A stretch of DNA of 64,000 nucleotides, from NCBI RefSeq assembly GCF_014066305.1, contig NW_023501063.1:62001-126000 (forward strand). Reading direction: 5' to 3'. Every line of letters begins with the position of its first letter. Position 1 is the first letter of the stretch. Position numbers and translations under genes: made by a program. The notes below the pieces were generated by a model. It had not been told where the DNA came from, made no database searches, and saw nothing but the letters and a program-made list of their open reading frames with translations. This DNA is from Letharia columbiana (Eukaryota; Ascomycota; Lecanoromycetes; Lecanorales; Parmeliaceae). This document shows, piece after piece, positions 1 through 64,000 of the stretch.

Positions 1-2520
1 GCCTTAAATACTTTAGTTATCTTCCTCTCTATTTAAGATTAAATCCTTTATAGTAATAAGAGATAAGTTTTATTATAGCCGATAGTATTTTTAGACTAAT
101 ATTATACTAAGTAGTAGTATATTATTTATAAGATAATTACCGCCTAATAGAGCTATCTTATACTCTTATAATTATTACCCTATATCGATCTAATAATCCT
201 CGCTAATATATTAATACTTTTAATAGCTTTAGACCGAATCTTCTTATTATAGTAGCTCTATAGAAGTTTAGAGTTAATTTTAACTCCTAGATAGCGGATA
301 AAGCGTCTCGCCTTAATATATTATCTCTCGTTGAGTTATAAAGAATAGTTTAAGCTAAATCTCTATTTTCTACTAAGATACAGTAGTTGATATTTACTAG
401 AATTAAACTTCAATTTATATTATAACGCTCACTTTATATAAACTTCGTTATGGATTTTACGAAGTGCGTTATAGTTTTCCTCGATAAAGTCTTTTATTAT
501 TAGAAGGCTTATATTATCTATAAAGCCGATAACTATCGTTTTTAAGTTAACGCGATTATTATATTTATTAATAAGATCTAAGTTATAGAAGAGATAAAGT
601 ATAGGCGATAGCGATGATTCTTAAAGAATTCTAATTACTATAGAAGTCTTTAATATAGAGTATTCGCTTATTTTTTAATACTATTATTCTATTAAATAAG
701 AACGATTCTATTTAGTTAACTACTCTTATATTAATTTTTCGCTTTCGAAGATTATAAAGTAGTTGAGGATAAGAGACTTTATTATATATATCTAAAACGT
801 CTAATAGTAATATCGTAGCTACTTTATTAGAGTTTTAGGCTTAATATATCCTTTCTAGAAGATAGTAAATACCGTATTTATATAACCGTAATCTACGGCC
901 TTTTATATATATGATCGATAGAAGTCTATATATCTTTATAAGATACGCTATTCTTCTAATAAGAATAAACTCTATTATTTTTTCTATAATATTAAGTAGA
1001 GCTATTAGCCGGTATTCTTTAGAAATTAAGTAGTTCTTACTTAGCTTCGAAAGGATAATTATTATTAATATTTTAAAGTGCTCTAGATAGTAGTCGTTTA
1101 TTATATATATATTGAATATTCTATATAGATAAGAGAGTAATGGCTCTAAAATCTCCTTAAGAATTAGATTAAGAATGTATCTCCCCGATACTCTCTTTGA
1201 CGGTGTCTGCGTTATGGCCTTTCTTATCTTATTTATAATAATCGTGCTTATTAGATAGGCTTATAGATACGCCGTATCAACGTTAATATTATCTAAATCC
1301 GCCTGTATTAGTAGTGAAAAGAACGTTCTTATAAGAAGATCTACCTTCGAGCTTAATTTGTTATATTCTTATTTATCTTTATTAAATAGTAGAGGGAGAT
1401 ATATCTATATTATAAGTTATTTTTTAACTTACTTAGTCTTTTTCTATATTATTTATAGCGACTTATACGCCTCTGCTATAAACTCTCTAAATACCTTTCT
1501 AATAGTTCTCTTAATTAGGTTATTTTTGAAGTTCTTAATAACTTTATACTTATCTTATACTTTCTTTAAAAACGTCGTTCTCTAGCTTCTTTTTAGCGAT
1601 TTATAACGTCTTTATACTTTCTTATATTTTAATATAAATTTTAATCTAGATTATAGTAATAATTTAATAATCGAAGCGAACTTCTCTATAGTCGCTTAGA
1701 TAGAGTTAATAATGGTTGCTACTTAATAATCGATACTATCGTTAATAAGGGTTTTATTATTTTCCTAGAAATTAATTAGATACTCTTTCGATGCTATAGC
1801 TTTAGCGAGTATCTCTCTTAGAACCTCGGCGTCTAGTTTGTTAAAGTTTCGACGTGTTATTAATGCTAACTCTATTACGGCCAGCTTAAGCTTTATAAGA
1901 ATTAAAAGATAATTAGATTCGCTTTCGAAATTATTTTCGATATTATAGTTAATAATATTTGTTATTAATATTAAAGTAGCGAATAGTAGATCTATTATTA
2001 TTTGACAGTTTTCTTTATATATTATTATTTCTATTGATAATGTTTATTTTATAGCGAATTCTTTTTACTATAAGTATTAGTTCTTCTACTCTCTCATCGA
2101 TATAAGTATTTAGTTCTTTTTATATTGTATAGTAAAGATTGAAGTCGTCTAGTATAATCTGTTCGTTATTCTTAGACTTTATAAGCGTCTTATATAATTC
2201 GTTAAGTTTATTTGTTTATTAATCGCCGAGGTTATAGATATTATATATACGTATAATTCTATTATTTTCGAATTTAATGTTAAGAGTGCAGAGGTCTAGT
2301 AAGTAATATAATAAGTACTATTGCTTTAGTAATATTCTCTTATTAATATAGAAGTATATTCGTATATTGTTATAATAGGGGTAGATTAAATTAAATCTAT
2401 TCTTTAGAGAATAATATAATATATTTATATTAGTATTTCTTTAGGGCTTCTAAATTGCTACTATATCGATATTATAGATCTTTTTATTATCGAAGAGTTC
2501 TACTATAATCGTTTTAGATT
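1..2520 (-). pseudogene. LINE ORF2 remnant (endonuclease + reverse transcriptase)
   Basis: The minus strand from about 2467 reads D-I-V-A-I, then stop, K, P, stop, R-N-T, matching the endonuclease block DIxAIQEPW with Q and W codons turned into stops; about 25 codons on follows a stretch ending in N-R-F-N-L-I-Y-P and then Y-I-N-K-R-I, also typical of this domain. At 632-618 the codons are R-I-L-stop-E, which is GIPQG after G-to-A/C-to-T changes, followed by S-S-L-S-P-I-L-Y-L-F-Y-N. At 524-513 F-I-D-N stands for the catalytic F-x-D-D. No functional product is possible. The RNase H end, if present, lies beyond the window. Confidence 0.75.
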
Positions 2521-4390
2521 TTCTTATATTATATTATAGTATTAATAGCTGACTAAGGTGTGCTATTATTTCTCGATATTATTATTAGTATTGCTTACTC
2601 GCTTCGCCTAGTTTATAGAGTTCGTATTCTCTTTCTAAGTATTCTTCTTTTCTTAGTTGTCGATGAATCGGATATGTCTCTTTTATTCCTATTAATGAAG
2701 ATCGTAATTCTCTTATTATCACTCTTTTAACTTAGAGGCTATCTATTATTCTCGAGGTTATTAATTTCCTCTATCGCTATATCATTTTTATATTATTTAG
2801 CTTTATTTACTACTTTGAAGGGCGATCTATTTCTAGATAAGACCCTTATTAATAATGTGAAAGTATATCTTCTTTTACTCGGCTGAAGATTTGATATAAT
2901 AGTTCTTTCGAGATTCGGCCCTCTAATTTCTCTCTTGCTAACTATTCTATCTTTATCCGCTAGCCCACCGCGCGTAGATATTAATCTCGAGAAAAATTCC
3001 TTATTTCGCCTATAATTAGACGTATTCTAAAAGTAGTTACTTAATTAATCGCTTATTTAATGGCTAGCTGATATCTTCTTCGTTATTATAAATCGTAAAG
3101 AAGTCTATTATCTCGCCATTCTTATTCTTACTATCTCCCTCTTCTTTACTATATATATCTTATTCTAAGCCTTATATAGTCTCTTATAAATCAAATATTT
3201 ACGAGTATCGGCCATATAATCTTTATGATAATACTTTTTAAGCATTTCCCATATACTAAGTAATTCTTTTTAGAGTATATAGTCGATAGATAATTATATT
3301 TTCAGTATACGAAGTATTACTTTAATTTATACTGCTTATTATAGACATAATAGCTATATAGTTTTAAATCGATAACTAGGCCTTCTTTTAGTACTCTATT
3401 TTCTTTCTTTAAGGATATTAATTTAATAATTAATAAACTCTTATTATAACTTTCTTTATTCGCGTCGAATTAGCTTAGTTATACTATATTAAGACTTAGC
3501 GTATTAATATTCTTATTTTAAACCCTTTTAATTGCCGTAGTTATATCTTTAATATTAAATATATTGATTTTTACTTTATAGAGTAGAAGGCTATATATTT
3601 TAGTAATTACTCTCGCGTTATTACTTATCTTTAGAGTCTAATCCTTGCTTTTTCTTAGTCTATTCGCCTTCTTCTTATTTATAGTTATAATATATATATC
3701 GCTACTCGCTAGCCTCCTAGCTATTCTAATAGATTTTCTTATAGTATTTATACTCTTTTATATATTTATTAATTATTATAATTATCTCGCTCGATATCTT
3801 CCCTCTAATGCTTTACTTACTATCTTATCTTATAACTTTATAATAATCTCGTTTAGCTTATTATATGATACTTGACCTTATTTCGATATTACTAATAATA
3901 TAATAGAAATTCCTTTTATAATAAAGGAGAATATCGAGAATCGGCCTAGTACGCTGGCGTAGCTAATTGTTGATATATTGCTTTTTAGGCTAGCTATCTA
4001 ATACTTAATATGCGTAATCTTTTCCTTTATATTGCTATCTTGATTACTTAAGTTAATAGCTAGTTTATATACTTCGTTTAAGACTATCTAGATTTTAAAT
4101 TTATTATTTATCTTTTTTTATAAATACTATCGCCGCCCTAAGAGTAGTAGCTACTTCGTTTATTAGTGGTTTTTAGTCTTCATCTATTATTTTCAGTATA
4201 GTATTCATTAATAACTTCAGTATAAATGCGTGCTCCTTAAAATTATAGCTACTATGGTTTTATTAGGGTTAGCTGGCCTTATTCGATATGATTATAGGGG
4301 TATAGGCGTCCCCTAAAGCCAATTAAAGAGGTACTGGCCTTACTAAGTACTTTGAATATATATATCTACTTTCTATAGCTCAATAATATA
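1..4390 (-). mobile_element. RIP-degraded non-LTR (LINE, Tad-like) retrotransposon region
   Basis: Very AT-rich block, dense in TpA and with stops in every frame, ending abruptly near 4390 where ordinary GC content and coding sequence start; it continues off the left edge. Read on the minus strand, two LINE landmarks survive: an AP-type endonuclease motif around 2467-2441 and a reverse-transcriptase motif around 632-513. Their order (endonuclease upstream of RT on the minus strand) is that of a Tad1/I-clade element. The codon damage is C-to-T in CpA context (CAA to TAA, GGA to AGA or GAA on the complementary strand), as RIP produces. The 2.5-4.4 kb part would hold ORF1/gag, but I could not recognise a domain there. 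Clade assignment is inference; LINE nature is well supported. Confidence 0.8.
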
Positions 4391-4583
4391 GCATGAGCGT
4401 TGTGCGAAAGTTTTTATCGAGGGGAGAGTTCGAGTAGAAGATCAAGATGCCAAGGCACTTGGCCCACTTTGGTATCGCCCGAAAATGTAGAATCAACCTC
4501 ATTCTCCGACCCTGCACATCTTTCTTCTCCGTACGCCATTCCATGCTATCGGTTCCTTGCTATGAAAGGAACTAGGCGTATTC

Positions 4584-5927
4584 TTATTGATGCTCTGTTG
4601 GTGGGTATGACCGGCTTTCTTGTGGATAGGCTGGAGTGTATCCGAAGGGGCTGCAATAGAAGAGTGGTTAGAACGAACGCCGGAGATTGCTTAATAGGAT
4701 ACTCACATCGGCGGATACTCTCCTGGAAATGGCGGCTGATCTCCGTGATTCATGATTGGAGTGTAGTCAAGCGGGCTGTTTCGCAAGAAATGTCAGTGCC
4801 AACCTGGGAAGTCGCCTAACGAGTTACTCACATGGGTGGGTACTCCGAAAGGGACGACTGGTACTCTTGCGACATAGCTGGAACATAGTTGACTGGGCTG
4901 AATTGTATGAGTCGTCAGTGCTAGCCTTGGAAGAATGTCCAAGGAGGACTCACGTGGACGTGTAGGCTGCTGCTGGATGGGACCCCTGATTCCCCCAAAG
5001 GCATGACAGGAGCGTAACTGGACGCGCTTCAATTCAGGAACCACATGTCAGCCATGGTCGTGGATTTTCTCCACCAAATACTTACATGGTTGGTGGAGCA
5101 TATACAGTGGCATCAGGCCTTCCTGGTAAATGTTTCTTAATGTGCTTGGGGTCCAAGCGATCATACCAATTCGCTCCCTTAGGGTTCCCATATCTTTTCA
5201 CACATCCAATGAAGTGACTCTTGACGTGATCGATTTTTGAAAAGGTTCCGCCGCCACAGACAGCACAGAGATGGTTTCCTCGTCTCGCTGGGGAGACTCT
5301 CACCGAGGACACGAACTTGACAATTACTTGACCCCACGAGAGCTTTGAGGGGATTGCAACACCACTCCATGCTTCAAGGCTGTCACGAAACCTGTCACAG
5401 CGCGCTTTGTCTCTCATTTCCCCTTTGCAAAGTGGTTTAAGGCTGGTATGACCATTCCACCTCAGTGCGTCTGGATTACCATCCTTGGTTATGCAGTGTG
5501 GGAAACGTTCTTTTACATTGTTGCGTGCAGCTAGTTTGTTGTCATACCGTGGGCAGTGATACGGTGAGTCTGTGTTTCGAATGTTCCTCACGGGAGACAG
5601 CTTTTCAGGTGAGTAAACACCACAAAACGTGGTATAAGTATCGTTGTCGACCAGATTTGGGTTATTTTGCATGGAGACAGGTTCTGCTCCAGGTTGCATC
5701 TCACCGGAATATTGCTGTTGCTCATGTTGAAGTTCCGTGTAATTTGACTCTGTGTAGGGCAAATGAGCATCCATCTCGATTTCATTCATAACATCTTCGA
5801 ACGCTTGACCGAGCGTTTGGTATTCAGCTTGCTGAGTGATGTCATAGTCCAGATCTTCTTGTATGCTGAAGTCACAGAAGTTGGGGGAAACATCGTGAGC
5901 TGCCAGAGGCAAGGATCCCCAGTCCAT
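4584..5927 (-). CDS. C2H2 zinc-finger protein with tandemly duplicated 3' exons
   Basis: Exon 1 (about 5927-5086) encodes an acidic, Gln-rich N-terminus and a C2H2-like finger near its end (HLCAVCGG, then H-x4-H in KSHFIGC), so probably a DNA-binding nuclear protein. The frame stays open upstream to about 6092 but has no ATG before M at 5927, so the start is uncertain and a short upstream exon is possible. After a donor at 5085, four more exons follow: 5026-4954, 4897-4832, 4775-4707 and 4650-4584, separated by introns 5085-5027 (59 nt) and then three of exactly 56 nt. Exons 3-5 join in phase and read as related proline/tyrosine-rich units (IP-x2-Y-x-P core), ending EHQ-stop. Exon 2 is 73 nt, not a multiple of 3: including it shifts frame and reaches TGA at 4769-4767, while skipping it keeps frame. 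It contains a run of five G, so an indel is also possible. Partner gene 6240-7455 is divergent and shares the short upstream region. Confidence 0.6.
4651..5026 (-). repeat. Tandem exon-intron repeat units (~122-125 bp)
   Basis: Three consecutive units on the minus strand, each a 66-73 nt proline-rich exon followed by a 56-nt intron starting GTGAGT; two of the introns share the branch-site string GCACTGAC at the same offset. The exons share a Y-x-P-x-M core and two end in Y-P-P just before the donor. Units have diverged substantially at DNA level but keep exon and intron lengths, so the duplication unit was exon plus intron. Confidence 0.6.
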
Positions 5928-6239
5928 AACTCCTAATCTTTGGTTAGCATACACAGTTTCATGCTCAAAGCTAGAGACTGACTCTTCTATGTGAGGATGA
6001 CTTCGGACGGGGGATTGAGTCTGCGCTTCTTGGATGTTCCATGGAAGACAATGTGTTCGAAATGAGTCCTCAGTCTGAGTGTTGTTCTTGTTTTCGAACT
6101 ATCCTCGATGCCGTTAGCGTCCTTTTGCGGTGTGTCTTCTCAACATTGTCAGTCGCCTCATTTTCATAGACATCCTCCACTTCCTCATTTTCTCTTCGCA
6201 TTATCACAAGTTGTCCAATCTGACACTATCTCTACGTCA

Positions 6240-7455
6240 ATGGCCCTAAACACACCGCCTCTACAGCGACCGGCATACCTTCAAGGCGTAACTCTGGCGA
6301 ACTTGGTCGATTACAAAACTAAATGTGCCTTCCACATCTTTGAGCATGGGAGGCTCTCAGCTGCACCTTGTAACTTGGTAGGTATATCTTGAACCTAAAG
6401 TTTCTATTCAGTGTCGCGATCAGGGTACTTCCAGGCCACCAAATATACTAAGTCTCTCATTTCCTATAGTGTGTTGAGAATAATGTAGACTGCATCGTTG
6501 CGAAAAGACGAGCAAGCAGATGCATGCGATGTGCATACATTGATACGAGAATCTTGGAATGCCAAGCTGAGGGAGTGAAGTAAGTCGATTCCATCAGCTA
6601 TAGTCCTCTTAATTTGCTAATTCGGTGGATAGCAGCGGATTTTATGGGACCAGGGACTTTTCACAAACCACGATCCCGCTTCAAACAGTTAGTGCAACGC
6701 ACCAATCCACAGAAGTCGATACGTCAACATCCTCTCTACCTATTCAAGGATCAGCCGCGACACTAGAATCCAAGGCAACCATGGCACGGCCTGATGCCCA
6801 GGTCGCTCGCCAGTCCGTCTTTCCAGTCAAAGCCAACTCGACCACCCACGAGGCTGTCCACCCCCAAAGCAATACCGACCACGGTGCTCCTACCAAGCGA
6901 AAGCGCAAGCGTCGTGTTTCTGATCCCGCCGATGCTATGAAGATTGCAGCAAAGCGTCGTCGCGGGGTTACATGTGCTACTACAGTGACTGAACATCCTT
7001 ACGCTCCCACTGCTCCAAGGGTGACTGAGCATCACGGTGCTCCCACTACTCCTAAGGCAGCTCCCACTGCTCCTAAGGCAACTAGCCGTTCGTCTAAACC
7101 TACCAGTAAAGCCGTCATTAAGCAAGACATTCCAAACATCCGATACATTCCCGCTGGAAGTACCGATTAGTGAGGCACCCTTTCAACTACGCCGCTATTT
7201 CCACGCTTACGATCTACAGTGACCTAGCGATTAGGACCGAGGATCCCCCCGCCTGGGCTCAATGGGCTACTGATCTGGTAAGTGCACACAGCAAACAATG
7301 GATATTGTCACAAAGCTGACCGTGCTCAGCGCAAGGAGATCCGTGCTCTTCGTCACCTTCCAGATGTCGGCCCTTACACGCTTGGTATCATTGCAATGAT
7401 GACCGAGGACGGAGTATGGCCTACGGACTCCGAAATCGGTCTAGGTGGAGAGTAA
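6240..7455 (+). CDS. Small nuclear protein with Zn2Cys6-like cysteine cluster
   Basis: Five exons by splice signals and frame: 6240-6377, 6470-6579, 6633-7169, 7220-7277, 7330-7455; introns of 92, 53, 50 and 52 nt; 322 residues. Joining exons 1 and 2 assembles a cluster C44-x2-C47-x6-C54-x9-C64-x2-C67-x9-C77, close to the fungal Zn(II)2Cys6 pattern although the last spacing is longer than usual. A basic KRKRKRR run (exon 3) is a likely nuclear localisation signal, followed by Pro/Thr/Ala-rich repeats (T-A-P-K-A/T-T-P-K type). The C-terminal exons encode a charged, Trp-containing tail (WAQWATDL, GPYTLGIIAMM). No known fungal_trans domain is present and the protein is far shorter than typical Zn2Cys6 regulators. 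An in-frame ATG at 6108 is an alternative start. Function unknown; may be a DNA-binding or chromatin protein. Confidence 0.6.
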
Positions 7456-8042
7456 TACGGGGATGGATACATGTGCAGGGAGGAATGATGCATGGTTGTT
7501 GATGGACTTCCCGCGAATTTGTCAAAGAGTGTGTTTTTGTCATCGAAAAATGGTGTGAGAATTGGTTTATGTGTCAGAGGAGGTGCGTGTAGGGCGGTAG
7601 TATCACGAACAGACTTGACATAGGAGTCATCGCTGTCCGTAGAATCATTCCTTCTGCTGGAATATCCCTCAGACTTCCTGTTGGTTCCCTTGCTGCTTGC
7701 TTGTCCCCATTCGACGATATACGGGTGCACCGCCTCTCAACCCCCGAGGATCTACCCAGTTCTCTCCCAGTCCCATCCATGTTCATTCTCAATCTGATGT
7801 CCATCCTCAAGCGTATCTACATTCTCCGGATCTATTCTTGGGCACACTGAGGACAACAAACCAACTCATGCCAGCGCTTGATGGGGTATCGAGCCACATA
7901 CCCAATCATGGAGCCTTCCATCATTTCCAAGCAGTGTCGTGAGACACAATCTCAGTCCCCATACAATGGCCTCTGTCTACGTCTCTCTACCCGATGCCAC
8001 GCAAAGGAGGCGGACCCCAGCCCACAATCGCTTCTTGCCATC
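7456..8042. other. Intergenic, convergent gene ends
   Basis: This 587-bp stretch lies between the 3' ends of the plus-strand Zn2Cys6-like gene and the minus-strand ankyrin gene. Open frames here are short, overlap on both strands and match nothing I recognise. No RNA gene or repeat seen. Confidence 0.5.
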
Positions 8043-9853
8043 TCAATTTTTGTTTTCAATAAAGGAATGGCTCAGTTTCAAAGCGTTCTCCAGCAGGTAC
8101 AGTATGGATCTTTCGTCGCTATACTCCTTTCCGCGGTCCGCTAGAGTCCGAGCTAGATCAAGTGGCGTCTGGCCCAGATTGTTTCTCATTTGGCATATGA
8201 TAGGTAGCTTGTCGGATTTGATATGTCGGAGGAGGATTGGAATCATACTTCGACGTCTCAAAACGACAGCGAGATGCAACACTGTATCTCCTATCAGGGT
8301 TTACAGAGTTCATCTGGGTAGCATCGAAGTCCAGAAGCAGCCGGACTATACGCTCATGAGGTTCTCGACCCTCTAGGATAGCGCCATGTAGCGCTGTGTC
8401 ACCAAAGCGATCTCGTCCGTAGATGTCTGCGCCGGCCTTCAACAGCATTTCGATGACGGCTGTGTTGGCAGCTCTGACAGCACAATGTAACACTGTATCC
8501 TCGTGTGAGTTTTGCTCGTCCACTGTGGTCCTGGTCATCGCGCCATGGTCGAGCAGAGTCTGGATTATCGGCTCCTGGCCCTGGTTGACGGCGACGTATA
8601 GAGCCGTATGTCCCTGCGCCTTCTTTTCCAACAACAGTTCTATTGCCCATTCTCTTTTGTTTTTTACGGCTGCGAGAAGCAAGCTATCCCCCCGGTAATC
8701 AGATGCTTCAACATTGGCCCCTCGCTCAAGTAGATAGCGTGCCACTGTCTGTAAATCTTGATAAATGGCAGCGTGTAGAGCTGTCGTTCCGAACCGGTCT
8801 CCAGCCTCCGTATTCGCTTTGGCATCGATCAATATAGTTACAATCGAGAGGATCAATTCTTGTTGTTCCGTTGGCCTCCCAGTCAGAGCTCGATGTAATG
8901 GCGTACTACCGTATTTGTCTCTAGCCGCAGTATCAGCACCGTGGTGCAGAAGCAGCTCGATCATCGGAATTGTGCCAAATTTTGACGCTATGTGCAGAGG
9001 CCTGTCGGACATGATACCTATACTCTCTAAACCAACACCCTTGCTGATGAGTAAACGGACTAAATTGAGGGCATTTTCTTTCACAGCAATATGCAAAGAA
9101 GTATAGAAAGGTGCAACATGGTCGAGTGGGATCAGCCCCTGCTCAAGCAAGGCCTCGTTGAGGGGGACAATGTCCAACACCGCGGCTCGATGGGTAATGA
9201 ACAAGTCTATGTATGCTGGAAAAGGCATTCGGCCACCGGCTTGGAAATCAAGAATTCGTTTTCGGAAATAGGAGAGCAGTCTCGAGTAGGCATTGACCTC
9301 TCGAATCTGCTCACCACTGAATTGTTTCGGATTTTCTGCAAAGAGGCGTCTGAGTAGCGTTTCTTGGCCCATCTCTGCTGCTGGATAATCGCCCATTCTC
9401 TCGTAGACTGAGACTAGGGTAGGCAGGACATCTTCACTTTGATACAGGTCCACACTCTCCATTGAGATGTTCCTATCAGAAGATACTCGACGAAACAGGT
9501 ATTCCGCGTCTCTGTATCGCCCATCGGCTTCATACTGCCGTGCCCAAGCCATGGTTTCTTGCACCACAGCGCTAAGAGTTACGTCCAAAAACCCGGCAAT
9601 TCGCACCATCGGGATCACTAGTACCGCAGCAGAGGGCATGAGTGTGATGTGGACAGCTGCCGCAGGTCTCCGAGGTCCTGCAAGCTAAGATCACTTGTCA
9701 GCGGGGTTGGAAGGGAAGTCAGCCATATGGTGTTCACTTACCAGCGGATCTCGCTTCTCCGAGGTCGAGCTTGAGGCGAAGTTGAGGGTGTCGTAGTTGG
9801 TAGGCTTGGTGAATTTCTTGGGCTAACATCGGGAATGGCCGAAGACTCTTCAT
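8043..9853 (-). CDS. Ankyrin-repeat protein (frame break near 3' end)
   Basis: Exon 1 is 9853-9742 (ATG, M-K-S-L-R-P-F), intron 9741-9678 (64 nt, GTAAGT/TTGCAG), exon 2 from 9677. The N-terminal ~170 residues look helical and TPR-like (YEADGRYRDAEYLFRR, VYERMGDYPAAE). Then about eight ankyrin repeats with the usual G-x-T-x-L-H-x-A cores (DKYGSTPLHRALTG, DRFGTTALHAAI, DRFGDTALHGAI). The main frame stops at 8158, but from about 8292 the next repeat (GDTVLHLAV and LGQTPLDLARTLADRG) continues in a different frame to a stop at 8043, so there is a one-base frame break around 8292 with no plausible intron there (only a 14-nt GT..AG would fit). Either sequence error or a recent mutation. Ankyrin stacks mediate protein binding; the partner is unknown. 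Confidence 0.7.
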
Positions 9854-10487
9854 GCTTCGTTCTCATGGCCGAACACACGTAACCATAATGTTGGCATCTT
9901 TCACACTTCGTTCCTGGCCAAGTCCTGTCTTCTGGCAGACACTATATCTCAGTCAGTGGGCCAACTGTCATGAAATGAGGGGACATCTGACTTTCTGTCT
10001 ATCCTTTCGGCACTGGTGGCATTTTCGGTATGCGATCTTTTTCTCCTTTGGCATATCCGCTGACTCGGCGTCTTCATGTTAAAAAAGGAGATTTCCTGCT
10101 CAAGTGGGATTGAGATGTCGTAAAGGAATTACAGCAGATGCGTAAGCCCGGAGGACTCGGATATAATGCATCAGAAGACATGAGGAGAAAGCAAATAGAT
10201 GGACGAAAGAGAGGCAGGAAGAAAGAAGAAAGACCAAGGGTGAAGACGATTGGTCATAATGAAAGTGGAATTCTGCGGGCTGCAACCCCACTTTCGCTCT
10301 CCATCTTCGCTCAACGTGCATGGTGGCGTTAGCAGGAAGGAGTACGAGTACGCTACGTTTAAACACCCGCTGCTCTCCATGCAGCCTTGTCGCTGGTATC
10401 CCGACTGATGGCGCGCCTCGAGCCAATCCCTGCCTTTCCACGCCCACCTTGCGCTTTCTTCCCCGAAACGCTATTGATAGGTAACGG
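9854..10487. other. Intergenic, upstream of ankyrin gene
   Basis: This stretch holds the promoter side of the minus-strand ankyrin gene. A purine-rich patch at about 10180-10245 (AGAAAG, GGAAGAAAG) is visible. No gene, RNA or recognised motif seen. Confidence 0.4.
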
Positions 10488-10967
10488 TCGCTGAGCTTCG
10501 CTCAGTACCTTCGCCCATCAAAATGGTTCCCATGCCTGGAATTTCAGCCCTGTGGTGCGTGTACCTTTCCTCACCTTCGCTCAAGTTTTTGGCGATTTCT
10601 GGGTCTCTCAGCGCCGTCTGCCATTCCACTGCGATTTATTCCCTCGTTTTACTAGCATACGATGGGTTGGATGTCGCGCGGTGTCCACATTGAGTAAAAG
10701 GCATGACCATGCATGGCAGTATTATATTCGCTGAGCTTCGCTCAGTACCTTCGCCCATCAAAATGGTTCCCATGCCTGGAATTTCAGCCCTGTGGTGCGT
10801 GTACCTTTCCTCACCTTCGCTCAATTCTTTGGCGATTTCTGGGTCTCTCAGCGCCGTCTGCCATTCCACTGCGATTTGTTCCCTCGTTTTACTGGCATAC
10901 GATGGGTTGGATGTCGCGCGGTGTCCACATTGAGTAAAAGGCATGACCATGCATGGCAGTATTATAT
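10488..10967 (+). repeat. 240-bp tandem direct duplication
   Basis: Two copies, 10488-10727 and 10728-10967, starting TCGCTGAGCTTCGCTCAG and ending GCAGTATTATAT. I count four mismatches in 240 bp. Two of them (10638 and 10654, against 10878 and 10894) are TpG in copy 2 and TpA in copy 1, the change RIP makes. Because 240 is a multiple of three, a minus-strand frame runs through both copies and is interrupted in copy 1 by one of these changes (CAA to TAA). The right copy abuts the 5' end of the next plus-strand gene and may overlap its promoter. Confidence 0.9.
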
Positions 10968-11060
10968 ACAGACTCTGCCATCCTTCCGCTCCTCTTCATC
11001 CCTTCAAATTCCTCTGGTTCTTGCTCGTACCTTCCTCGCAGTCTGAAAGAGCTCTGTGGA

Positions 11061-11896
11061 ATGATGCCTGAAGACATTGGTATTGACCTTGAACGTGGCG
11101 TGACCGCTTCCATCAAGCAGGGCAATGGCTACCAACCATCTTTAGGCTCCGAGGATGGCAGATTTTGTCCTATTGCCGTCCAACATCTTGACGGACGGGC
11201 AGTCCTGATCAACGCCACCATCAAAGAAAAGGATGGAGATCTCGCCCTCAGCTCAGCAAAGAGGCAAATCTGTCGGGCTGTCAGCAAACGCTGGCACCAA
11301 AGACTCGTCGGAAGGCTTCTGATGGGTCTCGTCGTCGGCACTGCCAGAGTCAAACAGGTACACCGAATTTCCGGTAGATAATTTGAGTTCTTTCCTTCCG
11401 CTTACACTTCTTCTCAAAGGTCATACATTGCGGACCGCGACCGCGTTCCCGCGGGAAGCAAGGACCACCAATCTCGCCATCTCGAGTCTATCTCGAAGAC
11501 TTCACCCTCGACCTCCTACTCACGGAATCACTCCACAACCCTCACTTGCTCTTACGCTCGGCATCTTACCCCCTGAACGCCGACTATTTCGGCTCTGCAA
11601 CAGCTGACAACGACAAGGCTCTCGGTCACCAACCGGCACAGTTCAGCAACGATGTCGACGACAAATCCACTAGCACCTGTATTGAGCATGAGGGCCAGGA
11701 GGTCATCGTCGTCAGACGGGTCATCGACAGAGCCAAGGTCGCCTGGCTGCTTATTCTGCTCCTCTTCTTCTCGCCTGCCTTGGGGATCGGGGTCGGCATC
11801 TGCTCTCATAATGCCGACGTCGGTATTGCTGTTAGCGCGGGTATCGTTGCCCTTGCGTCGTTTGTGCAGGGACTTGTTACTTGGATACAGGGATGA
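11061..11896 (+). CDS. Small membrane protein, two C-terminal TM segments
   Basis: Exon 1 11061-11357 and exon 2 11420-11896 joined in phase 0 across a 62-nt intron (GTACAC donor, TCAAAG acceptor); about 257 residues. The N-terminal two thirds is soluble with an amphipathic stretch (MGLVVGTARVKQ) and a motif-like segment in exon 2 (SPSRVYLEDFTLDLLL then ASYPLNADYFGSAT). The C-terminus has a hydrophobic helix (VAWLLILLLFFSPALGIGVGI), a short polar link (CSHNADVG) and a second helix (IAVSAGIVALASFVQGLVTW), so a hairpin in a membrane. An in-frame ATG at 10953 lies inside the 240-bp repeat; I prefer 11061. I do not recognise the family. Confidence 0.6.
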
Positions 11897-12184
11897 GAAT
11901 CGGGCCCTAGGCCGTCACAACGTTGACATACAATTCTTGCTGTGATATTATAGAGACACATGATGTGGCAGAGCACCGAGGATGACATGATAAGTCACAC
12001 AAGGTAAATATATCAGATGAAGTCTAGGACAAATAGTATGGCACGCTCACGAGATGCAACAAACGCCATCTAGATGCTCTCGTCCCATTACACTAGAGTG
12101 AGAGATACTCACATCCAGCGTTGGTGATATTAGTGTACATACGAGGTCTGAGTTCCACGCTAAGCGCCTATTTCTGCGCTTTCG

Positions 12185-14725
12185 TTACTTCTTATGCTTC
12201 TCAGCCAAAGACTTTTCGTGCTTCGCCACTAGCTCTTTCCTGCAAACCCAGTCAGCAAGCCCCTCGGACAAAAAATGCAAAGAGGAGCTGAACTTACTGT
12301 AATTGCATAGGCGCAGGACTGTAGTGACTAAATTCCATCCCAAACTCTCCCTTTCCCTGCGTCGCCGCCCTCAACTGCGTGCTAAACCCGAACATTGCGT
12401 TCAAACTGCAATCAGCATACAGCGTGAAATCTTCAGGTCCGATTTCCGTGTCGCTGATCAACGCATTTCGTTTATTCAACAAGCCCACGATGTTTCCTTG
12501 GAACTCATTTGGTGCTGTGATGGTTGTCTTCATTAGCGGTTCGAGCACTTGCGGACGGCCTTGGTTAAACGCTTTGCGGAAAGCTTGCTGTGTCGCGTTT
12601 TTGAAGGCCATCTCGCTGGAATCGGTCATATGTGTTGCGCCGTCGTTGACGATCATACGGGTTCCTAGCACTTTGTGCCCGACTAGCGGGCCTTTTTGGC
12701 AGGAGAGCTGGAAGCCTTTGTCGCATGCAAAGAGGAACTTTTCGGATATACTGCCGCCACTGACTTGGTCTTCGAATTTGTTCTCTTCTAGAGCGCCGCT
12801 GGGTTCCAAGTAACCGACTACTCTGGCAAAATCCCCAGCACCGCCGGTCTGTTTCTTGAGCGTGTGGTCGAAGTCTACTCTCTGTGTTAAGGTCTCACGC
12901 CATGCTACTTGAGGTTGCCCGGTTTCACAGGCGACTCTGTATTCGCGGCGCATCCGCTCCACGTAGATGTCTAGATGTAATTCACCCATGCCGGAGATGA
13001 TGGTTTCTTGGCTTTCAATGTCGACGTGGACGCGGAAGGTAGGGTCTTCACGCTGGAAACGGGCCATTGCTTTCGAGAAGTTCGGAAGGTCTTTGTTGTC
13101 TTTTGGCTTGATTGAGAGGGAAATAACAGGCTCGGGGACGAACATGGATGTCATGGAGTACCCAAGCTGACCGTCGGTGAAAGTGTCGCCAGATGCGCAA
13201 TCGATGCCAAAGACGGCGCAGATCTCTCCGGCGCCAATCTCTTGTACATCTTCCATCTCGTTGGAGTGCATGCGTACTATCCTCGGCACTTTGACCTTCT
13301 TATTGGTACGAGCGTTGAATACATTGAGACCCTTGCGGAGTGAGCCTTGGTAAACGCGAATGTAAGTTAGCTGGCCAAAGTTGCTCTCTTCGAGCTTGAA
13401 GGCCAGGCCGACAAAAGGTAGAGAATTGTAGGAGATGAGCTTGACCGGTGCCTCCCGTCGCCGTTGGTCCAAGGCTAGATTCTCCACTTCGGAGGGATTG
13501 GGTAGATAGTCGCAGACACCATCAAGCATTGGCTGCACAGACTTATCAGCCAGCGCTGAGCCCATGAAGACCGGCGTGAACTTCAAAGATATGGTCGCAC
13601 GTCTGATGGCAGCTTTGATCTGCTCAGCTGACGGTGTCCGCTCATCCAGGAAGATCTCTGCGATCTCATCGTCAACGTCGGCCAGAGTCTCTATGAGCTT
13701 TGCCCTTTTCTCATCCGCAAGCGGCCGCACCTCCGAAGGAATCTCATCCGACTCTCGTACAGTCTCCCCTTTGAGTCCTTCGCTGTAGATAGCCTTCATC
13801 CTGATCAGGTCGACTACACCCTTGAATTCGTCTTCGACTCCAATGGGCACCTGCACAGCTGCTGCGAGCAGCCTAAGCTTATGAGTTATCTGATCGACTG
13901 CTTTGAATGGATTGGCGCCCGCTCGGTCCATCTTGTTAACGAATGATATCCTTGGCACATTGTACCTCTTCATCTGCCTGTCCACTGTGATCGTTTGTGA
14001 CTGGACGCCAGAGACCGCACAAAGTATCATGCATGCTCCATCCAGGACTCTTAAAGCCCGCTCCACTTCTATCGTAAAATCGATGTGGCCGGGTGTGTCA
14101 ATCAAATTAACGTGGTATTTCTCCTCCTTGCCACTCTCGCGCTTGATCCAATCGCAATAGGTAGCGGCGGACTGAATGGTAATGCCTTTTTCTCGTTCCA
14201 GGTCCATTGAGTCCATCTTCGCCCCCACCGCATCTTTGCCTCGGACCTCGTGTATGGACTTGATCCGGCCAGTGTAGTATAGAACGCGCTCTGTGACCGT
14301 GGTCTTTCCGCTGTCGATGTGGGCCTGAGTGTATCCGTCAACCCCGCTATTCTTCCCTCCAAGTAAAGCTTACTCACAGCTATTCCAATGTTGCGGACAC
14401 GAGATAGTCGTTGGGCCTCTTGGGGCGCGAGGTTATCGATGATGGTTTCTTGGGCAAGATTTTCTGGCTCCACTGCTTGCTCCAACCTGGTCCAATCAGC
14501 TTTGAGTCCTCAACCAGTCACCGATACATACACAGCTGCTGCTACACTTGCCTGGCGCCGCTGCTGCCATCGTCGATCTAGAGGTAAATGCAGTGTCTGT
14601 AGGGGGCGGAGGGATGTAGAGGCGCATCTGATCGCATTGAAGCATCCTGACCATGGATAATAAACATTAACTCGTGGATGACTCGAAAGATGCCTAGGCA
14701 CTCTCAATGCACCATGCGGCCTCAT
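12185..14725 (-). CDS. MEF1: Mitochondrial translation elongation factor G (MEF1)
   Basis: GTPase that drives ribosomal translocation in the mitochondrial matrix. Four exons: 14725-14532, 14486-14378, 14324-12298, 12239-12185; introns of 45, 53 and 58 nt; 794 residues, usual for fungal mEF-G1. The N-terminus ([14 protein letters not shown] and an Arg-rich stretch to residue ~55) is a mitochondrial presequence. G-domain motifs: G1 AHIDSGKTT (spanning the second junction), switch [10 protein letters not shown]3 [10 protein letters not shown]4 NKMDRAG. Domain II follows ([12 protein letters not shown]), then EF-G III-V including [18 protein letters not shown] and a normal C-terminal end rebuilt by the last exon ([11 protein letters not shown]). 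Nothing is missing. ATG 14725 is chosen because the longer open frame has no other ATG. Confidence 0.95.
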
Positions 14726-15683
14726 TTCTATGTGAGGGTTGCGTTTGGAGAGACTGCACGGAGGCCAAGATCGCAGAGCCGCCAAGACATAGAAAATGTA
14801 CCTTGATCTCACCCCTCCTTAGGTCTAGAACTACCGCCGCTTTACTCTCGCACGACCTCGGTGACCCGAGCCATACAATTACGCTGGACGAGTACCACCG
14901 AGCGTTCGTGTAGAACCGCTTGTTTCTTTCAAGCCTTTGACTTGCGCTTTCAATCGGCGCGACCTTTATGTATATCATTCTTCGTTATCGTCATCTCTAT
15001 GACTTATGCATATAGCGAAAGTCGGATGACCCTATCCTCCTTTATGGCACCTTCGCCCGTCAATGGCTCTTTCAACCGCCGGCGGTCTACGTCATGCAGC
15101 AGGATCACGAGCGAGGGTAGCGGCTTGCTGCGAGGCTACACGAATCGCACAACCTAGCAACAGCAACTAAACATCCATCAATAGATGCCGCTTCTGGTAG
15201 GGAAAGGATAGCAGCAACTGGGCCGCAGGATCTCGATTGACGACTTTTGATTCTTGGTTGCCCAGCATTGCCTATGTCAGACATTGGCGTCCCAGAGAGT
15301 ATACGTTACCGCGGCCCCTCGAGCTTCGACCAGAACCAGGACTCGAATATCAAAAAGTACAAGCACAATGTTCGAGATGCAACAGCGAAATACCATATGG
15401 TCAACGACCCAGACCTCGCGACTGGGTAGCTACTAGACAAATCCTCGACCAGCCTCACAAGCTTGTGAAGGCTGAAGCGTTGTATCAATCTGGGAAGTTG
15501 GAAAGCAGCTACTCTGTGTCAAGATAGATGCTTGTATAAAATATTTATTAGTACTAGTTTATGTATCATACTTCTCCGATTCTAATCTTTGTTATCTTGA
15601 AGCTAAGTGCGGGATAGTTAATAACGCAGTTGATCCATATTCTGCTTTATCTTTATGTGGAGACTATCTTGAACCATCTTTCC
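14726..15683. other. Intergenic between MEF1 and a broken cysteine-rich gene
   Basis: This stretch contains the MEF1 promoter side and one small ORF described separately at 15274-15429. An AT-rich patch at 15536-15600 is the likely 3' flank of that ORF. No RNA gene seen. Confidence 0.4.
15274..15429 (+). CDS. Possible 51-residue protein
   Basis: An ATG-started frame with a hydrophilic, coding-like sequence beginning MSDIGVPESIRYRGPSSFDQ and ending DPDLATG before a TAG. No domain, signal peptide or membrane segment. It sits alone in an otherwise empty region and ends just before an AT-rich patch. It could be a small gene, one exon of a larger one, or chance; I do not recognise it. Confidence 0.3.
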   Translation: MSDIGVPESIRYRGPSSFDQNQDSNIKKYKHNVRDATAKYHMVNDPDLATG

Positions 15684-17040
15684 TTATTTCCTGTACCATC
15701 GCGGCTCGGCTGATGATGATGGCCAGTCATCCAGCATAGCTTCTTTGACAGCCATATCGTACTTGCCATGATCAACTTGAAATGCTGTGAATCGGCGATA
15801 GCAGATGAAAGCAATGTCTGGATAGAATGGGACAAATCTTCCCCCGCTAGGACAGCTATGGCAACGGGTTCTCCTAACATGATAGAGCGGCCGAACATTA
15901 CCATAGGTCCATTCGGCATCGTCGTCGATATACATGTTCCCCTCCTCGTTAGCATGGATTCCCTCTACTTTGGTTTTTTCTTTGCATCGACAACACCACA
16001 AGTTGACCACTGTTGGGCGCGGAGGACCCTCACCCTTTTTGCGTAAGAGCACGATGCGGAGAAATGCAGTCTTGTCGCTTTTCAGCCCGTAGGCACCCTT
16101 TGAAACCTAGCACTACCTCCAAATCAGATGAAACTGGTTTCAGCTGTACATGTGGCGAGTATTTTGATCTCGCTTCTTTTCATTGCACTGCTGCGATTTG
16201 CAACGTCGTGTTGTTCTCTTCACATAACCCCCAGCTTGAGCGCAGGTAAATCGCGGGTTTTCGTCAATTGTCTTGAAAGCGCCACAAGGACAGACGGTCT
16301 CGACTATGCTACCGTCGACACAATTAAAAAGTAGATCGTTATTAGCACTAGTCTGCGAAACCAGATGGTGCTGTTGCTTCAACATTAAATGATGCAACAT
16401 ATCTCGTAGTTGACGGCCCTTTTCTCCGTGGACGTTCTGCTTTTTGACCCCCTCTACATCAACGCACCTCTTGAAAGCAAATTCGATATCCTTCGTACTT
16501 GAAACCGGCCGTCACAGAAAAGCACATCTTTTTGGCCTTTGAACCATTTTGAGACGGCAGGAGGACACTGGGAGGGATCATGTTAATCTTTGCAATCTGA
16601 CTCGATCGCAAGAGTTGTAGACTCAACCGCGGCAGGAAGGATTTTTTTGGTGGCAATATTTACAGCAGGTGGCCTTGCCGTTCTTACGTCGTGTAAACAA
16701 GCCAGTTTGCGCATCCGCTGCCGATATGGGTGTCAAGGAGAACGCACTGTGTGAATGGCCCTTCGCTGGCTTCGCATTTAACATACGCGTTTTCTGCGAC
16801 ATCGCCACGGCTCTGTATGAGCGCCCCCTGCTTCCTCGAGAGCGATTTGAGCTCGATTTTGGGTTTGTGGCGTGGTCTCAGAAGTACAATCTTCTTGAAT
16901 GGCATTTGTCGAACATACGTGAGGACAAGGTCGACAGATCGCTTAGTAGCAGCTTCAATTGGCTCCTGCAAATGCTGAGGATCCCGTGGGAGACTGATGA
17001 GGTCGAGCTGCAGGCCTCAGGGTAAAGCTCAGCTAGATTA
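15684..17040 (-). pseudogene. Cysteine-rich DUF3716-like gene, broken
   Basis: Minus-strand coding-like segments lie in order but in different frames. Segment 1 (about 17000-16684) carries AENAYVKCEASEGPFTQCVL and then GSGCANW; fungal DUF3716 proteins have a GPF-x2-C and G-x-CANC core. In the other frame the sequence continues C-L-F-T-R-R-K-N-G-K-A-T-C-C-K-Y-C, so one extra G at about 16702-16703 splits the domain. Segment 2 (about 16480-16150) has VCPCGAFKTIDENPRFTC, and segment 3 (16060-15684) has NLWCCRCKEKTK and TRCHSCPSGGRFVP, both zinc-ribbon-like. Good splice sites linking them are hard to find; a GTATGA donor near 17100 may join an upstream exon. Probably one gene of unknown function that is either decaying or carries a sequence error. 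Confidence 0.4.
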
Positions 17041-17327
17041 CTCATTAAAACGGCCACGACCACGTGAATTCCGAGTGAATGGGGGCTACATTTCTCATAC
17101 CTTGTCTTGCCAAGCCTTTTTTCAGCCCTATCAGATTTCTATACCAGCCCTAAGGTACCTTACTTATCAAGTGGCGTTCGACATTTACCTAGACCGTTCA
17201 GTCTCGAGGGTTCTCTCTCAACTGTATATCATTTTGTCGGAGTAAGATATCGGCATGGGGTGCATATCGAATACTTTCATGTGCATCGAAGTCCCCAATC
17301 ACGCGTCGTGTTCTTGAAAAGTCAAAA

Positions 17328-19293
17328 ATGTCTACTTCGTTCTTTACATCCTCGATTATCTTCTCGTGCGCAATTCTTCTGCGAGCCATTCTCTTCTTCT
17401 ATGGCCTGATACAGGATAAATACTCTCCACTCCCATACACCGACATCGACTACTTCGTATTCACAGACGCCGCTCGCTACGTCTCCCGCGGTCTCTCTCC
17501 ATACGAGCGAGAAACATACCGCTATACGCCATTGCTAGCCTGGATCCTCCTACCCACCGCACGGCCTGGTGCAGCATGGTTCTCCTTTGGCAAGTTTCTC
17601 TTCGCCCTTGCAGACGTTATCGCAGGATGGCTCATCTTGCTCGTGCTCCGCTCGCCTGCAGGGGGCGGCATGAGGACCGATCGGGCGCTAAAGTTTGCGA
17701 GTATCTGGCTGCTGAATCCCATGGTTGCGACGATTAGCACCAGGGGAAGTTCGGAGGGGTTGTTGGGGGTTATGGTGGTTGCATTGCTGTGGGCTGTGCT
17801 AAGTAAACGAATCATGCTGGCTGGTGTCTTGCTTGGTCTGGCAGTCCACTTTAAGATCTATCCTTTCATCTACGGAGTTTCCATCCTTTGGTATCTGGAG
17901 CCTGAGGTAACATCGATATCTGAGAAAAGCTCCGGTCCCTCTGAGAAGAAGCCCCCAGCTGCCTCAGTCTTGCGATCCCTACCGGCATTCCTCACGCCAT
18001 CTCGCATAATGCTCCTAGCATCTTCGCTTGCCACCTTCCTGGCGCTCAACATCTTCATGTACGCCATCTATTCGACGCCCTTCCTGACCCACACCTACCT
18101 GCACCATCTTACCCGCATCGACCATCGCCACAACTTCTCACCGTACAACACGCTCTTGCATCTTTCTTCAGCCGTCCCATCTGCGACTGGCGCTGTCAAA
18201 TTCGAGTCTCTCGCCTTTATTCCACAACTGGCTTTGAGTGCAGTTTTCATCCCTCTCGCACTGGCAAAGAAGGACCTTGCGGGTACGATGCTGGCGCAGA
18301 CATTTGCCTTTGTAGCATTTAACAAAGTGTGCACGAGCCAGGTACGTCAACAGAAGAATTCCTTTAACTATCCCATCGACTGGCGCCTGAGGCGTAAAAT
18401 GTCTTGGCACGCAGGGCTGAAGCTCTGAACTTTACGTCCTGTCAGTCGATGGGATACGGCACTGCCTTGTCTTGATTTTCGCGCTCATGCCCTGTCCTTT
18501 GCTTGTTTTATTAAAAATGCAGATGCAGGCTTTTTCGCCAATATATTTCACATTAAGAAGATTTCTTTCACATACGGCCACAGACTGTTGAGAACTCGGC
18601 TTCCCGTCCGCTCAGCCAAAGATAAGCCTCAGATCGGCTAATTAGTAGTTGGGTCGGTGACGACCAGCGAATACTAGCTGCTGTATGTTTTTGCATTTTT
18701 TTTGGCGCTTTTGCCCCTCTCAGCTTTTGCGTGGTTGGCGACGAGATGAAATTTTCTACACAGTCTGCAGCCAGAACTCTTGCACGCTCGCTACATTCAC
18801 ATTGAATTTCTGCTTCGATCCATTCGTCCGCACCTCGCTAACACCCCCCTCTTCCCCTGCAGTATTTCCTCTGGTACATGATCCTTCTGCCCTTCTACCT
18901 CCCCCATTCCAGCCTTCTGTCCTCGCCCCGCCTCGGTCTCACCGCCGCAGCTCTCTGGGTCACCGCACAGGTATGTCGTCTTTCCGCATTCCCAACCCCC
19001 GTCCCACTCTCCTGTTCTCGACCCGTCAAAGTAGGGAGGGAGGGGTTTGCTTTGCAGCTGATTCTCAAAATTAGGGTCTGTGGCTCCAACAAGCCTATCA
19101 GCTCGAGTTCCTCGGCAAGAGCACATTCTTCCCTGGCCTCTTCGTGGCGGGATTATCGTTCTTTGTGGTCAATTGTTGGATTTTGGGTATCATGGTTACC
19201 GATATAGGAAATAAACCTTTTTCGAAACAGAAGGCTGAAGGAAAGATGGTAGAAGAGGATCGGGGAAAGCGCAGAGTGAAAAGGGTAGAATAG
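17328..19293 (+). CDS. GPI mannosyltransferase 1 (PIG-M type)
   Basis: Adds the first mannose (alpha-1,4, from dolichol-P-mannose) to the GPI anchor precursor in the ER lumen. Three exons: 17328-18341, 18863-18970, 19075-19293, giving 446 residues. The signature acidic pair is in the first luminal loop (PYTDIDYFVFTDAARYV), followed by SPYERETYRYTPLLAW, characteristic of PIG-M. Multiple hydrophobic helices, a conserved LNPMVATISTRGSSEG and VHFKIYPFIYG block, then FAFVAFNKVCTSQ, interrupted by the first intron, and YFLWYMILLPFYLP in exon 2. The tail is lysine/arginine rich. The first intron, 521 nt, is about ten times longer than its neighbours and holds an inverted repeat; the second is 104 nt. 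Confidence 0.92.
18369..18456. repeat. 14-bp inverted repeat inside PIG-M intron
   Basis: Arms TATCCCATCGACTG (18369-18382) and its exact complement at 18443-18456, separated by 60 nt, within the unusually long first intron of the PIG-M gene. Could be a hairpin in the pre-mRNA or the trace of an inserted element. Confidence 0.6.
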
Positions 19294-19487
19294 ATAATCA
19301 ACGTTCGTCTCGTATTGTCGAACGTTTAGCACTAATCACCTAACACTGATATTCATGCCACATGCGTGCAGCATACCCTCATTACCTCCATTAGATGCCG
19401 AAAGGTGACCAGCAATGTAGCGCGTCATAGCATTATCCCCAAAACACCTGGGTATCTCCCACTCCCCTTTTAGTTCATGTAACGTTA

Positions 19488-21410
19488 TTAGAAACTTCCC
19501 GCCTGCGCCATAGCCTTGTAATATTGGACCCCAATACTTCTCCTCAACCCTGTGGCATCCCTCTCCAGTACCTCTTCCCCTCCATCTATCAATCTTCCCG
19601 GCCATCCCAGAAACCTCACCTCTGGCCGCGCTTCTCTTAACAGCGAGAGGATCTCCTCGCTCCATAGACCCCACGCTCGATTGCCCTCGAGATGAAATGT
19701 GGGATTCAGTTGAGGTGCTGGACTATCCAGATCGATGAAGCGTATACGCATGCTTTTGACGGATGTGTACGTTTGCAGCGCGCGGACACCTTGCACGACG
19801 AGTGCCTCGAAACCTTGTATGAATGCAAAGTTGTACATCCCAGTCCCGTCAGTGTTAGTCGTTGGGTCACGACACACATTGTTGACAACTATATCGATAG
19901 ATTTGAGACGTGTGCAGCTGCCGCGTATCTGCTCTGCCGCTTTGATTGCAGAAGAAAAGATGGCACCGCATACCCTCCCTGTATAGGTGAGGCTCTCGAG
20001 CTGGGGTGCGACCGCACCAAGGTTGCGGCAGATGTGATGAGTAGGGTAGAGCTTTCGCCATTTCTTAAGGGACGACGCGTTCTTGGTGTAAAGGCCTTCC
20101 AGGCAGAGATTGAGACTAGTGACGGTGGGCGGGAAGTCGTAGGCGAGAGAGTCACAGATGGCTCTGTAGGCGCCTGTTTTGGGTTTGTGGTAAGTGCAGT
20201 GGAACTCGCGGAGCGAAGGCAGAGCAGTTGCAAAGGTGGAAAAGTCGGCGGAAGAGCGGACCATGTTCCAAGCACCCTTGAGGATGAGAGTCTTAGTGCT
20301 TGAGAGCTGCGGCAGCTGAGGTTCATTGATTTCTTGCAAAAACGGTGGAGCGAACGGTTGGGGTTGATGAAGTATGGGCAATTTGAACTGAAGATTTTCT
20401 TGCACGAATGTTGGCGTTGATGGTGTGACAATTCTTGAGTCAATCGTACCAACGCCCGAAGGCATGGCAACTCCCGATTTCAGGTTTTGAAGCGCGCTGA
20501 TAACGTTTGCTTCGCGGAAATAGCGCACCTTTGGAGGCCGCTTGCAGTGTCCTCCTTCGATTGTGAGAGCGCAGAGGTAGGGGAAGAGAACTTGTGCATA
20601 TCCAAAGACTTCATCCATTGTAGCGTTCTTTGATGCCAATTGAAATGCGGTTGGAGCCGGTTGGCCATCTTCCGTCCGATTTGCGTTGATTGCGAGCCCT
20701 TGAAAGGCGTGGAACAGACTGAATTGCCCGGCCGGTTGTGGATCCACCATGAGGCGTTGTTGAGGCTGTCCAGTTCTCATCTCCCATATTGGAACTAGGA
20801 TTTCGAAGTGGCGCACGTAGGCTTGGAGGTGAGTATTTTGCAGGAACCAGTCTCCACACTCTTCAAGAGCTGCCCTTGTGCCCTGTATTTTGACTATGCT
20901 GGCGTTAGTGATTTCCCACTTGGACGGGGAGGATGAAACTGTCTCACTGTGTCGGTAGACTCTCTCTTGAATGAGTCTCCTCCATGTATCGGATACCAGA
21001 GCCAAATCTGCCACGTTCTTCCTCCGGGGATGCCGCATTATTGCGTTCCAATTTCGCACGTTGTTTTGAGAACCGGACGGATCTGATGATGTAGAACCAA
21101 GATGACCGACCACGTGTCCAAATATTCCTTCCAATATCTCCGGCGGTAAGTCTTGTACATGCGACTTCGGGGATTCTGAGGCTTTGCGCGGCTTCAACGC
21201 TGGTATCAGGAAAGGGTCATCCGCAGTATCGATGCTTTGATCCCCAGCTTGCGAAAGGCTCTGAACTGATATGTCGTCTTCCGTTTGGTTCTTGAACCTG
21301 GGTTTTGAAGGTGGAGGAGGCTTGACCGTCAGAGCGCGCGGGGTAGATCTGCACTGAGACCTATCAATGAGGGGTGTGGTGGGTATGTTGAGTGGGCGTT
21401 CGTTGAGCAT
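19488..21410 (-). CDS. F-box protein
   Basis: Single-exon gene of 640 residues starting at ATG 21410. After ~85 low-complexity, proline-rich residues there is an F-box start (DLPPEILEGIFGHVVGHL), followed by NVADLALVSDTWRRLIQERVY, the usual second half of the motif. The rest has leucine-rich-like segments typical of fungal F-box proteins (LKSIDIVVNNVC, SVKSMRIRFIDLD) but no clear regular LRR. F-box proteins bind Skp1 and select substrates for the SCF ubiquitin ligase; the substrate here is unknown. No intron needed. Confidence 0.75.
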   Translation of the reverse strand: MLNERPLNIPTTPLIDRSQCRSTPRALTVKPPPPSKPRFKNQTEDDISVQSLSQAGDQSIDTADDPFLIPALKPRKASESPKSHVQDLPPEILEGIFGHVVGHLGSTSSDPSGSQNNVRNWNAIMRHPRRKNVADLALVSDTWRRLIQERVYRHSETVSSSPSKWEITNASIVKIQGTRAALEECGDWFLQNTHLQAYVRHFEILVPIWEMRTGQPQQRLMVDPQPAGQFSLFHAFQGLAINANRTEDGQPAPTAFQLASKNATMDEVFGYAQVLFPYLCALTIEGGHCKRPPKVRYFREANVISALQNLKSGVAMPSGVGTIDSRIVTPSTPTFVQENLQFKLPILHQPQPFAPPFLQEINEPQLPQLSSTKTLILKGAWNMVRSSADFSTFATALPSLREFHCTYHKPKTGAYRAICDSLAYDFPPTVTSLNLCLEGLYTKNASSLKKWRKLYPTHHICRNLGAVAPQLESLTYTGRVCGAIFSSAIKAAEQIRGSCTRLKSIDIVVNNVCRDPTTNTDGTGMYNFAFIQGFEALVVQGVRALQTYTSVKSMRIRFIDLDSPAPQLNPTFHLEGNRAWGLWSEEILSLLREARPEVRFLGWPGRLIDGGEEVLERDATGLRRSIGVQYYKAMAQAGSF

Positions 21411-22289
21411 GATTGCGAATAGAGAGCATGAGAGGAAGCAGAATGTTTTTGTGATGGCCTGAGATGGTAGAAAATGAGTGCCGGGCTATTGAAGGCACAT
21501 CTTACGTAAATCCGTAATAGACATGACGTGTTGGCGGCTAGCAATGGGATGAGGATGAGAATGAGGATGGATGTCTGGCAGAATTATATGGAAAGATAAT
21601 GCTCATAGACTCTGTCAACGACTGGGTCAGTTCAGAGCACTGAGTCGAATTTTCTAAGAAGCCGTTGAAGGAAAGTCTCATGAAGTGCATGAAGCCGTGT
21701 GTAACATTTCCCTAAAGGTCAATCTGTCGTTACTTTAAATTTTGGGGGGGGAGCCTTGTAGCCTTGCATTAGCTCCGGGTAGTGTGCTAGCCGCCGCGGG
21801 TGTACGTACCGAGGGAGCGGCCACATCCGAGGGGCTCCTTTTCTTACTTTATTCATATTGTACAGACTACAGAGAGTAAGCACTACCTTCCTACGCAATG
21901 GCTGTTGACATGATATGGCTGCTGGGCCTCTTTAATCAACGATACGACCTGCCCTCTTCCAAGGGTACGACACCGATGGCGATAAATGAACCCCTGCGGA
22001 TTATGCACACGTGCATAATAGCGTCTCGTTCGCATAAAATTGATTGGCTATATGTGGCTGGATCCTTGCTTTCAACTACCTTGCCTTGTGCGAGAGATGT
22101 GACGTCGACAGTATCTGCGAGCTAGCCAGCAGGTAATCTCATTTGCACTTTCCAAAACCTCAAGGCACCATCCCCCACGAGCAGTTACTGGGCCTGACAC
22201 GCAAGGCTTTCCTTCACCCCAGCCCCCCCATACCACACAATGAACCGTCATCTCCTGCATTCGTTGGACTTGAAGTCTATCTTTCCTCT
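21411..22289. other. Intergenic
   Basis: Upstream of the F-box gene and downstream of the zinc-ribbon gene. Contains a run of eight G at about 21745-21752 and short open frames without coding character. No RNA gene or repeat seen. Confidence 0.4.
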
Positions 22290-23014
22290 CTATAGCATCC
22301 ATCCGATTCCGCCGACCCATTTCTTCCGCGTCGATGTTCTACATTGCAGACATTCTCTGCCCTCGCCAACATCCACAACGGCGCAAGTCCCACACACTCT
22401 TCTGCTGCAAGAGCGACACGCATAGTCTGCTCCGTCCATCTCCCCAGCATCCATTCCGCCCATGCAAGTGTCCGAGTCCTGAATCGGTAGCGGAGCTTCG
22501 CAATCTTCGCATAGAATCAAGGGAGTGGGTTCGGTCATCATCGGCTCAGAGACGGTAGGGGTTGAAAAAGGTATGGGCCAAAAGCTGTGAAGAGACGATT
22601 GTCGTTGTGGTGGCGATGGGGGAGTGTGGACAGTTTGAGATGGCGCAGGATGTTCAGTGCGGGGAGGGGATCGCGCTGCTGAGAAAAGCCTTTGATATGT
22701 TGTTGCTAACAGAAAGCCGTGTCAGGGCAAGAGGATGGAACGGAAGCAGAAGGGTCTCAAATCCAATGCAAGAGATAAGTACCATGGATTTTAGACTCAT
22801 CGGGTCTGTTATCGCGGAACCTTTTCCTTGTGCGCGAATTGAGGTGAGAAGGAGCGATATCAGGACGGTGAATAGGTTTCTCCGTGAAAGCGGCGTTATT
22901 CAGCATAAAGATGTCGGGACATGGGCTCGAAGAAGGGTCGCGTGAGGAAAAAGTGGCGGTGCTTGACGAGGATGGAGGTGTCTCAGAGTCGGAGCGCTTG
23001 CGCTTGAAAGCCAT
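22290..23014 (-). CDS. Small cysteine-rich (zinc-ribbon) protein
   Basis: Two exons: 23014-22783 and 22705-22290, 77-nt intron, 215 residues. N-terminus is basic and Ser/Pro rich (MAFKRKRSDSETPPSSSS), consistent with nuclear location. The middle is proline rich with LHSFWPIPF. The C-terminal ~75 residues carry four CxxC-type pairs: LCEDCEAPL, YACRSCSRRVCGTC, RECLQCRTSTRKKWVGGIGW. This Cys layout and the terminal W-V-G-G-x-G-W recur in short ascomycete proteins as far as I recall; the fold is probably two zinc ribbons. Function unknown. The start ATG is the first in the KRKR frame; the frame is open further upstream but is not coding-like. Confidence 0.65.
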
Positions 23015-23431
23015 ACTGTATATAAAGACAAATGTCGATACGGGAAACTTCTTTACTGATATAGAGAACTCTTGTATATTCGAAGGACAGAAAATTGATG
23101 ACGGGCACATTTTCACTTTCGGAGAACGCGAAAGCACGCCAAGCCAGCCCACGCGCCTAAAATAAGGTATGACCAACAAATGGTTGGCGCTTTGCTTGAA
23201 AGGGTAATCCCTGGCGAGCTTCAATCCCCGAGGAAATAGATACGAAGACCAACGGTTATCCAGCCCCGAGCGTCTGCTACAAGACACAATAACCTACATC
23301 TACAAATGAATGTTGGAAGAAAAGGCAGGTATCGTGCGTAGGCATAGGCGCTCCTAACAACTGCCTTTGCGCTCACTCGGCTACTCAATCATCTCACTCA
23401 TCACGTATGATCAGCTATTTTGAAGTCGAGA

Positions 23432-24530
23432 ATGCAGTCACTATCCATACGGGAAGCCAGTCACGCTGGATCATGGTATACTGACCACGGCCCAACACTA
23501 ACGAGCCAACTCCAAGGCTGGCTAGAAGATGCTGAACGGGACATGGCTCACCTGGGAGAAGTCCCGAGACCAGGTGCGAGAATAATCATTGCTCCGTAAG
23601 TCGGGGACGGTCATACTGTTGTGTCTGAAAGTTTCTGACTGTCTTCAGGCATGCTGGATATGCATACTCGGGCCCTGCAGCAGCGTGGGCTTATAGGATG
23701 CTTGATGTGTCAAAAGCGTACAGCATGCCAGGCTCTCCGCGATGCATGTCCGTGTACTAATGTACTGCAGTAAGCGTATATTCCTTCTGGGACCCTCTCA
23801 TCATCTCTATCTCCCCGGTTGTGCTCTATCGAAACACACCCACTATGCCACCCCCAATGGTAATCTTCCACTGGACCAGAACACTGTTGAGACGTTGCGC
23901 CGTACGGAACAATTCAAGAACCTGTCCGCCTCATCTGATTCTTCGGAGCATAGTCTTGAAATGCACTTACCTTATATTCATCACCTCTTGAGTATGTCCT
24001 TCAAGGGACAAGATTTCCCGCCTCTGGTTCCTATCCTGGTTGGCAGTACGAACCCCACAATAGAAAAAGAATTTGGTGCATTACTAGCACCTTTCGTGGC
24101 AGATCCAGCCAATGTTTTCATAATTAGTAGTGACTTTTGTCACTGGGGCTCCCGCTTTAGCTACACATATTACTTACCTGCCAGCACCACGGATCCATCG
24201 GAAGGGGTGTCTCTGAGATCAAAAGACCAACCAAGAGATCCACCTATCCATGAGAGTATTGCCAGACTCGACAAACTGGCTATGACAGCGATCGAGCATG
24301 GTCAGCATGCCGATTTTCTTGCCACTTTGCGGGATACGGGAAATACAGTCTGCGGGAGGCATCCAATTGGAGTGATCATGGCCGCGATCGAGACTCTGAA
24401 AAGTCAAAGAACATCGGGTGATAGTTCAGATCAAGGCAAATTTCATTTCATCAGATATGAGCGGAGTGGCGATGTTGTCGAGGGAAAAGACAGCAGCGTC
24501 AGCTACGCCAGCGCTTTCGCAGTGCTATGA
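23432..24530 (+). CDS. MEMO1 family protein
   Basis: Three exons: 23432-23595, 23649-23717, 23771-24530 with two 53-nt introns; 330 residues, the normal size. Starts [18 protein letters not shown], the family N-terminus. The metal-site histidines appear in order: [26 protein letters not shown] (assembled across intron 1), [16 protein letters not shown] (across intron 2), [14 protein letters not shown] and SSDFCHWG, with the late CGRHPIG. MEMO proteins are related to extradiol dioxygenases and bind metal; in yeast the homologue (Mho1) has a poorly defined redox/signalling role. No anomalies. Confidence 0.92.
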
Positions 24531-25328
24531 GATGAGAACTCGATAAGCTCGGCACTGCATTTCCCCTGAATTCAAAGCTCACTGCTGTAAGACGTTCTCT
24601 GTTTGTGCGCAAGGTATGTCGGAAGTCGCAGGAGTTTGCTTTGCGCGTGTCGCGTCAAGCATCCAAAAGCCACCTACACACAGCTTCCACTCACGATTGG
24701 CTATGTTCTTTTTCCCGCGCTTACAAGAACCCCAGCCGAAACTATGTAGCCAGCTCTGTTAGCCTTTAGGGTTTGAGTTGCGATATTCGAGCCACACATG
24801 CAGGTTCGCGTCCTACTCACATAATCTTACCTTCGAGAAGTGTCTCATCCCACTTCAGTCACCAATCTCACATATTTTGGATGTCTTCCTGCGCAGTCAA
24901 TGCAGAAACCATTGACTTTACTCGTTGTTATCTTAGCGGAGACTCGGGTAGAAAGTGATATTTGGTTTCATTCAGACTTCGCTCTAGTGGACAAGCGGAC
25001 CTGTTTCCCATTGAGCCCGTGGAGTACATGACAACAAACACGCTGAGGCGCAGCTTTCATGTTGAGAATCAGAAGGTACTTCCCGCGGTCTCGTGCGTGA
25101 CAGCCTTAAAGGCGCTCGCGCACACGCTACATGCAAGCATCTTCTGAATTTTCAAGCCCCAATACATTGGCTCGCTATAGCTATAAATTCCCTAGCCCTT
25201 CCACTTACTTCTTATCCACGCCCACTTTCTCTACCAGCTCTTTGTGCGTGCTTTTTTTCGAGTTTGCTTCTCTCCTGGCTTTTCGTACCTGCATTACCCT
25301 GCAAAACTCTCTCTTACCATCCACAGTG
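24531..25328. other. Intergenic
   Basis: This stretch of about 800 bp lies between the MEMO gene and the secreted-protein gene. CT-rich tracts near 25200-25320 look like a promoter/5' UTR of the following gene. Otherwise nothing recognised. Confidence 0.4.
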
Positions 25329-26120
25329 ATGTCTTCAACGCTCTTTTTCCTCCTCGCCCTCACCGCTCTCATCCCGCAAGCCTTCCCTATCAGCATACCC
25401 GCAAATCCTGCGGTGGGCTTGACAAACATCATCAGCGTCGACACCCCTGGTGACAACCCTCTGCCACCCTCACCACCAGGCTGGTACAACATCCCCGGAA
25501 CATCCCTCTGTACGTATCCCTTGCGCGCCGCTTAACTCCCCCCCAACCCCTCAACCGTGACCCACACCGGCTCAGCTCCACATCTCTTCCTGCAATCCGC
25601 ACCGCTGACCCCAAACCCCCTCCCCCCAGCCATCATTCTCACCGGCCCCTTCGGCACCTTCATCCGCTCCCCCGCCGACGCCGCCGACTGCCTCGCCGCC
25701 GCCCAAACCGCCCTCGCCGCCACCATCGCCGCCGTCGGCGACATCCCCATCCCCCACCCCGACTGGCACTTCTCGAGCCACAACGTCCAGCTCATCGCCT
25801 CCGCCCCCTTCCCCACCCTCGGCACCTACGGCCAACTCTCCTCCGCCCTGCGGGGCCTGCTCTACCTGATCACGCGGGCCGGGGGCCCGGGCGCGAGGCA
25901 GCTCGGTTGGGTCCTGAGCGACGGCGCGCAGGGGCTCGGCATCGTGATGAGGGGGTCGATGGCGCCGCGGACGATTACGATTGTTGGGGCGGCGCCGGCG
26001 GGTCCGACGGCGGGGGGCGCGATGGGTGGGGGCACCGGGGCGAGTGTGGCCGCGATGGCGACGGCGACGGCGACGCAGAGTGTGAGTATTGTGGGGGTTA
26101 AGGAGCTGGATGGTCGTTGA
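25329..26120 (+). CDS. Secreted Ala/Pro-rich protein
   Basis: Exons 25329-25509 and 25576-26120, intron 66 nt; about 241 residues. A signal peptide is clear (MSSTLFFLLALTALIPQAFP). The mature part has a proline-rich start (NPLPPSPPGWYNIPG), an Ala-rich helix-like segment with one Cys (ADAADCLAAAQTALAAT), a segment PDWHFSSHNVQLI, and a Gly/Ala-rich end (AAPAGPTAGGAMGGG). A second acceptor at 25627-25628 (ag before CC ATC) is also in frame and would drop 17 residues. Exon 2 is markedly GC/C-rich compared with flanking DNA. No catalytic motif; family not recognised. Confidence 0.6.
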
Positions 26121-26418
26121 GCGGGTGGATGGGAAGGGTGGATTTGTTTTTGGGTTTTATAGATGGTGGGTAGAGGGTTAAGCAATGTGGGTAGCTAGAT
26201 GCGGATATATATGTCTTAGGTACACCTCAATTGACTTGAATACGCGCCACTGAGATCGTTTCGTCAAGAATTACGGAAGATTTTATAAAAAAAGATTATC
26301 TGAATGATGAATCAAGATACTCCTAGCAAAAACATACAAACCCTATCTGACCCTGCGATCACATCCACCCATCCACGACGTCTTCCTTCCTTCCAACCTC
26401 AATGAACTGCCTCCCCAA

Positions 26419-28319
26419 TCACCGCCCCTCCTCTCTACCATGAGAATCATTCCCCGCATCAGGAATCTCAAGCGACAAATCCCGCGGACCTTGCCGTCCC
26501 TCCGCCATCGGATACGGCGACCTGGCACGTTTTCGCTGCGGCGACCTCACAGGACGTTGAACCCTTCTCCGCATCCCGGCCCGCGTCTCGGCCACGACCC
26601 GGCCGTCGAAAGATACCACGTCGGCGTTTTCGTCCCGTGGAGCGGCACTCGCACTGTTTTCCGCTTCGCGAGACATCCAGATTAGTCCGGTTTCCTGTTT
26701 CCCCCAGTCCAGAGGCGGGGTGGCGGGGCGAGTGTGCACGGCTGGAGCGGACATGGGAGAAGGGTTGGGTTTCGATTTGGAAGACGCGCGTGTGCTGGCC
26801 GCGGGGCGGTCTCCGTGTTCTGGATCATGAGCTGTGTGGTGTGGTTCTAGGGCGCTGGTGTTCTTTTCGTCGTCGCCGAGGTAGGGGTCTATGCGGAGCG
26901 AGATGATGTTGGTGCCGTATGGTGGTGACGTCCTCGATATGTGTGCATGAGGGCTTTGTGGGGCGGACATTGCTGGGCTGCGGGTTTTGCGTTCGCGCTG
27001 TTTCCGTTCGACATCAGTCTTTTCGGTATCGGCATCGTCGGCATCCGCAGTGGGGCTGGTAGGCGTTATGGGCACCCGGACTGGAGACCGTTTGGCGGTT
27101 GGAATCGACTCGGCGCGGGCAGAGGAGCAGGAATCGCATGGCGAGGGCGGGGCACCGATATCGAGGGGTTCGATATCGGTTCTGCCATTCTGGTCTTGAG
27201 GACTCAGACGGGGTGTTGCGTAGTAGAGACCATATGGATCGTCGTCCTTGTTGTCTTCGACGCATCTATGCCAGTCGATGGTATATGACGCGCTGGTACC
27301 CTTCGCGTTAGTATCCTTCTGCTTTCGGTCCCCAACAGGCTCACGAAGCCGGACGCCTTGGAGACCATATCGATCATCGTCATCGTCGACATATTCGAGC
27401 TCGTCAATTCCAGATGAAGCATTCGAAGAGGAAGAGGAGGAGGGCGTCATGGTGATTGCGTCGCCATCGCTATCGAGGGTGGGGTTGTGCTGATCTGAGG
27501 GTCCGCCGGCTTCGCTATTGTTCCAGCCGCCACCTATGGGCCAAGATGAACTTTTGACGCTCCATTTTCTGCTAGCTTTCAGCAATGCAAAGTAAGGATC
27601 TTGGCCTCAACCTACTGGATGGGAGAAATTGCAGTCCGATTGATGATTTCACCCACAGGACTGTCAATTGCGAGCCAGGCAGTCTCCTCAATTAGGTGTT
27701 CTGGTCCGTTGATACGGGTCTCTGTGGGAGCAACGTCTTCGTTCGAACCTTGACCGCTCCTGTGCGAACCTTCATTCTGTGGAAGCGAACTTGTGCTGCA
27801 CACGTTGCCGACGGCGGAATGGGTTTCCGCCCCGGCATCAATTGGATCTGTGGAAGAAGAATTGTGCTGGGCCTCCAGATCTTCAACTGCTTGAAATCTC
27901 CTTGTATTGAACCTCGCAATCATGAAAAGATCATTGAACACTTGACGATTCCGGAAGATTTCGAAACCTGTAATCGCCCATGCGTAGAATCCACAGAAGA
28001 GCAGGAAGAAGAGGTAAAGGTGCAGTAACGCATACACTGGTCTGTTGACTGGTTGTTTCTCGAGGAAGGTCCCCATCAAGTCCCAGAGCGAAAATAAGTG
28101 GTGGTAGTAGAGAGCAGCGGCAGCCACCCACGCTATAGGGATCAGAAAGGCGGACCATAGCAGCAGCGCACGCCCTTCTGGTGGTTGACAGGCTCGGCAC
28201 GAGTCCTTTACTTTTTCGAACAGAGGCTGGAGGCCGCAGACGAGCCAGACCAAGACGGTGACTGTACTGGCTAAGCCGATGAGATCCCGCACAGCATCGA
28301 GAAGACTATATGGAACCAT
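26419..28319 (-). CDS. Membrane protein with long disordered acidic tail
   Basis: Two exons, 28319-27616 and 27571-26419, joined across a 44-nt intron whose acceptor (GCTAG) restores the downstream frame; 618 residues. The N-terminal third has hydrophobic segments: GLASTVTVLVWLVCGL, ALLLWSAFLIPIAWVAAAAL and YALLHLYLFFLLFCGFYAWA, with a CRAC pair between the first two. The remaining two thirds is disordered: Ser runs, an Asp-rich patch (EYVDDDDDRYG), many SP/TP sites (RSPVRVPITPTSPT) and an Arg-rich end (RRRVQRPVRSPQRKRARSP). Likely several phosphorylation sites. Not recognised; the single-gene model is inference from splice signals, and two separate genes is the alternative. Confidence 0.55.
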
Positions 28320-29243
28320 GATGAGCGCAATGAGTATGGGATATCGCTTGTGTGATTATATTTAATGAGAAGACGATTTAGGTAGGAGGTGCGCAAGTGA
28401 CGTGTTAAAACTTTGCTTAAACGGTGATAGAACCTCCCTTGCGGCGATAAATGTCGAAAAAGAGTAAACTTTTACGAAAGAATGTCTTTTGAGATGCCCC
28501 CAGATACTCCGACAAACTCCAAGCAAAGACCGAGGCAAAATGATCATGGTTATCAGGTTGTCGCATTGAAGAGGAGTGAGCAAGTTTTGCAGGGAAAAGA
28601 ATGATGGCGAAATTAGCTCGCAAAAAGAGCAAGTCTGAGGTAGGACAACTCCACAAAAGCCAAAAGTGGATGGTCACCTACGGTTGAGCTGACTCGCGAG
28701 AAAGCAAAGTCTCGGATGGTACATCTTTGTGGAGAGATGAGTGTGAGAAATGAGCGAGAATTTGAGAGCGGTATCTGTAGCAACTTTGCATGCCAAAAAC
28801 TTGCGGAGAGTTGATTTATTTCAGAACTTGGCTATCAGAAGTAGCAGCACTTGATGGAATTTGAGAGAGCAAACTGAGCGCTCTGGGTTCGGTTTCGTCC
28901 TGTTTTTGACACACAATGATGTCACAAAGCATCATTTTTGCAGCTCTCCCTTTCACAGTTTGCAAGATGTAGCCTGAAAGGTAAGCCTTGTGGGTCGCAT
29001 GGTATTGGCATTCCTGCTGTCGTGTCCATCACAATTTCCTCGAGCCACACATTTGTCGGCTCAGCAAAACCACGGATACCGCTATTGAGAGCCAAAGGCT
29101 CTTGAAGCCTTGCTGCTCATATACGTAGTACTGAATCCATGGTTTGGGTATGCTTTGAAGATCTTAAACATACGTGAACACCTGCCACTTATGCGAGCTG
29201 ATCGTTAACAATTCTTTTCTACCAATTTCTGAGGTAGGCAAGC
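28320..29243. other. Intergenic, 924 bp
   Basis: This stretch lies between the membrane-protein start and the SWC3 3' end. Only short open frames on both strands; no signal, repeat or RNA gene recognised. Confidence 0.4.
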
Positions 29244-30916
29244 CTAAGCTGCCAGCGGCATGATGGAATTTGGTGGTGAATATACTGATCGGATTACCTG
29301 TGGATCTAAACGTGGAATTATTTCTGGCTTTTGCAGTCCATCGGCGTCTTGGGTACGCGGTAGCCTAGTTGCAAGAAAAACTGTTTCTGCTGGACTCATT
29401 TTGTCGAAGACACTGTCCATGTACCTTCTCACTTCGTCTGGAGGAGCAACAATTTTAGCTAGCGGTTCCAAAATTCGTGGGTGAGACGTTGACAAGCGCA
29501 TGGTGACCGGTTGGTAGTAATTTTTGGTGTCCTTGTACTTCCCTGACTTCGCTGTACTACCTCGCCTGATTACCAAGAATGACACAATAACCTGGGTTCC
29601 TCCGTAAAGATACTCGAGGATGCTGAATCTTGGGAACGAGAAACGGTCACCCGTACCCCCAAAGTCGAAGACGATAGAGTTGATCTCAGGCTTGTGCACA
29701 GTGTACGCTGACTTTGAGCTTGCTGACGGAGCAGTAAATGGTTGGGTCTTAGAAGAGGGTTCAGTCTTGATGGATGGGACTTGGGCATAAGGATTTGAGT
29801 AGGGCGCTACCGAGGGGACCTGTGTCCAAGAACTATCTGGCGTTGAAGTAGGAACACTGACCCGAGATACGTATTCTTGCACGCCACGTGGAGGTGGGTG
29901 AGGTCGGTTGTCGTCCTGCAAAGGCTCACTCGGATTTGGCTGGGTTTTCAAGATAGTGTTGAGCTCGTCGATATGATCTTGAAAATCTTTAAGCTGAGTC
30001 GGAGACGCTTGACCGGAGGCTACCACTTTCATGAGAGTTTTGAGTCCGTGATCAGAGGCCGCCCGAGTCGCTAACATCTGAATGACTGGATCTTGTTTGG
30101 GCTCACCATTCTGATCCTGAGACCCGCCCTGCTGACTAGTACTCCTTGCCTTCGATAGGTTTGGTGGTTCGGGAGCAGTAACGGGCGCTGGAGCTGGTAA
30201 TGGTGCATGAACTATTGGGGGAGGTCCTTGAGGGCCGAATTGAGCAAAGCCTTCATGGAATGGAGGAAGGGTAGTTTGTGAGGAAAGACCTTGTTGTTGG
30301 CCATGGTATTTCGGAGGTGCAGGGGCTGTGTTGTAGTTGTACGGAGGATATGTCGCAGCAGTCGCGAACGGATTGTATTGTGGGCTCGATAGTGGAGGAG
30401 GTTGTATAGGCGTATAGGCCACGGGATTGTCCTTCACAGTGTAGAGTGTAATCTCGAAAACGTGGGGCTCGACGATCAGTGAGCAGACGCCGAGCTTTGA
30501 CATTGTCTCTTTTGGCGGGTTGGGAGCCTCGAACATGGGTTTTTTCTTAGTAGGCTTCTCCCAGTAGCGGTCGAAGACTCCTTCCTTAAACCATTTCTGC
30601 CTTGATAGTTCTATAGAGGCTGCCAACACACCGCTGATCTTGGTCAGCGTCAAAGACCAAGGAGCACAGGAAGTGCTGACCTCTCGGAGATGGTCTGGTA
30701 TTCTTGGATTGACAGATTCGCATCTTGTGGCTCAGGAAGAGTTGGCAGCAGGTGTGAATCTTTCAGTCTAAAGGGCAGTCCCTCTTCCTTAGGATCGTTT
30801 GGTTGCGGTGGAGCGGAGGGTGCAGGAGGTGCTCGGGGTGGTGCTGGGGGGGTCAAGGCCCGTTTCTTCATTGGAGGCTCACCACGATTTCTCGTAGACA
30901 GCCTTCTTTTGTCCAT
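29244..30916 (-). CDS. SWC3: SWR1-complex subunit SWC3
   Basis: Component of the SWR1 remodeller that loads H2A.Z into nucleosomes. Exon 1 30916-30681, 47-nt intron (GTCAGC/GATCAG), exon 2 30633-29244; 541 residues. The N-terminus is basic (MDKRRLSTRNRGEPPMKKRA) then Pro/Ala rich. The family core spans the junction: LPTLPEPQDANLSIQEYQTI, then SESGVLAASIELSRQKW, FDRYWEKPTKKK, NPPKETMSKLG and EPHVFEITLYTV. A Pro/Gln-rich middle is followed by a C-terminal domain (INSIVFDFGG, FSFPRFSILEYL, MDSVFDKMSPAE). ATG 30916 chosen because the longer frame begins with GTG. Confidence 0.85.
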
Positions 30917-32437
30917 GGTATCGAAGGTCCCGGGGAAGAATGTTCTGGACAGACCTACGAATTCGAGGATATTGAAATCGTGAGCACGAAGGACGGCGTT
31001 CCTTGGCGGCTTGGCAAGACCCCCCACTCACTTGTAACTCGCCGAGCTCGCGTGGCCGCTTTACTCTAGCGTGGGAGCTAGCCTAGCAGGGTTCTCGAAT
31101 CTCGGCTAATCAGAGGGGCTTAATTCGAAACAAACAGAGAAAGTTCTACATTTTCTACTCTACTCGTAAAGGTAGTTTAGTGACACTTTAACACTACATA
31201 CTGTCGAGACAGCGAATGCGACCACGGCTGATGGGTTGCATGGGAGATCTGTGGGGAAGCACATTAAATTGTACCTAGACGATAGTAGGATGTGAGTCGG
31301 GGTTTGAGAAGCAAGTACTCCAGTCTGCCTGTCCTCCTCTTTCCTTCGTGCTTTCATTCACCTTGAAACGACCAGAAGAGACACAACAATGCACAGTCTA
31401 TGCATACGAAAGCCCTGACCTCGCTTTGTGTTTGTTCGATTTGTACGCTATCGATGCCAATCCATGGTCCATTTTTTACCCTCACTGCCCGAGCAGCTCC
31501 AGAAATCAGACTTGCTCAATCGGCAATGCCATGGATGCTGGGCCCTTCCCGACATCAAATTTGGCGTCAAGATTGAGAAGCTGTCTTTCTACTAGGACGA
31601 GTTCATGATTCTGCCCAATCTGGAAGCCTCGTAGCTCACTGATCATCTCAAGTTTTGTGCAAAGGTTGGAAATTGGCATGATGGATTTGACGGAATTGAC
31701 AAAAATGAGGCCTAGGATAATTGAAAATGGGAAAAGGTGGGGAAAGCCGCCGGTCTCCCTTTGAATTTCATGAGTCGTTTGTTCCACTGTCATGGTGATA
31801 ACATCATATGCAAGCATGAAAAGGCCTTAGTCTCTCAGTCTGTTGTCACACTATTCCAGCTAATTTTATGGCCGCAGTTTCTCAATTTTCCTAGAGCGTC
31901 AGTCTTTCGGACCTCGCTTTAGCACAAGCCATTACTGCATGGACACAATCTAGAACGATCTTAGTAACGCACCGTTTATGCGCCAGATACAGTTCGCCAT
32001 ACAATGTCTGCTTTTGGATTTGTATAGATGGAAATAATTCTCGCGCCCATCCGCTTCTTCCTGGTCTTCCGGTTGTGCGGTCTCAGGAGGCAAGATAATC
32101 TGTTCGAGCTCATCCATTTTGACTACAAATCGGCAGAGTAGTATTGGTTAGTACGGTGGATGTCAATCGGTATTTTCGGGCAATCTTGGTGGTATGGATC
32201 TCCAATCTGACACGTCTAGTGATGGGAAAGATGGTCTAGATCTTCTAAGACCATAGGCTGGGGTATGTGCGAGGGAGTAGTGAAGATCCAACACAGACGT
32301 GGATGTTCGGTCCTATCGAGCAATATATGTTGCTCTCTGCACTCCTTGGGCTTTTCGTTCTTCTAAGACCTCATTTCTCCCCTTCTTTGATATCTATCTT
32401 GAGCTCAGTCAGAATTTTAAGCGCTCGGTTATCAGCG
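30917..32437. other. Intergenic, 1.5 kb, with one weak ORF
   Basis: Upstream of SWC3 and of the CFEM gene. An ATG-started minus-strand frame at 31817-31506 (103 codons) includes a hydrophobic stretch LFPFSIILGLIFVNSV and then NLCTKLEMISELRGFQIGQN; it might be an exon or a small gene but has no known match. Nothing else recognised. Confidence 0.3.
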
Positions 32438-33638
32438 ATGTCCCAATCTCAAAAGCTCGTAATGCTTGTCCTCGCATTTATTGACTTACTATCTCTCGCC
32501 GCAGCTCAGGGTAACATTACCGCGCAAGCTGTTTTCGATTTGCCTGTGCCAGTTTGTGCATACACAAGATAAGCTGCGAGACATATGACTCGAGACGAAT
32601 CTCTCTACTCCTCGTCTCTCTTACAACTCCGATTCCATTTTCAAGTATGAGAAATGGTGACCCGAAATCTTGTTAAGTGGTCTAGCCCCGTGTGCAATGA
32701 GTCTCCGCCCAGTGCCTACCCACCCAAGAAAAACTCGGCCCAATGACAAATACATCACAGGTATGATTTTCTGAATAACGCAACCGCATATTCCGGCTGT
32801 TCAGAAGCCGATACAGACTCAGCCATCGCATGCACATGTTTCAGTCCCAAATTCCAGCAGGTCATCGGCCCCTGCATCATGCATAAATGCAATGAAGCGG
32901 ACTCCGAACGTATGTCTCCATCCTCGCGCCAAATCCTGACCGATGTTCTCCCAATCATCGCTTCCCTTCCTCTACCTACATCAAACAACAGCTACAGCCA
33001 CTGTGGCTAATCAACCCATACAGAAAGACGCAACCCAGCTCTGCGCTGCCGTCGGCGGCACCCCAGTCGATAACGCCGCAGCCATCAGCTCCTTCTTCAA
33101 CGAAGCTGGCGCGGCTGCGCTCCACACTTCATTTGAAGCGGATGGTTTGGCTTCTTCGCGCCTTGCTATCGCTTCGAGTCAGGATATAGCCAATAGTTTG
33201 CAGATAGAAGATGGAGGTGCCGCCCCGGCTACGACGACGGGAAATACGGTGAGTGCGACTGTTACGCCAACAGGTACGAGTATGGCAGGGACTGGGAACT
33301 TTGGGGGTCCGTCGTCGGCTAGGACTGGGACAGCGGCTATCGCTGCGTTTACTGGGGGTGTTGGTGGTAGAGGAGGCGTGCCTGTGGCTGCTTTGGGGCT
33401 ATTGGTGTGGTTGTGGCTGGGGGCGTGTTGCTGTGAATCTTCTTTTATTAAGCCTCAAGCTTCAGTACCGAGTCTTGCCAGGATTGCCCATCGCTCCCAA
33501 CTCGCACTGTTGACCGTTAGGAAAGAAGCGAAATCCATGACCAGAGTATACAGCAGAACTCCCGCCGATGCTTTGTTCTACTATTTGTTCAATATTAAAA
33601 CGCGTAATCCATTCATCAATCCAATCAATCCAAAATAG
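32438..33638 (+). CDS. CFEM-domain cell-surface protein
   Basis: ATG 32438 begins a signal peptide (MSQSQKLVMLVLAFIDLL, cleavage near AAAQG). The CFEM domain follows: DLPVPVCA at the end of exon 1, then exon 32761-32909 with FLNNATAYSGC, AIACTCFSP, QVIGPCIMHKC; a final Cys (QLCAAVGG) comes from the exon starting about 33028, giving the usual eight with one more in the unresolved join. CFEM proteins are fungal surface proteins, some binding haem. Thr/Gly/Ser-rich spacer and a hydrophobic end (GVPVAALGLLVWLWLGA) suggest GPI anchoring. Two uncertainties: the donor ending exon 1 (between about 32550 and 32575) is not clear, and the frame runs ~60 codons past the hydrophobic tail to 33638, so the true 3' end may be a missed intron or frame break near 33430. 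Confidence 0.7.
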
Positions 33639-34219
33639 AGATCTCTTAGTCTCACTCCATTTAGCTCGTAATAGAGAGACAAGAAGCATCAGTAAGTTCA
33701 TTAATAAAAACCTCTTAAATCCAACAATCAGCATCAGCAGAGTAAGTGACCGCCACCTTATATGCAATACGCAAATTACGAGCCCGGTCCATCCAGAGTC
33801 TGATGCTTCAACAGTGACATCGTGGCAGAGAACGTCTGGCTTGACGCCAGCAGGACATTTGCCGTTTTTGGTACTTTATCATCAAAGAGGCAACGTTGCA
33901 GCCTGACAAGATTGTACACTGATTAACAGGAGTAGACAATAGGGCCAGTCAAGCCAATCACGTAGCTGACAGCGTTAGATAGTAGCTCATACCTGTCGTG
34001 AGGCCTAATCCTTCAGCGCTCATATAAGTCAGATATGTGGTGCGCGAACGTAGAGCGGCATTCACTCTAGGCCAGATATAGGTTGAGGCCGGGGCACGTT
34101 CTGATAGCTTGGCACTGGAGTCACTCATCTCCTCGCTCCCACGTCCGCGACTGGCTCTTTGGAGAGTACGAATCGGATTGAAGAATATAAGTTCACAATT
34201 AGGAGAATTAATTTTAGCA
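33639..34219. other. Intergenic before tRNA-Phe
   Basis: No gene recognised. The open frame at 34109-34306 begins with TTG, has no ATG, and runs through the tRNA gene; I regard it as chance. Confidence 0.4.
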
Positions 34220-34361
34220 GCGTCTTTAGCTCACTTGGGAGAGGTAAGTTCGCATCAAGTTAACAATTTACCTATTTGTTCTAACATTGAACCAGCGCCA
34301 GACTGAAGCAAACTTCATTCGTGGAATCTGGAGGTAGCCCGTTCGATCCGGGCAAGACGCA
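34220..34361 (+). tRNA. tRNA-Phe (GAA) with two intervening sequences
   Basis: Acceptor stem GCGTCTT (34220-34226) pairs fully with AAGACGC (34354-34360), discriminator A 34361. D-arm GCTC/GAGC, anticodon stem CCAGA/TCTGG with loop C-T-GAA-G-A, five-base variable loop AGGTA, T-arm GCCCG TTCGATC CGGGC: every stem is perfectly paired. The mature molecule is 73 nt, but only after removing two inserts. One is the normal nuclear tRNA intron, 17 nt (34308-34324), just 3' of position 37, and it contains TTC complementary to the anticodon. The other is a 52-nt insert at 34244-34295 splitting the D-stem between positions 24 and 25. Box A (TAGCTCACTTGG) and box B (GTTCGATCC) are intact, and a T8 run follows at 34364. 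Identity as Phe is from anticodon GAA. Confidence 0.9.
34244..34295 (+). other. Spliceosomal-intron-like insert in tRNA D-arm
   Basis: The 52-nt insert starts GTAAGT, contains TTCTAAC with its branch A about 12 nt before the end, and ends ACCAG. These are the donor, branch and acceptor signals of this genome's mRNA introns, and its length is within their 44-66 nt range. It interrupts GAG|C of the D-stem, not the position where eukaryotic tRNA introns are found. The 5' and 3' borders are fixed by the need to restore the D-stem GAGC and by the GT/AG ends, which agree exactly. Confidence 0.8.
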
Positions 34362-34363
34362 AA

Positions 34364-34371
34364 TTTTTTTT
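34364..34371 (+). terminator. Pol III terminator of tRNA-Phe
   Basis: Eight consecutive T, three bases after the discriminator base, the standard RNA polymerase III stop signal. Confidence 0.85.
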
Positions 34372-34890
34372 GATTTTCTTTCCCTTTCTCCTCCATTCTT
34401 TTTCCTTTTATCTTTTTAAATCGAGTGAGGTCTTGATTTGCATTAATTCGCATGCCGCTCTATATACTCGTGTGGCCGAGAAGTCTATCATCTTGGCAGT
34501 CTAGCTTAGATAGGTTAGCACTGTAGATCATAGGCATAATTCAGTCTCAAACTGCGGAGAAACGAGGTAGTCTGATTGCCCGCGCCGGAGGAATTGCCGG
34601 AACATTATATTGCCGAGTGGCAGCGATCACCCTTGTTGCGCGACATAGCGGTTACCCTAGACTTAATAGGGGGTAATTACGGGGTACATTTCTGTCGTCT
34701 TGGCGTACAAATAAATATGATTTGACAACAATAAGTCAACCAAATCGAACTCACTGTTACTGCTTTCCGAATTGTGTGCCGTCTCTTCTTTTTGGAGGAC
34801 GTAATCACAGTAGATGTGGCTGTCAAGCTTTGAGCTCTTTCATTGAAAATCCAGATCTGTCAGTGCTTATTGTCTCCTACATACTGTATA
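34372..34890. other. Intergenic
   Basis: Upstream of the hydrolase gene. AT-rich near 34370-34450; nothing recognised. Confidence 0.4.
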
Positions 34891-36272
34891 ATGGCTATTG
34901 CGCCTATCTTCAAGAAGGCATACTGGTCACTTGCCATTGCGGGTGGTCTGTACTTTGCATTTATCTCTCTCCTACTCAACGGGTGGATCCAAAGACAGTG
35001 AGCTCGCCCTATACCCTCTCAAACCTTTCAGAAGTCAGGATTGATGTATTAGCAGGGCTTTCTATGCGCATAAAATACATACAACATGGTTGCATGACCC
35101 AAACAGGCCTGAACAGTTTGGATTCCTTAGTACTGCTTCTATCTTGGCTTTTGGAAACCTAAGCTGATCAGGCATAGAAAATCAGGTGCAACAATTCGAT
35201 ATCAGCACTCCAGATGGAGAGGTACTTTGGGGATGGCATGTCCTCCCTCTTACGTTATACGCCGAAAACGAGAGAGCTGTGACTGGGCAGACTAATGGAG
35301 CTGAGGACTATGAGAACTCATGGGCTTTCAAGCTTCTGGCTGAGGATCCTGAGAGCCGCCTAATCATATACTGTAAGTAATATTGGGCCTTGGAATGGTA
35401 TAGGGTCGTCCTTCTTACGAGACACAGTCCATGGCAATGCAGGCACGGTAGCTCAAGGATGGCGTACCGATACGTACCGTGCAATCACTGCCGGCGCCTC
35501 TAACAAGATTCATATACTGACTGTAGATTATCGCGGGTACGGAAAATCTACAGGTAGTCCGACCGAGGCCGGTCTTATTACAGACGGTATCACTTTGATA
35601 AAATATGCGATGGAAGTGGCCCGTATTCCTCCGGAGAGGATTGTCATCGTCGGCCAAAGCCTCGGTTCTGCCGTCGCAACGGCTGCAGCAGAGCATTTTG
35701 TTCTTGAAGATGCCGTGGAATTCAGATGTTTAGTACTTTGTGCAGCTTTCTCTGACGTCCCGACGCTTATGTCGACGTACACTATTGGTGGCCTAGTCCC
35801 GATTCTCTCGCCTTTAAGACCATATCCTTTCCTCAGCCAATTCTTTGCCAACCGTATCCAAGAGACATGGTTCACATTCGCGAGGCTGGCCAATCTGGTC
35901 CGCAGAAGTAAAAACGTCAACGTACATTTGATCCACGCCACAAATGACTATGATATACCATGGTCTCACTCGAATACATTATTCCATGCAGCTGCAAATG
36001 CCACTAGTGCGGAAGGCCTCACATTCAAGCAGATAGATGCTGTCAAAACAAAAGTCGACTTCGGCGAGTCGGGATGGACTAACTTCTGGAAAACAGTGCA
36101 AGCAGACGGTGGAAGGAAGATTATTAGGCAGGATGTTGTCAAGCACGGAGGTGAGTCTTAGTCTACAAAAGCTGATCAATGATAGCTTACCATAATTGAA
36201 GGTCACAACCGTGTGGTTACTTATCCTGTGGTAGCTAAAGCAGTGTTCAATGCGTTCTATATGGAGAGTTAG
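34891..36272 (+). CDS. ABHD12-like alpha/beta hydrolase (in-frame TGA)
   Basis: Exons 34891-34997, 35053-35372, 35428-36150, 36202-36272 with introns of 55, 55 and 51 nt; 406 codons if read through. The N-terminal helix (WSLAIAGGLYFAFISLLL) anchors it in a membrane. Family blocks follow: QRHRAFYAHKIHT, DPNRPEQFGF, ILAFGNLS, STPDGEVLWGWHVLPL, oxyanion HGNAGTVAQGW, DYRGYGKSTGSPTE, nucleophile elbow GQSLGSA, the D in HATNDYDIPW and H in GGHNRVV. So a serine hydrolase, related to lysophospholipid lipases. The oddity is TGA at 35165-35167, directly after ILAFGNLS and in frame with the continuing SGIENQVQQFD, where no intron can be drawn because both sides are conserved. Either a nonsense mutation, sequence error, or readthrough. 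Confidence 0.85.
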
Positions 36273-36435
36273 GATCGGTAGAATCGTATGGCTGTTGCCC
36301 ACGGCGATGCCGAGCATTTGGACACAAAACCCCAGTTTGAGCACCAAATTTTTCCCTCACAATATCCATAACTGTGCACAAATATCGAGAACACACCATT
36401 GCAATACCGCTGCTTTAGCATGCAATATCACAGAA

Positions 36436-36851
36436 ATGGACAACGTGAGGGCTACTTCCCGTCTGAAAGCCCTGCAATTGCTAAGATCACGTGCTAGTCA
36501 AACATCAAGTCTGAGCCTGTCAATAAGAAACCAACCATCAAAGACGAACCCAGAAGCCAATCTCCGCCCATGAAAACAATCAAGAATGCGCCTCGCTTCC
36601 CTTCTCCTCCGCCACCACCATCTCTGCCTCCGCCAAATCCTAGGGCTCTCCCTCCTCGCACTACACGTGCACACTTCATTACTCCTGACCAGCGCGCCAT
36701 CTTTGGGCCGGCAGTTGAACCATTTGAGAGGACAGACAGGGTGGGGGCTCTCCCCCTCGCACTACACGTGCGGACTTCATTACTCCTGACCAGCGCGCCA
36801 TCTTTGGGCCGGCAGTTGAACCATTTGAGAAGACGGACAGGGTGGGCCTAG
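36436..36851 (+). CDS. Small proline-rich protein with internal duplication
   Basis: A 9-nt first exon (ATG GAC AAC, 36436-36444), 53-nt intron with GTGAGG and GTGCTAG, and exon 36498-36851; 120 residues. Begins M-D-N-S-N-I-K-S-E-P-V and continues basic, then FPSPPPPPSLPPPN and TRAHFITPDQRAIFG. Exon 2 contains a 102-bp tandem duplication whose second copy lacks one base, so the duplicated DNA is read in a different frame (LALHVRTSLLLTSAPSLG) until TAG. The ancestral protein was probably shorter, ending after FERTDRVG. Not recognised; the model rests on splice signals. Confidence 0.4.
36643..36845 (+). repeat. 102-bp tandem duplication
   Basis: Copies 36643-36744 and 36745-36845 both run from GGGCTCTCCC through GCGCGCCATCTTTGGGCC to GACAGGGTGGG. 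The second copy has one base fewer near its start (TCCCTCCTCGC against TCCCCCTCGC), plus a few substitutions. Confidence 0.85.
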
Positions 36852-36939
36852 ATGGACCTTGAACTGTAGTAGGCTGCTGCCGGTGTTTTGAGGTGCTGCG
36901 TGGTTTGCTAGATACCGCAGAATAGCAATGCAACGGGCC

Positions 36940-37021
36940 AAAGGCCAATCAAAAAGCCAATAGACATCCCAAGTATTGTGAAAGGCCAATCCGAAAGCCA
37001 ATAGACATCCCAAGTATTGTG
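36940..37021 (+). repeat. 41-bp tandem duplication
   Basis: Two copies, starting AAAGGCCAATC at 36940 and 36981, each ending CCCAAGTATTGTG; two substitutions between them. Lies upstream of the N-myristoyltransferase gene, possibly in its promoter. Confidence 0.8.
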
Positions 37022-37178
37022 AATCTGCCTTGTAAACGGTCAATCAAAGAGCTAGTAGCCATTGAAAGGTGCCAAAATAGTGCTGCCTTCCTCTGTAGGT
37101 TCCGCATTCGGCTAGATTAGGGTTTCCCCACGTCTCACCAAGCTCCCTCGCAGACCATACACTCAACACCCATCAAAG

Positions 37179-38957
37179 ATGGAGGAGTCAAAGATTGTCG
37201 ACTCCAAAGCCGACGAAGAAGCTGCGAAGGATGTTATCGACCAATCTACCAACGTCACCGCCGACCAAGACAGCACTGAAGACGTCGAGTCTACAGACAA
37301 CAAAGACACGGACGTGGTAGCTGCAGGCTCGGCAGCCAAGAAAAAGAAGTCAAAGAAAATCAAATTGAAACAGGCGTTAGGCGTAGGCAAGAAAAATGAT
37401 GAAGATGAAGAGGCATCGGGGAGCTCTTCGAATCCTGCGAGTAAGCTTACGAGCGGAATGGTGGAACAGCTGCTGGAGATGAACCCGTCGTTGAAGGGGG
37501 AGGTGGCTGGCATGGACAAGGAAAAGGCTGCTGAGACTTTGAAGAAGCTAGATGTGGCGGATCTACTTACTGGAATGTCTGTGAGTGGGAAGAATCAGAA
37601 GGATATGGCCTCCTACAAGTTCTGGCAAACACAGCCCGTCCCTCGCTTCGACGAGGCACAAAAAGTGGAAGAGGGTCAGATCAAGGACATTGACCCAGAA
37701 AAGGTTCCCAAAGAACCACCGCCGATGTTGGAGGGGTTCGAGTGGGTTACTATGAATCTCCTGGATGAGAAAGAGCTGGAAGAGGTCTACGACCTTCTGA
37801 CTGGGCACTACGTGGAGGATGATGAGGCCATGTTTCGGTTCAACTACTCTTCCTCCTTTCTCAATTGGGCCCTCAAGTCCCCCGGCTGGCGGAAAGAATG
37901 GCACGTCGGTGTCCGCGCAACCAAGTCACGAAGACTCGTCGCTTTCATATCTGGGGTGCCAGTATCTCTTCGTGTTCGATCGAACGTCTTCAAAAGCACT
38001 GAAGTCAACTTTTTGTGTATACACAAAAAGCTGCGCTCGAAACGCCTCGCCCCTGTCCTCATTCAAGAGATCACCAGAAGAAGCTACGTCCTAGGCATCT
38101 TCCAAGGTCTCTACACTGGTGGAATTGTTCTTCCCAAGCCTGTCAGCTCATGTCGTTACTTTCATCGAAGCCTCGATTGGCTGAAACTTTATGAAGTCGG
38201 CTTCTCTCCCCTACCCTCAAACTCAACGAAAGCTCGACAGATCACGCGATATCATCTACCCAGCTCAACATCTACACCAGGATTGCGGCCAATGGAAAAG
38301 AAAGACGTTGGTGCCGTACTAGATCTCCTTGAGAGATACTTGAAACGCTTCGATATGGCACCTATCTTCGACCGCGAAGAAGTCGAGCATTGGCTGCTTC
38401 ACGATGACAGCGCTGCTGAGCAAGTCATATGGAGCTACGTCGTCGAAGAACCCAGCACACACAAGATCACTGATTTCTTCTCCTTTTACTGCCTTGAGTC
38501 TTCCGTCATCGGTAATCAAAAGCATGATAATGTCAGGGCAGCATATTTATTCTACTATGCTACGGAGACGGCGTTTGCAAAGGAAGAAAAGGGTTTGAAG
38601 GAGAGGATGACAATGTTGATGACTGACGCCCTGATACTTGCAAAGAACGTACGCTATATTTGCCACTTTGGCACCCGGCCAGGCTAACAGGTTCCGCAGT
38701 TCAATTTTGATGTCTTCAACGCCCTTACCCTTCTGGACAACCCACTGTTCCTAGAATCGCTCAAGTTTGGAGCAGGAGATGGCCAACTGCACTACTACCT
38801 GTACAACTACCGGACTGCACCTATATCGGGTGGTGTTGACACCAAGAACAACGTCGATGCTTCCAGGAGAGGTGGAATTGGTGTGGTGATGGTAAGTCCC
38901 GAATCACTCATCCGGATGATTGAATGTATGTTAACCTAATTATGGCAATAGCTTTAA
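37179..38957 (+). CDS. NMT1: Glycylpeptide N-tetradecanoyltransferase (NMT)
   Basis: Transfers myristate from myristoyl-CoA to N-terminal glycines of target proteins in the cytosol; normally essential. Exons 37179-38648, 38700-38891, 38952-38957; 555 residues. A Lys-rich N-terminus ([14 protein letters not shown]) is the ribosome-binding region. Family blocks: [49 protein letters not shown] (myristoyl-CoA site), [19 protein letters not shown], and in exon 2 [14 protein letters not shown]. The C-terminal carboxylate that acts as base is preserved by GIGVVM plus a last exon of only six nt (CTT TAA), giving the canonical VVML end. Introns 51 and 60 nt. Confidence 0.95.
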
Positions 38958-39143
38958 GAAGACAATGTTGGCGTTGGAGATTGATCGGCATTTTTAGGGT
39001 GATACAGCATGAAGCATTTATCTTTGACTGTGCGGCCTTATTTGGACTTGGGCCAAAGCTCTCCTCGACCCTTTGAGCTACAGGAGGACTATGATCCGCC
39101 TTTCGTGTACTTTTAGATACCATCAGAATCATCATAGCTTGCA

Positions 39144-39347
39144 ATGCCATCCAAACAGCCTGCCTCTCTGGATAGAATCAAGGTTGTGAAACTGAACTAC
39201 GCAGACACACAGACGAGCGAGCGCAAACGTTATTTTGCGCTTCACAACTTGAAAGGTGCCTTGTTCTACAATCTCGTGCACGGAGTAGCTGTAGAGTTTC
39301 CTGCCCGAAAATACCCCGGTAAAACTCCCGCCTTGAACTTCAAATAA
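39144..39347 (+). CDS. Possible 67-residue protein upstream of TRAX
   Basis: ATG-started frame (MPSKQPASLDRIKVVKLNYA ... PGKTPALNFK) lying in the ~465 bp between NMT and TRAX. Basic, no signal or TM. Coding-like composition but no family recognised; could be chance or a 5' leader element. Confidence 0.25.
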   Translation: MPSKQPASLDRIKVVKLNYADTQTSERKRYFALHNLKGALFYNLVHGVAVEFPARKYPGKTPALNFK

Positions 39348-39422
39348 AGTACACCCTCTCGTCGCCCTTGTTCGAGCCAGCAATGGCAGGCATCAAGCGC
39401 CCGCGCAGCGACGACGAAATGA

Positions 39423-40345
39423 ATGACCCTCCACGCCCCAATCTCACCCTTCATAGCCATGTTCGAGACCTTCCGCACCGAGCTGGACGAACATCACGAC
39501 CGCCGTGAGAGAATCATCAAAGCATCCAGAGACATCACGGCCCTGAGCAAGAAGATGTGAGCGACGCCCCCGACGAGCCGAGAATCAGCCGCTCACCGCC
39601 TCTCTAGGATCTTCTCCCTCCAACGGTATCCCCCATCCCCATCCCCTCCCCTCCCCTCCCCTTTCCCCTCACCCCCGTCCGCAACCCACTGAGTCCGTCC
39701 CGTCCCCTCCAGCGTCCGCCAGCTCCAGGCCCCCGCCCCGCCCGCCGTCGCCACGGAAGTCTCCGCCTACGGGGCCAAGATCTCGGATCTGTTCTCCTCG
39801 CTGGCGCCGGACCTGCGGGATCTGAACGCCTGGCGCTACCGGGCCCAGATCGCGTCGGGCGTCCAGGAACACGTCGAGGCCGTCTCCTTCCGGCACTATT
39901 TAGAGACGCAGCGGCTGATGCCGTTCGATGAGGCACGGGCGCAGATGGCGGGGGGCGTCGTGTTGACGGGAGGAGGATTACGTGCTCGGGCTGTTTGATT
40001 TGGTGGGGGAGTTGATGCGGTTTGCGATTACGGGTATGGCTACGGGTGGGGCGTTGCCGAGGGGGGTGGGGGGAGGGGAGGGATATCTTGACGGATCTGA
40101 GGCAGATGAGGGCGGCGTTTGAAGGCTTGGATGGGGCGGGCGGGCGGGCGGGTAGGAAGATGGATGTTATGAGGACTTGTGTGGAGAAGGTGGAGGGGGC
40201 GGTGTATGGGATGATTGTGAGGGGGAGGGAAAGGCCGAAGGGGTGGGTTGTGGATGTGGGGGGAGGAGAGGAGGGGGGAGGTGGAGAGTTGTTGAGCAAT
40301 GACAGAATGGTCAGGAAGAGGCGGGCAATCCTCGCTATTGAATGA
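39423..40345 (+). CDS. Translin-associated factor X (TRAX), two frame breaks
   Basis: Partner of translin in the C3PO RNase. Exons 39423-39556, 39608-39625 (18 nt) and 39713 onward; introns 51 and 87 nt. The start MTLHAPISPFIAMFETFRTE leads into the family N-terminus ELDEHHDRRERIIKASRDIT and KKMIFSLQR. Exon 3 gives SFRHYLETQRLMPFDEARAQ, then the frame breaks near 39968-39976 (GGGAGGAGG): the next block EDYVLGLFDLVGELMRFAIT is one base off. A second break falls in the G-rich tract 40061-40082; afterwards DILTDLRQMRAAFEGLD and the C-terminal MEVMRTC-type block (MDVMRTCVEKVEGAVYGMIV, RERPKGWV) continue. Both breaks are in G runs, so sequence error is as likely as a pseudogene. An out-of-frame ATG at 39383 (MAGIKRPRSDDE) also resembles a TRAX start. 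Exon 3 is very GC rich. Confidence 0.75.
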
Positions 40346-40513
40346 TGAGATATCGGCTGGATTTGGCAATCGGTCATGTAAAGCTGTGGCCATGGCATGT
40401 GTTTTGTAGAATGATAGACCCTGAGTTGCCATTTCAGATTGCCTCCGTCTGTTTCCCCTTCCCCCTGCTAATGTTATGCCACTCTCGCTCCATCCCGCTT
40501 TTCGACAGCCCCT

Positions 40514-41078
40514 TCACTCCTTCGTGGGGGAGGTGGGATCTTCATCCAATATCCCCTCCTTCATCAGCTCCTCCGGCTTAGGTCGCTGCTGTAGCTTCTG
40601 CTCCAAACTGTCCGCTCGCATGTGTTTCTGCAATTCTTTCTGCTGGCCCTGTATGGCCGGCGCGGCCGTGGAGTCGGGGAGGATGTTTCCTGAATAAGAA
40701 GCCGAGACGTCAGTCATTAGGACGTTCGCATTGGATGGGCCGGCCGGGATTGAGAAAGTCGTGGGATCATACGTCCAATCAGCTCCTCCTTCTCCGGACG
40801 CTTCTCCAATCCCTTCCGCAAGCTGTCGGTGGCTTGTTGGCGCTCAAGTTCTAACTGGGCGGATTGTATCGCACTGCTCCCCCGTCAGCTCCTTGGATCT
40901 GGGAGTCAGGTTGGTAATCGAGTGTCTACGGTGCGGCGTGTGTGTCACGCAGAATGTTCCTGTTCTTCAGATCTTGAGCGTCTGGACGCATCTGCAGGTG
41001 TTTTTCGAGAGATTCTTGACGCTCGATGGGGGAGAGGGGCGTCTCGTCAACGGAGGGGGCGGTGTTTTCGTCTGCCAT
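40514..41078 (-). CDS. RPEL-repeat protein
   Basis: Three exons 41078-40930, 40873-40773, 40689-40514; introns 56 and 83 nt; 141 residues. Three RPEL-type repeats are assembled by the splicing: SLEKHLQMRPDAQDLKNRNI, SLRKGLEKRPEKEELIGRNI and SLEQKLQQRPKPEELMKEGI. The second repeat is completed across the second junction, which supports the model. RPEL motifs bind G-actin in animals; short RPEL proteins are common in ascomycetes and may do the same. No other domain. Confidence 0.8.
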
Positions 41079-42230
41079 GTTGACGATTGGTACGATGGAG
41101 AACTGCGCTTTGTGTCGGGAGGAGGCGTTTGTATAGCGAGAGGATGCTGTTGGATGATTCGAGTCGGTGGGGCAACAAACGACGCGGTCCCTGGGATTTG
41201 TCTTGGCGTTTGCGGGGAACTAGCGGCGGAATTCACCCTTGCACTTCATGCCCTTCATTTGCTGCAATATCTTGCCTACCTATGTTCAGATGATATATGT
41301 AGACAGTGTGTTCATGGTGTTCCATTAACCGAGTTGTTCTTCTACATATATAAGCAAACTAGGTGAGTGCGTATACTTCCATGACGGCCGTGCGCAGCGA
41401 GCAGTAGTAGGACCACGGCACTGCTTCTCTTACGCAGATGAGTGGGGCATTTTCGAGTCGTCTCGCTCAGCGCATGTGCTTTGTCGTGATACTGCAATCT
41501 TCTCCTGCGAGCTCTAGCCCACGTTGTCTATTCCCATGTGCCACGTATTTCTCTCCTTGCTCAGCACAGCTCATCAATTCCTGATCGGACGCCTTTACTC
41601 CGAGATTTGACTGCTTCCGAATTTCTTTCGTCGTAACGTGCTGCCACGATACTGGCTGGCGGAACACAGTCTCTGGAGCCACATGATCTGGCTGACAAGC
41701 CCATGCATGTAGAGTTCTGGGGGCACACGAACACTTGATCTAGCGGCTAGGGAGCTCGCCTGCCGTGAGAGATAAAGTAGCTACTTTAGGAGAGTAAGTA
41801 GTACCGTACTTTATTCTTGCATGGAAGGGAGCCGCCTTTCGGCTGGGCTTCCGGCGGCTCGGGGTGGGGAGGCGGGGTACATGGTTAGCTTTTGAGGCTA
41901 AGACCTAGGGACACCCGACCACTTCCAATCAATCCTCAACGTTCAGTACGAGTTACCAATGAGAGGTCCTGTCCAGAGTAGCCCAGGTGATGCCCGACGC
42001 AGGATGTTTCTTGCGTCCGGGTACCATGAAGACTTCTGGCATCAAAGTCGATAAAGAGGGGAACATTAATCTAGGGGACCTGGCATGTGATGAGGACAAT
42101 TCCCAATAACGTGCTGGCCAAAGCGGAGTAAATTTAGTAAGGTAAAGTACCGTATTGTTCCGTTGATGTCGAGTATAAGTGTCAGCGTCTCCCACTCTCT
42201 TCAATGTGACACGGAGACGGATCTACAACA
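41079..42230. other. Intergenic, 1.15 kb
   Basis: Shared upstream region of the minus-strand RPEL gene and the plus-strand GH28 gene. Short frames only. A TATA-like string (CATATATAAG) at about 41343-41354 is present; no clear regulatory motif. Confidence 0.4.
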
Positions 42231-43721
42231 ATGTTCAGACCTTTGTTTCTCCTCACCGTGGCTGTACGCGTAGCCTTGGGATTTGTTGTCAATAATGGAA
42301 CATCATGCTATGTATTTCCAGAGTCCATCTCCCACTCCGGCCAGCCAGTCGATGATACTCCCTCCATTCTCCAGGCTTTCGATCTTTGTGGCATCAACGG
42401 CAGCGTTATCTTGACCAATAGTACCTTCTACGTTGACCAGGTTATGAATACAACTAACCTGCTAAATTGTGACGTCTCTCTGTTGGGGGAAATGATTTGG
42501 AGTACCAATGTGCCTTATTGGCTCTCGCATAGCTATGACGTAGTCTTCCAGAATCTTTCCACGGCCTGGCTGTTCGGTGGGACCAACGTGACCTTTAAAG
42601 GCTATGGTCAAGGACGCTTTAATGGCCAGGGTACGCCTGCATCACCATCACCCTAACATACAGCAACCTCTGAATTAGAAGACAGGACAGGTGTGGTATG
42701 ATGAGAACAGAAACAACAGCAATCAGCCAGGTCGACCCATTGCAATTACGTTTTACAACTCGACAAACCTTTTCGTCGATGGTTTGACGTGGTCACAACC
42801 CCAATTTTGGCACTCCTTTATCTCTCACTCTAACAACGTCACCGTCACCAATGTCCACATGAATGCAACCAGCGATGATGGCAACATCACAGTCAACACA
42901 GACGGAACCGACACTTGGAACTCCCGGGACATCAAACTACAGAATTGGACTGTGCAGAATGGTTCGTACCCAAGCACTTTTAACGTCACTCTCTGATTTG
43001 GTTCCTTCCCTAGGCGACGACTGTATTGCAGTAAAGGGCAACACTACAAATCTTTACGTAAATAATGTGACTTGCTATGGCTCAGGAGGCATGCCCATTG
43101 GGTCTGTCGGGCAATACCCACAAAAGCCGGATTATGTCGAAAACATCCTCTTCGAGAACATCGTCCTTCACGACTCGTCTAGTGCTGCCTGGATTAAGAC
43201 ATGGCCAGGAAGGAATGCACCTACGACGAGCAACGGCGACAGTGGTGGTGGAGGCAGCGGATATGTTAAGAACGTGACTTTCCGAAATTTTGACTGCATC
43301 AACGTCAGTCAGCCCATCTATGTAACGCAATGCATATATGCGTCCGATCCGTCAATCTGCGACACTTCCCTGGTAAGGCTTTGATTTTACCCCCAAGCGT
43401 TTCCTCATCCCGGCATCCCTTTTGACATGCTCGCAGGTCCAGATATCCGATATCACGTGGCAGAACATCAGCGGGACCTCCAGCTACGACGTCGCCGCCT
43501 CGATCCACTGCTCATCCTCCGTCCCTTGCCCTGGCCTCGAGTTCGTAGACGTGAACATTACTTCCGTCAACGCTACCAGGGGACTGCGGGATTCCAACGT
43601 TGGTACCGTGGGAGAACGATATCTCTGCGCCAACATCGTAAACGAGAACACGACTTCGGGGATCCCTTGCGACGGATGGGCACCGAGTGATTTCCCCCAG
43701 CGACTCACTATGAATTATTAG
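42231..43721 (+). CDS. Secreted GH28 pectinase, exopolygalacturonase-like
   Basis: Exons 42231-42630, 42686-42961, 43014-43372, 43437-43721; introns 55, 52 and 64 nt; 439 residues. Signal peptide MFRPLFLLTVAVRVALG. Many N-glycosylation sequons. GH28 catalytic aspartates are present: NTDGTD (exon 2) and GDDCIAVKG (across intron 2). The usual GHG block reads CYGSGGMPIGSVGQYP, so the histidine is replaced, as it is in exo-acting members, and the RIK block reads AWIKTWPG. The run DYVENILFENIVLHD is also exo-type. Expected to release galacturonate-type residues from pectin ends outside the cell. Gene intact. Confidence 0.85.
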
Positions 43722-44216
43722 AGCTGTCAGGTTTTTTTAGAACAAGCTCAGCTAATGGATCTATTTGCTGTCCGAGTAGCAAAAGGCTCCTTCTCAACAG
43801 GCGTTCGATCAGTGGTTCGCAATGCTTCTCTTGCTCAACCATGTTAAGATGACGAATGTAGACCGTACGTTCATGAAGTCCCATTTTCGGAGTTGTGCTT
43901 CTATCTATATGACCAAACTGTGTATACACGTAAGTATCCCATTGAAGCTCATCCAGCAAGCCATACATCCCATTCATGTACCCCCCTCGATGCTGCGTCT
44001 CCAGCATCCAGTCTTTGATCCAGCACTTACAACTTCGAGCTCTTTCTCTCAACGCTAGCAAAGAAGGAAACCCCTCTCGCTAGATCCTGCCCCGTTTCCA
44101 TTCCGCTCCTACCATCACCATCACTATCACCACCACTACTACAACCACGCATTCACGCACTCCCTACGCCGCAGTAGTACTCTAGCCCGAGGCACCAAAA
44201 AAAAACCCCCCTCTCC
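43722..44216. other. Intergenic, convergent
   Basis: This 495-bp stretch lies between GH28 and the next minus-strand gene. CACCATCAC-type simple repeat at about 44110-44150 and an A8 run at 44198-44205. Nothing else. Confidence 0.4.
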
Positions 44217-44910
44217 TCACCCCGTCTCTCCCGACCCCACCGTCAAATACACCGCCAGATGTCCCTGATAATGCGCCCCGTCCTGTCTGCCAACGTACAC
44301 CGCCACATCCAGCTCACACGCCCCGAAGAGCGCCGCCATCTCCCACACCCCCCGCAGCAGCGCCGCCATCGTTCCGTGGGTCAGACCCCGCGCGCCGGGC
44401 CGGTGGCTCCGGACCGCGACGGTCGCGCCGTTGGAGCTGAACACCATGCCCTGGTCCGGTATGGGGCCGTCGCCGCGGGACTGGATGGTGTCTTGGACGA
44501 GGGCGTCGAGGCCGTGCACGATTATGTAGGTGAGGGTTAGGAAGTCGATGGGGTGGTGGCGGCCGGGGTTGATTTGGAGGATGATGAGCGGGTTGGTGTC
44601 GGGGATGAGGTAGTTGGGGGGTAAGGGGTCGTTGGAGGCGTTGCGGTGTCTGGGTCGTGTGGGATTGCGTGTTAGTTGGCGACCGCGAGGATTCTTTCTG
44701 ATTCGGATCGACTCACGTTGTGGCCGCTGGGGACGGCGGCAGTGTGAGGTTACGGCTGAGGTCCAAGGGTGGTATTGCTGCTACAGGGGGTTGGGGCAGG
44801 GAGCCGATGTTCAGAGAAGGTGTTGTTGCAGCGCTGAAAGGTGGGAATTTGACAAAGACGCAGAACTGGCAGAGTAGGAGGATGGACATGTCGTGAATGC
44901 GGTCTCGCAT
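44217..44910 (-). CDS. Hypothetical protein with N-terminal hydrophobic segment
   Basis: Exons 44910-44717 and 44649-44217, intron 67 nt (GTGAGT/CCCAG), about 208 residues; ATG 44889 is an alternative start and gives a cleaner signal-like N-terminus (MSILLLCQFCVFVKF). After a proline-rich linker the conserved-looking part has TNPLIILQINPGRHHPIDF, LTYIIVHGLDALVQDTI, QGMVFSSNGATVAVRSHRP, ALLRGVWEMAALFG and VYVGRQDGAHYQGHLAVYLT. I recall similar Pezizomycotina proteins of unknown function. Likely secreted or membrane-attached. Confidence 0.55.
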
Positions 44911-46730
44911 GGTATGTGAGAGTGATAGTAGCGATGATTGCTCGTCCAACTTACAGAGGTAGGACGGACTTCAAGCTATAACAGGGTTTAGACGATTCAA
45001 GGAACTTCTCGTCGAACATGAATGTACTTGTGTCTGAACGAGAAGAAGAAATATACAAATCCACAAGTTTCGATCTACCCATGTTTGCGCGCATGAAGAC
45101 CTTGGGCTTGGGACGACAATCGGTGAATATCCTGCAAGGCGGCCATGGCGCGACACCCCCACCCGCGTAAAATAACAGCGGTTGAAGTTACAGCTCCATA
45201 GAGCTCCGTTTGCAGAGGAGGAACGAGGTACCGAAGCTTGCCGAGTGTAGCGCTTTACTTCTGCATTTGCGCTTTGGAGATCCAATCCGCACGGCCGACG
45301 CATTGCCAGACAGAATGTCACTCTTGGGTTCGTTATCGATCATATAAACCTTGCGAATGCTGTACTCAAGAATCAAATGTTCCTTGTCTTCCCACTTTTT
45401 CCCTGTTCCCCCAGGTTTGATCTGACAGATTGCGTATTTGCTTTGAAAACCGAATCGCGAGTCCAGCTGGTTTAGGAATCTGCCATGAGCAAGATTGTGC
45501 CCCAAAACCCTCGATCTGCAAAGGTGATAAGACGTAGCCCGAGCATCCTGGGGTTGAGTCTGTCTTTCAAATACTGCAACAGGGCGTGCTCGCGCGACTC
45601 CTGACCATTGATCCCGCTTTTGGGAAGGTAAGGTAGCCCTCTAGCTTGTGCAATCCTCTCGAAAACCCTGTCATAGTCTCCCCAAAAATCCGTCAAGCCC
45701 GGAGCCATGAAATCATAGCATTGACATCGACTTGAATTGATACCGGACCTAGAGCAGACAGTGGAGTTGGGCTTTCGTGATTATTCTTGTCACTGTATAG
45801 GCAGAAGAATCGCTCATCAGACCTAGGTTGGTGAGTGGAGCTTAAACAGCCCTGACCACTGTAGGGCTGATCGAACTTGGTGAAGTGAGTTGTGTAATTC
45901 AAAGAGAACCCGTAACTGATTGAATGCTTTCTCCAATCTTTTGCGGTAAAGACGGTGAAAGTAACCTTAGGCAGGACCAGAAGGGACGTTATTGCCCAAC
46001 TTTCGTCATAGACCGGAGCTCTTCGATAAGCAGATCAACTTGTACAATGACCGACATCGTAAACGCGTCGACCCGCAAAACCCCTTCCAGATCTGGCCCC
46101 AAACACTGCGGGACACGCTTGAAGCGATCCGAGTCTGAGAGATCCTTCTCCATCATTAAACAATTCAATGTGAAAGAGGATCATGTTGGTTATTTGTTAG
46201 TATGCGTTTTAATAAGTCAGAAGTCAAGGTGGCAGCCTTGGCCTTAAGCAATGCTTGCTCACAGTCCCAATCCGCTGGAGTGTTCCCAGAGGTTTCCATC
46301 TCTTCCCATGCATATGGACCCCTTTTGAGCTCGCAAATAGAGGTACGTACTATCTGTAAGTCACAGATAACAGGACTGAGGCATAAGCTGCAAGAAACGC
46401 GGATCAACGGTTTCCAGAGAACTGATGTACCTAAGCATGGAAATTGTGATTCACTCTCACGTTTAGCGCGATATCTCGGGCTTTAGATTAGCGTCGGATT
46501 TAAAACCCAGTGAGTCTTACTCCGTAAACATTTGTACTACTCCCATCCTCGGTTGTTTCCTACCGCCTCGTTCTACATACAGGCGCTTGTAGAGAGAGAC
46601 GAGGCTTAGCGTTGAATGAGGCTCATGGAGATGTCAGGGAAACAACAATACTCACTGCCGCCATCCAGGTGACGAGACGCGTCAGGATTCATCCCGCGTA
46701 AAGTGCTTTCTCCAAAGCTTCCTTGGCGCA
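44911..46730. other. 1.8 kb without a clear gene
   Basis: Several minus-strand open frames lie here (45708-45472, 45505-45188, 45902-45693). One contains RKVYMIDNEPKSDILSGNA, which resembles a HAD-phosphatase motif III but lacks the rest of the domain. Taken together this may be a decayed gene; I cannot assemble a model. Plus strand has nothing convincing before NBS1. Confidence 0.3.
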
Positions 46731-49330
46731 ATGTGGACCTTGGAATGTGATAGCAAGATTCTAGACAGTGAGTCTGAGCAACAGTACTGCTGTGAGAGCC
46801 CAAGCTAACAAGCCTCCGCAAGACAAAAGGATATGGCTACGCCCGGGGAAGAAATATTTGTTCGGGAGAACGCTGGACCTGTCTAGGGGAAGGAACAGTA
46901 TGCAGGCCCATATGCAATTTGGTTGGGCCTGTCACCGACCAGCGCTCACATCTCATAGAAAGCTTCCAGCTTAAGGATGAAAAGTCCGTCTCTCGGCAGC
47001 ACCTTACCTTGACTGTATCCGCCGTCAAGCCAGGCGATGGAGTGAGTCCCACTCATCAGACTACTAGGCTTTCTCTCTGACTGCCGTAGTCGCTTGTACA
47101 TACTCGATCAGAGATCGCACTTAAAGATGAGGCCACGAAGTTTGGTACAGAGGTTGATGGCGTCCGCATCAAGGAAAACGAGCGAGTGTTAAAGGACAGT
47201 GAACACACGTTTCGATTGGGGAAGTCTAACCATGTTTTTCGGTAAGCTTAGTGGTCCTGCTAACGATGGGGAGACTGACAAGCGAGTAGTATCAAATGGC
47301 AACCAGTTGTTTTCACTTTCTCACTGAGCTCAAAAGAGATGAAGACCGGCAAGGATCCATTAGTTAATTACCGAAACAGACTTGAGGACCTCGATATTAA
47401 AGTCGTCATACCCTACATCGTCGGCGTGACCACACATGTTGTCAGTACCAAACGAAATACTGCCAAAGGCCTCCAGGCTCTCATCAATGGCAAATACATT
47501 GTGACGGAAACCTACATTGATGCTCTGGTCTACGCAACAACCCCAGAGAACCTCGATGAGCTGGAGAGTCTTTCCCCGCTCGAGGAGGACTTCGACGCCC
47601 ATTGGCCAAATGCTTCAGAGCATCTGCCGGCGAAAAGCAAAGAACCCAGCGAAAGACCATCCGAAGACTTTGTACCAAATTCGCATCGTGACAATGTTTT
47701 CGAAGGCTATACCTTTGTGTTCTTGGACGCAACTCAGTTCGAGACACTACAAGCCCCGATTACGAACGGTGGCGGGAAAGCTCTGTCGTTCATCCCCAAT
47801 CCCGGAAAGACTACGGCTGAGGAAATTGTGCGCTATGTAAAGGGTGTGGCTGGAGAAAAGGGTCTGGGAGAATTCGAAGATGGAAGCGAGGGTAAGGGTG
47901 TAGTGGTCATCAGGTTCAGGTTGAAGGAGAAGTTCGCAGATTGGGCAGCCCAGATGGATACTACAATATCTCTAGCTCTCGGCCAACGGCTGATCGAACA
48001 AAGCGAGTTCATCGAGGCCATATTGCTGAATGATGCCAGCATCCTGAGAAGGCCATTGGAGGTGGACTATGAGGAGTCGGCGCCGAGGACCAACGGAATG
48101 ATTGCACCAGCAGCATTAGCAGAAGATGTCATGCAAGTGGAAACACTTGCTCAGCCAGAGGTCTCCAAGCCCGCACCAAGGCGAGCTCGTGTTCGAGGAA
48201 ATGTTGTGAGCCGCTTCAAAGGATTTGGCGCTGACGATGACGACGAGTCTTCAATGCCAACATCTTCTCGACCTGCTCCTGTTGACTCACAGATGGAGTA
48301 TGCACCGCTGAGTGGAAGGTCACAACGTTATTCCAATGGTGCGTCTTTGGCGGATTCTCCCATGGAGATTGACTCTCAAAACCAAGAGAATGGCGAGGAT
48401 GAGGCCACAAAATCCCGAAAACGACCAGCGTCAACTCTAGAAGAAGTTGACGAAGATGAGATGATGGACAGTCTTTTGCCAGCTGCTACGGCCATGAAAA
48501 AACGAAGGATTGAAGAGGCTGAATCTTTTCAGCGCGACGGAGTTCCAAGAGAGCAATCGTTCGAGACATCCCAGAAGAAGGCTAAAAAGGAGAACACGCG
48601 GCAACCGCCTAAAGAGGTCAACATCAAAGAGGCACTGCGTGAGCGACGAGAAAGAGAAGAAAAAGAAGAGGCAGCCAGACGCGATGAAGAGAATCCTCGA
48701 GAAACCATAGATGGTATGAGCATTGACGAGATGAAGAAACTTGCAATTGTCGAGCCTATGGACGTCCTTGATCGCTCAAAACGAACACAGCGAAGAGAAC
48801 ATGATAATCCCGCAGACAGCCGGTGGGATGAGCGTTGGAATGGCAGAAAGAACTTCAAGAAATTCCGGCGGCGAGGGGAAGGTACTCAAGCGAGGCGTGG
48901 CCAGAGTGTCATTGTGCCCTTGGAAGAAGTCAAGAGGAAGGACTTTGGGATTGGACAAGGGTACTGGGTGGAGAGCGAGAAGACAAAGAAGAGGCGCAAG
49001 GAGAATGAGCGCACGACGCAATCGCAGTCACAGAGCCAACCATTTGCTACAGCGAAGAGCGAGGCCGTCGAAGGACCCTCCGAGCTTGTTGTTGATGGAG
49101 ATATACCTGTGTCCAGTGACGAGGATGCTCCGAGGATCACATTGCGCCAGGAAAAAACTCAACAAACGGATGAAAGCAGCAACAGATCTCAAGTTGTGAA
49201 TGGGAAGCGACCGGCTGCTAGCCAGGCCAACGGCGTTCCAGCCAAGAAGCAAAAGACGTTTGCCGTGCAGGACTCGGACAGTGACAGCGAAGACGAGCTG
49301 AAGTTCAGGTTCAAGAAGAAGGGGAGATAG
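46731..49330 (+). CDS. NBS1: Nibrin / NBS1 (MRN complex)
   Basis: Scaffold of the Mre11-Rad50-Nbs1 complex in double-strand-break repair and Tel1 activation. Five exons: 46731-46767, 46823-46897, 46959-47041, 47090-47241, 47290-49330; introns 55, 61, 48, 48 nt; 795 residues. FHA domain: starts MWTLECD, LRPGKKYLFGRT, then SFQLKDEKSVSRQHLTL (assembled across intron 2). First BRCT-like: LNGKYIVTETYID-type block at ING KYIVTETYIDAL; second around NVFEGYTFVFLDATQFETL. Long disordered middle with a charged helix. Near the C-terminus WNGRKNFKKFRR matches the NFKKF Mre11-binding motif, and the last residues DSDSEDELKFRFKKKGR carry the acidic patch plus FxF motif used for Tel1/ATM. All functional elements are present. 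Confidence 0.92.
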
Positions 49331-49515
49331 ATGGCAGGCCGTTGAGCTAATTTTGGCACATATTTGCGTCAGCTTGCGCTGTTCACATGGCTTGTACATT
49401 CTCAAGGTATCGCTCTCGTCCAACCAAGTTGCTGTATTATATCACGTGCATATACAAGCAAAGCAATATACAAGATTTCTCAACTCCGAGCTCTTTCCTT
49501 GCCATCTTCGCCCTT

Positions 49516-49988
49516 TTAGTCTTCCATCGCCATCTCTTCCATTGCTTCTACCGCTCTCTCCAATTCTCTTACTCTTGACCCAATTCTATTCTTTATCTGT
49601 TCTCCATCAGCCGAGTTGATGGCCTTCTCGTAAGCCTCTTTGAATTTTGCCAATTCCTCTTGGGCGGCTGCCCTGTCGTCGGCTGCGTAAACGGTCTTCT
49701 TTTCGGTTTCTTCGGAGGCTATCTCGAATTCGTCTTTTGCTGTTGCATAGCTGTGGCTGTTGTCAGTAGTCAAACAGGACAAATGGCTAGGACAGAGACC
49801 GACAGTTCTTGTAATTCTTCCACTTGCTCGTCTGCGGAGGTTTTGGCAGCGAAAGTGCGGCGAAGATGTGGTTGGGTGATGGAGGGGAGCACTCGAGGTT
49901 GGCGACAGAGGTGGATGGGCGTGGCGTTGGAACGTGTAGGTGCAGAGATGAGTGTCCGCGAACAGCGAGCCAGGATTCGGGTGATCAT
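49516..49988 (-). CDS. Small mitochondrial coiled-coil protein
   Basis: Exons 49988-49804 and 49750-49516, 53-nt intron with an atypical donor GTCGGT; 139 residues. N-terminus MITRILARCSRTLISAPTRS is a mitochondrial presequence with a cleavage-like LRRTFAA at about residue 44. The mature part is helical and highly charged: VEELQELYATAKDEFEIASE, YAADDRAAAQEELAKFKEAY, IKNRIGSRVRELERAVEAME. Resembles a conserved short ascomycete protein of unknown function. ATG 50030 is an in-frame alternative start. Confidence 0.6.
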
Positions 49989-50189
49989 AATAGTGGAAAT
50001 ATAGATAGAGATGAAGCTCATTGCACCCATGAATATGGAGTCGCGAAATAATTCACACCAGCTACCCGGAGATCCAGACTTCGGTGGCGGCTCGCGGGTT
50101 CCTTTTAAACCTCAGCCAACGCTAGTGTATAATACCGGAGAGTCATTAGGCCGGTACAGCCACATTCCCCTGATTAGTAAAAGATTTCC

Positions 50190-51275
50190 ATAGAAAGTAG
50201 GGGGCGAATCCTACCTTTCTACTGTATTCTCTTTATACCTCGCTATCGCCTTCTTATACCTTCTAGACTTCGCTTTATTAAATCTTCACATAACCTTCTC
50301 TTATATAATCTTAATATTATTCTTTCTTCGTATTCGTTAGCCCTCTTTAATATAGAGGCTTTAAGAATATTTAAAAGAAGTTAGATTAATATAATAGTAA
50401 CTTAAAAAATATTAATCGAGATTATAGCTCGAAGGCGGAGTTTTTAGATAACGACTTTTTATTACTAATATAGAAAGAAGATAATAATAATAATAATAGC
50501 GAATAGAGTAAAGCTACGTATTTTAACGCGTCTAGTTTATTATTATCGAAATTTATTACTCTTTTCTTCCTTTTTTTAAAATATCGAGATCTTTTTAGAC
50601 GCGTTAATAGATTAAAAAAGAGTCTTATAAGAGAATTAAGCGAAGAAAGATATCTTAATATTATAGATTATTATATTTAAAAAAACTATCGACTAATTCG
50701 TTAATAGAGAGTTAAATTAATTTTAGAGAATCTTATTAATATCGATTATAACGTATCTTAAATTATAGATATCTATTAATTCTATAAAGATTTTAATAAA
50801 TAGCGAGAATAAGAGTTAGATAGCTAGCTAAATTTTTAATAAAACCTCTATAAAGCGATAATAAGATAGATTTCGTTTTGAAATATTAGAAATATTAGAA
50901 TAATAGCGACGATTTTTTTATTAGATTTCGTCTTAATAGTCTTAAGATATCGTAATAATAATAACGTTTTTCTACTTAAATTCCGTCTAGTCTTATTAAG
51001 TTATTCTTCGCCTTATAGAAAGTAATAGCGAGGTCTCTTATTATAACGTAAACTTCGCTATATCTCTTATATAAATCTTATCTTAATTAATAGTAATATT
51101 AGCGAGTATAGTTAAGAGGTTTTTAGCGATAGCGATAGCGATAGTAAGATATTAATATCGTCGTATTTTATTTTAGTGTGATTATTATATAAATCTAGCT
51201 TAGCCACCTTATAAGTACGCTAATGGTATTTTTCTTAGCATTGACTGAGGTATAAAAGCTACCGGCTCGCGTGCT
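50190..51275. mobile_element. AT-rich RIP island (transposon relic)
   Basis: About 1.1 kb of very AT-rich, TpA-dense sequence with sharp borders against normal-GC genes, without open frames, and with AAT/AATAATA runs near 50479-50500. Composition matches the left-edge LINE block, so it is most likely a RIP-mutated repeat. I could not recognise any protein motif, terminal repeat or target duplication. Confidence 0.65.
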
Positions 51276-51343
51276 GTGATTCGAATATCTTTTCAATATG
51301 AATTCATTAAATCTTATAGAGATTGAGACGAGGTAGTTTTGAT

Positions 51344-52287
51344 ATGGTGCTATTTGGACTCGGGATACTGCTTGTCTCTGTTTCGGTGATCATATACAGG
51401 TATCAGTCAACCCGGCGCTCGGCATGGACTGGAAAACAAGACCCAGGGAAGAGCGGCGCAGGATCGCCAATCGCAGAACTAGAAGACGACGACGATGGAG
51501 CCGAAACGAGACCCGAAATCCCTACATTCACGCTCGATGAGGAAGGAAGTAATAAAGATGCTGCGCCTGGCGACACTCAGAAGGGCGTTCAAGCCACGAA
51601 GTCGAAGCCATCATCTCATCTGGGCACGTCTCCTCCACCACCACCAAGCTCCATAATGCCACCGCCCCCTCGACCGAGCCCAAACGCCAAGCGAAAACCG
51701 GAACCTTCCCTCATGCCACCTCCGCCAATGCCCGCACCCACCCTCCGAGCTCCCCCTACGCTCTCAACAACCCTCCGACCACCCCCTTCGACAGCTTCTA
51801 CCCTCCGCGCTCCACCCTCCCGTTCTCTCGCACCACCAACCTCTTCCCTGTCGACCTCCACCCTCTCCCCCTCCGCGCGTCCCTCCAAGAAAGTCCTCCT
51901 CGACCCCGGCCACTCCCCCCTCGACTGGGCGCACCTGACCGCCAATCCTCCCACCCCTACGTTCCTCCGCGGCGCCGACGTACCGCCGCAGCTCATACGG
52001 GTACCGCCTTCGGCGCTGGAATGGCATCATGGGCGCAAAGGGAGGGATGCGTGGGGGTGTGGCAGGGCAAGGTATATAATCTGACGCCGTATATGAAATT
52101 TCATCCGGGAGGGGTGGGGGAGTTGATGAGGGGGGCGGGGAAGGTGGCGGAGGGGGAGAAGCTTTTTAATGAGAAGCATCCGTGGGTTAGTTGGGAGAAT
52201 ATGTTGGGGGAGTGTTTGGTGGGGATATTGGTGTCTGAGAATGAGGTGGGAAAGGGGCAGGGGAATGAGTTGGAGGAGATGGATTAG
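51344..52287 (+). CDS. Membrane-anchored cytochrome-b5-like protein (frame break)
   Basis: N-terminal anchor MVLFGLGILLVSVSVIIYRY, then an acidic and long proline-rich linker (PPPPPSSIMPPPPRPSP and repeated LRAPP/LRPPP), then PSKKVLLDPGHSPLDWAHL, which begins the Irc21-type haem/steroid-binding region. The cytochrome b5 core GKVYNLTPYMKFHPGGVGEL and LFNEKHPWVSWENMLGECLV carries haem-ligand histidines (H in FHPGG and in KHPWV). The first frame runs to 52084, but the core is in the next frame; the switch falls at the G5 run 52053-52057 (DAW-G|VWQG), where one more G would restore one frame of about 314 residues. So one gene with a one-base break, likely sequence error. Stop at 52287. Confidence 0.7.
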
Positions 52288-52980
52288 GAGTGGACCGTGA
52301 ATGGTGCATGCAATGGCGTTCCGTTTATAGCATAGATGTGTGCTTTTTCGAGATACCCATGACTTTTACAATGAACGACCTTCAGTCCAACACGGGTCCA
52401 AAATGTAAACTCTCTCAAGCGCCTTTCTTCGCCCCCCCCACCCTTCCTCCGAGAAAAAAGTTATTCCGTTGCTCGCAGGTTCGCTACTCGAATCACTCCT
52501 GCCACGGGACTGGCGATGTGATCATTCGATTCAATGCCAATACATTGGCGAAAAGAACCATGCCAGCCTTCCGCAGACCAATTGGAGCGGCGCATATCTC
52601 CAAAACATTGACAAGCTCAGCATCAAAGAATGGATCTCTCGGCCGTCGAATGCTCTGCTCAAGCTGTTGTCGCACAAGAATATCGAATCTTCCTAGCTTG
52701 CTACCTTTTGTCTGTTAAACAACAGATAGTCTGCCAATCTCTAGCATCCCTGCCTGGTGGTGCCTCAAGCGAATCGTACCCTTCTCTCTTCACCCTTTCT
52801 TACACTCAGCCCTTCTCTTCCCCCCCACTGGTTCAAGCTGTGCATTGCCAGTGGCGGGTCGAGCCAGCTCCAAGCTCGGCGAAGAGTACAGCCGTCAATG
52901 CTCAATTTCCCCAAAGCTCATAGGCAACACTGGGGAGGATTCGAGCCACCAGGTCAGCGGCAACAGCCTCCTAGGGCTAC
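52288..52980. other. Intergenic, convergent
   Basis: This 690-bp stretch lies between the cytochrome-b5-like gene and the NLR gene 3' end. Short frames only; nothing recognised. Confidence 0.4.
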
Positions 52981-55900
52981 CTACCTGTACCAAAACTCCA
53001 CCTCTCTGTCGAAGTCGTCGGTACTGAGGGAAGTGATTCCTTCAGGCACAGCGCGGCCCCTCGCTTCGCGAACACCAATCCATGTCTGTCTCGCGGCTGC
53101 CTTGATAGCGTTGCCCATGATCTTACTTCCCTGGGCTTCAAAGACAACAGATTGCCAACCCAGCGTTCGGGCGAGATGAGCTTGCGCGGAGAGACTCTGC
53201 TGCGACTGGAAATGGTCGAGGCTTTGCTGAAGGAGAGCACTGGTAGTGCACATTTTTTAGTAGGGATGAAGCTGACGGAGCGAAGGCTGGGTTGTCTTAC
53301 TGGGCTCCTTTGTAGTCTTTCGTCCTCATTTGGTGCTCAGCGAGCTTGAGGTCGAGGACTCCTTTCCAGTTGGCGCTTTCGGACAACTTTCCTTCCTCCG
53401 GCAGTTTCTTCAAATTTTCGCTGGCCTTTTCGTAACAATTGAGGCTTTCGTCTGGTTCTTCGAGAGCGTTATAGATGCCGCCCATCACAAAATGGAGTCG
53501 AACTAATCTGTTGGCGGCCCACCGTTTAGCTCTCATCCTGCAAATCGGTTGTTGTTTACTCACTCGAGCGAAGAGTTGCAATCCACGTTGGAAGGTTTGC
53601 TTTGCATTGCCAATGAAGCTTCCGCGATCCCAAGTGCCATGGCCGGTAAATTCTGCATCAGATAGACTAGAGCAATGTTTGCAGAGGTTACTGCATGGAT
53701 TTTCCATGACCTTGGGGTCAACAGCTGGAAAGCACTGACGAGCTCTCTTGCCTTTATGAAGAAGGCTAGTGCTTCGAAATTCTTGCCGGCCTCAACATGG
53801 TGGACTCCTTGGTCAATCCCACGGCTTGCTTCATAAAATCGTGTGTCAGTAGTTTCTGCTTGTAATTGGACAGCTTCAGCATCATGTAGACGCGAGTCCG
53901 GGTTGCCATCATGAGGTACGTCTGATTCATTGGTTTGAGTCGCCGCTCCAATGGCGTTTGCTGCTTTCTCAAGCTGCGCAGCGAATGATAACCACATTTC
54001 TTTCGAGACTGTTTCTGAGACGCTCCAGCGTCGACTAAAAGTGTTTGGTGTAAAGAGACGGCCTGAACACGATCTCGCGACCATCGGCCGTGACCAGTCC
54101 AAGAAGATCAAGAACGATTGCTCGAGGATAGAACTATTGAAGCAAGCGTCAACCGTCTCATCACTCGTACTGACTGGAGCAATAGTGAGAATGGCTGAGC
54201 GATAGATGTCTGATACTCTCGACATCGCATTCAGCAAGTCCTCTTGGTCACCTTGGACAACACACAGCGAATGGATCCAGATGTACCGCACACCCAGGCG
54301 CCTAGTAAGTTCAATCGCATCAAATACGGATCTTCGTATTTCGGAAGGTTCGATACTTTGCCGAAGTCTGCTCATATTTGAAATCGTCAACTGCGTCTCC
54401 GAAGAGCCCCGAGAGCCCCAACAATAGCTGAGAGCTACATAACAACCAGTCTGGCCAGCAGTGTCAACAAGGCGTGGAGATTGCGTATTATCTAGACCAA
54501 CGTCGATGAGTCTTGCCGGTAATTTCGTAGTAGAAGTTTCCATTTGAAGTAACCTCGGATCGGGCCTCTGTGATCTAGCAATCAACCCATGAGCAAGCCG
54601 TATCAGTACCTGATCTTCCTCGGCATTGCCCCGGTGCGCATTGTACCTGTACGAGAATAAGCCGCTCGGCTCTTCTGGGATCAATCGGGACTTACCAAGT
54701 TGAGAGGACAAGTACCTTGAGATACGAATCATTTGAGAGTTCCTGGCTCAGCTTGCCCTTTTCCCGCTTCTGATCATACTCCACAAAGATGCTAGAGAGT
54801 TTGTGGACATGACGATGAAGAGTATCAAATTCTGGCCAATTCCCAAGCACGATGTTCTTCATCTTCCTCCTAGATGGCCATCTTGCCTCAAGAAGCCGGC
54901 TCGCACAATGAAACCCTCCCCTAAAATTGCCCGGATCAAGCTTGGCTCGGAATGATGTGGCGGTCACGCGGTGTATATCAAGTCCACTGGGATCCGCCTC
55001 GGCAGCTAATAGAGCATGCGCAATTAGCTCATTCTTGGCATCGAAGTAGTCATGATCATTCATTGGGAACGCGTTCAATGGGACGTCTTGGAAGCGTTGA
55101 GCGCCGAGCAGGATTGCGTCGTCAACACAGTATGAATCGAGAAAAGTGATGACGTTTGCGAGAGCATATGAAGCCGATGACAGGTTGGCACATATGAGAG
55201 GGCTAGAAGGCTGAGAAGCGAGCACGCGACTCGAGTGTTGTTCCAGTATAGCCATGATCTGGTTGTCTTTGGATGAGCTCCGGCGATTGAGAATAGTACC
55301 CACCCCGCGTAGGGTTAGCGGCAGACAGCGACAATCCTCTGCAATTCTCGCCAACATTGCAAGGTCTGCTGCAGGGTTTGCTGCATCAACTGCACGAGGT
55401 GCCAGCGAACGAATAAATTTCGTGGCATCCTCGACAGTAAAGGGACCAACCTCAAAAGCGTGCAAGCACTCATGTGCCTCAATGTCTAGTCCTTCTCGAA
55501 ACGGTTGCCTGCTCGTCACTATGATAGAGCCACGATGGCGATTCGGCATGAAGCGTGATAGAAGCTGAAGCTCATCCGCGTCATCGAAGACAAGGAGCCA
55601 CCTTGAGCTTGTGGTAGATAGCCAGGCTACTAGCTTTTTCCTGCTATTCTCATGATAATGATCTCTGCGATCTTGGACCAGACCAAGACTTACTGCAGCT
55701 TCGTGAAATGACTGAGCAAGATGAAGGTTACTGTTGGCACGAAGCCAAAAAACATGATCGAATCTAGCTTGAATTCGATATGTCAATTCCAACGCAATGG
55801 CACTTTTCCCAACTCCGGGAGCGCCATGTAAGACGATGACGGCACCGGAGTCTGAGCTTGCTATACAGCCACTGGGCAGCACAGGTATAGGCAAAAAAAT

Positions 55901-57427
55901 AACTTCCAATGGGATCAAAAGTTCTTGGCGGCCAAAAAATCTTGCATCTCTACTCGGAACTCGCATGGAGAAGATCCGAGATCGGCGTTCCACGCGTGGC
56001 GATTCCAGAACCGATAAAACCTCTGGAGAGTTCTGCTGCGTTACGTTTGTGACCGAACCTTCATGTCTAGCTTGTTCAATCTTGATCGCCTCCTGGGATT
56101 TGATTCCAGTATCATAGTATGGTATATTCTTAGGCTTATTGCTGGCTTTTGCAGCGAGAAGATCAGGTGGCTTTCTTCTCGGGTCAGGATGCTGAACGCC
56201 ATGACCCGTGAAACTAGCCTCGTTTGTAATGCCGCTGGCTGATATATTATCGGAGCCACTGGCCGATTCTACCATCGGAACTGGAGTTGCGTCTGTTGAG
56301 GGTATTGGATGCATGGTCAGGAGAGTTGCTTGAGGTGAGGCTGGCCCACTGCTAGTCATGTCCGTTGCAGTTTCATCCGTGGGCAGGCAAGTGCTTGGCC
56401 CGGCACGGACCTGAGCCTCAATCACTGGTAGTTGTGCAGGAGTACCAGAAATTGAAAGCTGGGCGCCAAAACTAGGTATTGAAAGGAGCCGGTTGTAGAT
56501 TGTACTTCTCGGGTAGAAAGCACAGTTCTTCTTGTCTCCTTCTCCGGGTGGAATTGTAATCTCTTCGTCTGTAGTCGTCCACATCCTGACACTCATGGTT
56601 GCGGAACATATGCACCGAGGGTCTTCAGCGCGGAATTTCAAAACATGCTTCCTTTTGGACTCGGCTGCGCATGAGACTTGAAATAGGGTAGAATGAAGAG
56701 TAAATTCTTCGAAGCGGGCGGCAATATGCTGGAGGCATCTGGCATCCTGAGGGCAGTTGAGATGTTTTGGCAGTGTCTTGCAAGGCAAACACTTTGAGAT
56801 CAAGGGGATCCATTCATTTTGATTATCGAGATTAAGATCTGGATCTCCAAGCATAACGAGAGTCTCGATGGTGTTGAGCAAAGCTTCCATATGTTGATGG
56901 TGTGAGCTTCGATATGCTTCGAGAAGAGCCTTGAGTCATCAGCAAAGTTGAGCAATTCGGCATAGTCAGGCACACCTTCTTGAGCACGAAACTACCCAAC
57001 TTATGGCCTATTAGTATCAGGGTGTCATCATCTGACTAGGCGTGCCGTCAGTGCAAGCAAAATTAGAAAAGCAGAATTTCATCTTCACCAGGCCATCATC
57101 CTGTTGCATAGCCGTAAGTGCCTGTAACAAACGTTCTCCAGCTTCACAATACGCAAACCACGAAGCAAGGCTGTCAATCCGTATGTCATGGTGGAAAATC
57201 CAGACTACCGTGCATTTGTTCTCCGAAGCAATAATATCATCCAGCCACTTTGGGAAGTGGGGGCAGGTCTGGTCTGCTAGCGTTTCTCCATTATTTCCTG
57301 GTACAATAACAATGCTGCGGTATCCATGTTATCAGCAAGAAAAGACTGAGACTCTAGTGAAAATTGCTTACTTCGTTCTTTCAGAGGTATCTGCTCTCTT
57401 CTCGCGTATCTTTTGTAGCCGCGCCAT
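52981..57427 (-). CDS. NLR-type protein: degenerate esterase, NB-ARC, HET, TPR
   Basis: Seven exons in my model: 57427-57372, 57314-57089, 57035-56976, 56929-54696, 54646-53564, 53537-53301, 53239-52981; 1384 residues. Residues ~20-130 look like the alpha/beta-hydrolase module of fungal NLRs, but the elbow reads DTLILIGHKLGSFVLKK, so G-H-S-L-G has lost its serine. NB-ARC: Walker A VLHGAPGVGKSAIALEL, Walker B RWLLVFDDADE, RGSIIVTSRQ, and LPLTLRGVG. Then, after a 49-nt intron, a HET domain: LIDVGLD, YVALSYCWGSRGSS, VFDAIELTRRLGVRYIWI, LCVVQGDQEDL, DIYRSAILTIAPVS. The C-terminus has TPR-like helices (FEALAFFIKARELV, NALEEPDESLNCYEKASEN). Expected role: non-self recognition/cell death. Odd points: a 26-nt intron (53563-53538) is needed to join exons 5 and 6; an additional 5' exon before 57427 is possible (CTCTACAG acceptor). 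Confidence 0.7.
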
Positions 57428-58070
57428 ATTGACCCGAGAGACCTGTAGAGAAAATACGCCTTATTACCACGAGATCATATTAGGCCGCCTAAAATCTGAG
57501 TTTCGCGAACTTTTCCAGGCAATGAGCTATTTGTTTTCAACCGTGCTTCACATCGTGATGAACAAGCAGGTGCGAGCAGCATTGGGTTAGATATATCTTC
57601 GCAAGCACAGCCTCACAGAAATTATGCAAGGCGTCCTGGAGCCTTCGTAGCTATCGAGGCTGTAGCTGTGCGGTGTCGTCATTTTCTTCTAATTGGCTGC
57701 GGAGGGACGCAAAGGCGATCCTGCCCAAGATATGCGCGCTGGCGCACTGTACCATGGGTATAGAGGCGCTGAACGCTATAAGTAACCCGGATGTGGAACA
57801 CCGAATACCAAGGTGAGTATCTCCCCAAAAGACACGCCCTTGAATCAGGATAATTGCGGCGGTGTGATCAAATCGCGCAGAATTACAAGCGCACAGCCTC
57901 AGCCTCAGCCTCAGCCTCATACTTGCATTCGCACGATGGCAAGAGGCCCAGGCTAGATCATTGAAGCGATGATATATGTATCGTGGCATGCACTTGTCAA
58001 AGCTTCGTTTATAGCGATCAGTTGACCTCTTAAATCGGCGAGCTCCTGATCAAGTCGTAGTTAGTTGCTG
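57428..58070. other. Intergenic, divergent promoters
   Basis: Between the NLR and CorA starts. Contains a short GCCTCA array at about 57892-57921. Possible extra 5' exon of the NLR near 57430-57540. Confidence 0.4.
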
Positions 58071-59839
58071 ATGGCTACTTCGGACGTCTTGGCCGATATT
58101 TCAACCACCGAAGGTACATCTAGCAATTTTCTCCTTTTACCTAATGAGAGTCTAATACGTCAATAGAGAAAACAAAAGAATACACACAATCGTTTCTGGC
58201 TAGGATAAGATCCTTTCACAACGACCCACTACACTCAGCAGCGTATCTCGGCAACCTTGCCCGCTTTTTGCACAAACCCAACCAGAAGTCAGCTAGGCAC
58301 GCCCGTCGACCGAATCCGCAGCGGTTCGTGCCAGAGAGCTTGGCCGAAGAGGAATGCCGACCTTTTGTTTACGAATATGCTCTTTTCCCGGATATGGATC
58401 CGAAGCTTACAACATTCGATGACATCGACAAGTATAAGCAGGCCATATCGATTAAAAATCACAACGCGGACTGTAATGAGCTAATATTTTTGGCTGGACG
58501 CCCTTCCCCTGAATGGCTCTCTGCTGTTGGAGCGCGGTATAAGCTCGATCATCGGTTCTTCCATCAACATCTTAATTTTCTTCCCACAGGCCAAAGAGAC
58601 TGGTTTACAGCTCCCACGTTGCCATCAAGATCCCATAATGTACTCCGATTCTGCATACCTTCCATACTCTTCGTCGGCGAGCACCGTTACGTGAATATAG
58701 TTGATCTGCAGGAGGCCAGAGGAGATTGCGAGCGCCGGTTACTGAGTTGCTTTCGATCGTTTTTAGAAGGGACTTCGACAGAAGCAGGACAGTCGATTGT
58801 AAGGCGAATAAACATCCATAGCGGAGACAACCTCGTCATCGAGCAAGAGCTCTCATCCTGTCTGCTCAAGCGGGGAGATCGCTGGACAGGTAACGATCAT
58901 AGGATTCTGCAGAGAGGAGCCTGCTAACGTCTTCTTACAGTGCTTGTATGGACGGACTCCGGCCAAGACAATGACTTTGCATTCATACCCACGCCTGATA
59001 CTGATCGATTCAAAGGCGCAGTCAACCGCTTAGACTTCTGTCCAGTGTTTTTCGAGAAGGACCTTTCCGAAAAACCTCACCTCTCCCGACCTCCGACTGA
59101 CGCCCAAAATCCACGGCTAAGGCAGGCGCTCTCCTCGCTACCTGGTAACTATGGCCATACACTTGACTGGACAAAGGCAGCTGTAGACCCGTTGTTTGCG
59201 GTTCAAGAACTTTTTACCTTCCACGCCGCATCGGAATTGCAATACGTAAATATGCTAGAACAATTTGCCACGGATCAAATCAGTCGGGCCGAGTCAAATC
59301 TGGCAGGAACAGACATGAGTTCGATTCTGCACTTCGACTACGCAAGAAGCATACTCATCAGGCATGGGGCGCACATTCAAAACCTCCTCGGCTCTCTCGA
59401 CACGTGCCTGAAGGGTTGGAAGCATCGAGCAACTCAAACTCATTGTTGCGATGAAGAACTCATGTCAACACTCCGGGTTGACCTCAATTACCTTTCGACT
59501 CGTATTCAGAATGTTATCACGCTCTGCGAAGCAGGACGGTCCGCAATCATGAGCAATGCCTCCATCCAAGAGGCGAAACGTTCCAACGAACAAGCCGTCC
59601 TTGTCACGAGTTTGACAAAGGCAACGAATCGTTTGACTTTTATATTCTTGCCAATCTCATTTCTTACATCAGTCTTTGGAATGAACTTCCGGCAGCTGGG
59701 ACAAGGAACATTGTCCATCTGGCTGTGGGTAGCCATCGCGCTTCCTTTACTAGCTTGTTGTATCGTCCTAGTGGAGAGCGGAGGCCACCTAAAGACCATT
59801 TTGTGGCGTGGTCTTAGATGCTTGAGCGGGCAAAGCTGA
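58071..59839 (+). CDS. CorA-like Mg2+ transporter family protein
   Basis: Exons 58071-58113, 58167-58889, 58941-59839; introns 53 and 51 nt; 554 residues. A long cytosolic part (MATSDVLADISTT, RSFHNDPLHSAAYLGNLARF, FFHQHLNFLPTGQRDWFTAP) is typical of Pezizomycotina CorA-like proteins. A long helix (NASIQEAKRSNEQAVLVTS) precedes two TM segments: TFIFLPISFLTSVFGMNF, containing the G-M-N signature after TM1, and IWLWVAIALPLLACCIVLVE. Predicted divalent-cation channel or a derived sensor; substrate not provable from sequence. Confidence 0.8.
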
Positions 59840-60744
59840 GAGGTTTGTTGTATGATTGAATTAGTACTTAATGTTGACCTCAAACATGATACACGTACTA
59901 TTGTAGCTAGTCAGCAGTAGGGTCATGATTGGGCCCCCGCGCCGTAGTACGGCTGTTGTTAGAAGTAAGGTATTTAGTTCGTATTAGGTTCGATTCTGGA
60001 GAAGTGGGTTTGCTTGATAGAGCGAGGCACCAATTGGTATTTCTGTTCGGCTTTCAAAATCTCTCATTGAATTTCATTTTAAGTTATTGGCGCTGGTTAC
60101 GAAATGGTGTTGCGGTGCTTTTTATTTTCTACCGATTCTAGAATGAGTAAAAGAGATCTAGGACTCAGGATTTCATACATAGATCAACTGTAGAGTAAGT
60201 AGAACTCTGTATCCCAAATTTGAATTATGTGCCCTTGAACTATGTGATGGTGGGTTTATAGGGATCTGAAGGTACCTTAATTGACAGGTGTGTGTGCGAT
60301 ATTCTCAGCGCTGGTGGCGCCAAGGATTGCGGAGCGTTGTGCACACGCTAAATCGTCCTGGGAATACTCCAATGCAATTCAAACACGTCCACACATTCTA
60401 GTACAGATGCAGTCTATAGCTGCGAGGAGCAAAAGCTTGACTAACACTGGATTTCCTCGCCATCACAAACATGAGATTTTTGTTGATGCCAAACGCAAAT
60501 ATAAGTGGTACATTGGCTAGTCTCGAAGAAGGAAGGTGGCACGGCAGATTGAAATCGCGCAGAGAGCCGAACCCTAAGTTCATGCGAACCAAAATCTGTC
60601 CTCGAGTCCTCCAAGACACCGAACGGTCCATCTAGGCATTTGATTGCTGCAATTCTCCCTTGATCCCTTCCAATCCACTTATCGCTAACCCATCCCCACC
60701 ATCTCAATCCCTCCTCCCCCCCCAACCTACGAACAATCGCAACG
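59840..60744. other. Intergenic, 900 bp
   Basis: Downstream of the CorA gene and upstream of FKBP. The long minus-strand frame that overlaps FKBP is antisense noise. Nothing recognised. Confidence 0.4.
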
Positions 60745-61203
60745 ATGCGTCCAGTCCCTCCCCCTCCTATCCCTCCTCCTCCTCCCCCCTCGCCCTCAGC
60801 GCAGAGGTCACAACCGAATACACCATCACCCACCCATGCACCCGCAAGACCCAGCGCGGTGACAGCATCGCCGTCCACTACCGCGGTACGCTCGCCGCCG
60901 ACGGCACCGAGTTCGACGCCAGCTACAACCGGGGCAAGCCGTTGGACTTTACCGTCGGCAAGGGGCAGGTCATCAAGGGGTGGGATGAGGGTCTGTTGGG
61001 TATGTGCATTGGTGATAAGAGGACGTTGACGATCCCGCCGGAGTTTGGCTACGGGGAGAGGGCCATGGGGCCTATTCCGGCGGGGAGCACGCTCGGTAAG
61101 TCCGTTCGGGTTGGGTGGGGGGTTGTAAGGGGCTGATGTGTTTTGGGTAGTTTTTGAGACGGAATTGGTGGGGATTGAGGGGGTGACGAAGGATGAGCTG
61201 TGA
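60745..61203 (+). CDS. ER FKBP-type peptidyl-prolyl isomerase (FKBP2), C-terminal KDEL
   Basis: Exon 1 60745-61095, intron 55 nt, exon 2 61151-61203. Core: ECTRK-type start ([20 protein letters not shown]), [60 protein letters not shown], then exon 2 [21 protein letters not shown]. The last four residues are an ER-retrieval signal, fitting the FKBP2 class that folds secretory proteins. The signal peptide is split over frames: ATG 60745 plus C-rich tracts read [14 protein letters not shown] and PLALSAEV in three frames; removing one C from each of two C runs (about 60756-60764 and 60784-60790) gives a good signal peptide. So probable sequence error in C runs; the mature enzyme is intact. Confidence 0.82.
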
Positions 61204-62959
61204 GTGTTGGGTTGGAAGCAAGATGGATGGGGTATGGCATCGGAGGCGGGTATGTTTCGATCCACCGTCAATGTCATTCATGGGTATGCGGAGGAACACG
61301 TAGGCTATATATCTGCGGCTGGATTCTTGGTCTGCTAGAGTCCAAAAGGAGAATGCTTCTTCGCGCCTGTTTACCTCCCTCGTGTCTTATTAGACTGGAA
61401 AATGGGGGGATGGAATGAAACGTGTCACTGTCCATGTCCAACCATAACCCGCGCCATCGATGGACGCCCAGGACCTGCCCAGTATTTTGAGATTGTGCAC
61501 GTGAGAAACAGCCTATGTGGGATGTGTGCATTCAACAGTAATATCCATCAAGGCGGGAACAAAACAATCAGGTCTAGCACGTGGCCGTTTGAGAAACCAC
61601 TCCGTCCAGACCTTGACTTTAACACTGCTTCAAACGAAGACAGTGAAAGGTTACGGATTTCCGACTATGGACCTGGCTTGGTTCAAATCATGGGCTGGCA
61701 ATGGGACGAAGAGACCAAGAGGGATATCATGTTATGCTAAGGACGGGGAAGTACATGTCGTTCAATCGGGAGACAGAAGGTCATCGATACACGGGAATGA
61801 GGCTTATACTGGCTAAGAGCGAGGAGAGCCTCTCGGAAGATTTCACTGTTGGGCCTCCCTCTGCCGCTATCTGTTTGGGATCTCCAAGCGGGAATTTCAG
61901 GCTTTCGGAGAGTACGGGGCAACTTTTTTCATGTCATAGGTTTGTGAAGGCAAACGCCGAGTCGTAGTTGTCATCATCGTAGATTGGGCCGCCTACAGAC
62001 TTCTCTATTGAATGTGGCCCTGGTTATCTATTCGGAAAATACTAATCCATGCAAGACTAATGACCCACCTTCGAGGACAGAGATGTGCTGAGCCGCGGAT
62101 ATTCTTGAATACAATATAATTGGCGAGTTGATGACAGCCAGTTATGATTTAGATCGTGGAGACCTCATGGTTTGGGCGTGAATACTTTTGCCTCAGCAGG
62201 CGGTCAGGACCAAATATCACAGCCCCTTTCTCGGGAGCCACAACCGTTTGCCTGTTGGCGGGTCTCTTCAGTGGCCAAGGAACGTCCGAGCTTTTCTCCA
62301 AAGGTCGAAGTTACCAATCTACAAACACCGATGTACCTAGCTGGGTCCGCTGCAGCGGAATAACATGTTGTATCATTTGCGCCCTTGACAAACACCACTA
62401 TACGGAATGGGAGGCCGAGCGAGCAATTGAGCGAAGCATAGTCGAGAAGCCATGTAGGGCAATACCAGTACTCTAGGGGGTCCTCGTATGTGGTCCTATG
62501 AGAAATCTGTGCTAGGCTTTGCATGACTTGGAATGGAAGCTCCGCTCCTTTTTCGTGCTGGGATTGGCATCCGTAGGCTAAAATAGGGCTGGCGAACAGT
62601 AGAAGCCAACGTCGCTCGCTGTTTTGAACCAATCGAGGACCATCGAAAGCGTCAATCTTAGAGTCGAAACCGCCCCTATGGCTACATTCGACTGGATACG
62701 GACATTGTCGCAGACAGCTACCGTTGATATAAGATACTTTTACCGTCTATTCTATTGAATAGCCTGGCAATTTTCGTTCAAATCAGGCACGACGCGCCGT
62801 GTCCCAATTTTCCCGAGAACATTTTCTCGGCGATGATGGGCACCACTCACTTACGAGTACGACAGATGCCATTCATGGATATCTAAATTTTAAACGTTCG
62901 TGTCTGCGTTTGTTTGTGGGGTTTTGGATATGGACCAGGAAAATTGAAGTCGCACTCAT
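61204..62959. other. 1.75 kb without a confident gene
   Basis: Overlapping open frames occur at 61402-61740 and 61701-61967 on the plus strand (for example HRYTGMRLILAKSEESLSED) and at 62632-62204 on the minus strand (one Cys-containing 142-codon frame). None has a recognised domain or clear splice partners. May contain an unrecognised small gene. Confidence 0.3.
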
Positions 62960-64000
62960 TCATCTCACTGGTAAGGTACTGTTGACCCAAGTCCCAGTGG
63001 CATCAGCGTTCTGAATGATGTCGCCGCTTACTGTTTGGTAGAAAATATTCAACTCCCAAGGAAAAGTGCCTGGTGTTGCTTGCCACATTGCTACGAGCGC
63101 GCTTCCCGCCTGTGGCATATGTAAGCCGGTCACAGCTGGTGCGGGGTGGGCTTCCGATGGAGGCAAGAGACTACCATCTGAGGACGAGACGGACGAGCAC
63201 ATCATTTCGTTCGAGGTCTGTTGAAAGCACAAAATGCCTCCGGTGGCCGGGGGTCCGCAGAAGCTCAAAGCTGTACTCGCCGGTACATCATAATAGGTCT
63301 CGCTGGGATCTGTCAACACAGTGAGCACGGATCCTAATCGGAGATAGCTATAACCCACCTTCTATCCAATTATCGTACGATGCATTCTGAGTGGCGTCAT
63401 GGGTGGTATTGAAATTATTGGACCAGATTTGAAACTCATTGTTCTTGTCGAATACATAAAGATTGCCCAATCCTGAGTCGTCCGACCAACCAGACGCAAT
63501 CCCAGCGTTGCCATTGGTGCCGGGAATGACGGAGTGTGAGAAGTATTGTGAGCTGATATTCGGGAACAAAGCAAGCTCATGGACCTTGTTGTCGGGCGCC
63601 CCATAGTATAAACGAATCCCTGGGCTGTTTCCGTCTTGGCCGAGCCAGTGGTCACTGTAGAAGGCTGTCAGGGCTGTGGATGAAACTGATGCCGTGAAGT
63701 TGTAACGGCCAAGAGAACCGAGCTGCCAAGTTGCGAGGTCGTCAGTACTGAATAACTCTTGCAACGTGTTATTGACATCGATATAATACAGGTGAGACTA
63801 ATGGGTCGTCAACTATGAATCGTATACACTTAGTGTGAGGTCAATCTTACATTCAACTCCCCATTACTAGCCGGGTAGGTGAGAGTCGTCAGCGGTGTGG
63901 TATTTCTTGCGTTTGAGGCAACAATGGGGAAGCCACCGACAAATGGTGAAAGCTCGATGCTGTGTAGCCGGCGAATCCGGGCATCGTAGTCTTGATAGAA
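62960..64000 (-). CDS. Secreted propeller-like (fucose-lectin-like) protein, 5' partial
   Basis: Three exons visible: 64000-63852 (continues beyond the window), 63797-63359, 63309-62960; introns 54 and 49 nt. The sequence shows repeated short beta-rich units with aromatic/Gly endings: SHLYYIDVNNTLQEL, GIRLYYGAPDNKVHEL, NAGIASGWSDDSGLGNLYVF and NEFQIWSNNFN, the kind of repeat seen in fungal fucose-specific lectin beta-propellers. N-glycosylation sequons (NFTASV, NISS, NNFNTT) fit a secreted protein. The start, any signal peptide or membrane anchor, lies outside the window. Lectin function is inference; other propellers are possible. Confidence 0.5.

Follow-up and report, generated by a model that had tools for sequence, protein, structure and literature searches.

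Spliceosomal-type introns in tRNA genes of the lichen-forming fungus Letharia columbiana

An interrupted tRNA-Phe(GAA) gene and its surroundings

The window (by which we mean the whole stretch of 64,000 nucleotides that was analysed, contig C28:62001-126000 of Letharia columbiana) holds a tRNA-Phe(GAA) gene from which two segments have to be removed before a tRNA can be read. The gene and its flanking signals are listed below, together with two mRNA introns from the same window.

14325..14377, reverse strand: 53-nt mRNA intron in the mitochondrial EF-G gene, GTGAGT..TTGAC..CAG (protein alignment)
34186..34190, forward strand: TATA-like element TATAA, located 34 nt ahead of the mature 5' end (read from the sequence)
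34220..34243, forward strand: tRNA-Phe(GAA) exon 1, tRNA positions 1-24 (cloverleaf parse)
34227-34238, forward strand: A-box-like TAGCTCACTTGG inside exon 1 (sequence)
34244..34295, forward strand: 52-nt spliceosomal-type intron between tRNA positions 24 and 25 (cloverleaf boundaries and splice signals)
34296..34308, forward strand: tRNA-Phe exon 2, tRNA positions 25-37, anticodon GAA (cloverleaf parse)
34309..34325, forward strand: ordinary 17-nt tRNA intron at position 37/38 (cloverleaf parse)
34326..34361, forward strand: tRNA-Phe exon 3, tRNA positions 38-73 (cloverleaf parse)
34341-34349, forward strand: B-box-like GTTCGATCC inside exon 3 (sequence)
34364..34371, forward strand: T8 run, a Pol III-type terminator, starting 3 nt downstream of tRNA-Phe (sequence)
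38649..38699, forward strand: 51-nt mRNA intron in the NMT1 gene, GTACGC..GCTAAC..CAG (protein alignment)

The initial annotation had claimed that the stems of this tRNA pair only when positions 34244-34295 and a 17-nt intron are taken out. These coordinates are exact, and removal of both segments yields a 73-nt RNA that folds into a cloverleaf with all four stems. The longer segment starts with the 5' splice site GTAAGT, contains a branch-like TTCTAAC (its CTAAC at 34281-34285), and ends with the 3' splice site CCAG. These signals and the boundaries imposed by the cloverleaf argue for the earlier view that the D-arm insert is a spliceosomal-type intron. If the intron boundaries are not fixed in advance, four deletions share the top cloverleaf score of 51, and one of them runs exactly from GTAAGT to CAG. 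The strict combination of a GTAAGT start, CTAAY in the right zone, and a YAG end occurs in a single one of the 127,896 52-nt stretches of the window (both strands), namely the tRNA-Phe insert, and a looser splice consensus fits three of these stretches, the insert among them. A generic splice-consensus scan of the whole window returned 36 candidates versus 31.3 +/- 7.2 in 10 resampled sequences, which does not stand out. As such a motif scan is uninformative, the case rests on boundaries set by the tRNA and not on the motif alone.

A further claim, that the insert has the length and signals of the mRNA introns in the window, is right for the two that were checked (those of EF-G and NMT1). The best named matches of the NMT1 protein are lichen-forming Lecanoromycetes, led by Lecanora helva at 81%. 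An oddity of the tRNA-Phe is its C15/A48, the usual tRNA pair at this position being G15/C48. Elsewhere in the window, the first 4000 nucleotides have a GC content of 26% (compared with about 50% in most of the window) and resemble a mutated repeat region, and a reading frame located there looks, by eye, like a reverse transcriptase fragment.

The tRNA-Phe gene was missed both by a default ARAGORN scan and by Rfam at its gathering threshold, and an Rfam scan of 34100-34500 with E up to 1 gave no match. When long introns are allowed, ARAGORN reports tRNA-Phe(gaa) at the exact gene ends, but with one 51-nt intron instead of two. Since a tRNA finder at default settings missed this gene, other lichens may hide such genes as well.

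Interrupted tRNA genes across the assembly

The initial annotation had proposed a genome search for uninterrupted copies of tRNA-Phe, and only the mitochondrial copy answered. Within the assembly searched (52,243,142 bases in 161 contigs), a pattern spanning the D arm to the anticodon with up to 3 mismatches found no uninterrupted nuclear tRNA-Phe in the 52.2 Mb. It matched only two places, both on the mitochondrial-like contig C94 and both read by ARAGORN as tRNA-Phe(gaa), and this recovery serves as a positive control showing that the pattern search works. Blastn with the joined tRNA-Phe matched only the 3' half of the interrupted gene, and a pattern for that 3' half had the interrupted gene as its only match in the assembly. 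In short, nuclear tRNA-Phe is found in this assembly only in interrupted form, by a search that would overlook copies whose D arm has another intron and copies outside the assembled sequence. Regarding the mitochondrial-like contigs themselves (C94 and C110), C94 repeats the same tRNA block about 90.5 kb apart, as would a circle assembled past its end.

A search for other tRNAs with the same kind of insert, likewise proposed beforehand, added fourteen more genes. At least 15 nuclear tRNA genes, tRNA-Phe included, carry 22 mRNA-type inserts, while 18 of the 33 nuclear genes parsed are without such inserts; the Gly and His tRNAs carry none. The interrupted genes are Phe(GAA), Thr(AGT), Thr(CGT), Arg(CCT), Arg(TCT), Arg(CCG), Lys(TTT), Lys(CTT), Met(CAT, L107), Trp(CCA), Ser(GCT), Ser(CGA), Gln(CTG), Ile(AAT), and Asn(GTT), and they cover ten amino acids. 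The first further nuclear case, Thr(AGT), came from the Rfam search and has GTAAGT..GACTAAT..TTAG in its variable loop. Some genes are interrupted repeatedly: Lys(CTT), a tRNA of only 73 letters, is split by four introns into exons of 10, 7, 10, 18, and 28 nt; Asn has three mRNA-type introns in addition to one at 37/38; and in Gln(CTG) a GT-AG intron and a GC-AG intron flank a 5-nt exon. Ser(CGA) is present twice (on C53 and C81), the two copies being identical in the 152 nt compared and both containing the insert. An ordinary 37/38 intron is also found in 11 of the 15 interrupted genes; the 22 mRNA-type introns lie elsewhere, are about 53 nt long, and carry splice signals. Ordinary 37/38 introns are very common in the parsed tRNAs of this fungus in general, including those for Glu, Gln, Asn, and Ala.

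The inventory combines Rfam matches with pattern searches in which a T arm had to precede a Pol III terminator (a run of T5 or more). The Rfam tRNA search of the genome gave 56 matches, mostly on mitochondrial-like contigs, with 63 of 1723 candidates scored. Left out as mitochondrial-like, weak, or worn were the Rfam matches L034, L040, L041, and L045, plus all those on C94 and C110. One T-arm/terminator pattern had 163 matches, and among the matches listed, up to contig C40, a SINE-like repeat fills much. This repeat has a tRNA-type B box (GGTTCGATTCCTAATGGCGCTGGTACAATGGTGTTGCGGTGCTTTTT) and occurs in dozens of copies on many contigs. From four further pattern listings, all of them complete, 27 of 38, 12 of 31, 3 of 16, and 5 of 15 distinct places were inspected, picked by eye for a tRNA-like 3' end. 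Parsing of the interrupted genes was done by eye, with a script test afterwards. The inspected pattern matches and scored Rfam candidates yielded no Asp, Tyr, Val, or initiator Met tRNA and lacked several isoacceptors, so that 15 of 33 counts the parsed genes and not all tRNA genes. Five loci with a tRNA-like T arm (L088, L092, L095, L104, and L109) stay outside all counts as unresolved. Copies of the other interrupted tRNAs were covered indirectly: each has one matching 3' half in the pattern listings that require T5, except for the two Ser(CGA) loci, both of which are interrupted, and the joined anticodon-to-T-arm part of Thr(AGT) had no match with up to 3 mismatches (a search without positive control).

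An assembly error or a contaminant is hardly credible as the source of these inserts. The 15 genes are spread over 13 contigs, or 14 if the second copy of Ser(CGA) is counted, with lengths of at least 190 kb for those other than C28, and the mitochondrial EF-G of the window shares 100% identity over 98% of the query with Letharia columbiana and L. lupina proteins.

More serious is the possibility, already named in the initial annotation next to spliceosomal processing of a Pol III transcript, that the tRNA-Phe locus is a dead copy with an insertion and that working copies lie elsewhere. Passages of a 2014 review on tRNA introns describe nuclear D- and T-arm insertions outside red algae and nucleomorphs as rare, mostly located in one of many synonymous copies, and supposed to be pseudogenes (PMC4090602). 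The unusual C15/A48 would fit this picture, and part of PMC9146135 gives the L. columbiana assembly a value of 92.0%, taken here as BUSCO completeness, so an intact tRNA-Phe could sit in the missing part. Against a dead copy speak the perfect stems of tRNA-Phe and the failure to find an intact nuclear version, whether by a pattern tolerating 3 mismatches or by a search with its 3' half. The feature is also shared by fifteen genes, which serve ten amino acids and include those for Trp, Asn, and both Lys. Moreover, all 15 rebuilt interrupted tRNAs are complete and reach cloverleaf scores of 45.5-51, like the 42.5-50.5 of 13 intact genes. We regard a dead copy as improbable. With no intact nuclear tRNA-Phe found and fourteen further genes in the same state, spliceosomal processing is the favoured member of the pair. 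The tRNA-Phe insert is, very probably, a true spliceosomal intron in a working and apparently single-copy Pol III gene, belonging to a set of 22 or more such introns spread over 15 nuclear tRNA genes of L. columbiana.

Splice signals, boundaries, and sites of the 22 introns

The 22 tRNA introns measure 49-83 nt with a median of 53 nt, versus 51 and 53 nt for the two mRNA introns checked in the window, and the signals are alike. Their ends are GT-AG in 21 cases and GC-AG in one (GCAAGT), with the 3' end being AG in all 22. Among the donors, GTAAGT is used four times, GTAAGA three times, and GTAAGG and GTGAGT twice each, followed by eleven singletons; GTCGGT, GTAGAG, and GTATTT are weak ones. 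The branch motif CTRAY lies 5-25 nt from the end in 19 of the 22 introns, compared with 6.2% of random 53-mers from the window; when the same introns were shuffled 2000 times, an average of 2.5 of 22 had it, and never more than 9. The wider YTRAY is present in 20 of 22, with the Arg-TCT and Trp introns lacking it. On the exon side, AG directly precedes the intron in 10 of 22 cases, compared with a frequency of 8.1% within the tRNAs (P 3e-6), and 16 of the 22 introns follow a G. Eight introns are located in the D loop, four in the D stem, two in the anticodon stem, one at the border of position 43 and the variable loop, five in the variable loop, and two in the T stem.

Boundaries were also set blind to splicing. 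Our script chose the deletion of 30-110 nt that gave the best cloverleaf, allowing for a 37/38 intron of limited length and leaving splice signals unused; where a gene has several introns, each was tested with the others taken as given. The proposed intron fell within the top tie set in 17 of 22 cases, these sets holding between 1 and 126 deletions (the largest being that of Ser(GCT)). For Thr(CGT), Trp, the GC-AG intron of Gln, the second intron of Ile, and the second of Asn, another deletion scored above the proposed one. Counting end pairs over all 22 tie sets, GT..AG is represented in 17 and the next pair in 8, with a mean of 0.99 for the other 255; in the 11 single-intron genes alone, GT..AG is found in 9 and the next end pair in 5. 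Applied to 13 control B-box sites, the same test gave scores of at most 33 and, for three of them, no solution. The score can overfit, as better-scoring false deletions were found for two intact genes, Ile-TAT and Met L037.

In the reverse test, only segments of the form GT (or GCAAGT)..YTRAY..AG were removed before the cloverleaf was scored. All three positives run were rebuilt, with scores of 46.5-48.5, whereas all 13 control B-box sites stayed at or below 22.5 (8 of them without acceptable acceptor pairing) and the five unresolved loci at or below 21.5. One of the latter, L088, resembles the end of a Leu tRNA, and this signal-only test allowed no long variable arm.

Sister genes allow a direct comparison. 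Comparisons were made with spliced sequences, as two-sequence alignments misplaced the ends around long gaps. The insert of Ser(CGA) is missing from its sister gene Ser(TGA), and the spliced forms match in 78 of 81 nt. Their exons are the same up to GAGCGCAG except for the anticodon base, and at that point Ser(CGA) has an additional 55 nt ending in CACAG. Similarly, the spliced D arm of Gln(CTG) matches that of Gln(TTG), which is without such an insert, apart from 2 changes in 18 nt, the overall match being 56 of 72 nt.

The initial annotation had also entertained an introner-like insertion, i.e., a member of a mobile intron family. A comparison of the 22 introns among themselves does not support this idea: they include no near-identical copies, and the best of the 231 pairs scores 26, a value attained in 2 of 60 shuffled sets.

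Alternatively, the tRNA endonuclease might cut the inserts out at a bulge-helix-bulge, which would make them ectopic tRNA-type introns like those of the red alga Cyanidioschyzon merolae. The resemblance is real in several respects, since parts of PMC3978253 and PMC4090602 report for red algae and nucleomorphs introns outside 37/38, with several per gene and with interrupted A and B boxes. Whereas the C. merolae introns depend on the bulge-helix-bulge and the endonuclease, and many nucleomorph introns are described in these sources as being without a known mechanism, the Letharia inserts carry GT..branch..AG, and cutting at a bulge-helix-bulge would leave their GT..CTRAY..AG signals unexplained. 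A perfect 4-bp central helix is present at the junctions of 3 of the 22 introns versus 3.5 in shuffles, a comparison of low power (control anticodon-loop introns gave 1 of 8 versus 0.8 expected). A point in favour of the endonuclease is L095 (C5:543252-543282), whose insert lacks GT..AG. Taken together, we consider this explanation very improbable for the 22 introns, for which we prefer spliceosomal removal. As to L095 itself, it is a tRNA-like gene whose stems need about 65 nt removed, without GT..AG ends. Its best splice-blind deletion (49.5) is not GT..AG and it has no motif-bearing solution, which means that not every insert in tRNA-like loci fits.

Transcription, proposed order of splicing, and known systems

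The promoter of a tRNA gene, made up of the A and B boxes, is internal. In L. columbiana, the D-arm introns fall within or next to the A box, and the Ser(CGA) and Arg(CCT) introns sit at the margin of the B box, so that an upstream element could carry greater weight in this fungus. TATA[AT] at -50 to -20 was found in 7 of 14 interrupted and 12 of 18 intact tRNA genes versus 3.9% of random 35-mers from the window; Asn is outside this count, its upstream part having been fetched separately, and has TATATA about 37 nt upstream. TATA-like elements upstream of the genes are a further likeness to C. merolae, where the upstream element is likewise noted to matter (parts of PMC3978253).

With 47 of 3742 candidates scored, the genome gave a single U6 snRNA match (L054, at about 919,165-919,380 of C17), which an intron of 53 nt, GTTGGT..CTGAT..CTAG, splits at ACAG|AGAAG. 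A second U6 intron, starting with GTATGT and containing TACTAAT, is likely near the 3' end. The 5S rRNA gene in the window (18570-18689, 76.8 bits) is uninterrupted, so not every Pol III gene here has an intron.

One could also suppose that the introns are spliceosomal but that the tRNAs originate from Pol II transcripts (or lie in an mRNA intron or UTR), in which case no Pol III transcript would be spliced. Spliceosomal introns are, after all, normally found in Pol II transcripts, as passages of PMC8527467 state. However, a TATA-like element is located about 35 nt upstream, as in intact tRNA genes, a T5+ run lies just downstream (a biased observation, since the run belonged to the search pattern), and U6, a Pol III RNA, is interrupted as well. 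A Pol II origin seems to us an improbable account.

From these sequence features, we infer the following order of events for the preferred reading, a spliced Pol III transcript. Transcription by Pol III would start from the upstream TATA element and what remains of the A and B boxes, and proceed to the T-run terminator. The spliceosome would then take the GT..CTRAY..AG introns out in the nucleus, thereby rebuilding the tRNA body, and the tRNA splicing endonuclease, measuring from this rebuilt body, would subsequently cut the 37/38 intron where present, to give a presumably functional tRNA. According to parts of PMC4090602, the endonuclease does measure from the tRNA body, so the D-arm introns should have to go first.

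The class of intron is a known one, and what appears to be new, as far as we searched, is tRNA genes as hosts, several introns per tRNA, and a tRNA supply that would depend on the spliceosome. Spliceosomal introns in the nuclear rDNA of lichen fungi were reportedly described by Bhattacharya et al. (2000), and those in fungal U6 snRNA and U3 snoRNA genes are said to go back to Tani & Ohshima (1989) and Canzler et al. (2016). The lichen rDNA introns, which are removed from rRNA, are similar to ours in being of the mRNA type, in belonging to the same fungal group, and in having as host a non-coding RNA gene that Pol II does not transcribe (passages of PMC8527467). They differ in having rRNA as host, whereas the Letharia tRNA exons go down to 5-10 nt in a 73-nt product that often has an ordinary tRNA intron too. 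The introns of fungal U6 and U3 (parts of PMC5832005) are likewise of the mRNA type and interrupt small RNA genes; U6 is transcribed by Pol III, and the Letharia U6 is interrupted too, but these hosts are not tRNAs, the promoter of which is internal and is where many of the Letharia introns fall. The SRP RNA of basidiomycetes was considered as a further precedent and rejected, as the relevant part of PMC4605306 argues against introns. No report of spliceosomal introns in tRNA genes was found in the open-licence literature, and one may exist elsewhere; in the text of the 2014 review, the string 'spliceosom' is nowhere to be found (PMC4090602).

With the only nuclear tRNA-Phe found and at least 14 other tRNAs interrupted, the cell appears to need mRNA splicing for its tRNAs. 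We think it likely that nearly half of the nuclear tRNA genes (15 of the 33 that were parsed) need the spliceosome, so that there would be no translation without pre-mRNA splicing; that two unrelated splicing machines have to act, in a set order, on many pre-tRNAs; and that the introns were gained in a wave, at proto-splice sites of the AG type within non-coding RNAs, pointing to an RNA-level route (reverse splicing) and not a protein-coding one. Two splicing systems that are usually separate would then act on one RNA. The dependence of the tRNA supply on the spliceosome could offer a possible switch on translation, which may be compared with the proposal that the rDNA introns of lichens slow growth and raise desiccation tolerance (passages of PMC8527467). 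Being short, structured, and non-coding, tRNAs are also clean cases for the open question of spliceosomal intron gain. Finally, exons of 5-10 nt between introns probe the minimum exon size for the spliceosome.
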